Assembly (NCBI RefSeq): GCF_900496995.4
Contig: NC_044007.1
Span: forward strand, 558,001 to 622,000
Direction of reading: 5' to 3'
Length of the DNA stretch: 64,000 nt
From: Aquila chrysaetos chrysaetos
Lineage: Eukaryota > Chordata > Aves > Accipitriformes > Accipitridae
In this document: piece after piece, positions 1 through 64,000 of the stretch
How positions within the stretch are numbered: position 1 is the first letter of the stretch
Layout of the letters: each line of letters begins with the position of its first letter
Notes under the pieces: generated by a model
What the model saw: only the letters and a program-made list of their open reading frames with translations
The model's database searches: none
What the model was told of the DNA's origin: nothing
Made by a program: the position numbers and the translations under genes

Positions 1-987
1 TGAAGCAAGCAGGGACCGTGTCCAAGGAGGGGAGGCACAGTGCAAACACCCCACGCTGAGGAGCTCCTTTGTTTTTCCCCCCCCCGAGCTTAAGCACTCA
101 GCGAACCAAGCGGCCAGTCCATCCACAGAGATGGAGTATGAACTAGCCCGCTGCCAAAAGCTGACCATCACTTGGCACGCGCTGCCTACAGGGAAAGCAG
201 GCAGCACAGCTGTGCCCCCGGCACTGCACCCCCTCGGCCGGCAGCTGCCCAGACCTCCCGGGGCTGGCACGGCGTAGGAGATCAACGCTGAAAACGTTGG
301 AAGCCCTTGAGCTCCTTGGTGCTGCCCAGAAACCAGCTTCCCCCAAACAACCCTGCCAGTACAAACAGGGGCAGGCGGGGGGCGGGGGAAGGTGCCAGCA
401 GCTCAGGCCCTTCCCAAAGCCCCCCCCCCCCTCTTCTCCAGTACCAGCCATCGTTCCCCCCTCACCGGTGGGATTTGGGGGGGCCCTGGTCGGGCAGGCA
501 CCAGCTGGGACCACGGCCGGGACCTGCACGCCCCCCCCCCAGCCTCCTGCTGCCCCACGGCCCCTGCCGTGGGCATGGGGGGGTCGGATACCGGTGGGGT
601 TTTGGTGGCTGGATGGGGCGGGGGGGGCTGCAGGCAGCCCTCGGGCAGGGACAGGGAGCCCCCCCCCCGGCAGGGGCCTATAGAGGGTCGGGGGGGGGGG
701 GGGGGGGAGGCACAGCCCCGGGGAGCTCCCCCCCCCTCCCAGAGACCCTCTCCGGGCGGCGGGCCCGAGTCCCCAGGCCCGGCAGCACTGCCCGGGGAGG
801 GAGTACCCGGCTGTCGCCGCACGGGAGGGCCCCCCACCACCACGACAGGAGCCGGGCAGAGCCCACCGCCGGCTCTTCGGTACCGGGAACGGGAAGGGGG
901 GGAGAACGATCGCCCCCCGCCCCAGCAGCGGCACCTCGTTGCCGCCAACCCCCACAACCCATCCCCGGGCCGCCCCCCCGGTCTCAC
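1..987 (-). other. SHARPIN intron 1 (partial), low-complexity
   Basis: GC-rich intronic sequence with many C/G homopolymers, including a G-run at about 690-707 and C-runs near 421, 531 and 660. Long open frames here are by-products of GC richness. Nothing like SHARPIN exon 2 (the remaining PH-like fold) was recognised on the minus strand. Confidence 0.5.
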
Positions 988-1212
988 CGCGCCGCCGGCC
1001 GCCTCCGGGTGCCGCAGGCCGAGGCGGAAACGTCGCTGCCCGCCGGCCGCCGGTTCGACGCTGAGCTGCAGGCGGAGCGCGGCGGCGGCGGGGAGCGGCG
1101 GGAGGCGGGAGGGCCGCGCCAACCCCGCCCGCACCGCCATCAACACGGTGGGCGGCGGCGGCGGCACCGGGGCCGCAGCCGGGGCCGGGGCGGGGGCACC
1201 GGGCAGAGCCAT
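988..1212 (-). CDS. SHARPIN: SHARPIN, first coding exon (partial gene)
   Basis: SHARPIN is a subunit of the linear ubiquitin chain assembly complex (with HOIP and HOIL-1) acting in NF-kB signalling. Only the first coding exon is in the window: 75 codons from an ATG at 1212 to a GTGAGA donor after 988, ending in phase 0. Seen: a Pro/Ala-rich lead, then TVLMAVRAGL and, after an Ala/Leu stretch, LRLQLSVEP and RRFRLGLRHPE. This order resembles the start of the PH-like N-terminal dimerisation domain of vertebrate SHARPIN (LLAVHA..., LQLS..., RFRLELL). The frame stays open upstream, so the start is chosen by family resemblance. The divergent neighbour is MAF1, as in mammals. No second exon was found down to position 1; it should lie beyond the left edge. 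The assignment rests mainly on this short match plus synteny. Confidence 0.68.
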
Positions 1213-1760
1213 CGCCGCCGCCGCCGCCTCCCTCCGCCTCCGCCGGTACTTCCGCCCGCCGCGCGCTCCGGCCGGAAACGCGTCCCCACGTCCGAGCGTT
1301 CCGGGACCGGACGGTCCGCCTCCGTTCGCCCCGCCCCCGCGGTAGTAGCGCCCCGCCCCTCGCCCCGCCCCTGCGAGCGCAGCGCCCCGCCGAGCCGGGT
1401 GGGGGCGCCGCGCACACCCCTGGCATGATTGACAGCCGCTCCCCCCGTCTTTGTCCCCGGCGGCCAATCAGGACCCCGAGCGCTCCAGCCTGTGGGAGGA
1501 GCCTCGGGCCTGTCCCCTCGGAGGGCGGGCGCGCTGCCCTGACTGACGTCCTTCTCAGCCAACGGGAGAGGAGGTCCGCGGCGATTGCCAGGGCCGCCCT
1601 CCAATGGGGAGGAGCGGGCTGTCAGCCGCCGCTCGGGACGGACGGGCCGCGGGTGGGGCCTCGCCGCTTGTTGTCGTCCGGTGCCCGAGGAGAGGGTCGG
1701 CCGCTCGCTCGCTCGCTCGCCCCGGGGGACTCCCAGGTCTCGCTCAGCCGCTCGCTCCGT
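1213..1760. promoter_or_regulatory. Bidirectional CpG-island promoter SHARPIN/MAF1
   Basis: Dense CpG sequence between the SHARPIN start codon and the MAF1 non-coding exon. Visible elements are an ETS-like GGAAGT on the minus strand near 1245, a CCAAT box at about 1463-1468 (ggccaatcagg), a CRE-like TGACGTC near 1544, further CCAAT/CCAAC motifs near 1559 and 1601, and a (GCTC)n run near 1705-1725. No TATA box is seen. The head-to-head arrangement implies a shared promoter; exact transcription starts cannot be read. Confidence 0.6.
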
Positions 1761-1764
1761 CCCG

Positions 1765-1949
1765 AGCAGTCGGGGACATGTCGAGGTGGGCGGAGGCCCG
1801 GTGGGCCGGCGCCAGACGGCGGACGGCGGCCGAGGCACACGCGCCCTCCTCGAGCTTTCCCCGGAGACGCCTCCCTTTACAAACGCCCCGAGCTTGAAGG
1901 AGCTGTCACGGCGAGGAGGCCCCGCCGGGACCGAGAGCAGGAAACGCCG
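1765..1949 (+). other. MAF1: MAF1 5' non-coding exon (3' boundary read, 5' end approximate)
   Basis: A consensus donor (CCG|GTAAGC) follows 1949 in the CpG island upstream of MAF1. The first coding exon begins with an acceptor at 4788-4789 and has 56 bases of leader before the ATG, so at least one upstream non-coding exon is required. The 5' end given is a guess. Confidence 0.45.
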
Positions 1950-2016
1950 GTAAGCCCCTTCCCACCGCCGCCCCCTCTCGTCCCTTCGGAGAACACCACC
2001 ACCCCCCCCCCCGCGG

Positions 2017-2101
2017 ACTACATCTCCCAGAGTGCACTGCGGTAGCGCGCAGCGCCCGGGCCGCGCCTGGGCCGCGCGGGGCATGCTGGGAGCTGTAGTC
2101 C
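2017..2101. promoter_or_regulatory. Two facing ZNF143/Staf (SBS-type) binding motifs
   Basis: Bases 2017-2042 on the plus strand read ACTACATCTCCCAG followed by AGTGCACTGCGG. Bases 2074-2101 on the minus strand read ACTACAGCTCCCAG followed by CATGCCCCGCGC. Both fit the long ZNF143 consensus (ACTACAnnTCCCAGnATGCnnnGCG), a motif typical of CpG-island housekeeping promoters. A third, shortened copy without the ACTACA part lies at about 2120-2139 (minus). They sit just downstream of the proposed MAF1 non-coding exon. Confidence 0.65.
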
Positions 2102-4656
2102 TTAAGGGCGGGCGGCCCGCCGCGCGGGGCATGCCGGGACGGCGCTGCCTTTCCCTGTCACCTTCAGGGCCTCGCCACCTCCTGCCCCGCGTTTGTCCCC
2201 CTGACACACCCCCCCCCCAAAAAAAAACCTTCGGATAAAGCTGCTTTAAATTTAAAAATTAACCCTATGTAACTTCGGGGGATGTTCTCCACCTGCTTCC
2301 ACCGTCCTGGTTTGTTGGGTGCTGAGTCGGCCCCGCGGTGAGGAAGGAGACGGAGCCGTGGTTTCAAGGCCAGGTATGGCCTACCTTGGTGTTGACTGGC
2401 ACCGTAGCTGGCAAATCTCTCTGCCCTTGCTTCCACTGGTGCCAAAGCAGGGTTGAACGCCCCACTGAACACCTTTTGACCGCAGCTCGGGTTAACGGTG
2501 TTTTTATTCCGCCACCCAAGGTAGCGGCTCCGCCTGTGCTGGGGTAAAAAACAAAAAAAAAACAAAACAAAACAAAAAATCCATATCATGTAAAATTCCC
2601 GCTGTACATGAAGCGATCTGTTGTTTTCCAGCATTGAAAGCAGGCTGAGCTTTTGCTCGTGTTAGTCCTTCCCATCTCATCGTTGGCAGGTCTTTTGCTC
2701 TGATCCGAAATGGGCTGGCACATCGTCCCAGCTCCCACCCACAGAGCGATTCTTCGGTGGGAAATGGCCACCAGCTCTGGATTTCGTGGTGTCTGCGTCC
2801 TTTCTCTGGCGATGGCAGCTTTACAGAGCACAAGGAGCAGAGCTCACTGCCTTTGTGCAGCTCCTGCTCGCTGTGCAAGCCCTGCAGAACAAGGGGTTGG
2901 GCGCTGGGGCAGGTTTCAGTGTCCGAGGGACCTGTCAGCTCAGGGTTTCAGAGCAGCATCTTTGCTCGAGCAGCATGACTCCTCCGGGTTGCTGGTTTAT
3001 TGCGAACACTCAAGTTGCACGGTGCCTTTTGCATCATTAAAGAGGTGCTGGGGAGTGCTGCCAGCCGGTCTCTGTGCCGGGAGAGGGAGATGTGCTTGTG
3101 GTGTGAGGACGCTCCAGCAAATGTTTCGCTTTCTGCCCCTGGTCCTTTCGCATTGGCATTTTTCCCCCAGTTTTCCCTTCTCCATCTTCCTAAGTCTGTT
3201 CCTGGGCTCATATCTCTCTCCTTTCAGTCACAGCAAGAGAGAAAAGGTCGGGCCGGTACAGGGGCTGCTGCAGAAAAGCCTGGTTTTCCCTGATGTGGAA
3301 GACTGCCCTAGACCAGGGAGCTGACAGGCCAAATATTGGTGCTTTAACAAGCTGAAAGAAATCAGAGACCTGTACAAAAGGATGTCAGAGTGGTGGGAAC
3401 TTGCTGTTCATTTGTGCCTGGGGGGAATTGCTTTCCCGCTTGGAGGGCTATCGATCCCTACGAGAGCCAATATTTGATGCTGGATGGGGGTTGCGGAGCC
3501 ATTTTCTGCTCTCTGGGGCGTGGGAAGAGCTGTCTGCTGCTTTCCCAGTCACAGGATGGGGCGGGGGGGTTTGCCAGCACCGGTTAGCTTGGGCTGTTCT
3601 GATCTGCGGCTCGGGGTTGTGGTAAATGCTGAAGCTGCCTCGTAGAGACGGCGTTTACTTTAGCGTCGCTTTGACTTGCACATCATCAGGTTTAGTCATG
3701 ATGGGTATCGTCACAGTAAGAGTATCCCTGGCCCTGCCGCGGTGTCGGTGCCGTGGTCATGCAGCGGTGTCACCGGCACGCAGCATCCCCTTCCCGCCTG
3801 CAGTCCTAAAACTGAAGGGCCAGGAGTCGTTCCTTCTCCGACCCCGTCATGGTGGCCAGGACGGGGGGACGCCTGTCTTCCCTGGGAGGCCTGGAAGGGG
3901 CTGCCGCTTCCCAAAAGCCCTGGCATCGTTTCCGAGAGCTCTGGCATCGCTTCCCCGCCTGTTTACAGCTTCTCCTGTTACAGACCCGGAGAGGCCCCGA
4001 GCTGGGGAGGGAGTGTGGGCTGGGGCCGGGCTGCCTCCCCAGCTTCGCTTCCAGCAAGCTGCCCGTCCCTGTCCCTCTGGGGTGACGCTGCCCTGCCTGG
4101 AAATAGCAGCTGAAGGCTGCTGTCCTCCCCACAACTGGGGGGAACATTAACCAGTTAACCTGTCCCGGTGTCGGTCCTGCTCGCGGCCGAGGGCCCTGAC
4201 AGACCGAGGGCCCTGACAGACCAGAGGAGGTGCAGCTCCCCGAAGGGCTGCCGCGGCCACCCCAGTCCTGCTGCCAGAGACCACCCTGGGGCCTGGCTGG
4301 GACGTCCGTGTCACTGCCAGCCCATGGCAGAGCAAGTGCTGCGTGCTTTTCCCTAGCTTTGAGGGAGAACAGTCCAGCCAAAAAAGGCTGATGACCTTCA
4401 GAAGTGAGGAGGGGAGCTTGGGAAATCCCTGGCAGAGCACACTGCTGAAGCGGTGTGTAGCTGCCGGTGTAGGTGATGCGGGCATGACCCCTGGTGCACG
4501 CTGCGGGTGAGCTCGCTCTTACTCATGCAGCCGAAGTCAGGCAGCGGTGCATAGGACAGGACCAGACGGGAGGTGCAGGTGCCGATCTGGGGCTGCTGTC
4601 GCTCTTTTGGCTTTGTGACTTTCCCACTGCCCTGCCTCTGCGCTGCCTTCTGAGCG

Positions 4657-4710
4657 TAGAATCGTTTAGGTTGGAAAAGACCCTTAAGATCATTGAGTCC
4701 GAGGTCCTGA
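4657..4710 (-). repeat. CR1 LINE 3'-end remnant (antisense)
   Basis: The segment tagaatcgtttaggttgg followed by aaagaccCttaagatcat and tgagtcc matches the CR1 3' end seen again, longer, at 8622. It lies about 80 bp upstream of the first MAF1 coding exon. Confidence 0.65.
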
Positions 4711-4845
4711 CAGGGCTGGCCAAACTGCAGCCCTGCTGGGCGACCTCGGGCTTCTCCCTCCCCAGCTGCAAGGATCTCTCTCTTTGCAGGATACGCACGC
4801 TTTGCAGCAGCTGTTGCACAGGGAATCGCTCCAGAAGCCGAGACA

Positions 4846-7800
4846 ATGAAGCTGTTGGAGAACTCAAGTTTTGAAGCAATAAACTCCCAGCTGACGGTGG
4901 AGACGGGAGATGCTCACATCATCGGCAGGTGAGTGCTGGCAGCTGCCTGCTTTCTGTCGGGGAAGCAGGGCTGCTTTCTCAGGCTTTTCCCGAGAACAGT
5001 GTCAAAAGTTGTTGCAGTCTGGCAGTATCAGCGGTCCATCCTCGATCCTGCCGGAACAGACTGCTGACTCTCTGTGGAGCTTGGCTCTGGAGCAGGAACT
5101 TCTGTGATTTTCCATTGTCATTTCCTTCTGGGGACAGGGAAGGCCGGCTGCGATCCTGTCCAGCGCTTGCTGCCAGCACGCTCTGCGCTCAAGACATGCG
5201 CTGCGCAGTCGAGTGAGCGGGCATGATACTGGTGCTGGGTAACGGAGGAGCCAGAGGAGAGGCCGTGCTTGCTAGTGCCCATGCTCTGGTCTCACATCAC
5301 TACTCCCACTGCAGCCCCCCACACACTTGCTAACGAGCAGGTCTGTGGCTTTGCCCCCATACTGCTGGGCTGTAGAGCCTGGCCCGCAGCCCAGTCAGGA
5401 GACTGGGGGGCATCTTGTCCCGGGACAAGGACTGTGTGGGGCGTGCTGGGCCCTGAAGCGAGGTGTGGCATGCAATGGGACAAGATGCAAGGTGTGAGAG
5501 CTCAGAAGTTTGTTACGGACAAAGAGGAGACACACTGTGTATGTACAAAGCCAACCATCTCTTATTAGTATAATTGAAATTATTCAGTAATCTTCTTATT
5601 CAAGTCATTATTAGTCTACATCTAATTATTACAGAGGACAAATGATAATGCAGTATAGAGAAAGCTCAACAATATTAATAACGCAATTTAATTGCAACAC
5701 GCACACAAACTCTTTAGTTTCGGTCCTTTTTTCCAGCAGTAATGCTCCCCTCCCACTGCTCTGCCAGCTCTTAAAGTTGGCGGCTTTGTTCTGCCAGGGA
5801 GGGTAACGGGTGAGCTGTTGGCATCCGGTCCTTCCCCGGGAAGAAGATGATGTTCACACTGTTGATTTCTCCTTCCTCGCTCTAGGATCCACGTGGGGTC
5901 ATTTTTATATGTTCACTAGCACAATTCTACACCTCTGCTCTTTCTTCCTTGGTCTGCAGCTCTGTGTTACAGCTGAATTTACTCTGCTTGGTGCCTTTTC
6001 TCTATGCTAGAAACTATTCTTTTGTCCTCTTTGCTGCCCCTAAAACCAGTTTTGTCCCAGTCCAGGTCTCCATTTCTCTAGCTGACCACTGGTGAGCTGT
6101 TCCTAGCTTCCTCCGGTGCCAGCCTGTGCCCCATCTTGTACCATCCCTGCCTGCACTCCTCCACACCGCCCCCCATGCCTCCATCTCTCTGGGCTGCTGT
6201 ACCAGGCGCCTGTTCCTCTATGTCCTTACGCCAAGAGCTGTAAATGTCCCATTCTGCACACAGCAGTTGCCCATCACTGCTGCCTATGATGGTGGTGACT
6301 CCTCACGGACCCAGGTTGTGGTAGAACAACTCAGCCACAGGCAATTGGTCACGTAGAGAAACACTCTCACAGCCAGACCACGTAAAGGAAAGCTGCAGGT
6401 GCCTGGGGGAGGCTCAGCCAGAGCAGGCATGGCAAGCCTCTGTCCTGAGGCCTTGCAAACTCAGTACAGAGCTCACCAGCAGCGGTGACGCTATGTTACA
6501 GGGCTGTGCGGTGGTAGAGGTTCTGGGGACTCTCATGGCTGAGGCTGCTGGTCCTGCAGCTTTCTGGACATAAATACAGACCTGGTGAACTTGGTCATTT
6601 CTCTTTACTTTGCTTACAAGGGACGCAGGTGCTGAGGTGGGCCAGGAAGGGAGATTGATTCATCTCTGGCTGCAGTTGCCACCTCTTTCCCTTGGTCATT
6701 TTGGTGCCGTTTCCATGAGATTGCTGCTTAAAACACTGAGCAGCGTCTCCTCCCGAAGCAGAGGACTGGGAACAACCCACACCTGGTGCTGGTGGGTCCA
6801 GTGGCTTTGGGGAGCTTCTTCCTGCAGTCCTTGGTCTTCTCCTCTCTGGGGCAGGGAGGTTCCTGCCAACCTCCGAGCAGCCCCCTGGGGAACCCCAGAA
6901 AGGAGCGGTGTTGGGACGATTCGAGGAACTTCCTCACCAATCACCGAGCAGCTCGAAAATCTGGAAGGAGCTTTCTGTTTGAATTGTGGGTGTGATGCCT
7001 GGGCAGGCGCTTGGCTGCCTGGCAGTCCGTGGGGTTGTCTTGCCCCCCCAGCTTCCGTGGGGCCACCACAGGCTGGGATCAAGTAAAGCTGATCACCTTG
7101 GGGGGGACCAGAGTGCTTTTCTGTACAGTTCATTCATCAAATCATAGAATGGTTTGGGTTGGAAGAGACCTTCAAAGGTCATCTAGTCCAACCCCCCTGC
7201 AATAAGCAGGGACATCTTCAACTAGATCAGGTTGCTCAGAGCCCTGGCCAACCTGACCTGCAATGTTTCCAGGGCTGGGGCATCTACCACCTCTCTGGGC
7301 AACCTGGGCCAGTGTTTCACCACCCTCATTGTAAAAAATTTCTTCCTTAGATCTAGTCTGAATCTCCCCTCTTTTAGTTTAAAACCATTACCCCTTGTCC
7401 TATTGCTACAGGCACTACTAAAGAGTCTGTCCCCATCTTTCTTACAAGCTCCCTTTAAGTACTGAAAGGCCACAATAAGGTCTCCCTGGAGCCTTCTCTT
7501 CTCCAGGCTGAACAACCCCAACTCTCTCAGCCTTTCCTCACAGCAGAGGTGTTCCAGCCCTCGGACCATTCCCGTGTCCCTCCTCTGGACCCGCTCCAAC
7601 AGGTCCGTGTCTGTCTGGTGCTGGGGACCCCAGAGCTGGACGCAGTGCTCCAGGGGGGTCTCACCAGAGCGGAGCAGAGGGGCAGAATCCCCTCCCTCGA
7701 CCTGCTGGCCACGCTGCTCTGGATGCAGCCCGGGATACACTTGGCTTTCTGGGCTGCGAGTGCCCATTGCTGGCTCACGTCCAGTTTTTCATCCACAATT

Positions 7801-10800
7801 GTTCTGCTGGAGCTGGGCAATGGGACCTACCAGTCACTGGGAAAAGCTTTTCGGGTACCTCTCACAGGTTCCTTCTGGCCGTGCAGCATGCATCGACGCT
7901 CAGCAGCTCAGGAGCTGGCAGCCGTCTTGGCTCAGGGCAGCAGTGAGAACCTCTTCTGCTGGGCTGGCTGCGAGGGAGTTGGTCCTTTGCCAGCTGTGGA
8001 CCTATTTTTGGTCCTGGCTGAAGGGTTCCTTTTCGGGCTTACTGCTGGCATCGGTTTGGCTTGCTGTGCCGAGACAGGACACCACAGCAGTGAGGCACAC
8101 TTTCTGCTTCTCTTTTCTGACCTTCCCCTGCTAGCAGCGATGGAGGCTGCACAGGGAGAGCTTGTTGGGATGGCTCTGATGCCCCTGGAAGAGCTATTCA
8201 GCTCAGCCAGCCTCTTCTGTGTCTCCTTGGGGTAAACATCTATATCTCCATGCATACATACCTACATACGTGTAAGGAAGTGGGTTTGTGGCAGCTGGTG
8301 GCTGGGCTGGCCTCAGTCGTGGTGCTGTGTGTCTCCACAGGATCGAGAGCTACTCATGCAAGATGGCTGGTGATGACAAGCACATGTTCAAGCAGTTCTG
8401 CCAGGAGGGCCAGCCGCACGTCCTGGAGGCCCTGTCACCTCCTCAGACCACGGGGATCAGCCCCAGCAGGTACCATGGGCTGGGGGTAGTTGTCTGCTGT
8501 GCTCTGCACCACAGGCAGCAGCAGTGTGTCTGGGGGGGGGGTGTTGGGATTCGTGGAGGGAAGGACCCTTCGTTGGTAGCTGGCCTCATTTCTGTGGCCA
8601 TGGGCTGGCTGCTCTGCTTGTTCATAGAATCACAGAATCATTGAGGTTGGAAAAGACCTTTAAGATCATCGAGTCCAGCCGTGAACCCAACACTGCCAAG
8701 TCCACCACTAAACCATGTCCCTAGTCACCACGTCTATGCATCTTTTAAATACCTCCCAGGATGGTGACTCCACCACTTCCCTGGGCAGCCTGTTCCAATG
8801 CTTGGCAACCCTTTTGGTGAAGAAATTATTCCTAATATCCAATTTAAACCTCCCCTGGCGCAACTTGACGCCATTTACTCTTGTCCTGTTGCTTGTTACT
8901 TGGAAGAAGAGACCAACTCCCACCTCACTACAACCTCCTTTCAGGTAGTTGTAGAGAGCGATAAGGTCTCCTCTGAGCCTCCTTTTCTTCAGGCTAAACA
9001 ACCCCAGTTCCCTCAGCCGCTCCTCATAAGACTTGTGCTCCAGGACCTTCACCAGCTTCGTTACCCTTCTCTGGACATGCTCCAGCACCTCAGTGTCTTT
9101 CTTGTAGTGAGGGGCCCAAAACTGAACACAGTGTTTGAGGTGCGGCCTCACCAGTGCCGAGTGCAGGGCGACGATCCCTTCCCTAGTCCTGCTGGCCACA
9201 TGATTTCTGATGCAAGCCAGGATGCTCTTGGCTTTCTTAGCCACCTGGGCACACAGCCGGCTTATATTCAGTGTTGGCCCGGGCTGTGCCGGTGACACTG
9301 CTAACCCTGCCAATCTGCCTCTCAGGCTCAGTAAAAGTCAGAGCGGTGATGAGGAGGGACCACTGAGCGACAAGTGCAGCCGCAAGACCCTCTTCTACCT
9401 GATAGCGACGCTCAACGAGTCCTTCCGCCCAGACTATGACTTCAGCGCTGCCAAGAGCCACGAGTTCAGCCGGGAGCCAAGCCTCAACTGGGTATGTGAG
9501 CAAAGCGCCCTGAGGCAGGGCAGGTCCTGCACCCCCTGCATGGACAGCCTGCCGTGCTGCCTGCCTCTGTCCTGGAAGAGAAGGCAGCTTGGATCTGGTG
9601 GGCGAGTCTGCGGTTCTCCAGGGAGCCCCACAGCGCTGCTGTGATCCCGGGTAGCTGTTCCCAGGGCATTCCTTACTCCTTCCTCCAGCAGTGACAGCCC
9701 TAGGATGAGGTAGTCCTCGTCCTTCCCAGGAAGAGGTTTGTGGGGTGCCTTTTCCAACAGCCGTCCTGGGGTGGTTTCCTTCAGCAGCACCAGCAGCAGC
9801 CTTGCTCTTTGCTCCTCTTTGGCAATGGCCTCTCGTGAGCAGGGTTTTCCATGCCAGCCTTGGTTAGGCCGCTCTTTCTCGGGGCAGGTATTTAGAGGAA
9901 GGAAGGGTGAGGGAAGCGTCAGTGGCTTGAGTCCTTCCTGCAAAGGACTTCCAGGTCTGCTACCCAGTGCTTTCATCCCTGTGCCCATAGTGCTGGTGGC
10001 CAGATGCTGCTTTACCTTGCACTGGACAGAGGGCTGGCTCTGCTGGGCCTCCCAGGTTCTGATCTGAGCGTGCAGGTGCCAGAGCCTCATGTCTGTCTGT
10101 CTGTCTGTCTGTCTCCTGGCTGTCAGGGTCCAGCAAGGCTGCCCTTGTCAAGGGGGCAGATGGAGCAGGAAGCATCCTCTCTGACCGGGGAAGTTTGCCC
10201 CATTTGCAGAGAGCCTTCGAGGAAGCCACGCTTTTTGTTGGGAGAGACTTGGGCTTCCTGTGCCCCACAGATCCTCTGATGGGTTTTTCCTCTCCAGTTG
10301 TGTTGCTTCCCTGCCGCCTGTCTCCTTGCTTCCACCTCAGGGCCCTGAATCTAGCACAGCAGCATCTGGCCATCTTGCTTCTCCCCCTCCACGGTCATTG
10401 TCAGGCTCTGGCATCTCCTCTCGGTGGAGGAGGGATGGGGAGGATGAGCTGCATGGAGCATGGGAGGGAGGAGGGCAGGCAGCAGGTCTTCTGCTCCTCT
10501 CATGGACCCGGCTCGGTCTCTCTAGGTGGTGAACGCTGTCAACTGCAGCCTCTTCTCTGCCGTTCGGGAAGATTTCAATGCCCTGAAGCCACACCTGTGG
10601 GACGCAGTCGACGAGGAGATCTGTCTTTCGGAGTGTGACATCTACAGGTAACGGGGCAAGCGCTCACCCCTGGGCCTAGATCCTGGTCCCTTTCATGCAT
10701 GCAATGACCTGCAGAGAAACAGAGTTATTTTTCAATAAAAGGTTATGTTTTGGCACGCTCACCTGCCTGTGTGTGAGGACTTCCCACTGGAGCGGGGCAG

Positions 10801-12242
10801 GGTGTCTCCTCACCAGAGTTCGCTGGCTCCCGGCTCCTTGCCCGTGGAAGGGGAACCGCTGCTGCCGTCCCCTCCCACGCAGGACTTCCACGCCCTGGAA
10901 ATCTGCGCCCCAGGCAGCAGCAGCTGCGCTGGCTGGGTCTCGCCCTCCTTCCAAAGCCAGCCCAAGGGCACGGGGTGGTTCCTGCCACCCATGCAGCCTG
11001 GCTGACTAGACTGACTAGCCCTGTGCTGCCTGGCTCTGAGGACGCTGACTCACTCCTGCCTGCTCTCTGCCCTTCCCCCGCCCCGAGGCAGCTCTCCCTC
11101 TTTCCTTCCTCCGACGTACAGCTGGGCCAAAAACGGGGTTGGCGCAGGGAGCAGAGTCTGGCATGGTGTTTCTCATGCCTCCACTTGCTGTTGCAGCTAC
11201 AACCCCGACCTGGATTCAGACCCCTTTGGAGAGGACGGCAGCCTCTGGTCCTTCAACTACTTCTTTTACAACAAGAGGCTGAAGAGGATTGTCTTTTTTA
11301 CCTGTCGTTCCATCAGGTCAGGCCACATGACATCTCTGAAGTCACCCTAAAAAAGAATCACCTTGCCGGATCCCTGCAGGGGAGGAACCTTTGGCCCTCA
11401 CTGGCCCCTCAGCTGGGTGCGGTAGATACATGCTCAGGAGCTGCCATCCCGGCACTGCTCCGGCACCGTTGCCTGCATGCCAGGTTGGCCAGGGAGAATG
11501 GAGCTCAACCAGAGCCCAGTTCCCTCCGTCCTCCCAAGACGCACGTCACCAAAGGACAAGCCGAAGGGACCTGTGGTCCCCAGGGAAGGGGTGGTCCTTC
11601 ACCTGGCACCACGCTGCTCTTCACGGGCACGGAGGGGCACATATAGGGGGACAGTAACCCCTTGGGGGGCACTGCCCACGGCCAGCCCCTCCTTCCCGTG
11701 GGCTCGATTTGGATGCAGAGGAGACTCTTAGCAGGGACCTAAGCCCACTGGAGAGAGGAGCGGGATCTCCCCCGCGGACGCACCGTCGCAGAGGGGTGCC
11801 GGCTGGGCGCTTACATTGTGCTGCCCTTTTTCCTCCAGTGGGTATGCATACACGCGCTCGGAAGCTGGCAACGAGCTGGACATGGATCTTGGTGAAGAGG
11901 ATGTGGAGGAGAAGAGGGGTGCCGGCGACACCGAGAGCGGCAGCATCGAGGAGGACAGGTGTGTGAACTCGGCACTCCGGCTTGGCCCAGCGTGCCGGCT
12001 GCAGGCTCCCGCTCCGAGGGGAGAGGAGCTCCGGCTCCTGCAGGGGGACAAGGGCCCCGGCCTGCTGGGCATGAAGTTTCTGCTCCGCTGCCTCGGGAGC
12101 GTGGCTTGGAGCTCGATGGGGCCGAGCTGCTCTCGCACCGAGCAGCGATGCTGCTCCCGCTGTGCCTCCTCCTGCCTCAGCGTGGCCGCAGAGCAGTAAC
12201 GCCCGTGTGCTTGGTTACAGGTTGCAAGTTATTTGCATGTGA
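4846..12242 (+). CDS. MAF1: MAF1, repressor of RNA polymerase III transcription
   Basis: MAF1 binds RNA polymerase III and represses tRNA and 5S rRNA synthesis downstream of mTORC1. Seven coding exons join in frame to 253 residues (human 256): 4846-4928, 8341-8469, 9326-9491, 10526-10647, 11197-11316, 11839-11958, 12221-12242. All introns are GT-AG. Seen: N-terminal [16 protein letters not shown] (A box), central [17 protein letters not shown] (B box) and [19 protein letters not shown] followed by [15 protein letters not shown] (C box), then an acidic tail ([10 protein letters not shown]) ending DRLQVICM. Serines 60, 68 and 75, the mTORC1 sites known in mammals, fall at the same numbers. The last coding exon has only 22 coding bases; it is supported by the frame and by the ending similar to mammalian ...DRVPVICI. 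The first exon carries 56 bases of 5' UTR from 4790. SHARPIN is divergent upstream. Confidence 0.96.
5510..6350 (-). repeat. Possible degenerate LTR-like or other old repeat (tentative)
   Basis: Composition changes sharply at 5543-5705 (AT-rich, ATTATTAGT-like words) within otherwise GC-rich sequence, and is followed by about 600 bases of C/T-rich sequence. This could be an antisense solo LTR, but no clear terminal inverted repeat or target-site duplication was found. Confidence 0.2.
7141..7800 (-). mobile_element. CR1 non-LTR retrotransposon, 5'-truncated, antisense
   Basis: It begins with the reverse complement of the CR1 3' end (atcatagaatggtttggg) and runs into the reverse-transcriptase C-terminal coding region. 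On the minus strand the decayed protein reads [18 protein letters not shown]-like words (here [18 protein letters not shown]) and [19 protein letters not shown]. It is 5'-truncated, as is usual for CR1, and not capable of movement. Confidence 0.88.
8622..9271 (-). mobile_element. CR1 non-LTR retrotransposon, 5'-truncated, antisense (second subfamily)
   Basis: It starts with ttcatagaatcacagaatca and contains the reverse complement of the CR1 3' UTR plus the end of the reverse-transcriptase frame. The minus strand keeps an almost uninterrupted tail ([37 protein letters not shown]). Its 3'-end wording differs from the copies at 7141 and 57537, so it belongs to another CR1 subfamily. It ends about 54 bp before the acceptor of MAF1 coding exon 3. 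Confidence 0.88.
10091..10114. repeat. (TGTC)n microsatellite
   Basis: Six perfect GTCT units in MAF1 intron 4. Confidence 0.9.
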
Positions 12243-13768
12243 GTTTGCAGAACCGCTCCGAGGTGCCTGGCAGCCCTGCCGAACCGCCCTTCTGCCTGCG
12301 TCCCGCAGACGAGGCAGCCCCAAGCTCCCAAACTGCCCCCCACCCAGCAGCTGCGGCATCGCTCTGCCCAACACATACACTGGAGTACCCCAGGCATCTT
12401 GGAGCATGACAGACTGAAAGCAGCTGCGGCCTCCTGGCTGAAGACACGTCCCCTCGCTCTGGTGCTGCCGGCCAACCTCCCCTTTCCCCTCGCCCGTGGC
12501 TGCTGCAGCGCGGGCCGGGGCTCGCCGGACAGCTGTGTGGGAGCTCCGAGAAGCTTTGCTGCACTTTATCGCTGATCTCATTGGCTGCACTGACCTGCAA
12601 ACTCCTCGTGGCGCTGAAGCCGGGCTGGATCTCCCTCGAGCACTTTTCTGGACTGGTTGTGACCCAGCAAACGCCGTCCGTCCACAGCACCGGCGGCAGC
12701 GGAGGGATGCCTCTGCCCGGCCTCCTCCGGAAGCAGCGTTGCTGAACTCCCCATGAACTGTCCTCAGCTCCTTCCCCAGAGAAGAGTCCATTTGTTTCAA
12801 AGAGGTTTGCTTTGCTCTTGCCCTCCCACAGTGGTTTTCTCTAGTGTTTTCGTTTTGTTGGTTGGTTGTTTTATCTTTGCTGGGTGGTGCCAGCGTCCTG
12901 CACTGGTCCTGTGCAGAGGGGTCCCACCAAGCAGTCCTGCGGGTGAACGCTGGACTGGACGCCTCAGCCCTTACCTCCCATGGTTTTATTTGGGGTTTTT
13001 TTTAAACCACAGCTGACTTTTGGCAGTCTGGAGGCCAGAGAGGTGCTGGAGCACGGTGGAGGAGCGGCCATGGTGCCGGAGCACGGCTTAGCCCTTGCCG
13101 GGGGCTGCGGTGTCTGTTTTTGTGTTGGGGGTGACCTCAGCCCATGGCAGGAGCGGGGAGCGGGGTGCTGCCGCTCCCACCCACGCTTTGGTTCAACCAC
13201 ATCTCCCCCCGTTCTCTCCGTCCCCCTCACCCAGCTGCTGCAGGGGCAGGTCCCCCCTCTCTGCCCAGGCACCCAGACTTTCAGGGGCCAAGATCCCCCC
13301 CTCCATATCCCAGCATGTGCTGTGTCAGGGCAGGGAGAACTCAGCTGAGCACGCACAAACGAGGGGCAGCAGCTGCCGCAGCATCTGAGCTGCCTCAAAA
13401 CGCCTCCCAGCCCCTGAGAGGAGCCTGCGTTGGGCAGTGCTGTTGTCACAGGTCCTTGTCCCACCCGGGGCTGCCTGTGCCACCCCTGCCCCTCTGTCTG
13501 GGGGTCTGTTGGAGGGGTCTCCCTCGTCCCTCCCGCTGAGGGCTGAGTGGCTTTTGGAAGAGTCTGGCTGGGGAGGTGGAGCAGATGATGCCCCGAGGCT
13601 GGAGACTCCCGCTGCTGGGGGGCTTCCCCAAGGGGCTTCCCCACGTCCCTGCCCCACATCCCTGTCCTGTCCTGGGCTTGGTGGGAGGTGAGAGGCTCCA
13701 GGTGAGGTTGCAGACCCGGCTCCAGGCTCCGGCCAGGTCAGGCAGGGCCTTGGGCTGTGGAGGGAAGG

Positions 13769-13787
13769 CAGACAGACAGACAGACAG
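13769..13787. repeat. (CAGA)n microsatellite
   Basis: Perfect CAGA repeat within the probable MAF1 3' UTR; complementary in sequence to the intronic (TGTC)n at 10091. Confidence 0.85.
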
Positions 13788-14235
13788 GTATCCCCACTCC
13801 TTCCCCCATTGTGGAGCATGCAGAGGTGGGCGCCGGCAGCAGCGTGGTGTTACTGATGGCGGCTCTCCCCGGCACCTCTCCCTCACTGTAACTCCTCAGA
13901 AGCTTGTTTTTAAGTGAGAGTTTGTTTCCTCATTGCTCTTCAGGACAGACCTGAGCCCCAGCCCCCTGCTGCCGCCCAGGGAGGGGTTTGCCTTTGGCTC
14001 CCATCACGCTGCCCCCTTCTCCCACCGTAGCTCGCAGGACCCTTGCACCTCCCTCTGCACCCACCTGGGCTCCCCGGGGCCCCGGCACGGCCTCTGCAGG
14101 GTGGGAGCAGGATTTGGCCCCATCCCATCTCTGCCATCCTTCGCCTCTCTACTAGCGCGCTGCTGTGGCTGCCTGCCCCGTTTGAACCCTGTCAGGGAAC
14201 TTGGACTTCACGGCATAGCAATGTATCGTTACACC

Positions 14236-14241
14236 AATAAA
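14236..14241 (+). terminator. MAF1: Polyadenylation signal AATAAA, probable MAF1
   Basis: Canonical AATAAA followed by a T-rich stretch, the first downstream of the MAF1 stop. A second, ttAATAAAagtatt near 14960, could serve a longer isoform. Confidence 0.55.
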
Positions 14242-14260
14242 GTTTTTCTGTGATTCGCCA

Positions 14261-17200
14261 CCACTTCTTTCGGGGACCCCGTGTGGGGGGAGCCCGTCCC
14301 GCTGCGGCCACGGGGGGTGGCATCTGGGCTGCGGGATGTACCAGGGGGTCACACGGATTGGGGATGGCAGGGGGTCTCGGTCCTGCTGGGACCCGGGCTC
14401 CCCACCCCGGGACGCAGGCGCAGAGCCGGGGCCGTGCTGTGCCCAGTGTCCCTCTGCCACCACGCAGGAGCTGGGGTCTCCCGGGGCTCTCGGTCCCCCC
14501 CCGGCCCCTGCCGCCCCTCTCTGTGGATGCTGCTGTCCCTTCCTCCTGCAGGTGCTGTGCAGGGAGCACCCGGAGACCCCCGGGACGTGCCCGAGGCTGT
14601 GGCCACCGCTGGCAGCTGCCACCGGAGCGCCACACATCCCATGTCCCCCCAGCCAGCTGCCTGTCCCGGGCACCGCAGGACAGTCACGGCGCTGGAGCCA
14701 GGACGGGCTCTGGGACAGCCCGGCTGCCGGCCCTGCCCGGCTCCGGTGCTCCCTGCCTCCATGTGCCGGCTGGTGGGTGCCGGGCATGGGCTGCCTTGTG
14801 CCGTGCCACCGTCAGGTCCTTCCCCACCCTCCCGGTGTGGTCTCCGGCTCCCGTCGCCACCACAGCTTCTGGTTGTGCCGGTGTTTCTGCTCGGCGCTGG
14901 CTGGGCACTGCCAGCTTGCCGTCCTGCATTTAATGAACAGACCCCGTGTTCCTTCGTTAATAAAAGTATTAAATACCACAGATCAGACTGGTGGCAGTGG
15001 GACCGACAGCACTGTGCTGGTTCCCAAATGCCGCTAGGAAGGCACCGACTAAGGAAGATGGCAGCGGAAACGGTGTTTTCCGTCCCCAGGGAGCAGCCGG
15101 GAGCCCACTGGGCTCCACTGGCACCAAGGAGGGGATTTCTCTCCCAAGAGAGCAACACTGCGGCTCTGCCCACCCGTTCCTGGCACAGAAACCCTGTGGC
15201 TGAACCAGGGCAGGTTCTACCATGCCAGGGGCAAGGCTCTGCCATGCCAGAGCTCGTGCCGTGGGCTCTGTGTGGTGCAGAGTGCGGTCAGCCCCAGCTG
15301 CGGGACCCCCCCTGCCCTCCCGATGTGGCCCCCGCAGCAGAGCACATCCCTGGAGCGCATCCTGGAAAGGACCACAGAGCTGGACAGGCTCAGCATGTCT
15401 CTGAGCCATTGCCTTTACAATTAATTATCCGGCGTGAACCGGGGTGGTCCCATCCCACTGGCATGGCAGATGGGTTTGGGGGCTGGTTTTAGAAATACCT
15501 TCTTTCTTTGTGTGTCCCTTTGGAGTGTCATTGCCCTGCCGTCCCCTCCCGAGCAGCAGCAGTGGGCTCCCCTGGCCGTTTGGTCTCTGCCTTCACTTCC
15601 AGTTAGCGCTTCATCCTCTAATTTATCGCTTTATCCTCACTTGAATCAGATTTGAGGGAGTTTTGGCTCTTCAGTTCCTGGATATTTTGTAGGTTTTGGC
15701 TGAGCCGCTTTCCTTTTAAAGGAGATCTTTAAGCTGGAGTTCATGGTGATGTTCCCAGCTGGCATTGTGTCCAGAAATCCTGGCTCTTGCGAAGCTTGCA
15801 GTGCACGCTGCGCTGCAGCACATTGGGAACGCCGGGATACGAGCAGCTGGCAGTGCCAGCTCGTGCCATCAGTTGTCAGATACCTCGAACTTCAAACGTC
15901 ACTTTTTTGATATTAACTTCTGGCAGGTTTTCTCCTCCCGACTGCCACATATTTGCTATGGGATGGAGCTCCTGAGGAGGAACTGAGGCGGCCGTCACTC
16001 TGGGGTGTGAGGCTCGTCCCGTGGGCTTGCCCTGTGTGCAGAGGAAGACCGATGGTTAAACTCTCATTAAAGCAGGACACTAATGAGCTGTGCTGCAGCC
16101 CAGGCAGCGGGAAGACGGACGTCACTGCTGCATTGCTCGGGCTGCCGTTTAGGGAGCACGGGAGCTTCCTGGCGCAGCGGTGACCTGCCATGTGGTGCAA
16201 ATTTCGCACAAGAGGAAAGGACACAGCTCCCGGGATTTTTTGGAAGAACTGAGGTGACCTTCAGGTGCCCGGGGGACGTTTGGTGCAGCCTCGTACCACA
16301 AACACCGCCTAACTCCAGCGGTGCAAGCATTGGAGCAGCAGAGCCACGCAGAAGCAGAGCAGAGGTTTGGCTTTGGAAGATTGTAGCTAACGAAGCGCAG
16401 CCACTCTAATGAGCACAGGTAGCTCCAGGATGCCCCAAAGCCTGGGGACAACCTGGGTCAGTGCCGGTGTGTGCTCCACAAGGCAGCCAAGGCGGCTCCA
16501 TCCATGACAGCTCTGTGTACATGCCGGTTGTGCGTACAGCCACTGTTCCCAGCAGTGACTCCATCATTTGCCCCAGGGACAATGTTCCTTCACTGCCAGA
16601 GTCTCACCTGCATCAGTTCCTTCACTGGCACGCAGACACGGCGCAGGCGAGCTGGGCTGCCTGGGACTGGGGGCTGCTCTTCTCCTAGCCCTCAATGGGG
16701 TGAATTTTGGTTTAGCAGAGCTCAAGCACGGCTCCAGCCAGCTCAAGACCAAGCTCCGTGGGAGAGGCAGAGGGATGGATCCGGAGGCAGCGGGTGGGAG
16801 CAGCCCAGGCTTTGGTGAGCCCGACACGAGGGGACTGGCGGCTGGCCGGCACCTTCCAAACCCACATCTCCACTGCCTAGAAAAGCAGATTTTCCCAGAG
16901 TTAAGACATGTTGCCGAATTACTTCATCTTGAGACCCTGGATTAGCAAGTCCCTGAAGAGCGGGGGCTTCCACGGCACTGCTGGCACTGGTGACCAGCGA
17001 TCCAGCCTGATTTCTGTGTCCTCCTCTTTCCCCTCCGATGTGAGCAGCTGTCAAGGTGACCTGGTAAACCCACCGCAGCGATGGGCGTCCCATCAGCCAG
17101 GGGCCCTGGGGCATGGCCAGCGAGCTGGGATCTGGGGCTCTCAGGGGTCCCAGGGCAGGGGCTGCAGCTCTGCCCGTCCCCCCGAGGGCTGCTGGAGGGG

Positions 17201-20200
17201 GAACAGGAGCCTCTGGCGGGCCCACGGCTCCTCCGGACAAGGGTGGGAGCCAGGACCGGGGCAGGATCTCGCTGCTGGGTTGCTGGTTCCACAGGGTGGG
17301 TGGGCTTGTCCTGGGGGGCTGGTGGGCGGTGGGCTTCTCCTGGGGGGCTAGGGGATGGCGCGCATCTCCTGGGGGGCTTGTGGCGGTGGGATTCTCCTGG
17401 GGGACTGGGGGCTGGTGGGCTTCTGGGGGACTTTGAGGAGATGGGCTTCTCCTGGAGGGCTTGTGGGCGGTGGGCTTCTCCTGAGGGCTCTGTGCATCGT
17501 GGGCTGTTCGCAGGCGTGTGCTCCGCTCTCCCTCCAGAGATGCGCAGCGGTTCATGCGCTGACCGTGTCTTGCTGTTGGCACGGCGCAGTAGCGGCAGCA
17601 GCAGGCAGTGAGCTTTGCACCAGCACCAGGGTTGCCAGAGCTGCCGCAGGGTGCCCGGGGCCAGGCTGCCCACTGCAGCCTCACGGGCAGGGCGCTGAGA
17701 CCCCCAGCACCGATGCACACACGCTGCCTGTCCTGCCCGGCTGCAGGCAGCTGGGTGGTCCGGAGAAAGACAGACGCCATGGGGTCTCATCCTGAGCACC
17801 GGCAGAGCTTGCAGCCATGCGCTGCTTTGCCAGGGCTTGGAGGAGGCATCTCCCCCTCCATCACTGAAAGCGGCTGGGAAAGGCAGCCAGGGCTGCTCCT
17901 GCCACGCCGACTGCCTTGTTTAGGGCTCATCCAGTGCACTTCTGATGCAAAAAAATACCTTATTTAATAAAGCATCCAGTGGCAAAGTCACTTCTCTCTC
18001 TGGCACCTCTTGGCAGCAAGGCTCTGGGTCGGCACACACCAGGGCATCATGCCGTGGCTGCAGAGCCCCGTTCTGCTGAATGCTTCACTCCTGCTATATG
18101 TAGGAGATCATCGAGATGCTGGAACACTTTGGAACTGAGCTCGCTGTCCCCAGGCCTCTCCGGCTGCAGTTTTTGGTGTGCTGTGAGCCCCGATGTATTT
18201 TTAAAGGCTGCCGGAGCTGGCCTGTGGAGCAGCGCTCCCTCCCGGAGCGTTATCCAGGTGTGAGGCTCAGGTAGGAGAAGGTCGGAGCCGTGCTCTGCCG
18301 TGCCCACGGTGGCTCTGCGACCTGCCCGTGCTCGGGTGGGTTTCATGGGAGGGGGCGAGAGTGGTCTCTTGTCCCGAAGGAGAATCCCGTGGGAAAACCC
18401 GGTCCCAGGCATCCAGCCAGGGCTGGTCAGAGGAAGAAACGCTTCTCCCTCTACATCGCTGGGAGAAAGGAGATGCTTAATTGCAGCTGTGTAATTGCAA
18501 TTACCTGTTGTGCGTGCTCCAGGGCGAGTGGGATGGTTTGTGGTCGGTGCATCTGGGTACCGGTGCCGCGGGGGGCTGAGGGGGAAGGCAGCACCGGTCT
18601 TTGGGGGTGAATGCAAAACCCCTGCGTGGGAGGGACGCCGTCAGCCAAGGGGTCGATGCGGTAGGGATGAACAGCCTTTGAAGCGGGGAGAGTGCAAATT
18701 AATGATGTTGGCATTTATAAATACAGTCAGCTTAATTAAAAGATCTTTGAAGAGGAAAAGGCAAGAACAGTGATTTAATCAGAGGGTCTCCAAGGGTGGA
18801 AAAACAAATTCTTCATCGGAGAGAGAACACTGATTCTCGTATAATTTGCTCGTAGCATCTGCTGTGCCACCCGGAGAGCCGAGCACCGCTGCTCATCCAA
18901 CGGGAAGCATTCTGGCGAACGCGTTCAGCTGCTTTCCTGCTGAAGTAGCTGTGCGGCTTCCCGGGATCTTGGATCCTGCAATCACTGTGCGAAAGTGCCG
19001 GCTTGTTCCTGCTGGGGCTTGGCTGCTTATTCACCTGGGTACCGTGCCGGGGAGCTCCCGTCCCTGAGCCGGTGGCAGTGGGTGACCTACCGGGAGCCCC
19101 CCAGGAACTCCAGGAACGGGACCTTGGGCTGCAGCAGCTCGGCACAGCGGCACACGCACCCCCTCTCCTGCCCCCAGTGTGAGCCCAGGGAATGCTAAAG
19201 GAGCAAAAGAAGATGAAGAAAATCAAGAATTATTATTATTATTTAAAAATAAAATTAAGAGGAAAAGCCACCCCCCTGGAGTGTGTGGGATGGTCGATAC
19301 ATCATTTCCCCGCTCCCAGCAGCCAGCATTTTCCATAGGCAAACCGCAGGGCTCTCCCGCGCCACCAGCTGGGACCCCCCGAAGCTGAGGGGCCCCCCCA
19401 AACCCCTCCACGTCTTGTTTGGGTTTCTCGGGCCGCTCATCACCCCAACGCAGGCTTGAAGCGGCACAAACAGTTTGTATTATGACAGTTTTCCCCTTTT
19501 AAGTTTGTTTTTCCTTCTGCCTAAAGTTTCTGTGCACAGCACCGCAGTATTTTGGGGGGATTGTGTTAAATTTTGAAGTCTTGATTTATTTAGTTTATAG
19601 ACCCTGGAACTTCTGTTTTAGTCATGCATTGGACAGCAGTGGAATTGAGGTTTCTTTGAGAACTCTCCTATAACTTGTTTTTCCAGCCTGCCAGGAGCCA
19701 GGCCATGCTTTCAGTCCTCTCTTGCTTTATTGAGCTTTTTTGAGCAGCTTTATTGAGCAAATGCTGCTTATTTTTTCTCCTCTGTGTCATATCTGCTGAT
19801 ATGTCAGCTGGATTTTACACCTTGGAAAGCACTTTAAGTGGTGCTTCAGCCTCTCTTCGCGTGCCCTCACTCAGACATGCTGAGGAGAATTCCCAGACCG
19901 CAAAGCTGGGTTTTGTAAAAGATGAGTTTTTAGAAATTATACTATTGCATCTGTGTTTCAGGTTTCTAAATTAAAAAAAAAAAAATCAGGATTTTAGTGT
20001 GATGCATCCAGGACTACTTCCCCTGCGCAGAATTTTCTCTCCTAAACGCCAGTGACTGGAATGTCGCTTCCCTTGCCTGCTCAGAGAGGTCAGTGCGGAG
20101 GAAGAACCGACCTCCTTGACTGGTATTATCCATTTACCTTCCAAAATTGTACTTATACCCACAGCCTTAATGCAGTATAAATCTGTTCTCAAGCAGCCAA

Positions 20201-20370
20201 TGTCATTATCTGGGATTTACTCGACTGCCCAGCCCTTTGCAGGGAGCCGCAGCAGTGGGACGCAGCTGCCGGCTGTCACGGCAGGGACGATGCTGGTGCA
20301 TCGCCTGGGACCGGAGCACTAAAATGACCTCAACTTCAGTGTTTTCCTTTGGAAAGGGCTGGTGTTGGGC
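14261..20370. other. Intergenic region MAF1 to ZNFX1-like, no supported gene
   Basis: GC-rich and full of chance open frames. In human, WDR97 occupies this interval; I recognised no WD-repeat coding sequence. Isolated AATAAA words occur near 14960 and 17964. Two exon-like segments (15338-15424 and about 18104-18257) have splice-like borders but no recognised homology. Contains a minisatellite at 17299-17490. Confidence 0.45.
17299..17490. repeat. Degenerate minisatellite, unit about 30 bp
   Basis: Roughly six imperfect copies of a unit like GTGGGCTTCTCCTGGGGGGC plus a GTGGGCG-type spacer. On the minus strand it produces a Pro-rich open frame (EKPTAHQPP-like words), which I consider an artefact. 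Confidence 0.65.
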
Positions 20371-20372
20371 TC

Positions 20373-21707
20373 TTTATTTGCTGCGTCTCGCTTTGTCACC
20401 CAGCAAAGAGCACTGTCCCTTTTGCCTCTGGCTCCCTGTGCAAGAACCCACCGCCAGCCCCGGAGGTCGGGCATTTAGAACCGGGGTTTTTGCTGTTTTT
20501 CCCTGCGAGCTGCAGGAAGGGGGTTTGGCTGCGGTGCCTGGAATTCGCGTTGACCATCTGGATGCACAAACTCCATCCAAATCCCCCGGCCAAGCCCGGG
20601 CACCTTCTGTTCCTGCTTCTTCTGTGCTCCCAGAGGAAAGCATTGCTGACCAGCAGCCGGGATCCCCTCCGGGTGCGTCGCCTGTGCCAGGAACCCCCGC
20701 AACCTATTCACCCACCCTGGGAGGATGAGGGTTTTTCTCCCAGCGTGGGAGCCACCCATCCCTGCAGAGAAAGTCTTCTCCTCCCTGGGGACGGCATCAA
20801 CAGGGACCCTGGGGCTGCGGATGCGCTCAGAGGGAGCGTGGGACCCTTGGGACCACCCGCTCCCCGGGGGGGATGGGCTCACCGGGGACAGCCAAAGGCG
20901 ACCGCGGGGCTGCCTGGCGAACCACGGATGCTGAGATGCAAGGATTGACGGGCAGCAGAAACAAGGGTGGCTTTGGTCAGGCTTTAGTTACTCAGCAAAG
21001 CAGCGCAGCAACGCAGGCGTTAAAGGGGGATGCGGAGGGGTCCCCGGTTCTGCTGCTGCAGCCTGGAGAGCCGCATCCAGCCGAACCCCCGCAAGGCTGA
21101 ACCTATCTGGGGCAGGGGTGGACGTTTTGTCCCTTGTATGGTGTCACCCGTGCCAGTACCGTGATGGCACCTCTGCTCCAGTGAAGGGAATAGAGCCCAT
21201 GCCCAAGGCCAGTGGCAGTGACTGTTGAAAGCACTGGGGGGTGCAGGAGGCTTTTGGGTGTCACCGTGGCTCCAGCCAGGATCGAGCTGGAAATTGCTGC
21301 AGGTCTGGCTGGGATCATGTTGGGAAATGCCGAGGTGCCTGTCAGGATTGAGCTGGGACTTCCCGTGGGCGCAGCTGGGATCAAGTTGGAGATTGCCGTG
21401 GGCTGGCATCGAGTTTGGCATCACCGTGGGACCAGGCAGGATCGAGTTGGGAATAGCCAATAGTCTGGGATCAGTTGGGACTTGCAGAGGTGCCACCCAG
21501 GATGGAGCCGGGGAGGCACTGGGGAGGGCACGGCTCCCAGCACAGCCGGGGAGCGGGACTGCGGGCAGCACCGTGCCAGCAGCACCGCAGCCCCCAGCTC
21601 CTGCCCGGAGGGAGCCCCTGAGCTGTGCCGCTGGCAGGGGACCATGGAGCAGCAGCTGGCACGGATCTGGCCGCGCACCAGCAGTGGGACCAGCTGCAGG
21701 GATGCCC
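20373..21707 (-). other. 3' flank or 3' UTR of the ZNFX1-like gene
   Basis: Downstream (minus sense) of the ZNFX1-like stop codon. The first AATAAA on the minus strand is at 20373-20378 (TTTATT on plus), giving a possible 3' UTR of about 1.3 kb; this is an inference. It includes a degenerate repeat at 21270-21485. Confidence 0.35.
21270..21485. repeat. Degenerate tandem repeat, unit roughly 35-40 bp
   Basis: Repeated words such as GCTGGGATCAAGTTGG and CAGGATCGAGTTGGGA recur about six times with variation, just past the ZNFX1-like stop codon. Confidence 0.5.
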
Positions 21708-24700
21708 TCACTCCAGGCTCTGCCGGCTGCTCTCCTGGCAGGCAGCAGCCAGCTCTTTCTGGGTGCAGGCAGGCTGGTCGTGTGGCAGGACCCCCTCCAC
21801 CGCCTTGCCGCAGTTGTGCCCACCGCAGTCGTCCCCGCTGCAGTCATCCCCACCATGGTTATCCCCGCCGCAGTCATCCCCACTGCAGTCATCCCTGCGG
21901 CAGTCGTCCCCACTGCATTCGTCCCCGCTGCAGTCGTCCCCGCTGCAGTCATCCCCACCACGGTTGTCCCCACCGCAGCTGTCCCCACTGCGGTCGTCCC
22001 CACCGCGGTCGTCCCCACCGCGGTCCTCCCTGCGGCAGTCGTCCCTACCGCAGTCGTCCCCGCCGCAGTCGTCCCCGCAGCGCCGCGGGCAGGGGTGGCC
22101 GCAGGCGAGTGGCCGCGGGCAGGGCTCCTGGCAGCGCCAGCGCTCGGCCGGCACGTGGCACGGCAGGCGCTGCCGGTGGCCGCAGCGGGGCAGGACCTTC
22201 TCCACCTTCTTGAGGCAAGGGCCGCACTCTTCCCAGCAGAGCTTGGGGCAGGGGTGGCCGCGCTCGCAGGGCGGCCGGGCGCAGGGCAGGCAGCAGTGCG
22301 CCCGCCGGTGCTCGCGGTCGCGCGGGTGGCAGTGGCGCGGGCAGGGGTGGCCGCAGGGCAGCGGCATCCGGCACCGGCGCGTGCAGCCGCCCTCGGGGCT
22401 TTGCCTGAAGTCGGAGGCGTCCCGCACCGTCGCCGTCACCTCGGGGTGGTTTTGGCAGGTCAGCGCCAGCCCGTCGCCCACCAGGCCCTTGCTCTTCAGG
22501 GCGGCCAGGATCTCGGCCCAGAGCCGGCCGCCGGCGCCCCGCGCGATGCCTTCCAGGTCGCCGATGCAGTAGAAGCCCTTTCTGGCGCGGGAGAAAGCCA
22601 CGCAGATGCGGTGCCGGTCCCCGAGGAAGCCGATCCGCCCCTCCGGGTTGCTCCGCACCAGCGAGAGCAGGACGATGTCGCTCTCCTCCCCTTGGAAGTC
22701 ATCCACGGTGCAGACGGCAACCTTGGCCATGTCCCTCCTGGCCAGCAGCTGCCGGATGGTGGCCACCTGGCCGCTGTAGGGTGTCAGGACGGTGAGCTGC
22801 CCCTTGGCGTAGCCCTGCTCCAGCAGGTACTTGCAGAGGTGCACCAGGAAAGCGGCCTCCGAGCGGTTGCTGTAGCTGCCGGTGTGGCCGCTGAGGTCCT
22901 CGGCCCCCGCGTGCTGGATGAAGAAGACGCTGCTCTCGACGCCCTGCCCGGGGAGGGGGACACACGTGGGCGTCAGGGGACCGGCCCCGTCCTCGCACCT
23001 GCCCTGCGGTGGTCTTTGCCCCCACCTTGATCTTCTCGTAGCCGCCGACGGCCGGGTGGTCCCTCAGCGCCTCGTAGAAAAAGGGGACGAGCAGCTGGGA
23101 GATCTCCGGGCGCATGCGGTGCTGCTGGCGACACGGCGGAGGCTCGAGCCGTGGCGGCAGCCCCCCCGGCGCAGGGTGGGTGGCAGGGGGGGGTCTGACT
23201 CACCTGGCACAGCAGCTGCACGTGGGGGATCTCGTTGTTGATCATCCGCTCGAAGAGGGAGATGCCGAGGCGGTATTTCTTCTCCAAGGTGTAATCGGCA
23301 GGTTTGGGTCTCAGCTGCAAAGGGGGTTTGGCTCACCGTGGTGTGCCGACGGGCACCGGGGCGTGGGGCCAGGGCACCCTACCTGCTGGTGGTCCCCGAT
23401 GAGGATGAGGTGCTTGCAGGAGGCGGTGAGGCAGGTCAGGACGTGCGCCTCCAGGATCTCTGCAGCCTCTTCCACGATCACCGTCTGGGGCCGGACGCTC
23501 TGCAGCAGCTTGCGGTACTTGGCAGCCCCTGGAACCAGGCATGAGCCCGGTGAAGGAGCCGGCACCCCGGCAGGGTCCACCCAGCGCCCCGTGGGACATC
23601 CCCTGGTTCCCCTACCCCAGGCTCCTCACCCGCCTCCCACGGCCCCTTTGGGGGCAGGCACCAGCTCCAGCACCACCAGCACTGGCACTGGAGATGGCAC
23701 CAACACCACCACCAGCACTGGTACTGGATATGGCACCAACACCACCACCAGCACTGGTACTGGCACCGGCTCCAGCGTTGGCACCAACACTGGCACTGGA
23801 AGCTGCACCAGCACCGGCACCAGAAATTGCACTTTCGCCAATTTGCACTACCAGCACCAGCCCCAGCCCCCGGCGCGGTGGCTATCTCACCCGTGGTCGT
23901 CATCCCGATGACGCGGCTCTGCCTGAGGATCTGCAGGTCCTCCTGGAGCTGGTGCTGGGCCAACTGGGCTGCGCTCTGCTCGTACTCCTCCAGCCGCCTC
24001 GCCAGTGCCTCCTCCAACGCCTCGCCGTAGGCACCCAGCCACCGCCTGCCGCCGGCACGGGACGGGGTCACCGCGGGGGGCAGTCCCGGGCCACCAGCGT
24101 GTGGGGACAGGGACCCCGCACTGGTGCCGGGGTTGCCGTGTCGCCGGCCATCTCCTCCCCGGGGATCCACCGTGGGGGGGGACGGGTGGTGAGACCTGTA
24201 GAGCCGCCACCGGTCGCCGAGCCGGAGCTGCCAGAGGCTCCTCAGGTGCCCGACCTCCCTGTCGGTCATGGCATCGCTGTCCTGCAGCCGGCGGGCCAGC
24301 TGGGCGTCCAGCGGGCTGGGGACGGACAGATGGACGCGGCCGTCAGTGCCCCCACCACCAGCGAGCCCCAGCGTGTCCCTGGGGTCCCGGCCGGCAGGAG
24401 GGTGCAGGGCCGTACCCCTCTTCTTCGGGGATGATGTAGGCGAACTTCTCCCGGGCTCGTCTCCTCTCGGCCTCCGCGGGGTCGAACTCCTCTTCCTCGT
24501 CCAGGCACCGCTCGTCCCTGCGCGGCTCCCAGCTCTCCTCCACCTCAGGGCCCCCTCGGCCCCCCCCCGGCCCCTTGCTCCGTGCCTGGGGGCAGAGCCG
24601 TGGAAGCTCTGGGTGATGGCCCCGTGGGACGTGTGGGACCGTGCCCCGTGGCATCCCACTGGGCATCGCTGGGACGGGGTCAGCCCGCATCCCTGGGGAC

Positions 24701-27700
24701 TTGGGGATGAGGGCAGCCCTCCTCCTCCCCTGTCCCCAGGGCAGCCCCACGTCTGCCCCCCACCTCTGCCTGGGGTCCCCCCGGGGGCTCCCACTCCTGC
24801 TGAGTCACTCCTGCTGTGCCCGATGCAATTAGGGCTGGGGGTTTCCCAAGTTCCCCCCCCCGCCATGAGCCTGGCCGGGGCCGAAAGCGGCAGCGAGGGT
24901 CACCTGCCACGTGGTCCTGGCCTCGCCGCGGGCTCCCGTCCTCCGGCGGCACCGTGGGCTGCACCTGCAGCCACTGCAGCATGTCCAGATGCACAGCACC
25001 CTGGGGGGGGGGGTGACGGGGAAGGTTGATCTCAGCCCCAGCCCCCCAGCAGGGCTGCGACGGCCGCCCACACCCCCACCTTGAAGAGCAGGTCATCATT
25101 CATGATCTCTGTTTCCAGCTCGCTGGCGGTGAGGATGCCGCGGTGGAGCAGCCCCCGCACCTCTGTGTGGAAGGCGATGCTCTTCTCTTGCTCCTGCAAG
25201 GCGCTCCGCATCTGGGGGGGGAGGCAAGAGCCATTGGGGCGAGGTGAGAGCGGGACATGCCGAGCCCCTGCGGCCGGCGAGCTGCCGGGTGGGAGTGGGG
25301 GAGAGGGGCCCGGCCCCATACCTGCGCATACTGCCGCCGGCTGCCGGCCCCCCACGGCCCGCAGAGCGCTCTTTGCCGGAGCAGCTGCAGGGAGCAGCCC
25401 ATCACCTTCTTGCTTCGGCATTTTCCCCCGATGCGCACCACTTTGGAGGGCTGGAACTGGAGGATGCCTGGGGGAGGAGAGGGGCAGGCTGGCAGCCTGC
25501 AGGCCAACCCCATGGCCATGCCCAACTTGCCCACCGACCCCATGGCCATGCCCAACCTCCACACCAACCCCACAGCCATTCCCAACCTCCACACCAACCT
25601 TACGGCCATGCCCAACATCCACACCAACCCTATGGTCATACCTAACTTGCCCACTGACCCCATGGCCATGCCCAACCTGCTCACTGACCCCATGGCCATA
25701 CCCAACCTCCACACCAACCCCATGGCCATGCCCAACCTCCACACCAAGCCCATGGCCATGCCCAACCTCCACACCAACCCCACAGCCATTCTCAACCTCC
25801 ACACTGATCCCATGGCCATACCCAACCTGCTCACTGACCCCATGGCCATGCCCAACCTCCACACCAACTCCATGGCCATGCCCAACCTCCATATGAACCC
25901 CCCCAGCCATTCCCAACCTCCACACCAACCTTATGGCCATGCCCAACATCCACACCAACCCTATGGCCATACCCAACTTGCCCACCAACCCCATGGCCAT
26001 ACCCAACCTCCACACCGACCCCATGGCCATGCCCAACCTGCCCCCGACCACCCTGCCAGCCCGTGCCAGCCCATGGGCTGCTGCGTGCCGGTGCGGCGGC
26101 AGTGCTGCCCCGCGGGGAGCGTGACCCCAGCCGGCCGGAGCGGGGATGTGATGGGCAACAGCAACGACACCCATGAGCATCAGGCTGCTGGCGGGACGGG
26201 CACGCTGCTGGCTCAGCCCACGCCAGGCGCGAGGGGTCTGCGGGGAGGGGAACCGGGGCTGGGACCAGCACCTTCCATGAACTGGTCGAGGGCATGGTTG
26301 GTGTAGCACACCACCAGAAGGGGTGGCCGCTCCCCCCATGGTTCGCCCCCCTGGTTTCGCAGCAGCAGCTCCGTGATCTTGAGTCCGATGAAGGTTTTGC
26401 CTGGGGAGGAAAGTGCCGGCGTGCGCTGGGGGCAGGGAAAGCCCCATTCTGCCCCCACGGACCCCCGGCTGGGACGGTGCTGGGGGGCACCGCTGGGGTG
26501 CCAGCGCTGGCACCTACCTGTGCCGGGGGGGCCCTGAATAAGCACGAACTCCCTGCTCAGCGCCAGCCGGATGGCTGCGAGCTGAGACTCGTCCAAGTGG
26601 GGGAAAATCTTCGGGGACCAGACCTCCGGGTCCTCCAGGCTCACGGCAGAGAGGTCCACCGCCGGCTTCTCTCCCTGAAACAAAGAGTGGGGATGGGGTG
26701 CCCGTGGTGGTGCACCCCAGCCGGACTCTGCCAGCTGCGGCCGCAGTTGAGGGCAGCCGGCGTCTCCCCGGGGGAGTCCTGCGAGCCCTGCGCTGCCAGC
26801 GGGGTCCCTGCCGCGACTCACCTTCTCCTTGCCGTCCGGCAGCAGCGGCGCGAGGCTGAAGAGCCTGTCGGCGCCGAGGTGCGCGGGGCGGCGGATGGAG
26901 GGCTTGCAGTGCACCAGGTAGCGGCCGAAGGGCACGGCGGTGGGGCTCAGCTCCTGCAGCCCCTCCAGGACGTGCCGGTACGCCTCGAAGAAGGCTGGGG
27001 ACTCCACCATGGTGAAGCTGGTTCTTCCCAGGTGGGTGAGGAGCTGCCGGTGGCGATAGGTCTGGATGTGCAGCCAGATGCGGTCCCGGTGGGCCGCCCT
27101 CTGCTTCGGCACCCCGGCCACCACCCCGAAGAGCACGTGGCTGCAGTCCTCGGAGAGGAGGCAGGTGAGGGAGCCGCTCTTCAGGCACTCGGCAGCGGCC
27201 GGGCCGGTGCGGGGCAAGAAACGGGCCAGGTAGACGGGGCCGGCCAGCGTGGCGGCCACGGCGTGGAGCTGCACCCCCCGGTAGAGGCTGAGCGCCGCCC
27301 CGTCGCCGTCGGGGCCGCCGAGGGAGAACGCCGCCGCGATGCCGTCCCGCAGCGGCTTGAGGAAATCCTCCCGCAACAGTCGGAAGTGCAGGTCCAGGTA
27401 GGCTGCGGCACTCTCGTGCGCCCCGCGGCACAGGTTGGGGCGCAGCCGGCCCTCCGCCTCCCCAAAAAGCTCCTCGGGCGCGGGGATCACTGGCACCTCG
27501 CGGAAGTCGTCCCGCCAGGCGCCGGCGGGGCGGTGGCGGTGGGGGAAAGCCTTGTCCACCAGACGCCTGGCGTCGTGTAGGCGCTGCTGGATGAGCCAGG
27601 AGAATTGAAAGCCGCGGCTCTGGAGCCGCTGCACGGTGCAGAAGAGGAGGTCGACGGGGTAGCAGAGCAGCGTCGGCACGTGGCCGGGGCAGGCGGTCAG

Positions 27701-28192
27701 CAGGCGGTGGAGAGCGACCACCGTGTCCCCCACCACCTCCTGGGAGATCCGTCCCTCCCGGCACTGGAAGGTGTCCAGCTCCGTGATGAACCTCAGCAGG
27801 TCCCCCAGGATGAAATCCCGGGTCAGCAGCAGGGCCAGAAGGGGCGTGGGGGGCTGCCGCGCTCCCCCCTGCTCCAGGGCGGCCCCGAGGGTCCGCAGCA
27901 GTGTGTACACCTGGGCCGGGCTCAGGTCCCGGCGGGCCAGCAGCCGGCCCAGCTCCAGCGTGTGGTCCCGCAGGAAAGGCAGGAGCTGCCGGGGGCTGCT
28001 GTCGCAGAGCTGCTCCAGGTTGCCCAGGAGGTCGGGGGGCTCGTCGCTGCGCCCCGGCTCGGGAGCCGGCCAGCCATTGTACGGGGCGTCCCAGTCCCCA
28101 TCGGGGCTCGCCGACCGCCGTCGCTTTGGGCTCCAGGGCTGGGCGCGGGGTGGGGAGAGGTCCCGGCGGGACGGGGGGACGCGGCGTCGCAT
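21708..28192 (-). CDS. ZNFX1-like SF1 (UPF1-type) helicase with NF-X1 zinc fingers
   Basis: ZNFX1-family proteins are interferon-induced RNA helicases; human ZNFX1 is reported as a dsRNA sensor. Thirteen coding exons (minus): 28192-26822, 26674-26518, 26400-26272, 25467-25322, 25211-25080, 25000-24904, 24585-24416, 24315-24196, 24045-23891, 23528-23383, 23314-23204, 23124-23026, 22943-21708; about 1355 residues. Seen: basic N-terminus, ARM-like region, Walker A GPPGTGKT (about residue 505, split by an intron), [28 protein letters not shown] (motif II), ILIGDHQQ (III), HRMRPEIS (IV region), [19 protein letters not shown] (V), [17 protein letters not shown] (VI), then about three NF-X1 fingers ([29 protein letters not shown]). 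The tail is an 18-unit GDDC-type array. Canonical ZNFX1 (about 1900 residues) continues with more fingers and a C-terminal RZ finger, absent here. The join 24904/24585 has a frame conflict. The locus is not that of mammalian ZNFX1, so this is probably a paralogue. Confidence 0.88.
21807..22076 (-). repeat. Coding minisatellite: 18 pentapeptide units of the GDDCG/S type
   Basis: A 15-bp tandem repeat inside the last ZNFX1-like exon. On the minus strand it encodes [25 protein letters not shown] and similar units, 18 in a row with no frame break. It follows the CGHPCPRRC finger directly, where canonical ZNFX1 has CGEDC, so it may have expanded from that CG-E/D-DC. After it the frame reads [16 protein letters not shown], a decayed finger-like end, and stops at 21708. 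The 15-bp unit also opens frames on the plus strand (VVPTAV-type words), which are artefacts. Confidence 0.85.
23655..23835. repeat. Intronic tandem repeat (CACCAGCACTGGTACTGG-type)
   Basis: Imperfect repeats of about 36-42 bp built from ACCACCAGCACTGG and TGGCACCAACAC fill half of the 362-bp intron between the exons at 24045-23891 and 23528-23383. Confidence 0.7.
25504..26044. repeat. 30-bp minisatellite, about 18 copies, intronic in the ZNFX1-like gene
   Basis: About 18 tandem units with consensus CCCATGGCCATGCCCAACCT plus CCACACCAAC. All are 30 bp except one of 31 bp near 25895 (extra C). It fills most of the intron between exons 26400-26272 and 25467-25322. Because the unit is a multiple of three, frames stay open on both strands ([10 protein letters not shown] on plus, [10 protein letters not shown] on minus); these are not exons, as the flanking exons splice in frame across it. 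Confidence 0.92.
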
Positions 28193-28233
28193 CGGCCCAC
28201 GCAGGGACGGGGACGCGTGGCCCCCGGGCTGCG

Positions 28234-28314
28234 GCTGACGGGAGTTGGGGTGGGAGTGGGGGGTGTGGGGATGGGGGCTGCTCCCCTTCCCAGCCGGCCC
28301 CGGTCCCACTCACC
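28234..28314 (-). other. ZNFX1-like first intron, with a non-coding exon upstream
   Basis: On the minus strand a consensus donor (GGGGCAG|GTGAGTGGG) ends an exon at 28314, and an acceptor (ACTCCCGTCAG) precedes 28234; the ATG lies 42 bases into that exon. A 5' non-coding exon extends upstream of 28314 to an unknown start, probably near 28600-28650. Confidence 0.5.
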
Positions 28315-28430
28315 TGCCCCGGGGTGTCCCTTGGGGTCACGCGTGGGGTACGGCTACCCCACGGCGGGGGTCCTGGGCTGCCGCCAGCACCGGGGATGGC
28401 CTGGATAGGGCTGGGATGGGCACTGGGAGA

Positions 28431-28611
28431 AGCTCCGGGAAAGGTACCAGGGATGCTCCGGGCGGGCTCTGGGGATGCTCCGGCGGGGCTCCGGGAGGGC
28501 TCTGGGGATGCTCCAGGGATGTTCTGCGGGATGCTCCGGGGATGCTCCGGGAGGGCTCCGGGGACGGGTCCGGGAGGGTTCCGAGGATGCTCCGGGAAGT
28601 CTCCGGGCGAG
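28431..28611. repeat. Promoter-proximal minisatellite (GGGATGCTCC type)
   Basis: About eight imperfect units built on GGGATGCTCCGGGAGGGCTC lie between the probable first ZNFX1-like splice donor and the interferon response element, so in the 5' UTR or core promoter. Confidence 0.7.
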
Positions 28612-28657
28612 CAGACAAGGGCGGTTCCCGCACTGCTTGGCCAGAGACTTTTCGAGC

Positions 28658-28673
28658 GGAGAAACAGAAACTG
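28658..28673. promoter_or_regulatory. Interferon-stimulated response element (ISRE)
   Basis: GGAGAAACAGAAACTGA contains GAAAnnGAAACT, an exact fit to the IRF/ISGF3 consensus. It lies about 345 bp upstream of the first splice donor of the ZNFX1-like gene, a plausible promoter position, and about 740 bp from the HGH1 start codon. Mammalian ZNFX1 is known to be interferon-induced, so the ZNFX1-like gene is the likely target. Confidence 0.7.
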
Positions 28674-29139
28674 AGCCCGGAGGCGCCTCCCCCGCGCCCG
28701 CACCGGAGCCGCACCGGGGTCAGCACCGGGCCCGCAGCGGGTCCCTGCTCCCCACGGGGGGCTTGGCCACACAGAAATCTGCTGGAGGACCACGCTGGCA
28801 AGGGACAAGCGAGCCGGGAGGTTCCGGGAGTCCATCGGGCGGCTCGCCGGCGGAGGGCTGGGGGCACCCGGGGTCTGCTCCCACCGTCGTCCCGCCGGGG
28901 AAGGACCGGCTGGCCACGGGGGGATCGCGGCGACAGCGGGACCGTGGGGCTGACCGCGGTCAGGCGTGGGCTTCCCGGTGAAGGGCCACGGGGAAACGGC
29001 AGCGCCACGCCGTGACCCCCCCCCAACCGGTGGAGGAGGGGGGGGTAAGCCGTGACCCCTCCCCTACGGACTCGCGTGGGGCGCCCAAACCCCCCCCCCC
29101 ACCGCCCTCCCACCGGCACACGATCCCGGCCCCACTCGC

Positions 29140-29396
29140 ACTAGGACCCCGCGGCGCCGCAGGGCCAGGGGGCGTGGCCCAGGCGAGGGCGGGGCCACGA
29201 GGGCGGGGCCCTGTAAGCGCGCCGGGCGGCCCTCCCTTCCCAGAAGGCCTTTCTCCACCGGGCCCTCCCCCTTTGGCAGCTGCTCTGCCGCAAATTGGGG
29301 CAGCCGCGGGGCGGCCCCCGCCCGCGCGGCGCTCATTGGCTGCCGCGCCCGCCCATCACCGCGAGGGGGCTTCGCCGTTACCGGGAGACGGCCACC
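29140..29396 (+). promoter_or_regulatory. HGH1: HGH1 CpG-island promoter and 5' UTR
   Basis: CpG-dense sequence with GC boxes (gggcgggg at about 29188 and 29204) and an inverted CCAAT box, ATTGG at 29335-29339, about 60 bp before the HGH1 ATG. The ATG lies in a strong context (GCCACCATGT). The divergent ZNFX1-like gene starts several hundred bases to the left. Confidence 0.55.
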
Positions 29397-32300
29397 ATGT
29401 TGGAGACGCCCGGCATGGCGGCGAAGGAGAAGGAGGAGGCGGCGGCGGCGGCGGAGCTGGCGGAGCTGCTGTCCCCGGCGGCGGGCCAGGCGGCGCGGGA
29501 GGGCGCGGCGGAGGCGGCGCTGGCCCTGTCGGGGGATGCGGCGGGGCGGCGGCTGCTGGTGGGACAACCGGCGGCCATGGCGGCCTTGCTGGAGCTGGCG
29601 GCGGGGCCGTCCCCGCCGGCGGCCCGCCACGCTCTGGGCTGCCTGGTGAACCTCTCGGCCGAACCGGCGGCCCGCGAACCCCTGTTGGCCGCGCTGCCAG
29701 CTCTACTGGGGCTGCTGCCGGGCGGGCCGGCCTGCGGGGTGCTGGCTAACCTCTGCCGGGAGCGGGGGGCGGCTCGGCGGGTGCTGCGGGGCCTGCGGGA
29801 GGGCGGCCCCGGGCTGGAGCCGCTCCTCCAGGCGCTCGGTCAACCCCGGCCGCCTTCCCAGCTCGGCCCGCTGCTCTGCAACCTCAGCCAGCTGCCCGAG
29901 GGCCGCCGTGGGCTCCTCGATCGCTCCCGGTACGGTACGGCAGTGCCCGGGGCCGGGGAGGGGGGGTGTATGGGGGGTGTGTGTGTGTCTCTCCGGCCCG
30001 GTGTGACGGTTCTTCTCCCGCAGGTGCTCGGTGCAGCGGCTGCTGCCCTTCACGCAGTACCAGGACTCCGTCGTCCATCGCCGGGGAGTCGTGGGGGCAC
30101 TGAGGAACTGCTGCTTCGAGTACGGTGAGAGCCCCGGGCCGAGTCTAGCCGCTGCCCCGGCCCGTGGCACCGGTTGCTGGCACCTGCCGGGGCGTGCTGC
30201 CCTCGCCCTGGGCTGCGAGCGGGCCTGCCAGCGCGGCTGGGAGGGTGCCGGGTCTGGCTGGGGTGGAGTTTACTTTCTTCTTCGCAGCCCGTCTGGTGCT
30301 GTGTTTTAGACTGGTGACCAAAGCAGGGCTGGTAATGCCGGCCGGGTTTAGCCAGCGTGGGTGATGCTGGCTGGGTTTAGCCAGTGCTGAGCAGCACTCG
30401 GGCAGCGTCAAGGCCGCCTCTGTTTCTCACCAGCCAGAAAGTTACGGGGGGGATGATACAGGCGGGACAGCTGACCCCCATGGACCAGAGGGTTGTCCCC
30501 AACCTTACAGCGTCACAGTCAGCTCAAAAATGGGGGGCCAAAGCAGCCATGGCGTGGGGGCAGGCTGGGCATCGGTCTGGGCTGAGCGATCAGTGCCTTT
30601 GCATTGGTCAGGGCTTTTGGTTTGTGTTTGTTTTGGTTTTTCCCTTCACTTTATCTTGACCCACAAGTTTTTCTCGCTTTTGCCCTCCCCATTCTCTCCC
30701 CAGTTCCACTGCTGGGGCAGGAGTGGGTGAGTGGCTGGGTGGGGGCTGAGCTGCTGGCTGGGGTCAGCCCACCGCAGGGGTCCAGGCTGGGCTTGCCACC
30801 CTGGCTGTGGTGGCTCCTGACCCCAGGCTGTCCCCAGAGGACCACGAGTGGCTGCTGAGTGAGGAGGTCGACATTCTGCCCTTCCTCCTCCTGCCTCTAG
30901 CAGGCCCCGAGGAATTTCCTGAGGATGAGATGGAAAGTAAGTGGGTGTTGGAGTGGGTGGTGGGCGTCTGGGGGCTGCTGGCCGTGTGCTTCCCCCTGAG
31001 TCTGTCTCTCCCCCAGGGCTGCCCGTGGACCTGCAGTACCTGCCGCAGGACAAGCAGCGAGAGGAAGAACCTGACATCCGGAAGATGCTGCTGGAAGCCA
31101 TCATGCTGGTGGGTCCTTCTGGTGCAAATTGCTGTGGGGCTGAGGGCGAGAGCCCAGGCGGGGGCTCCTGGGAGTAGAAAGTTGTTCAGGGCTGCTACAG
31201 AAGGTGCTGTCTGCCAGGAGATCCTCACGGAGAAGCGATGATGTTTGGGCTGGACGAGCAGGCAGTGAGGTGGATTGAAAATCGGACGGGCCCTGAGGGC
31301 AGTGATCAACGGCACGAAGTCTAGTCAGTGGCCCGTGACCGGTGGTGTGCCGCAGGGGCTGATATGGGGTCCAGTCCTGTTCAACATCTTCATTAATCAT
31401 CCGGATAACGGGGCAGAGCGTACCCTCAGCACATTTGCAGATGACACCGAGCTGGGAGGAGCAGCTGGTACACCAGAGGGTCGTGCTGGCATCCAGAGAG
31501 ACCTCGCCAGGCTGGAGAAATGGGCCGACAAGGACTTCGTGGAGCTCCTTGAGGAGAAGGAACGACCTTAGGCAGCAGGACGCAGAGGGGAACGATGGGC
31601 TGGAAAGCAGCTCTGCGGACGAGGCCCTGGGGGTCCTGGTGAACGCCGCGCTGAACACGAGCCAGCAGCAGCACGCTCCTGTGGCAAAGGCGGCAAAGGG
31701 TGTCCTGGGCTGCATGAGGAGCAGTGTCACAGCAGGACGAGGGACATCTGCTCAGCACTGATGAGGCCACACTGGGGGTGCTGGGTCCAGTGCTGGGCTC
31801 CCCAGTATGAGAGAGACATGGACACAGTGGACATAGTCCAGGGAAGGGCCACCAAGATGCTGAAGGGTCTGAAGCATCTCTGCTGTGAGGAAAGGCTGAG
31901 GGAGCTGGGACTGCTCAGCCTGGAGAAATGAAGGCTTGGGAGGATCTCGGCAATATCTATAAATGCCTGCTGGGAGGGAGTGAAGAGGAGCCAGACTCTT
32001 TCCAGTGGCGCCCAGTGCCAGGACCGGAGGCCACGGGCACAAACTGGAACACAGGAGGTGACACTTGAACATCAGAAAACAATTTTTCACTGTGAGGGTA
32101 CTGGAGCCCTGGCACAAGCTGCCCGGGGAGGTGGCGAAGTCTCCGTTCTTGGAGATACTCAAAGCCCATCTGGCCATGGTCCTGGGCCACCGGCTCTGGC
32201 TGGCCCTGCTTGAGGACCAGGTATCCCTTCCCACCTGTGATTCTGTGGGTGACAAGGACCAAAGAGCCGGGGTCCCCCTCTCCCCACGGGCAGGCTCTCC

Positions 32301-32989
32301 GTCCCCATTCCTACGTTGGAGGGCTGTCAGAGCAGCTCTGTGACAGCCCCCCCATGCCGTGGGGCATTTCATTTCCCACTCGGAGAGGCACCATCAGCCC
32401 AGCGGAGAACCCGGCCGAGCCCTGCCGTGCAGCATCCCTTGCCGGGTGCTCTCAGCACTCTCACGGCCGTGCCGGGCTCCCCGCCCACAGTGCTGCTTTT
32501 TGTCTCTTTCGCAGCTCACAGCCACCAAGGCCGGCCGGCACACGGTGAGGGAGAAGGGGACGTACCTGATCCTGCGGGAGCTGCACCGCTGGGAACGGGA
32601 GCCCGCCGTGCTGGCTGCCTGCGAGAAGCTCATTCAGGTGGGGAAGAGGATCCCTGGGGGGAGGCAGACGGGTCTCCGGGGTGCGGAGCTGCTCCGAGGG
32701 CTCTGTCCTGCCTCTCCGCTCCCCCGCTGGGCTCCTTGCAGAGAGCTTTGGGGGGCTCCCACCAGCCTGTCCCCCCTCCCTGAGCCTTCCTCCCCCCTCC
32801 TGGGAAAAGGTGCTGATCGGGGACGAGCCCGGCCCAGGGATGGAGAACCTGCTGGAGGTGAACATCCCCGAGGAGGTGGAGCAGCAGCTGCAGAGCCTGG
32901 ATCGGGAGGAGGAGGAGGAACAGGAGCGGTGGCGGCGGGAGCAGGAGGAGCGGGGCTCGACGCCGCGCTCCGAAGAGCCGTCGCGGTGA
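29397..32989 (+). CDS. HGH1: HGH1, ARM-repeat chaperone for eEF2 folding
   Basis: HGH1 (FAM203) is a cytosolic armadillo-repeat protein that, with the TRiC chaperonin, helps fold translation elongation factor eEF2. Six exons join in frame to 375 residues (human about 390): 29397-29929, 30024-30124, 30838-30936, 31017-31108, 32515-32637, 32810-32989. Seen: a Leu/Ala-rich N-terminal ARM region ([45 protein letters not shown]), then [63 protein letters not shown] and [11 protein letters not shown], and a C-terminal acidic/Glu-rich tail after [17 protein letters not shown]. This segment order is diagnostic of the family. The ATG at 29397 has a Kozak context; a second Met lies seven codons on. The acceptor of the last exon follows a short purine tract (gggaaaag) after a C/T run. 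Intron 4 contains a CR1 copy. Confidence 0.95.
31200..32252 (+). mobile_element. CR1-type non-LTR retrotransposon fragment, sense, in HGH1 intron 4
   Basis: Starts near 31200 and ends at cctgtgattctgtgggtgac. A frame at 31275-31571 encodes the C-terminal part of a reverse transcriptase ([20 protein letters not shown], then FADDTELGG with the catalytic aspartates present). The 3' half (31750-32250) has CR1 3' wording (gaggccacactgggggtgct, gaaaggctgagggagctggg). It is 5'-truncated and broken by frameshifts, so inactive. Confidence 0.85.
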
Positions 32990-33277
32990 GGGGCTGCTGT
33001 GCTCGGCCGGGTTGCCCACAGGCTGCGGCTCCTGTGGTGGGGGGATCTTTGCCGGGCCCCTCGGGGCAGTGGCTTGGCCCCGTTTTTCCCCGCTGCTTCT
33101 GAAGCAAATCTGGGGCCCTGCGGGGCAGGGGTTCCCCCTCGACTCACGCAGCTCCGCCGCTCCCGTTGTGGAAGATTTGGGAAGGGGCTGTTGTTTCCTG
33201 CCCCATGCCGTGGGACTGCCTCTCTGCTGGCCCCGGGAGTTCTCCCGAGGGCTGAGCTGCCGCAACGTGCCTTGTAA

Positions 33278-33288
33278 AATAAAATAAA
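33278..33288 (+). terminator. HGH1: HGH1 polyadenylation signal (tandem AATAAA)
   Basis: AATAAAATAAA about 290 bp after the HGH1 stop codon, followed by G/T-containing sequence. Confidence 0.85.
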
Positions 33289-33299
33289 AGGTTTCCAGT

Positions 33300-34030
33300 C
33301 CAAACCCGCCATGGTCCCCAGGAGAAGTTTGGGGGGGTGCTGGGGGTGGGGGTGGGGGGGCTGGGGGCCATGGGGACAGGGTGCAGGTGTCTCCTGTCAC
33401 TGTCACAGCAGGTCCCCTCCTCTGGCCCAAGCGCTGGGGTGCTGCGGGTAGTTGTTGGGGGGGGCACAAGCTCAACCCCCTCCCGCTCCAGCCTGGGGCA
33501 CGCTCCATCCCTGGGACCCCCCCCATGCCATGACACCCCTCACCTCCCTGCTGCCTTTAGGGGTGTCCAGATGTGGCCATAGCTCCCTACCTGTCCGGCA
33601 TGGGGGGGACAACCCCTCCCCTTAGTTCACAGCAGGGTCTGGTGGGGGATTCTCCTTCCCTGGTGGGGAGTGGAGGGAAATTTAGGGGGGGTGGGTAGGT
33701 TGGGGGTCATCAGTGGTCACCCCGCTGCAGGATTTTGGGGCCGTGGACCAACAGATGTGCTCCTTCGGTGCACAGCAGCCAGGAGAGAGCCATCTCGGGA
33801 GGGTGTCACCCTTCCCCGTGTCCCCCTGCGTGTGTGTGGGGGTGTCCCTATCTGTGGGGAGGGGTCCCTATCCATGGGGGGGGGGGGTCCCTATCTGTGC
33901 AGGTGGGTCACGGAGGGGCTGGGGGAGGCTGTGCCAAGCCTGTGCTCGGGGACCACCCCCCTAAAACCCCCCGGACCCCCCCAAAAAGTCGTGTGCCCCC
34001 CCCCCCCCCCCCCCCGTGTCCACGGACGCG
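33300..34030. other. Intergenic HGH1-MROH1, simple G/C-rich sequence
   Basis: No gene seen. Contains many G-runs and a pure C-run of about 22 bases at roughly 33995-34015, directly before the palindrome. Confidence 0.6.
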
Positions 34031-34050
34031 CTGCTCCACGGTGCTCGGCG

Positions 34051-34140
34051 GTGGCGGTGCCGCTCAGCTCCGCTAGGGGGCGCCGGTGGCGCGGTACCGC
34101 GCCACCGGCGCCCCCTAGCGGAGCTGAGCGGCACCGCCAC
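34051..34140. repeat. Perfect 90-bp palindrome carrying two facing CTCF-type cores
   Basis: The two 45-base arms are exact reverse complements with no spacer, centred between 34095 and 34096 (GGT|ACC). The match continues to about 34046-34145 with one mismatch per arm. Each arm contains CCGCTAGGGGGCGCC, close to the CTCF core CCAC(C/T)AGGGGGCGC: plus strand 34070-34084, minus strand 34121-34107. The motifs point at each other. It lies about 200 bp upstream of the MROH1 first exon donor. Confidence 0.9.
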
Positions 34141-34147
34141 GGCCGGC

Positions 34148-34309
34148 GCGCATGCGCGCAAAGCCACCGCCCACACCAGCTTCGCTCGTCACCCTGCGCG
34201 CGGGGGGGCGTGGTCTTTTGGGGCGTGGTAAAGGAGGGGGCGTGGCGCGCGTACCCGGAAGCGGCGCCGTGGGCGGGGCCGAGTAGGTCCCGGTGCGGCG
34301 GCTCCCGCG
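34148..34309 (+). promoter_or_regulatory. MROH1: MROH1 CpG-island promoter and first non-coding exon
   Basis: Contains a perfect NRF1 palindrome GCGCATGCGC at 34148-34157, an ETS-type ACCCGGAAGCGG at about 34253-34264, and a consensus donor (CCCGCG|GTGAGTGAGG) after 34309 that ends a non-coding exon. No TATA box. Confidence 0.6.
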
Positions 34310-35601
34310 GTGAGTGAGGCCGGTGGGAGCGGGGAGGGGGAACCGGGGATTATTGGGATATAGAGGGGCTAGTTGGGACGGGCAAGGGGGGACCCGGTAC
34401 TGCCCGCTCCCTAGCCGGTGGGGAGCTGCTTGCTCTCCCCGGGGGGCTCTGGGACCTAGGGGTACCCCTCCGGTACACCCCCCCCGGTTCCAGCCTGTGC
34501 TCCCCTTCCCACTCCCGGAGGAAATTAACCCCCGTGGGGCTTCCCCGTGGAGACCCACCGTTGAGGGCGAAGCTCCGGTACCCGTTGCCAGAGCCCCCCG
34601 CCGCTGGGAAGCCGGGAGGGTCGTAGCCCACCCCCACGCCGGGCGGTGGGATTCCCTTCCCGGCTGTGTTTCTTCCCGAGGAAAAGCAGGGCGAGGCTTG
34701 CCTTCTTTCGACCTCCTCCATGACACGGTCCCCGCTCCGTAGGGGAGGCGAATGGGGTTGTAAAAGGTCGGGGTGCCACGGCAAAGCCGGGGAACGAGCC
34801 CTTTGGGACCGGTTTGGCCGGCTGCCTGACCTGGCCAGGGTGGAGAAGGCTCCGTAGGCAACGCCGGGCTTGGGGCAGATGGAAAAGTCTTGAATGTCAG
34901 CCCTCAAATCTTATTTCACTGAAAACTTGTTCTCGTCTGTCCCAGAGCTGGTCAGTTAAAGGAGCTGGACCCAACTCTACCCCCATGGCAGGGCTGCCAG
35001 CCCTGGAAACTTCGCTCCCTCGCTTTTCTTCTTGGTTTTAGGGACAAATATTTGGAGCGCGGCCTCAGCTCCCGCAGCGCGCGAGGGAATCGCTAACACC
35101 ATCTCACCGAATCTAGGGGCTGTGGTTACAAACAGCGATTCCTCGCAATAACGCGAGGGGAAATGGCGTGGGGTGGTTTAGCTTTCTAAGTCTGTTTTGC
35201 TGATGTAAAATGTCCTCCCGTTTGCAGGTCACGAAGGAGGACGTGGAGGGGAGCGGAACCCGGGATGCGCTCCCTCCGGCTCCGACCTCTATAGGGACGG
35301 TCCTGGGGACCGATGGAAGCGCAGTGCCTGCTGCCTGCTGGCCTCTCGGAAGCAGAACTCGGGCAGGTCATCGTCTGCCTGCAAGGAACTGCTGTTTTGC
35401 CTTCCCCACGGCTGCTGTAGAGCATCTCCTCCACGTCGCTGTGCCCAGCGTTGGCTTTCCGACCTGGACCAGAACCGCAAACAGTCTTCTCCGTGAAAGT
35501 AAAGGCAGCGTGTAAAAATAGGTTCCCCAGGGATCCCCGGGTTTGAGACGGAGGAAGCTGCCAACTGCCTTCTGCTGGTGGGGAAGCTGAAAACACGGAG
35601 C
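34310..35601 (+). other. MROH1: MROH1 5' intron and leader region
   Basis: Between the first non-coding exon and the start codon. Acceptor-like sites occur at 35226-35227 (CCCGTTTGCAG) and near 35534 (GGTTCCCCAG), so how much of 35228-35601 is exonic leader is unresolved. Confidence 0.4.
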
Positions 35602-38600
35602 ATGATGGAGTCACGGATAAAACGTGAGTACAGGAGCGCGGTGGGAGCGGGCAAGGGGCTTCAGTGCACCGGCCCTGCCGTGGGAGTCTCCTTCCCTCTG
35701 GCCACAGCCCCCCTTCGCCTCGGGCTGCTCGTTCTGCCCGGTTCCAGCGCAGCTTTTCTGCGCCGCTTCCGTGGGGATGGAGCCGGGTGGGAAGTCTCTC
35801 TCGCTAATAAGGCTAAATTGCCTTGCCGGTGCCCCGGGGGGAGCTCAGCTCTGTCTCCGCTGTCTGCGGTGGAACAAACAGCGAAGCTGCCGGACCCGGG
35901 CTGCTGTAGATCTCTGCAGCATCTGGAGAGACGTACTGGTTGGGGATGGGAGGAGGGAGCGGTTCTCTGTGCACAGTAATTCCCTGCCCTAGAAATTAAT
36001 CTCGGGCCTTGTCTCTGCTGCAAATTGCATAAGCTTAAATAGTCTCTAAATGTTTAAACTGGTGTTAAACCCTTGTGCATTTCCTATATTAATCCCAGCC
36101 AGCTTTGAAATTAATCTTCCCCCCCTGCCTTTTTTTTTTTCTTTTCTTAAGGGCAATAAAGAATTTTCTGGTTTAATTAAGCCACAGGGAAGGGGTAGCT
36201 TGGGGTGGGAGCAGGGATTACCTTCAGCAGCAGCACCAGGTCACGTTGGCTTTAACGTGACAGCGTGGCAAACATCTCCACAACCCCCTTGGAAAATGAA
36301 AACCCCTAAAGTGGGGCATCTTTCGGCCATGGGGCGGGACTGTGTGGCCGTTCAGGCAGACGATGCGAGGACAGGCATCTCCTCCTGGCCTGGAAGTGCT
36401 GGCCACAGCAGGAGGGGAGGGGACAAGAGATGCTGTCACCTTCCTCGTTCCAGCCTCGGTGACAGCCGCCGACGCTTTCGAGGCAGCGTGGCGTCCCCTC
36501 GGGACCAGGCGTCCCGGTGGGTCTTTGCGTCCCCGCGTGAAGGCACGTCCTCGGACGAGGGGCTGTGGCATCGCGGAGGCCATGTGCGGTCACTGGCCCC
36601 GTGGTGCTCTACGGGCTCTTTGCAGAGCGCTTGCAGGTGACCTGCTCTGTAACTAATTAACCTTATTATGACAAAGGCCCTAATGAGAAATACACTGCTC
36701 CACAATAACAATTAGGCTCTTGGAGCACAGTCGCTGGCTGGTGGTGTGAGGGAGCAGCTCTGGTCCACAGCAGCAATGCAGGCGCCTGGCTCGCCGCTGG
36801 CAGGACCTCAGTGGGCTCCGTCCCGCTGTCGGATTGACCGTTGGGGCGGCCTTTTTAATAGGGACCCTGTAACCTCAGGCAGTGGCGGGTGTTTTGCTTG
36901 GGGATGGTGCCCCGGGGCCAGGACAAGGGCCGCTGTCGCCTGCGCTCCTGGGGCTGTTCTCACGTGGCAGCTCGTTAGCATGACTGGGGAAAACTTTGCC
37001 AGATATTAGCTCTTAACTGACGGCATCCGTTCACCTTCATAGAGCCTCATCTGGTGGTGGGATTCAGCGGCGTGACCACGGGGGCACAGGGCTCCTCCAG
37101 CCCCTGACCCTCAAGGATGTGCCCGTGGTAGGTCCCACGTCGCGTCAGCCCCGTGCGGGTTCCCCAGGCACCTCAGGCGGTGCCAGCACCCAGCTGCAGA
37201 GCGGAGCCCATGCCCTGGTGCTGCTTCCCAGCCCTGGTCTCAAATCTCCAGTGTAATAAATCCCTCCTTCTCCTTGCTCCAGCGAGAAACCTTAGAGCCA
37301 AGTTCACCTTGACTCAGAGGCTGACGCAGTGCTGAGTGGTATTTGCAGGGTCTGCAGTAAAAAAACCTGTGAAGTGTTCAGCCCAGCTTGGGGGATGAGG
37401 ATGAATGAGCCCTTGGGGAATAGGGAAGGGCCGTGTGCGGGGTGTCTTCATGTTCAAGGTGAGTTGTCTTGGGTGGTGAGCCCAGAAGAAAGGGTTTTGG
37501 TAGGTGCTTGTTGAGTGGGAAACAAAAGAGCCAGTGAAGCTTAATTTAGTTGTGCACAAGGCTCATGGAAGGATGGATGAAAATGCACAGAGGCTCTTCT
37601 GTTGCTGCTCTTGTTAGTCCAGGAGATGTTCAGAGAATACAAAAATCTTTGCAACTTGCATGTCTTGCTCAGGGCTTGCTACGACGTTGATGGATGCCAC
37701 AACAGATAAGGACCCGCTAGTCCAGGAGCAGATCTACAATGCTTTGTGCTACCTGGGGGAGTCCGAGCCGGAGGAGATCCTCAACTCCTGTGACGAGTAC
37801 CTCCGGCAGCATGACAAGGTAGGGGTCTGCTCTGCTTGGTCCTGGGATTGTCAGCAGCATGAGAAATATTTCCGGGCAGCTCAGGGATATTGGCTCTGTC
37901 AGCAAGTGAGGGAGATATCTGGGAGGATCTGGGTGACAAGAGTGGTGGACCAGCTGGCTGAGAAGTCTGGTCCAAGGCGCTGGAGTTGCGCAGGTGAAGA
38001 AATGGTGATAATACGCTCTCGTGGATGAGAAATGGAGTAAAACTGGTTGGCGGTCCAAGTCATTGCCTTTTCCTGTGCAGGCGGCGTGGTGGAAATGCTA
38101 GCTGGTCCCTGGCTGGGCAGCTCTGGGACATGCAGGTTTCGCTTGCCCTGGGGCAGCTGCGGTGCCTGGCTCAGCTTGGCTGACCAGCCGCTTTCTCCTT
38201 CCCTTTTCAGCTGGCTTACCCTCACCGGGTGATCATCCTGAAGGCAATGGAAACTGTGGTGAAGAACAACATTGCCCTCTTGGACAAAAGCACAGCGAAG
38301 GTGGTTATCTTCCTGGCATCTAATGAAATGACCAAGTCAAAGGTATGACCTGACAGCTCTAGCTCTTCCCGTTGTTGTTCTTGGCCAGGCCCTTTCTGCC
38401 CCTGATGCTGTTGTCACAGTAAATGCTGCGTGTCTGGGGCTGCCGCAGGGGTGGCAGTTACTGGGACCCCTTTCGTGGAAGGAAAGGGCTAATTACGTGT
38501 AGTCTTCCGGATTTGGGATGGTGGAAGGAGTAAGGGATGGGCTACGTTCCTCTCTCTGGGGAGAGATGAGGATGGTTTGGCTGATGGTTTTCTTCCAGCA

Positions 38601-41600
38601 TGGCATGCATACACAGCTAAATAAAATTTGGATGCTGAAAAGGACCTGGACAGGCAGGTGGGTATTAGAGCAGGAAGGAGGCAGTGCCCTGAGAGGCTGC
38701 AAGTCCATGTGGGGAAAAGATCATGTCTGAATCTTGAGCCTGTTGTTTAGCCTGCCCTGTGCAATTCCGCACGGCGTTTGGAGCCAGGCGTGATGCATGG
38801 CATTTAAATGAGGCAGAAGCAGACTCCTGGGGAGGCCACGCTTCTGACGCGGTGTCTGTTCTGATGTGGTTTCCTCCGTCCGTGCCAGGAGGTGATCCGG
38901 GACTGGCAGCAAGCCGCGAGCAACGTCCTTGTTGCGGTGGGGCAGCGCTTCATCAACAAGGTGATGGAGGAGGTGCTCACCAAATTTCAGCCGGGGATCC
39001 TGCCGCACTACTTCGTCATGCAGACGTTTGCAAACCTCTCTGTGTCGAACGGTGAGTTGGCAACCTGCTGCCTCTGTGTGCGGCTGCTGCTCCGTGTCGG
39101 AAAGACCCGTGGAAGGGTTGTGTGCTTCGGGTGTCGTAGTTCACGCTGTACCCGAACGGCTCTGTGGTGGGGCACCTCCGCGGTGTCGTGCGTGCTAAGC
39201 CAGCCAGCGTGCTTCAAAACAAACTTCTCGGGATCTTACAGCTTAGACTTGATGCTGCTAAACAATCGAGGTGTTTGCTCAATGCACTCAATGCTCATTT
39301 GCAAAATGACTTGGTGAGGAAATGCACTGAAAAAAACCAGTGAACGCCAGTATGGCAAGGAGCAGTGCTGTCAACGTGAATGACTTCCTTGTGGTGTCCT
39401 TTATTCCCCTTCTCTTCAGAAGAGATGGGGCACAAGAAGAGGAAGGCCAGTGCTGCGGGAAGCTGGCATTGGGAGGAGATTTGGAAAACCCTGCTCTCTT
39501 CTTGGCTGCTCTTCACAGGGAGCTGCTGGGACTCTGTCACCAGCGCTGAGATGGGGAGCTGAGGGCAGTCCCTCATCTAAGGGTCACAGGGGAGCACGAG
39601 TGGGCAGCGTCAGCTGTCTTGGCTCATCTTGCAGCAGCCAGAGCAGAGCTCCTGATACCGTGCTGCTCTCCCTGTGGCTCTGGAAGTGGGGGAGCTCCGC
39701 TTGGAGCCCTGGGGAAAAGGGAAAGCCATGGTGGAGGCCTCGGCTCTGCCCTGGGGTGCTGGTACTTGTCCATGTGTCCCTGCAGTAGCTGGAGGAAGCG
39801 TTCCTCACGGGGGTGGAGGGATGCGATGCTCTCTGTCCAGCTGGGCAGAGGTTGCTGGAGCCCTGGGGAGGAGAGGGGCACCTGGCACGTGCCTGGCAAT
39901 GCCCAGAGCGCAGAGGAGCTGAGTCCCTGTAAAAGTGCCCTGAACTTAGAAATCCAGTGCAGCTCGGGTTCACAGCTCAGCTGAGCTCTTTAAAATGGCT
40001 GCTGCTTAAAAGCAGCGGGAATTGGAGCTGCCTGGCCCTCGTCCTTAGAGAATTCCCTGCTGGGCTCTTGTATTCAGCCAGCCCAGAAAGACCAAGTTTA
40101 AAAATGATAATTCTAGGACGGGACTTATGAAAAGAAGTCTGGCTGCAGAAAGATTGGCTGATGCCAGCAGCAGGTGGGACGTAGCCCGTAGCTCACCGAC
40201 TTTGAGAAGCAGTTGTGAATTTCAGGGGTGTGAGCTGTTGCTGCAGTAGAGCCGACTCTGCTGTGTGCTGGGGCTGTTGGCATCTCTTGTGTGGCAAAAT
40301 CGGGCTCCTGGCTGCGGCGAGCTGGGTTTCTTTGGCTGCCCGTGCAATCCTGCTGGATCTGCGTCCTGCGTAGGCTGGGGCAGCTGCAGAGCAGCACTTG
40401 TGTGTTTGCTGCAAGTGAGCCTCTCCTGCTTCCTTCCCAGTGTTTGGAATGGTGCCTTTTCTCAACTCCATCCTCGGGACGATGCTGCCCATGCTGGGAA
40501 TGGCCAAACAGGACCACATGAAGTCTGTCTTCTGCTACGGTAAGGTTTTTCTGGATCTTCTGAGACTGCAGTGATTTTTAGATGTGTTGTGGGAGGCTTT
40601 TTCCTTTCCCTGGAAAAGGAGGGACTGTGGATGGGGGCTGGAGAGGTGGCTCGGATGGACCTTTCCTGAATGTCCGGGAGCAGGGACCTGGCTGGCTCTG
40701 GGGAGGGATGGATGGCTGTCCGCTCTAGGTCACTGGGATCCAGCAAAAGTCTTCTCCATCTCCTGTCTCATTCCTGTCACTCCCATTTCGTAGCCCAGTG
40801 AGTACTGGTGCCTTTTGCTTTCTCCTCTGGCAAAGAGCACACGGATAAGCCAGAGCTGTCCTGACTCAGGTCGAGGTGACCGGCCCAGTGGGATGTAGAA
40901 GGAGGGAGGGATGTGTTACCTAAGACCCTCTCGTAAACCAGACTGTCCCTTTATTAAGACCATGAACCTGGCACCTTGCAACAGCGCAGGCGTTAGCCCT
41001 GATAGGAGTTGTGGGGAGGCTGGGATGCAGCAACGGTGCCAAGCCAGCTCTCGTGCAAGCCAATTCTGTAATTCTCAGAAGCCGGTTTCAGGATGTGACA
41101 CTTTTGGTGGGCTGGCAGGATGTCACGGGGCTTTCTTCTCGTGACGCCTTCTTCCAGCCCTGGGCTTGCTGAAAGCCACTGCTTGTTCAGCAGGATTTGA
41201 TGTGGAAATACCAGCACTGACACAGCTGGCAAACAGCCTACTTGGTCGTCCCTCGGTCTCTAGCTGGAGCTGATCCACCTTCACCTGGACACGGTGGCCC
41301 GTTGCAGTTGGCTCCTGGTCCAAGTTGCTTTGTGTTTGTTCACCAGTGAGATGTTGTCCTGAGTGTGGGGCGGTAGCATCTGCACCTCGGACTGCAGGAT
41401 GGTCTGCAGCCCTCAGCGGGCACGACATGACAGCCTTGTGAATATCCAGCAGAGGATCCTCAGGATTTGTGGTTTTCTTTCCATAGCTGGGCAAAAATAA
41501 AAGGTGGTCTGGGGGAGCGCAGGTTCAAGGGCTCTAACAGATACCACGGGAGCTGCTGGAGCACACCACTGGTGCAGTCGCTCTTATCTCTTGCTGATAC

Positions 41601-44600
41601 TTGCATCCAAGGCCTGGGAATGCTGATGTGGCTCTGTGTGTCGAGGAATGAATGGGATGAGTGGGAGCCACCCGAGCAGCCCTGTAAACTGCAGGGATGG
41701 ATGTAGGACTATGTTCAGCAGCATCTTTTTCTCCTGGAAACAATGAGGTTTGTGTCTGAACTCGTCACTGGGATCCGCTCCAGTCCAGTAACAGTCTTAC
41801 GCTGTCAGACTTGAAGGACTGCTTCAACTTAAGAGCTCTTGTTCTATTATGTTGAGCTCAAAGCAAGAACGTGCAGCTCTCAAGCTCTTTCTGTCCAGGT
41901 GTGTTCTCAGAAAGTCAAAGCCAAGGTCAGGCAATCTGTGAATATGAAGCATCCTCCTTCAATCAAGTACAACCAAACCCCTGAGCTGGTTTAGCCACGG
42001 AGGTTGTTGGTGTTGGCAGCTCAGGTAGTTTAGGCTGGCTGCGGGTGACTGCAGATAGTGGGCTATGTGTTTATAGACGGGAGGTCTGCTGCTATTCCTG
42101 TCCGAGACGGCTTATCAGTGGTGCCTGGCCCTGTGGAGAAAGGAATCCTTCTGCTCGGGCATGGTGGGGAGGACCAGCATGGCCCGTGGGGCTGGTAAAA
42201 CTCAGTTCTGAGGTTTGGGTGGCTCTTCCCAGAGCAGCCTTCTGCCATCAGCCGCTCTTCCTCCTTCATCACTTCCAGCAATCCCTTCTTTTGGCTTTCT
42301 GCTCCCTACTCTCCCTGCTTGGTCCCGAGAAATGTGACGTCCCGGCTTCACGCGTGTTCCTCCCAAAATGATGGTGTAGCTGCTGCCGCCGAGGCATGGT
42401 CAGTTCGTTGCTCTTGCAGCATACTTGCAACCTATTAATCGTATCCTAAAGCACGCGAAGTCTCTAAAGCATTGCCAGTGCTGGGGAGCGCGGGGGGATG
42501 AGCGTATTTAAGGAGCCCAGTGCAGGTCAGGAGCAGGTCCTGCCCTGATCCCAAAATCCCTGCCTGCCCATGGTCAGCCCCTCGCCACTGCTTCTGTCCA
42601 CTGCGGATGTCGGAGCGTGCAAAAACCTGGGCTGAGGGCTTGAGTATAGGCAGGTGTGCCTCCCCAGACCTTCCCAAAAGCGTGAGGAGGCCATGGCGTG
42701 GATATTAGGCTGCCAGGAGGGGATGTCCCGTCTCCGGTAGCTGCCTGCTGCCAGCGGGGTGCAGCTGCCTGCTGCCAGCGGGGTTCAGCTGCCTGCAAAA
42801 CTCAGAAGACGTTGCCTGCGGGCGTGCTGGATTTCTGGCTCCGTATGGTTTCTGTATAAATTTTTTTTGCCAAAGTTTTCAATATCTGAAAGGCAGATGA
42901 GGTATCTCTGGAGTCAGCACAACCATGCAAGACAGGCAGATCTTCTCAGGGTGGTTTTGCTGTTCCAGGGTGGCCCAGTGCAGGGGGACAGTGGCAGGGA
43001 GGTACCAGGCTACAGGATAGTTACATGGAACTTGATCTGGGCTGAATGCAGGGATGGTGACGTGGATGCAAGGATGTGATGCCGGCTTTACCACTCTAGA
43101 GGAGCCAGCAAGGTACCGCTTTCTGACTTGGGAGTGGTGCTGCCCTCGGTGGCCCCGCTGTAGGGAAGGGAATGAGCTTCCCAGCTGTGTCCTAAAACCT
43201 TGCTGGCTGGAGTAGGAATTGCCCCGGGCTCCTGGCTACAAGCTTTTTTTAAAAAAAAAACCAAACCAAAAAAAAGTAAAGCCAGCTGTAATATTGCCTG
43301 TTGCCCTTGCATCCACCTGGCTTTAAGCTGGGGGAGGACTTCTAGGTGATGTTTTTGGCTAGAGATGTTCACTTTTGTCAAGACAAACCTCTCACAGGAA
43401 CTTCAGGAGGGCTCAACCTAAGCAAGGGTATTTTGACTCCAGCCTGAAGATGGAGTGAAAATGGAGTCTAGATGGGGTCTAGATTTTGTTCCCTGCTCCA
43501 GAAAGGTGCTGGGTGTGACGGAGGTGAGCTGGGGACCTTCCTGACACCTCCGAGGTTGGTACCGGTGGGAATTCAGTTTCTGCCCAAAGAGCAGCCAGAC
43601 CTGCCCCGCTGTAGGCGCGTTCCCGGCAGTGTGAGCTCTGCTTTGCAGCGCTGGACCCTTCTGCTGGTGGTCCGTCTTCCCTGCGGCACAGGGATGTCCC
43701 GTCTGAGCCCTTCCCATCTGTCTGAGCCGTGGGGAGCAGGTTGGGGGGTTCCTGACCCCCAGCAGAAGACCAGGGCTCAGCCCGGAGGGGGGTGATGATC
43801 TCTTCCAGCAGGCAGGGCAGTACTTGCAGTACTCCTTTCTTGCATGCTGCTGGCTGGGTCACAGGAGGGAGGGTGAAGAGGCATGTGATTGAAATGATCT
43901 GGCTTTGGTACGAGGTCGCGGAGTGACTCAGCATCTCTGATCCTACCGGGTTGAAAATAAACATCTGCCGTAGGCGAGGAGGGAGCGGAGGCTGTGCAAC
44001 CCCTGCCGCGTCAGCCTCCGTGTGTGGTGCTGGCAGGGTCCCAGGCTCTTTCCTCAGGAGCCCCCTCTCCTCCTCTTCCTCCTCCTGCGGGAATCTGCTT
44101 CCTCCTCTGGGTGCGACATCGTGGGTGCATTGATCTTGTGCTCGGCATGGGGACCCGGAGAGCTGGCATGCCCTTGAGTCATCTTGCATTCTCGGGGGGC
44201 CATGTCAGACTCTCTGTCCCACGGGCATGAGGGCTCGGGCACAACCGGGCTCCAGAGTCCCCAGCGGATAGCACGGGCACCTGGCGGACCGCACCAGGCG
44301 GTCGCTGTGCCAGAAACGCTGCGCTCCTCCATCACATCTTGCTGCGACATGGGGCCAGCCACTTGTTTCCTTCAGCCTCCCATCTTCTCCTGCTATCTTA
44401 CTGCGGGGAAACCTCCTCCCTGGGGTACTTCGGCGTTGTGGGGCTTTTTTCTTTGCCCCATTTAGTGTGGGATGTGGCTTGTAAGGTCTCCTTCCCCGGA
44501 GGAGCTGAGCAGGCTCCTGCTCAGAAACTGTGGCAGGAGCGGGGCTGCCGTGCCTGGGGAGGGACGGCTCAGTCCCGTGGGTATCCCATGGGTGCAGCGG

Positions 44601-47600
44601 CCCCTTCCCTGGGTTGCTGCTGTAGGATCATCCGCAGGAGCTGTCCTTCTGTAGCAGGAGAGGGGCCGATGAGCTCGTCCCAGGCAGGCTGCTCCCGATG
44701 TCCCTGCTTGAGCCAGGGCTTGGGCCAGGTGAGGTGCGTCCATCCTTGAGCAGGCTGCGATCCTTCTCCTCTCCCCTGTGCCTCAGCGTCACCCCTCACA
44801 GGTCCCACTCTGGTCCTCGGTGGCCCGAGGTGATGCTGGCAGCCAGGGCTCTGGACCTGACCGGGTTGGCAGCACAGCTCTGCAAGCCCCAGGCTGCTTC
44901 CTTCGTTAGGAAACGGCCAGCAAAGGGTGAGGAAGCTGGAAGAGCCTCGCTGGGCATTAGTGGATTAAGGAAGGGAGCACATGCGTGCCCCCAGCAGCAC
45001 GTGGAGGGAAAGCAGGGTCCGTGCAGGTGTGCTCCGGTGCCTGGGGGTCCCAGGGACAGGGCTGGAAGGAGCTGACGGATGGGCAGACGTCCAGTTGGGG
45101 CTGTGGGTTGGACGGGGCTCAGCCTGGAGAGGTTTGTGCTGATCATCTGGAGCAACGTCCTGCACAGGAGCTCCTGAGGCTGGGAGCCTTTTTGGTGCGC
45201 TCCACTGTTGGATAACTTCCAAAGTAAAACTAGGGAGGTGTTTGGAGCCCTCGGGAGACGTCAGCTGAGACCTGCTCCTGGTGTTAGGTGATCCCTCAGC
45301 TGCCCCAGGAACTCTGTAAAGCTTTGGGGAACCCGTAAAGCCGTGGCAAAAGCTTCCTCGAGGCGGGGAGATGGAAGATGGGTATCCCCTGCAGTCAGCG
45401 GCCTCTAGCTGAGCCTTGAGCATCTGAGCCAGGATGCGTGCCTTTACGTAAACGTGCTCTTGTCACCGCTCCAATTCACAAGAGGAAAAATAAGATGTGC
45501 TCACATGCAGTGCTTGCTGGCCCAGGGACCAGACAAACTTGTTGAGGCGCGGTGCTCTGGCTTGCCTGTGGCTGCGAGGCTGTAGTAGGGCTTGGCTGCC
45601 CTAGCTGCTAACGAATGCGTAGAAATAACCCATGTGGCAAGTCCGGGCTCCTGTGGGTCAGTGGAGTTGCGTCTCCGGAGTTGGTTACATCAGCCCTGGC
45701 CCAGGAAGCATAAAGCAGCCTGTATCTCTGGCGTGGCTGCCTGCCAGGATCCCTCGTAGCCAGGGCACCTCTTGGGAAGTCTCTCAGCCTGCCAGGGAGA
45801 GTCCTGGTGCATCTGCTATCCCTTGAGATGCTGCCCAGTAAAACAGCACGTCAACCATCTGCTTTCTGGAGGGGCTAGAACAAACACCGTCTTGTACGCC
45901 TGGAAAATCTAACTGCGCGATCTGTCTCTTAGCTTTGCAGCACTTCAGTGAGAGCATCCAGGAGTACTTGGCAAACTTGGACAAGGCCCCGGACCCCACG
46001 GTCAGGAAGGACACCTTCTCGAATGAGATCTTCAGTGCGTACGAAGTGCTTTTCAACAGCTGGCTGCAGCACCGGGAAGCCAAGGTGGGGGGACGTGGGG
46101 CACGGTGGGACCTCCCTGGGTGCGGAGTCGGGGGCTCTTAGTCTGACATTGGCCTTGCGGGATCTCAGCTCTGCTCTTTCGTAAGGACGTGGCCCCCAGA
46201 AGAGCAAGCCCTCGGCTCCCATTTAGGGCTGGATGCTTTTCTCCTTGTGTCCTGCAGCTCTGCTCGGTTCCCTCTGTCCTCGCGTCCCAATGTGACACGT
46301 GCGGAACGGGTCCCTTGCTCCCCATTGCTGGAAAGCAGAGGATGGGGTGCTTCTGCAGCCCTTTGGGGCACAGTCAGGGCATACGCCACAGCTGGGAGAT
46401 GGCCGGCCAGGTTTTGTCCTCTGCAGGCATGGCTGACTTATTTAGGCATCCACCCTCCTCTGCTGAGCACCCCTTGTGCTTAGACTGGCAAAGCCAGACA
46501 AAATACTCTCCCTGCCTCTGCTCAGAGTCTCCTAGAAGCATCAGGAAGAGCAGCTCCGTAGCAGCGGAGCAATGCCGTGGCAGGCCTCTCCGTCCAGGGT
46601 TTGGCCGCGCTATTAACGCACGATCTCTCCCTGCAGCTGAGGCTGGCCGTGGTGGAGGCTATGGGACCTATGAGTTACCTGATGCCCAGCGAAAAGCTGG
46701 AGGAGCAGCTCCCTAAGCTGATTCCAGGCATCCTCGCCCTCTACAAGAAGCACACGGAGGCCTTCTACATATCCAAGGTAAGCAGCTCTGAGTGCTGGTG
46801 TTGCTGGCTGAGGACTCATCCCCAACCCTATTGACTGGGAGCTTTGCTGGGGCGTAGGGTGGGTAGCGTACCTCTGCCCGCTGCCACGGGTTGGGCTGTG
46901 GTTCAGCGGTGCCGGAGGGACGCTGAGCAGCAGCTCTGCCCATCCCAGAGAGCAGCGTGCGGTCTCGTGGGAAAGCAGCAGCAGCAAAACCATCTTAGTC
47001 CTTACCTTACCGATGGTGTCACGCAGCTCGTGCCATGCCTCCACCCAGGTGGACTGGGCTGCGGCTGCCTTTTCCACACAAGATTCCCTTTCCCTGCATT
47101 GTGATCCCTCTTGCTACTGAGCCCGAGCCTCAGGTGGTTGTGCCCAGTGATCTGGGAGGATGGAGTGGGCTGCAGCCCATCTCTGCTGCCATCTCTGGGC
47201 GCTCTGCCGTGTGCCCGGTTCTCACCATGCACCCAGCCGTGGCTCGCAGCGGCCAGCGTGTCTCTTCGTGGCTGCCTGCCACGGCATCGGGGGAAGAGGC
47301 AGCTCTCGGGAACGCCTGAGCTGTGTCCCCCCGTGGAAGGTGGATTATGCTGCTCGCTGCCGCCGTGGTGGGTTCGCGATCACTGCTCTCGCCTGCAGTC
47401 CCCCGCCTTGGGCTGGCATAGCATGGGGGTCACGATCCTCTGTCCTCCTCTGGAGCCCAAGTGTTTTCCTGATGCTAACTGCAACCTGGTCTCTTGCTGA
47501 GCAGAGCCTCTGCCAGATCCTCGAAGCTTCTGTCAACATTGGCAGCCGCAGCCTTGATGTGCAGCTGGACTCTCTCCTGGGCACCCTGCACCCCCAGGTA

Positions 47601-50600
47601 AGGGCTGGGCAGGGACCGGCTGCCCTCAGGAGGGTGCTGGGTTAGGAAAGTGGGCTTCTTGCGAGGTGTAACGCTGGAGCCTGGCTGTAAGCTTGGTCTG
47701 CGGGGCTCAAGGCTTCCCCTGGATCTGCTTGAGAAGGGGGCATGCAGCCTGCTCGGCTTTTCTGTCCCCTGGCCGTGCCTCTCTGAGGCTCTCGGCTTCT
47801 CTGCCGCTCCCCAGCGGTGTTGCCAGCTCTCGGGCTCTGGTGTCTGATCTATTGAAGGAGTCATGTGCACAGTCATATTGTCTGAAGTGAGAGCAGCTCT
47901 GGCTGCACAGTTACGCAGCAGATTGAAAACAAACACCTCAAAATCAATGGACCTTTTAAAAAGCTTGCTCTCTGAGAATAAGCGAAGGCACTGACTCGTC
48001 ACGGAGCAATAACCGTGCAGCAGCGTGCAGGAGCCATTCTCAGGCTGCTGAGTGTGGACTCCTCCTCAGCCATTCTTCAGCTGTAGGGGTGCGAGGTCTG
48101 TTCTATTACTGAACTCTTAAAATCGTGCTCTCAGGGCTTAAAACAAGTCTGAACGCTTTTTTTTAATACTTAAATGACTGAGAGTCCTGGAAGTGTCTGG
48201 CAGAAAGGCTGTCGTTTAAAATACAGACTTTACCAAAGCAATGCATAACAACTGAATGCAATAACGGTGCCATTTGTAGGAACTGCTTCTTGATGATGGG
48301 CTTTGACAGGCAAAAGCTGCTCATGGCTGCAGAGGGGCAGCTCTGGGGCTGTGAGATGTGGCCGGCCTCAGACAGCAGCTCTGGCTCAGTTGCAGACCAA
48401 AGTGTCTTTTTGGCAGACCAGAATAAGAAGGCACACGTTGTCCTTGCTGCAGTGTAAATTGAATTAAGAGCCTGAATTATTTTAATAGCACCCAGAAGGG
48501 TTGACTCATTTTGAAGAGGTTCCAGAGGAGATGGCCAGTGGTCTCAGCTGGGTGGTGGGGCACGTTTAAACAAGGAAGGTCCCGCAGCTCCTGAGCAGGC
48601 ACTTCATTCCCAAGTGGTGTCCCTGAGATGACTTAACCTGCTGCGAGCACAGGCAGAGCTCTGCTCGGCCAGCAGCGGGCAGAAAGCACCGCTCTGGGCA
48701 TCCGTGTCATGGGATGCTGTCACCCACCAGCCCAGGGCTTTGTCCACCCTGAATCTCAGCACCACGCACGGCTTTGCCTCTCCAGGGCTGGGGCTGCAGC
48801 CTGCCAGCGCCTGTTCCAGGTAACGTCCCTGACCACAGCTGTTTCTCCAACAGATTTGTGCTCCTGCAGATCCATCTGTTCCCCTGACTGTTAAAAATCA
48901 CACTGAGGTTCTTCGATGCTTCACTGTCCTGGGTAAGGGATGACGTGGCGTGGCTGTCCCAAAGCCTGCTGTGCCGGCAGGTCAAAGCCCTTGGAGCGGT
49001 GCGGCTGTGCTTCACCGTGGCTGGTGTTTTTCCTGGTGTTTCGTGGTCCTCTCCAAGGAGTTGTGTGCGCTGAACGGAGGGGTTTGTTCCCCCTGGTCTC
49101 AGCTGGGGGATATCGTGGACATCTCTTAGCCGTGGGGGGAGATGGGAGGGAGGGGAGGGTGGTAGTTTCCATCCTGGCTCTAGCCCGTGGCTTCAGACTT
49201 GCGGAAGGCAGTAGCTTTGCGTGTCCCTAAAGGCTGGCATCCAGGGAGAGCATCTCTAGCCGGAGCTCTTTGAGGAAGAGCACGGGGCCACCTCCGCTCC
49301 CCTGGAACTCACTGCTGGCTCAGGCCTGAACATCCCCTTCCAGGGACCTTCCCAAAAGTGCCTGGCTCAGTTTCAAAGGTTTCTTCAGAGCCTTTTGAGC
49401 TGTCCCAGCCCACTGAGACCTCTCCAGGAGCCAGATTCTGCAGCATGCCCCGCCTGTGGTCAGGGGCAGTAGATGTAATTTAACTTTGCGGATACCCTGC
49501 TCCTCCGTACTCCTTGTTGCTGTATCTTGTGTACAGCTAATGCAGTTGTTATCCCGGGTTACTGCAAACATTCGGAGCACAGCAGGTCCCCTATGGTTGG
49601 CCTGAGCAGGAGATGCGGGCTGACTTACAGCGTACATGTTCCCAGCCTGCGCATGGAGCTCCGTGGCTGGAGCCCTGCCTCCCCCAATTTCGGCTCTCCT
49701 CACCAAATGGCTGTGGCACAGACAGAAGTGTGTGCAGTTGCCAGAAAAAGAGCAGTGGTGTGACAAGCTGCTGCTGAGTCACGGGTGATGTCCCTTTCTT
49801 GCTAGCGTTCATGAAGGCAAACCTGCAGCCAAGCTGCCTTTGCCTGAGCAATCTTCAGGCTACCCTGCCTCGGAGCAGCCCATCCCTCCCCAAACACGCC
49901 TCTCGAATGCCCACGAGTGTTGCTCCAATTTCAGCATCCATAGACTGGTTTTATTTTTAACAATCAAAATGTTTTGACAGACGGAGCAGCACTTGTTGGA
50001 AGGTATAATTTAAACTCCTTCAGCTCCCTAGAGAGCGCAGGAAATGTGCTGAAAGCACCGGAGAAAAGCTCAGATCTGGATGTGAAGAGCAGGATGGGCC
50101 GGTTAGCCTGGCTCACGGGGTGGCATGGCACCAGGTTGCTTCCCCGGGGAGCTGCCTGGCCAGGAGAGGAGGAGCGGTGCTTTCCGAACCGCACACCATT
50201 TGATGCAGCAGGCAAAGCCCTGCCGCGCGTAGCCGGCACGCAGCCCCCCCATCGCACGTAGGGATACGTGGGACGGGATGGCTCCACATAGGGGATGCAG
50301 TGCCCACATCCCAGATTTTTAGGCTGTGTGCCAGTGCCCGTGACGGTTGGTTTGGTTCCCGCAGCCTGCTCGTTCCCTGACCGCGTCCTGGCCTTCCTCC
50401 TCCCGAAGCTGGAGAGCAGCAACGAGAGGACCCGCGTGGGGACGCTCCTCATCATGAGGCAAATCATCAACAGCGCCCGTGAGTACCGGGGCGGCTGCCA
50501 CCCGGCCGGCTGCGATCCCTGTCGGGGTCTCGAAGCGGGAAGGTGTGGAGGGGCTCCAGGAAGGCTTTCTCCTTCCTCCGATGGGTCCTTTTCCATGAGT

Positions 50601-53600
50601 CCCCTTGTTCCTCTCCTGGGACCTGGGATGAGTGGGATGAGGAGATGAGCCCATCCTTGGCTGCAGGGTCAGGGAAGAAGGAAGCCAGTCTGGTGGCCTG
50701 GCCAGCTGGGAAGGGGGCGAGGGACAAAGCCCTCCCTGTTGGGGAAAGGGGATGTTTGGGATCAGCAGCTCTGTCCTTGGCAGCTCAAGAGCATCCCTGA
50801 GCTTCAGAGTCTGTCTTCTTTGTTTCAGCCTCTCAAATGGAGATTAAAAAGCCCTTTATCCTTTCGTCTATGAAACTTCCTCTGCAAGACAGCAACAATA
50901 AGGTAAGCTGAGCTGCTCTTCCATGGGGTACTTCAGGGGTGGGGGTTTATTTCTGGGGCCCTGCACAGCCGTGCCCCCTGCCTCTGCCAGCCCAGCTGTC
51001 CTCCGCTGCCTCCTCCTGATGCTCATCTCTCTCCTGGCTGGGGTTTTGGCAGTCCTGCCAACATGCCCAGAAGATGCCCCCCCAGTAACGGGGGAGCACA
51101 CGGGGACTCGTTTTCCGTCTGTGCCCTGTGCAAAGAGCACGTCTGAGCGTAGGCAGCCCTGCCTAGCAGGGAGTACGTGAAACGTGGTCCTGCCCGCAGC
51201 TCTGCGTGCGAACAAAACTCACGGCCCTGCCAGGAGCACCGGGTTGCCGGTGACTCAGCTCACGCGATCTCAGGGCGCGTCCCGTTTGCAAAACACAAAC
51301 TTTGCTTTGCCGGCCGTAACCATGTGCGGTGGGTGGTGTGGCCGTGGGCTCCTGTCTGGTCCCCTCCGGACAACCCCACAGATGTGAGCGGCGGGCAGCT
51401 GACCGTGTTGTCCTGTGCAGTGCCCGGTTGCTTGCTGGCAGAGCCCAAACCCAGTTGAAGGGCTGTGTAGGGCCCGTAATAACGTTCCCCACTACCAAGG
51501 AGGAGGTGGTGAAGGGCAGCTGCGAGGAGGACCCTGCAGCAGGCAGAAACCCCCCTGCTTGCAGCTTCTCCCCTCCGCCCCGCACCGATGCTGGTGCCGC
51601 TGCTCTGCCCGCGCAGGTGAAGCGGGCTGTGGTGCAGGTGATCAGCGCCATGGCTCACCACGGCTACCTGGAGCAGCCCGGCGGGGAAGCGATGATGGAA
51701 TTCCTCGTCCGCCAGTGCGCCCTTCCCTCGGATGCGGTAAGCACATCCAGGTGGGGTAAAACTCCTAAAGGAAGGTACCCAGGTGGGACTGTGCACATCT
51801 GTCGCTCCCTGCAGCACCAATTTAGGCAGACCCGTGGTGGAGACAGCCCAGTACCCAGGTCTGTGGATGCGCGGCGCAGCCTGTAGAGCTCTCCCATCCA
51901 GCCTCTGGCCCCCGCTGTCCTCAGCAGAGCCGTGCAGCTGGCAGAAGCCTGCGTGCTTTGCTTTGCTTCGCCTGTGGCCTCTCGACCCTGAACCCTCCCC
52001 AGGGCAGCCCTTGCTCTAGGACCAAAGCATCTGAACCAACTATACCCCCACAGTTCTGTCCCCGTGCAGGCTCCCTACCTCAGACCCTCAGGATGTTCCC
52101 CTTGCCGTCCCCACCGCCTCAGCCCTCACGCAGCAGCGCTGCAGCTTCCTCCCCATCTTTCCCCCGATGACGTGTTGTGGTTCCTTCCTCTGGAGCAAGG
52201 AGGAGCGGGGGCAAACCTCAGGAGCGGGAGAGATGCCATTGGGACAGCTGTCCCTGCATCCAAAGGATGCCAGCCAGTACACGGGGGCTGCGCTGGCAGG
52301 ACCTCCACCTCCTGCCCCCCATGTAGCCATGTGCAGAGACATTGGCACGACTAAAAGCACCCTTGGGCTCACCCCTTTGCCCCTCAAAGTGGAGCAGGGG
52401 CGATGGTTTGGGCTGCAGGAGCTCTGCAGACCCCTCTGAGCTCCATGGGTAGAGCTGGAGCGTGTGCTGGAGATGGGCCACGAACCAGGAGGTGCTTGGG
52501 TTCTGTCCATTCCTTCCAGCACACTGTTTGCCAGGCGTGCCATCTCGATGGCTTGGGAAGCGTGCTTGGCGAGGCAGTCACCCAGAGCTGCTCCCTGCTG
52601 CCTCTGGCTGCCAGCCCTGCCGCAGCATGCGCGCTGAACTGCGCTTTCCCTCTCTTCTAGCAACCCAAAAAGCAGCCGCCGGATGCTGATGACCTCACTA
52701 GTGACAGCGTCCAGAGCATCAGCGTCAATACCCTCTTTCTCCTTAGCACGACCGTTGACAGGATGAACAACGTGAGTGTGCACAGCAGTCTGCCTCTGGG
52801 GCGGTCAGTGCTGGCCCCAGGGCCACCGTGCATGCACCGTGCGCTGGGGGTCCTGCGCTGCTCTCGGCGCAGCTTGCATGACCCGTGCGACGTGCAGGAT
52901 GGCCCGTCTGCCAGGCAGGATGGGTCGTCACCGCTCCCAACCCTTGTAGGAGCTATTGCCGCTATTCCCATCCCTCTGGGAGCAGGGAAGAGGTTTGGGT
53001 TGGGAAGCTGTCCTCCCAAGGACCCGTGTGTATCCTCCCCGCAGGCTTCTTCAAGGCTGGAGCAAGGCAGTGGTGCTGTAAGTCCTCAGTTCAAGAAAGA
53101 CGTGAACCTGTTGGAGTGAGTCCAGAGCAGGGCCACAAAGATGATCCGAGGGCTGGAACACCTCTGCTGTGAGGACAGGCTGAGAGAGTTGGGGGTGTTC
53201 AGCCTGGAGAAGAGAAGGCTCCAGGGAGACCTTATTGTGGTCTCTCTATACTTAATAGGGGGCTTGTGAGAAAGATGGGGACAGACTTTTCAGCAGGGCC
53301 TGCAGCGATAGGACAAGGGATAAGGGTTTTAAACTGAAAGGGCAGATTCAGACTAGATCTAAGGAAGACTTTTTTTACGCTGAGGGTGGTGAAACACTGA
53401 ACAGGTTGTCCAAAGACGTGGTTGATGCCCCATCCTTAGAAACATTCAAGGCCAGGTTGGATGGGGCTCTGAGCAACCTGATCTAGTTGAAGATGTCCCT
53501 GCTCATTGCAGGGGGGTTGGACTAGGTGATCTTTGAAGGTCCCTTCCAACCCAAACCATTCTGTGATTCTATGTAAGGGAACACCCTCAGGCTGGAGCTT

Positions 53601-56600
53601 CAGTGCTGCTGGAGTAGAATACAGGCAGCGGAGACGTCTCCCTTCCCTTAGCCAGTGCTCTTGTTCAGGGACTCGGGGATTTTCCCCATCAGCAAAAGGC
53701 CTTTGACCTGGCATCCTCCCCCTCCTCTCCCTCTCGGTCCTGTCCTCTGGTGCAGGGTCTCCATCCCGCAGTCGGGCTCTTGCCGGCTGCCCTGCACCAG
53801 CAGGCAGGACGAGCGCTATGCTCCCTTTCTCCCGGCAGGTTTTGTGGCCGTATCTCCTGGAATTTGTGACCCCGATACAGTTCACCAATGCCCTGACCCC
53901 GCTCTGCAAAAGCCTCATGTATTTGGCCATGAAGAAGCAAGAGGAGGGAGAAAACGCATCCCTTATCCGTTACGACCTGAATGGTCAGTACCGGCCTCCC
54001 CCAGCAGACACTGGGGTGCACAAGCCTGGGACTCGTTTGCAAACCAGGCAGTCGCTGGCCTGCTTCGTGGGCGCTTGGTGGGAGATGCTGTCTTATGCTT
54101 TTTTTTTTCCCTTCTGTTTGTAGCAAATCTTCCTTCGCCCTATGCTCTAACGACGAGACTGCTGGTGAGTTGCCTGGAGGCAGAGCTCTTCCTTTCTCTG
54201 GTTACCGGCACGTCCAAAGAAAGCACCCTTCCCTCCCCTGTCCCAGATGGACTAAGAGGAGCCTGCACCGAGCCTGCCCCAGCAAACAGGCAGGGTGAAT
54301 GCCCCGTTTTGCCCTGCTGCTCCAGGCAGAGGTGCCCGTATCCAGACCATCGTGCACCTCTTGGGTTGGGTGCAGCCCCATCCCCCTGGCACACAGGAAC
54401 GTCTCCGTGTGGGTTGTGAAAGCTCAGACTCCCTCTTAGACACCCAGAGCCACGTAAGTGGGGTGTGCTGCAGTGCAGATCTCCAGCTGTTCTTACAGGG
54501 CTTTGAGGAACTGTTCCTCAGCCCTGGGGAGGCTGGGGTTTGCTCCCCTTAGCCCAGGGATGAATCCAGGGTATGGAGGGACGTTCTCTCCTGACAACAT
54601 TTCTCTATCAACAGCTAGAGCAAAAGGAGGAAGCGGTAGTTTCATTGAGGTGTAGTGATCAGTTGCTTCCCAGTATTGCAATTCCTGTGTTTTGTCTCAT
54701 GTTTTCTGACTCACAACCTGGAGATTACTTTGCCCTAACACCATTTGTTCCATCCCCAACCTTTCAGGTTGTATCATCACAGCCGTACGTAGGAGACTGC
54801 CGGGGGACGGCTGCCCTGCGTCTGCTCAACGTATTGCATTACAGCGTCCACCCCACGCTGGACCAGCTTTGGAGCAAGAAGGTCCCTCTCTTAGTGGAGC
54901 ACATAGAAGGTAGGAAGGGGCTTCTGCTCGGGAGAAACTCTCTGCCGGAGTCACTTTCTCCAAACTGGATTGCGTGTGCCTGGACGCTTGGGGGTGTCCA
55001 AGAATAGGGTGGGGTACTGCCCACGAGCCTGATGACCCTTGGTACATTGAAGCTCTCTGAAGAAGTGCCATTTCCTATCTTAATAAGGACTTTAATCACC
55101 CTGGTGCCACTAATTCCTACCAGGAGTGCCTTTGTGTCAAGTACAGGACACACAACATTTGAAGGATGGTCTGCCCCTGCTGCGTGACGTACAGTGAGGA
55201 TGAGAAACAAGTGTAAAAATGTGCTTTCTCCTAGAGAACACGGAGAAGTCCCTGTCCCAGAAGGAGTGGGAAGAGAAGCTGCTGCTGGTAAGGGTTCCTG
55301 TGCCGGGGAGGGAACGGGGCGGTGGGACGGCAAGCGGCAACCAACTCCAGAGCTCCCCTCGGCTGGGCTTGCCAGGGCTTCGCGTGCAGGACAGCAGCAT
55401 GGGCTGGGTCTGCAGAGGCAGATGTTCACCCTCGCCCACCCTGACCATGGTGGCAGAGGTGGTCACTTGTTGTCACACTGCCGGGTCATGCCGCTTCGGA
55501 AGCGGAGATGCAGGTCAGCGTAGAGGGTGACTTGCAGTTCCTGCAGGAAAAGTTAAAACTGAGCTTTCAGGCTTGCTGGTGGGTCAGGGAACAGCGGTCC
55601 CAGGAGTGTCTCCCCACTTAATTGGAGAGCCTTAAAATAGGGCATGGAGAAGCAATTAAAATTGGGCAGGGCTCATCCTGCTCCTCTGATGATGGCAGCG
55701 TTACTTGAGTGCAGTTTACCTTGGAAGAGACCTGACCCTTGAGGAAAAAGGCACATTTCTGGAGGGGGGTGGGCAATAGGTGGGCAATGGCCGTGTGCTG
55801 GCAGGATCTTCTCTGGGGTGGGCAGCCTGCCTTCCGAAGGGCCGGGCAGCCTCCTGTGGTGATCCAGGGGGTGCGTCCTCGCTCGGTGCAGACGAGGGTC
55901 CGGGTAGGTCTGACACAAGCCCCCACATGCTTTATTTATTGCATTGCTCTCACCCCTCCTGGCTGGGGCTCCTCGCTTAGCTAGGAACAGGTTTGTTAGG
56001 ACGCCTGCGGCTGACGGCTCTTCCTCCCGCAGTTCCTCCAGGAGACGCTGGCGGCCGTTTCTGACAACACGTGGATTTGCCACTTTGTCACGGAGATGTG
56101 CAGGCAGCTGAACAGCTACAACGGCTTCCCGCTGGAGAAGGTGATCGGGGCGGGGGGATCGACGGGCTGGCAGTGCCCGTCCTGCCGCGGCGTGTTAGCA
56201 GGGGCAGAGCCAATCCAGCCCTCGATGCTTTCTGAAAGCATCCTTCTGCCAACAGCTTGGCGCTGGGAAAGGGGTGTTAGGAGGGAAGAAAAAATAGCAG
56301 GAGGTTAGCGAGGTGGCTAGGCAGGCTTGAAAATGAATACTGGTCAGTCCACAGCCGAATCGCTGACTCGAGAGGTCCCGGCCAGGCTGTGTTGCTCTGC
56401 CTGTGCTGGTCAGACCCGATTCACAGTCTCTGCAGCTTGTGTTACATCTGCTGCGAACGGGCCTGTAATTAAGCTGAGCAAGAAGCGAGCTGAACCAGGC
56501 AGAGAGCTCTCTGGTGCAGAAGGGAAGGAACCAAATGACCCCGTTTTCGACCGCACCGGTGCAGGGGTGTGCTGCGAGCGGTAACCTCCAGGCTGGCGAG

Positions 56601-59600
56601 GGCAGAGGACAGGGGAGGTCTCGCTGTGGTGGGTCAGGATGGAAGAGGTCTCCCGCGGGCAGGTGGCTGCTGAAGGCTGTGGTGTTTCTGCAGGGACGTA
56701 GGAGCAGTCGGAGCTGAGCCTGGCTTGGCTGGTCACCGGGGGCTGTAGAGGCATCACTGGAAAATCTTTGTCCCTCTGTCGCAGTGACTTTGTTTCTCCT
56801 CTGGGCAGGAACAAGGGTTTTGTTATACCTGTTCCTGGCTCTGATGAGCGCAGTTGGCTCTTCCTTGGACCGAGCGCTGCTCTGCGATGGGATCTCTGTC
56901 CCGGTGCACCCTGGTGCTCCGAGTGTCCCAGCTGCTTACAGCCGGACTCTGTCCTACACCTTTGCTTTAGGGCATGCGCCTTCAGGGCGCCGCGAGTAGT
57001 AATCTGTGTGTGACCAAGCTCAGTCTGCCTGCGAGGGCTTGGCAGGGTTTCACGGGGTGGTAACGTTCCTCTTGCTCTTCCAGAACTTCCTGTATAAATG
57101 CATCGGGACGACGCTTGGGGCATGCACCAGCAAAGACCTTGTGCAAAAGCAGCTCCAGGAGCTCCTCGAAACGGCCCGATACCATGAGGAGGCAGAAAGG
57201 GAGGTGAGGAGTTGTACCAAACATCCCAAGGGTCATCCTGACAGACCAGGAGAGCAGTCCTAGCATGCTGACCTCTCTTTTCCGCTCCCACCATGCCTGG
57301 CCTGGGCTTGTATCTCCTGGAGAATGGCTTGTAGGGTAGGTTGCAGCATCTGGGTGAATGTGCCCAGAAGAGCAAAGAGAGCCCACCTGCAGCAACGCAA
57401 CGGCAAGAGGGCTCTGAAGCTGGGTGAGATGCAGGGGATGCCTTGGGACACTGTCTCAGGTGGTGTGTGGCCCCAGACTGGGACAGAGTGCTGTTTGCCA
57501 GCCCCGAGCGTGCTGGCAGAGCTGCTTCCTCTGGGAAATCATAGAATGGTTTTGGGTTGGAAGGGACCTTAAAGATCATCTAGTTCCAACCCCCCTGCCA
57601 TGGGCAGGGACATCTTTCACTAGACCAGGTTGCTCAAAGCCCCATCCAACCTGGCCTTGAACACTTCCCAGTGGTGGGGCATTGACCACCTCTTTGGGCA
57701 ACATGTTCCAGTGCCTCACCACACTCATCGTAAAAAACTTCTTCCTTATGTCCAGTCTAACCCTCTCCTCTTTCAGTTTAAAACTGTTGCCCCTTGTCCT
57801 GTCACTACAGGCCTTGGTAAAAAGTCTCTCTCCATCTTTCTTTTAAGTCCCCTATTAAGTATAGAGATGCCACAATAAGGTCTCCCCAGAGCCTTCTCTT
57901 CTCCAGGCTGAACAACCCCAACTCTCTCAGCCTTTCCTCACAGCAGAGGTGTTCCAGCCCTCAGATCATTCCCGTGTCCCTCCTCTGGACCCGCTCCAAT
58001 AGGTCCGTGTCTGTCTCGTGCTGGGGACCCCAGAACTGGACGCAGTGCTCCGGGGGGTCTCACCAGAGCGGAGCAGAGGGGCAGAATCCCCTCCCTCGAC
58101 CTGCTGGCCACGCTGCTCTGGATGCAGCCCAGGATACGGTTGGCTTTCTGGGCTGTGAGCACACATTGCCGGCTCGTGTCCCATTTGTCACCCACCAGTG
58201 TCCCCCAGTCCTCTGCAGGGCTGCTCCCCATCCATCCATCCCCCAGCCTGTGCTGGGACTGGGGCTTGCCCTGACCCATGTGCAGGACCTTGCACTTGGC
58301 CTTGTTGAACCTCATGAACCGACCCACAAATCCTTTGGTGCCAGGAGGGTCTCTGCAGGTTTCAAGGATGAAGGGGCTGTGACAGCCTGGGACACGTTTG
58401 GAGCTGCTGGGGCTCCGCTACTGCCAGGTGCCATCTCGTGGGCAGAGCTGTCATCGCTGTCCTGTCCCCGGCAGCCTGCCTGGCTCTGCATGTGTGACAG
58501 CCCAGCCAGCCTCTGCCTGCTGCCAGAAAGGGCTTTTGGGCTCCTGCTTCGTCCTTGAGCTGGGGTTTGTGTAGCCCCGCAGGTTTGGGGAGTTAAGCCA
58601 GAGCCACAGAAAAAACCCAGGAGTTTTCTTCTGGCTTGGCTGCCTGTCCTGGCTTGCCATGGGGTCAGATGGGCTCAGTGCCCTGCTTTGACAGCCAACT
58701 GTTAAATTAGCGTGGCTGAATCACGAAACGTTCCCATCTTCTGCAGTGTTAACTCGTGTCTCTGGTGTGAGCTCTTGCTCCCTCGGACCTTCCAGGGTTG
58801 CACTGTCCCTGCGGCAGGGAGGGGACCTAGCTCTTCCCACTCCCCTGGGCTGCAGCCCACCGAGCTGGTGTCGCCCTGGGGGCTGCGGCAGCGTCTCCCC
58901 CTGCTCCCCAGAGCATCTCTGGCTGGTGAGACGTTTCTCTGGGCTCCAGCAGCTCTTGGCTGCACCAGGATGGTCTGGTGACATCTCTGTCTTCTTGTGC
59001 TGTGCTCCACTGAGCCTCACACCCACCGTAATGCCACAGACCACCCACCCTAAGACCACAGACAGATGGGGATGCTGCTCCACCTTTCCTGGGCAACCTC
59101 CAGCTCATGTGCTCAACTCATAGAATGATGGAATGGTTTGGGTTGGAAGGGACCTTCAAAGGTCATCTAGTCCAACCCCCCTGCCATGGGCAGGGACATC
59201 TTCAACTCAATCGGGTTGCTCAGAGCCCTGTCCAGCCTGACCTTGAACACTTTCCGGGATGGGGCATCGACCACTTCTCTGGGCAATCTATGCCAGTGCC
59301 TCACCACCCTCATTGTAAAAAAATTTCTTCCTTGTATCTAGTCTGAATCTCGCCTCTTTTAGTTTAAAACCCTTACCCCTTGTCCTATCGCTACAGGCCC
59401 TGCCAAAAAGTCATCTGCTTCTGGATGCTTTGCAGCATTTTCTTCACCACCAGCTCAGACTCTCCTTTGCCACTCTGGAGCTGAGGCTGGGGTTCATAGA
59501 ATGGTTTAGATTGGAAGGGACCTTAAAGATCATCTAGTTCCACCCCCCCTGCCATGGGCAGGGACACCTTCCACTAGACCAGGTTGCTCAAAGCCCCGTC

Positions 59601-62600
59601 CAACCTGGCCTTGAACACTTTCCAGGGATGGGGCATCCACAACCTCTCTGGGCAACCTAGGCCTGTGCCTCACCACGCTCATTGTAAAAAACTTCTTCCT
59701 TATGTCCAGTCTAACCCTCTTCTCTTTCAGTTTAAAACTGTTGCCCCTTGTTCTGTCACTACAGGCCTTGGTAAAAAGTCTTTGTCTTTCTTATAAGCCC
59801 TCTTTAAGTATAGAAAGGCTGCAAGAAGGTCTCCCCACAGCCTTTTCTTCAGGCTGAACAACCCCAACTCTCTCAACCTGTCTTCATAGGAGAGGTGCTC
59901 CAGCCCTTGGATCATCTTCGTGTCTCTCCTCTGGACCCGCTCCAACAGGTCCGTGTCTGTCTCGTGCTGGGGACCCCAGAACTGGACGCAGTGCTCCAGG
60001 GGGGTCTTACCAGAGCGGAGCCGAGGGGCAGAATCCCCTCCCTCGACCTGCTGGCCACGCTGCTCTGGATGCAGCCCGGGATACACTTGGCTTTCTGGGC
60101 TGGAAACACACATTGCCGGGTCACGTTGAGCTTCTCATCAACCAACACCCCCAAGTCCTTCTCCTCAGGGCTGCTCTCAATCCAGTCATTGTCCAGCCTG
60201 TATTTGTGCTTGGGATCACCCCGACCCATGTGCAGGACCTTGCACTTGGCCTTGTTGAACTCCGTGAGGTTCGCACAGTCCCACCTCTCAAGGCTGCCGA
60301 GGTCCCTCTGGATGGCATCCCTTCCCTCCAGCGTGTTGACCGCACCACACAGCTCGGTGTCGTTGGCAAACTTGCTGAGGGCGCGCTTGATCCCGCTGTC
60401 CCTGTCGCCAACAAAGATGTTAAACAGTGTCGGTCCCAATACCAACCCCTGAGGAACGCCACTCGTTACTGCTCTCCACTCGGACATCAAGCGGTTGACC
60501 GCAACTCTTTGAGTGCGACCAGCCAGCCAATTCCTTAACCACCGAGTGGTCCATCCATCAAATCCATGTCTCTCCAATTTAGAGACAAGGATGTTGTGCA
60601 GGGCAGTGTCAAATGGTTTGCACAAGTCCAGGTAGATGACGTCCATTGCTCTTCCCTTATCCACCAATGCTGTAACACAGTCGTAAAAGGCCACCAAATT
60701 TGTCAGGCATGATTTGCCCTTAGTGAAACCATGTTGGCTGTGCCAATCATCTCCTTATTTTCCGTGTGCCTTAGCATAGTTTCCAGGAGGATCTGCTCCG
60801 TGATCTTGCTGGGCACAGAGGTGAAACTGACTGGCCTGTAGCTCCCTGGGTCTTCCTTTTTTCCCTTTTTAAAAACGGGGGTTACGTTTCCCTTTTTCCA
60901 GTCAGCGGGAACTTCCCCGGACTGCCACGACTTAGCGCACTTGAGCAAGGGTTGAGTTTTTCCTGCCCATCCTGGCCAGACTCATGTTCCAGCTTCTGTT
61001 TAAACTCAGACGAGCGGGATCCTGCGCTCGGCCAGCATCGCTGCACCGTGTTGCTCTGCCCGGCTCGATCTCCCCACCGCTGAGCGCTCCCCCCGCTTGC
61101 AGCTGCCTTTAAGTGCAGTGCAAACACAAGCTAATGGTGCCTGGCTTTGCTCCAGCTTATGCAACTCCGTCAAGGGCTGCTCTTGAATAAACTGTTTATG
61201 GAGTTTCAGCCCAGCTCGCTAGACCTCCTGGAGGTATAGCAGAAAGGCAGGACCTGCTAAGCCTGCTTTGCTCTCGCTTCCAGCCAAAGCACTCGACCGG
61301 GCTCCCGTCTCCCGCAGAGCAGCTGACATCTGCCCGCTGGAGAGCGTGCCGTGTCTGTCCTGCCTCTGTGGCTCCTCGAACCGTGTCCCAGCCTGTCACC
61401 CAGACAAGAACAGCATTATTGTGCCCTATGTTCCCTGGAGGCAAGTCCCTGCCCTGGGAGAGGGGAGCACTGGCTGCCAGGACTGCTCCCAGCTGGGCAC
61501 AGCTCAGGTGCCGGGAATTAAACCAATAAACAGGCTCTCTTTAAGTGTCAGCTGGGGCTGGTGAATTAATAGCTTTCTGCTAATGTGTTTTCGCTGCTTC
61601 CTCCAGGGACTTGCTTCCTGCTTTGGGATATGTGCAATAAATCACCTGGAGGAAACCCTGGCCAAGCTGGAAGATTTTGTTAGGTCTGATGTCTTCAAGA
61701 AATCTGTGGGACTGTTCAGTATCTTCAAGGTAAGAGCCAAAGGGCCCCTGCTGCGACACAGCGTGCAGCAAAAGGCTCACGCAGGCTTCTTCAGATACGG
61801 CGTGTGCTGGAGCGGTCCTCGGGAAAGGAGTTAATTTCCTGCCTCGGTGTGTTTGGCTTGGGGCTGGGATACCCTTTGCCTCTCCGGAGAGCTGCTCTTG
61901 GCATCAGAGGCTGCTTGGCATTAGCTCCCAGCTCTCGGCCGCCCGCTCCTGCAGACTCACGTCCCGGTGAAGCTGCTTGCTTGCTGGGTGGGCTGCAGTA
62001 AGCTGTAACTTGGCTTCTGCGTCCGTCAGGGGACCCCGGCCTGACATGGAGTGTGGTTTGGCTGTTACCCACATTGGTGCTTGACAGAAATCCCCGAGCG
62101 GCTCCTGCAGCCATGCGCACACCCCAGGAGACGGGGGTGTTTCGCACACCGAGCGCTTGCAGCAAGAGCCTTTCCTCAGACCTTCTGACCCAGGTGGCTG
62201 TTTTAACTCCCAGACTCTAAGACTGGGTGTTTGAGGGACAGGACTACTTTTGTGTGGGCACGCAAGAGACCCTGGCCCATGATAGAAGGGTGTCCAGAGC
62301 TCGGGAGCAGGGCGAGGAAGCCCTCGTGCAGCCAGGGATCCCTCATCCCTGCCCTGCTTCTCAGGCTTTGGTACAAGGAGGGTCAGCCCCGAACTGCTCC
62401 CTGGGACGGTGCAGGTGAAGCCTTTCAGCAGCGCTGGTTAATGGGCAGTGGATGCTGATTTCTAGCGTGGTAGTTAACCAGGTTAACTTGGCCAGGCTGG
62501 GGCTCACGTGCTTCCCCGCAGGGCTCTAACAGTAACACTCGATGGCAAACTGGGGCTCGTGCCTCGGACAGAGATGTGCTGTTAGTGCAGCTCGTGCTCG

Positions 62601-63174
62601 GACGCCTGATGCTCCATCAGGGCTCTGGAGGTCTCTGCCACCACCAAAAGGATGGGAAGCAAAGGTTCGAAACCTGCTCAGAGTGGCCCTTGTCTTCTAG
62701 GGGGTACCTTCAGCTGGTCAGGCAGACCACCTCCTCGTGAGACCTGGGAAGAGCCAGCCTTGGCTTCCCCACCAGTCCCCCCCGTTAACTTTCTCATCTG
62801 TTGTAACAGGACCGTAGTGACAACGAAGTGGAGAAAGTAAAGAGCACTCTGATCCTGTGCTATGGATACGTAGCTATGTATGCACCCAAGGAGCTGGTGC
62901 TGTCCAGGATTGAAGCAGACATCCTGAAGAACATCTTCCAGTACTTTAACACTAAGGTAAGCTGTTGGGGAGGATCCTCCCGGGGAGGGAGAGCACACCT
63001 GGGTGAGCTGGAGCAGCCAGGCTGTTCTGGATGCTCTGCCCGAAGGATCTCGCTGGGACCCGTGGGTAGCCCCTGGGAGAAGGTCATTCACTGTGGAGTG
63101 TGCTCACTCGTGCATTGCTAATGTGTTTTGTTTTTTCACTTGTTCAGGTTCTGGGAATAAAGGTAGAAACCAAG
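35602..63174 (+). CDS. MROH1: MROH1, maestro heat-like repeat protein (N-terminal 784 codons; runs off the window)
   Basis: MROH1 (HEATR7A) is a large cytosolic HEAT-repeat protein (human about 1640 residues); the Dictyostelium orthologue is reported on lysosomes downstream of WASH. Exons, all GT-AG and in frame: 35602-35623, 37673-37818, 38211-38342, 38889-39051, 40441-40539, 45933-46084, 46637-46777, 47505-47597, 48854-48932, 50365-50478, 50829-50902, 51617-51736, 52661-52771, 53839-53983, 54124-54164, 54768-54909, 55235-55287, 56033-56140, 57084-57203, 61607-61729, 62810-62956, 63148-63174. Seen: [156 protein letters not shown]. These follow the mammalian order throughout. The start is the first of two adjacent ATGs, which gives eight residues before LATTL as in human. 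The rest of the gene lies right of the window. Confidence 0.96.
35624..37672 (+). other. MROH1: MROH1 intron after the start exon
   Basis: Two kilobases of non-coding sequence. T-rich tract at about 36127-36145. No repeat family or RNA gene recognised. Confidence 0.55.
40540..45932 (+). other. MROH1: Large MROH1 intron, no gene recognised
   Basis: A 5.4-kb intron between the exons ending [11 protein letters not shown]...FCY and beginning [10 protein letters not shown]. Contains a 25-bp tandem duplication at about 42737-42790 (AGCTGCCTGCTGCCAGCGGG repeated) and an A-rich tract at 43250-43276. No CR1 or RNA gene was recognised. Confidence 0.55.
47598..50364 (+). other. MROH1: MROH1 introns flanking exon 48854-48932
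   Basis: Two introns of 1.3 and 1.4 kb around one 79-bp exon. Apart from that exon ([20 protein letters not shown]) no coding or repeat evidence was seen. Confidence 0.5.
53088..53574 (+). mobile_element. CR1 3' fragment, sense, in MROH1 intron
   Basis: Runs from about gacgtgaacctgttggagtg to the CR1 end ccattctgtgattctatgt. It contains gaacacctctgctgtgagga and the usual 3' UTR. It is 5'-truncated, in the intron between exons 52661-52771 and 53839-53983. Confidence 0.88.
57537..58325 (-). mobile_element. CR1 retrotransposon, 5'-truncated, antisense
   Basis: Starts at aatcatagaatggttttggg (reverse complement of the CR1 3' end) and extends into the reverse-transcriptase C-terminal region. The minus strand reads [19 protein letters not shown] and [17 protein letters not shown] in one frame. 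Confidence 0.88.
59118..59412 (-). mobile_element. CR1 3' fragment, antisense
   Basis: A 295-bp piece with the CR1 3' end (ggtttgggttggaagggacc, then ggtcatctagtccaaccccc), ending where the sequence departs from CR1 at aaaaagtcatctgcttctgg. Confidence 0.85.
59492..60945 (-). mobile_element. CR1 retrotransposon with most of the reverse transcriptase, antisense
   Basis: The longest CR1 copy in the window, about 1.45 kb. On the minus strand two frames together cover fingers/palm segments of the reverse transcriptase: one (60948-60703) with [20 protein letters not shown], then after a frameshift one (60697-59912) with [40 protein letters not shown] and [13 protein letters not shown]. The catalytic F-A-D-D reads F-A-N-D, so one aspartate is lost. 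With the frameshift and 5' truncation it is dead. Confidence 0.92.
60697..60948 (-). pseudogene. CR1 reverse transcriptase, upstream part (frameshifted)
   Basis: Encodes [20 protein letters not shown] and a following [16 protein letters not shown] segment typical of the start of the CR1 reverse transcriptase. Continuity with the downstream part is broken near 60700-60740, where the expected helix around QHGF/GKSC has shifted frame. Confidence 0.7.
63148..63174 (+). other. MROH1: MROH1 27-nt microexon
   Basis: Nine codons, VLGIKVETK, between a TTGTTCAG acceptor and a GTACAG donor, phase 0 on both sides. The same nine residues follow NTK/STK in mammalian MROH1, which supports the exon despite its size. 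It is the last coding exon in the window. Confidence 0.85.
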
Positions 63175-64000
63175 GTACAGTGTGAGGCATTAAATCTGAA
63201 CTACTCTCTGCTCTTTCCTGCTGTCTCTGTCTGCCTCTTGCTCAGGGTTCCCCTCGAGAGCAGCCCCGTGCTGTGCTCACAGCAGTGCTCCTCTGCCCGT
63301 GGTGACCGGGAGAGCTGCGGGAGCTGCTGCTCCTCACCCTGAGCTCACCAGCCCGGTCCTCTGTGCTGGAACCGTTGCCTGAAAGTGCCAAAACTCACAG
63401 CAGAGGGGAAGGGAAAAAATGCCTTTCTGGTAGGACAGGAGCCGTAGGTGAAAGCGTGGCTCGAGTGGGCACCGCTGTGGTGAAATCCTGAGCTGACCAA
63501 AGGCTGTGTTGGCCTCCCACGGGTGCCTGTGGTTGAGCTCGCTGCCCGTGGGCAGACCTGAGCCTGTCGCCTTCCACCCGTTCTGCTGAGGCGGTGCCTT
63601 TCCTGCGAGCTCTGCGTGGCTGGAGCTCGCAGAGCTGTCCCCAGGAGGGAGCGAGCCAGTTTAGGTTTGCAATCGTGGCAAGACGAGCCACGAGGCAAGG
63701 GAGGCGAGGGTTGGGGTTCCCCCCCGAGAGCCGCTCCGGGGCTCAGGGCTCTGGTACGGCGCGGTGCTCGCCTCCCCTGCCTGCGGAGAGGGCGGTCAGG
63801 CAGCCCCTCCGGCTGTCCCCACACGTGCTTCGTTGGGGGAAACTTGGGGACTCCAGAGACTGAGCTGCAACCTGCCGCTCGGCCAAAATCCACTAAACTA
63901 ATTTTCCTGCTTCTCCCTGGAACAATCATTCAATGGGCAGGTATTAAAACCCAGATTACTATCCTGGGGGCAACGAGGGGCTGTATTTTTATATTTCTCC
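63175..64000 (+). other. MROH1: MROH1 intron (right edge)
   Basis: No sequence like the next MROH1 segment was found before the window ends, so this is intron. Confidence 0.6.

Follow-up and report, generated by a model that had tools for sequence, protein, structure and literature searches.

A perfect 90-bp palindrome with two facing CTCF-like sites upstream of an MROH gene in Aquila chrysaetos chrysaetos, and the possibility of recurrent fold-back duplication in GC-rich DNA

The stretch of DNA analysed here, referred to as the window, covers 64,000 nucleotides of the Aquila chrysaetos chrysaetos assembly (C4:558001-622000, within a 77.3-Mb contig). On its plus strand, the HGH1 domain DUF383 lies in 30750-31238 and the HGH1 C-terminal domain (DUF384, E 1.8e-16) in an open frame at 32344-33102, with AATAAA words at 33278-33288 on the 3' side of that frame. 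Farther downstream, 34 plus-strand open frames between 35503 and 61561 were scanned, and six of them match HEAT_Maestro_2 of the MROH family (best E 4.5e-16, frames pooled). A palindrome at 34051-34140 lies downstream of the HGH1 domains and upstream of the HEAT_Maestro_2 frames, in agreement with an earlier interpretation of this DNA made without database searches (the sequence-only reading), which had placed it just upstream of an MROH gene. We take this gene to be MROH1, which is the name used in that reading and the one suggested by the gene order HGH1-MROH1.

In 200-bp steps, the CpG observed/expected ratio is 0.10-0.31 from 33200 to 33999 and 1.03-1.11 in the steps starting at 34000, 34100 and 34200. 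To the right of the palindrome are an exact word GCGCATGCGC at 34148-34157, presumably of NRF1 type, three exact plus-strand GGGGCGTGG words at 34205, 34220 and 34237 (34205-34245), which we take to be of KLF/SP type, and a plus-strand CCGGAAG at 34255-34261, assumed to be of ETS type. As read by eye, the MROH gene presumably has its first exon at 34262-34309 on the plus strand, with a splice-donor-like GTGAGT following at 34310. Transcription of the MROH gene would start at about 34262-34300, and the centres of the two CTCF-like motifs described below would be roughly 150-210 bp upstream of that start. C-run stretches are found close to the palindrome at 33956-33982 and 33996-34015, and the second of these is a plus-strand run of 20 C, slightly shorter than the 22 or so counted previously. 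G-quadruplex-type runs also flank the palindrome on the plus strand, at 33331-33381, 33665-33706 and 34325-34391.

The segment 34051-34140 was confirmed to be a perfect palindrome in which two arms of 45 bp (34051-34095 on the plus strand, 34096-34140 on the minus strand) adjoin without a spacer. The next pair outward, 34050/34141, is mismatched and is followed by four matched pairs, giving 50-bp arms (34046-34095 and 34096-34145) that are 98% complementary, an extension that had also been described correctly. Given the local base composition and an assembly of 1.23 Gb, the number of 45-bp arms expected by chance is about 8e-16, which rules out a chance palindrome. In 214 kb of the assembly, made up of the window plus fifteen 10-kb stretches, the second-longest spacer-less arm is 9 bp, and no perfect arms of 16 bp or more with 0-100 nt between them were found in the same 214 kb besides the palindrome itself. 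These figures support the conclusion that the palindrome was produced by an inverted duplication and not by chance.

A repeat family or transposon at this locus was also considered and is unsupported. A 201-bp query (34000-34200) matched itself and its own reverse complement only, in an assembly search that passed over simple repeats and words of very high frequency. The arms of six other repeats, described below, have no more than two 10-mers in common with the window arm. There were no Rfam matches at gathering score within the window. As single-stranded DNA the palindrome would form a hairpin of -81.1 kcal/mol (z -16.35), but any such palindrome would be equally stable and the value has no bearing on function. 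In human chromosomes, palindromes of 80-100 bp occur about 84 times per chromosome when up to four mismatched pairs are allowed, and the longest perfect arms reach 140 bp, according to the portions of PMC7680136 and PMC13155455 used here. The size range of 80-100 bp is therefore shared with the eagle palindrome, but this palindrome and the six other repeats differ from the human ones in being perfect and GC-rich, with spacers of 0-3 nt.

Each arm holds a CTCF-like core. The forward core, CCGCTAGGGGGCGCC, lies at 34070-34084 on the plus strand and faces a reverse core at 34107-34121 on the minus strand, with the 22 bp between the 15-mers that the sequence-only reading had estimated; between the CTCF 19-mers the linker is 20 bp. 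CCGCTAGGGGGCGCC agrees with the CTCF core consensus CCASYAGRKGGCRS at 13 of 14 positions. Matrix scoring of both arms gave a good match, since a single matrix, entered by hand, assigns 15.43 bits to the window arm and 15.42 bits to site FII of the chicken beta-globin insulator cHS4. The two arm sites are the top CTCF scores of the window, where the remaining matches reach 14.9 bits at most. The likeness to FII extends to the bases themselves, 12 of 14 being identical to the FII core as printed in PMC6746451 (the sequence of the FII oligonucleotide is given in PMC3014928; see also the part of PMC12885311 cited below).

How much weight a score of this size can bear depends on the control. A first shuffle control, trained on sequence that contained the sites, put the 95th percentile of the maximum per 2.4 kb at 16.1 bits, which spoke against significance; the control used in its place was trained on the flanks. 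In simulated sequence of flank make-up, 99 sites of at least 15.4 bits arose in 3 Mb on both strands (about once per 30 kb), so that the CTCF match is good but is no proof. There is also a difference in arrangement, cHS4 FII being a single site and the window holding a pair. An upstream motif for ZF9-11 marks strong insulator sites in the passages of PMC12885311 consulted. This motif, found in about 13-15% of CTCF sites, is partly matched in the window arm, at 6 of 10 positions with linker 8, and a match as good occurs at 3.6% of local positions at linker 8 and at 20.5% when any linker of 5-10 is allowed.

Word-pair searches through the 1.23-Gb assembly brought up another six perfect inverted repeats, all situated in GC-rich DNA; their arms measure 35-54 bp and their spacers 0-3 nt. 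CTCF cores are present in the arms of two of them, and SP-type words instead in those of the other four. The search words were hand-chosen, so the seven repeats are not a random sample. The strong-core CTCF search considered pairs of CCRSYAGRKGGC at gaps of 10-40 bp, with the backwards pattern as control. Facing pairs were found at two places, the window and a locus on C16 (L022), both of which are perfect inverted repeats, and diverging pairs at two others (L024 and L025); the backwards control gave none in either orientation. L024 is again a perfect palindrome, and L025, on C37, is non-palindromic, with 15 of 31 pairs mismatched. Perfect inverted repeats thus account for three of the four close inverted strong-core pairs, and no facing strong-core pair made up of two unrelated sites was found at these gaps in the assembly. 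Tandem strong cores showed no excess, with 6 matches where the backwards control gave 10.

The L022 repeat (1478-1574 of its locus; G000 C16:1471776-1471872) has 47-bp arms separated by the spacer AAA, with facing CTCF cores of 18.8 bits. The stretch around it is CpG-rich and promoter-like and contains YY1-type and ETS-type words. Three of 25 frames near it match ADP-ribosylglycohydrolase and one of 25 matches tektin, and we take the surroundings to be the ADPRS-TEKT2 neighbourhood. L024 (1477-1568; G000 C12:23104519-23104610) is a spacer-less palindrome with 46-bp arms and diverging cores of 18.9 bits, and it adjoins a minus-strand ATG at position 1463. The frame that starts at this ATG is presumably RWDD3; a comparison of 30 residues with solved structures gave no matches. 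Looser searches added nothing to this set. A relaxed CTCF core in facing orientation occurred at 12 places, against 6 in the control, and the inverted repeats among them were the window and L022, with no further one. The exact facing word AGGGGGCGC, at gaps of 0-30, occurred at three places, as many as in the backwards control, and was palindromic at the window alone.

An ETS-type word served as a control of another kind. Facing ETS-type pairs occurred at five places (three in the backwards control), and none of the five was palindromic, with 4 to 11 mismatched pairs each. For an SP 10-mer there were 112 facing matches against 63 in the control and 76 diverging matches against 84. After nested matches were collapsed, the 50 facing matches listed corresponded to 36 distinct places with at least two perfect inverted repeats, and the 50 diverging matches listed to 42 distinct places, also with at least two; the resulting fraction of 4/78 among distinct places listed is a lower bound. 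The facing repeats are L031 (119-191, arm 35, spacer 3; C2:78125018-78125090) and L032 (100-177, arm 39, spacer 0; C4:25970549-25970626), the latter chosen by eye among nested matches. The diverging ones are L033 (91-170, arm 39, spacer 2; C12:3959490-3959569) and L034 (70-180, arm 54, spacer 3; C12:41566769-41566879). Their arms hold no CTCF-grade word, the best scores being 4.4 bits in L032, 4.3 in L031 and 2.4 in L034.

Some smaller points attach to the SP-type loci. A CTCF-grade word of 15.28 bits stands on the minus strand of L033 at 24-42, 48 bp outside the inverted repeat. To the left of position 70 in L034, the outer left arm seems by eye to be tandem-repeated just upstream, with CCCGCCCCCCGCCCGCGCTCGCCCCGCCC occurring twice. 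A facing SP match whose 12-bp arms lie 6 nt apart was left out of the inverted-repeat count, and a match at C4:12567975, whose arms of 15 bp lie 12 nt apart, could be an older case. By Fisher's test, the proportion of perfect inverted repeats among the CTCF pairs (3/4) differs from that among the ETS pairs (0/5; p 0.048) and from that among the distinct facing SP places in the matches listed (2/36; p 0.004), contrasts which mainly reflect the rarity of close inverted CTCF pairs made of unrelated sites.

The seven repeats have a common anatomy. Their arms measure 35, 39, 39, 45, 46, 47 and 54 bp (mean 43.6, sd 6.4) and their spacers 0, 0, 0, 2, 3, 3 and 3 nt. Arm GC is 80-98% and flank GC is 65-74%, and over L031-L034 the CpG observed/expected ratio is 1.01-1.31. 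The four SP-type arms have up to seven 10-mers in common with one another. All arms stop abruptly, and an immediate resumption of matches, over four pairs, is seen in the window alone. In 180,416 bases of fetched loci, no further inverted repeat was seen whose arms reached 14 bp and whose spacer was 8 nt or less. There was no clear decayed repeat among the pairs listed, all seven being perfect, which would be expected equally from a young natural class and from an artefact.

The near-identity of the arms can be turned into rough limits on age, using an assumed 1.5-2.5e-9 substitutions per site per year. Pooling all arms, with that of the window extended, gives one mismatch in 310 pairs, a divergence of at most 1.5% and a limit of about 3-5 My, a figure biased to the young side by searches that required exact words in both arms and by the practice of closing each arm where the first mismatch occurred. 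For the window by itself, one mismatch in 50 pairs sets the limit at about 19-32 My at the same rates. A recent date for the window duplication would fit the near-identity of its arms.

We propose that the palindrome is a real, recent and short inverted duplication made by fold-back (template switching), that such events recur in the GC-rich DNA of this genome, and that this one doubled a CTCF site resembling cHS4 FII; we give the proposal an even chance of being right. While a GC-rich, CpG-rich promoter was being copied, a strand would have turned back on itself or changed over to the opposite strand. It would then have copied about 45-50 bases of newly made sequence before rejoining its template. 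At six or more further GC-rich places, the same process would have produced perfect arms of 35-54 bp joined by a loop of 0-3 nt. In the window, the copied piece would have held the FII-like CTCF site, through which the promoter would have gained two facing copies. We infer both the mutational mechanism and the age; spacers of 0-3 nt and abrupt perfect arms are what a fold-back copy or an opposite-strand switch would leave, and they suit fold-back duplication.

As four of the seven repeats are without a CTCF core in their arms, the doubling of CTCF sites looks like the by-product of a more general process, and CTCF is probably the cargo of the duplication rather than its cause. The idea of a recent inverted duplication of a CTCF site, put forward in the sequence-only reading, can accordingly be kept as regards the duplication itself, and its recency is consistent with the near-identical arms, but an isolated CTCF event is at odds with the existence of six other repeats. 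In more general terms, and tentatively, with doubt slightly outweighing belief, we suggest that GC-rich, CpG-rich promoters in this genome may recurrently make a reversed copy of 35-54 bases, leaving a loop of 0-3 nt, and so turn single regulatory sites into double ones in mirror image. Such a mutation would explain the two facing strong-core CTCF pairs found where gaps of 10-40 bp were searched.

The nearest known counterpart comes from great apes, where template switches often leave perfect inverted repeats, with a median copied length of 12 and a maximum of 128 nt, and are enriched near poly(dA:dT), as stated in the part of PMC7954356 drawn on here. The eagle repeats are like such short-range template-switch mutations, described by the four-point model, in that a local inverted copy has formed a perfect inverted repeat of a length within the reported range. 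They are unlike them in that the arms of 35-54 bp are GC-rich and CpG-rich, and the ancestral one-arm state is presumed. Poly(dA:dT) is scarce beside them, the flanks within 100 bp holding one A8 run among the seven loci, with C20 at the window. The GC-rich repeats are therefore a variant of the known kind, whose events sit near poly(dA:dT), and by analogy this association would count against the fold-back reading. Among the entries listed in literature searches, nothing dealt with repeats of this type in birds or at CTCF sites, or with their origin as an artefact of long reads.

The alternative that survives best is a technical artefact, in which the true sequence is one-armed and the second arm was added by polymerase fold-back in library preparation or sequencing, or by gap filling, at poorly covered GC-rich promoters. 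We consider this possible, though on the whole doubtful. Sequence of 80-98% GC is hard to read, and all seven repeats are perfect with arms in exactly that range of GC and of similar length (35-54 bp), much as an artefact would have it. These arms, however, stop after 35-54 bp within promoter-like sequence that is unique and unbroken, which is unlike the fold-back of a whole read. The arm lengths and spacers also differ among the seven places, there is no N in 203,393 fetched bases, and the arms of the window continue past one mismatch into four matched pairs, all of which argue against an artefact. A fold-back artefact next to the C-run had been named at the outset as the main alternative. 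The artefact remains a serious rival, but a G or C run of at least 8 lies within 100 bp of only two of the seven repeats (C20 at the window and G12 at L033), so the run is not a general cause.

Another possibility is that CTCF itself drives the process, with bound CTCF blocking the replication fork and triggering fold-back, such that CTCF sites are preferred targets. The excess of perfect inverted repeats among strong-core CTCF pairs (3/4, against 0/5 for ETS and 4/78 for SP among the matches listed) points in this direction, as does L033 as a fourth repeat if its 15.28-bit word 48 bp beyond the arm is counted. These proportions nonetheless hinge on how abundant unrelated pairs are for each hand-chosen word, and the lack of a CTCF core in the arms of four of the seven repeats weakens a CTCF-specific origin, which we regard as unlikely. 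Since a preference for CTCF sites is compatible with fold-back duplication, the confidences given to the two overlap. It is very unlikely, finally, that the palindrome is older and that its arms have stayed identical through recurrent template switching or arm conversion together with selection for a symmetrical CTCF site: template switching is reported to homogenise inverted repeats (PMC8604942, in the part cited), and the window as a single case permits an age of up to about 19-32 My, but seven places with one mismatch in 310 pairs speak for youth or artefact over many separate maintenances, a figure that is itself biased by the exact search words and by the ending of arms at the first mismatch.

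If fold-back duplication at these places is real, it would be a mutational route by which whole factor footprints are doubled in mirror image within promoters, acting in GC-rich DNA, a setting in which the template switches of great apes show no concentration. The window would then offer a natural, nearly exact CTCF-site dyad, in which the effect of facing CTCFs on cohesin and on promoter direction could be examined. If the repeats are artefacts, the seven places would reveal a systematic fold-back error in the GC-rich promoters of a long-contig assembly, which would be relevant to anyone reading promoters.

Should both CTCF-like sites be bound, each would stop cohesin from one side, and together they would form a small two-way stop. 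In mouse cells, CTCF bound in forward orientation a short way upstream of the start, at a median of about 79 bp, activates, and CTCF farther upstream represses upstream antisense transcription, orientation mattering less there, according to the part of PMC12695661 consulted. By this comparison, a pair about 150-210 bp upstream would be less likely to act as a close-in activator than to hold back upstream antisense transcription or transcripts running on from HGH1. The TP53 promoter has a pair of CTCF sites described as palindromic in orientation, both of them occupied according to EMSA, and paired CTCF sites (2xCTS) have linkers of 30-40 and 33-58 bp in the sections of PMC4562119 cited. The palindrome resembles these in having two close CTCF-like motifs in a promoter-like setting, motifs and setting alike being predicted from sequence, and is unlike them in that its whole 45-bp arms are mirror images and its linker is 20 bp. 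Because this linker is shorter than those described, simultaneous binding of both sites is uncertain; CTCF binding and any function of the pair are putative. Insulation of MROH1 from its neighbours is likewise a prediction. One of those neighbours had been read as an interferon-type gene. The frames scanned held no interferon gene but did include a ZNFX1-type helicase, in minus-strand open frames at 21708-28309 that match AAA_12, ZNFX1 and, weakly, AAA_11. ZNFX1 is interferon-induced, and this helicase gene is perhaps the one that was meant.
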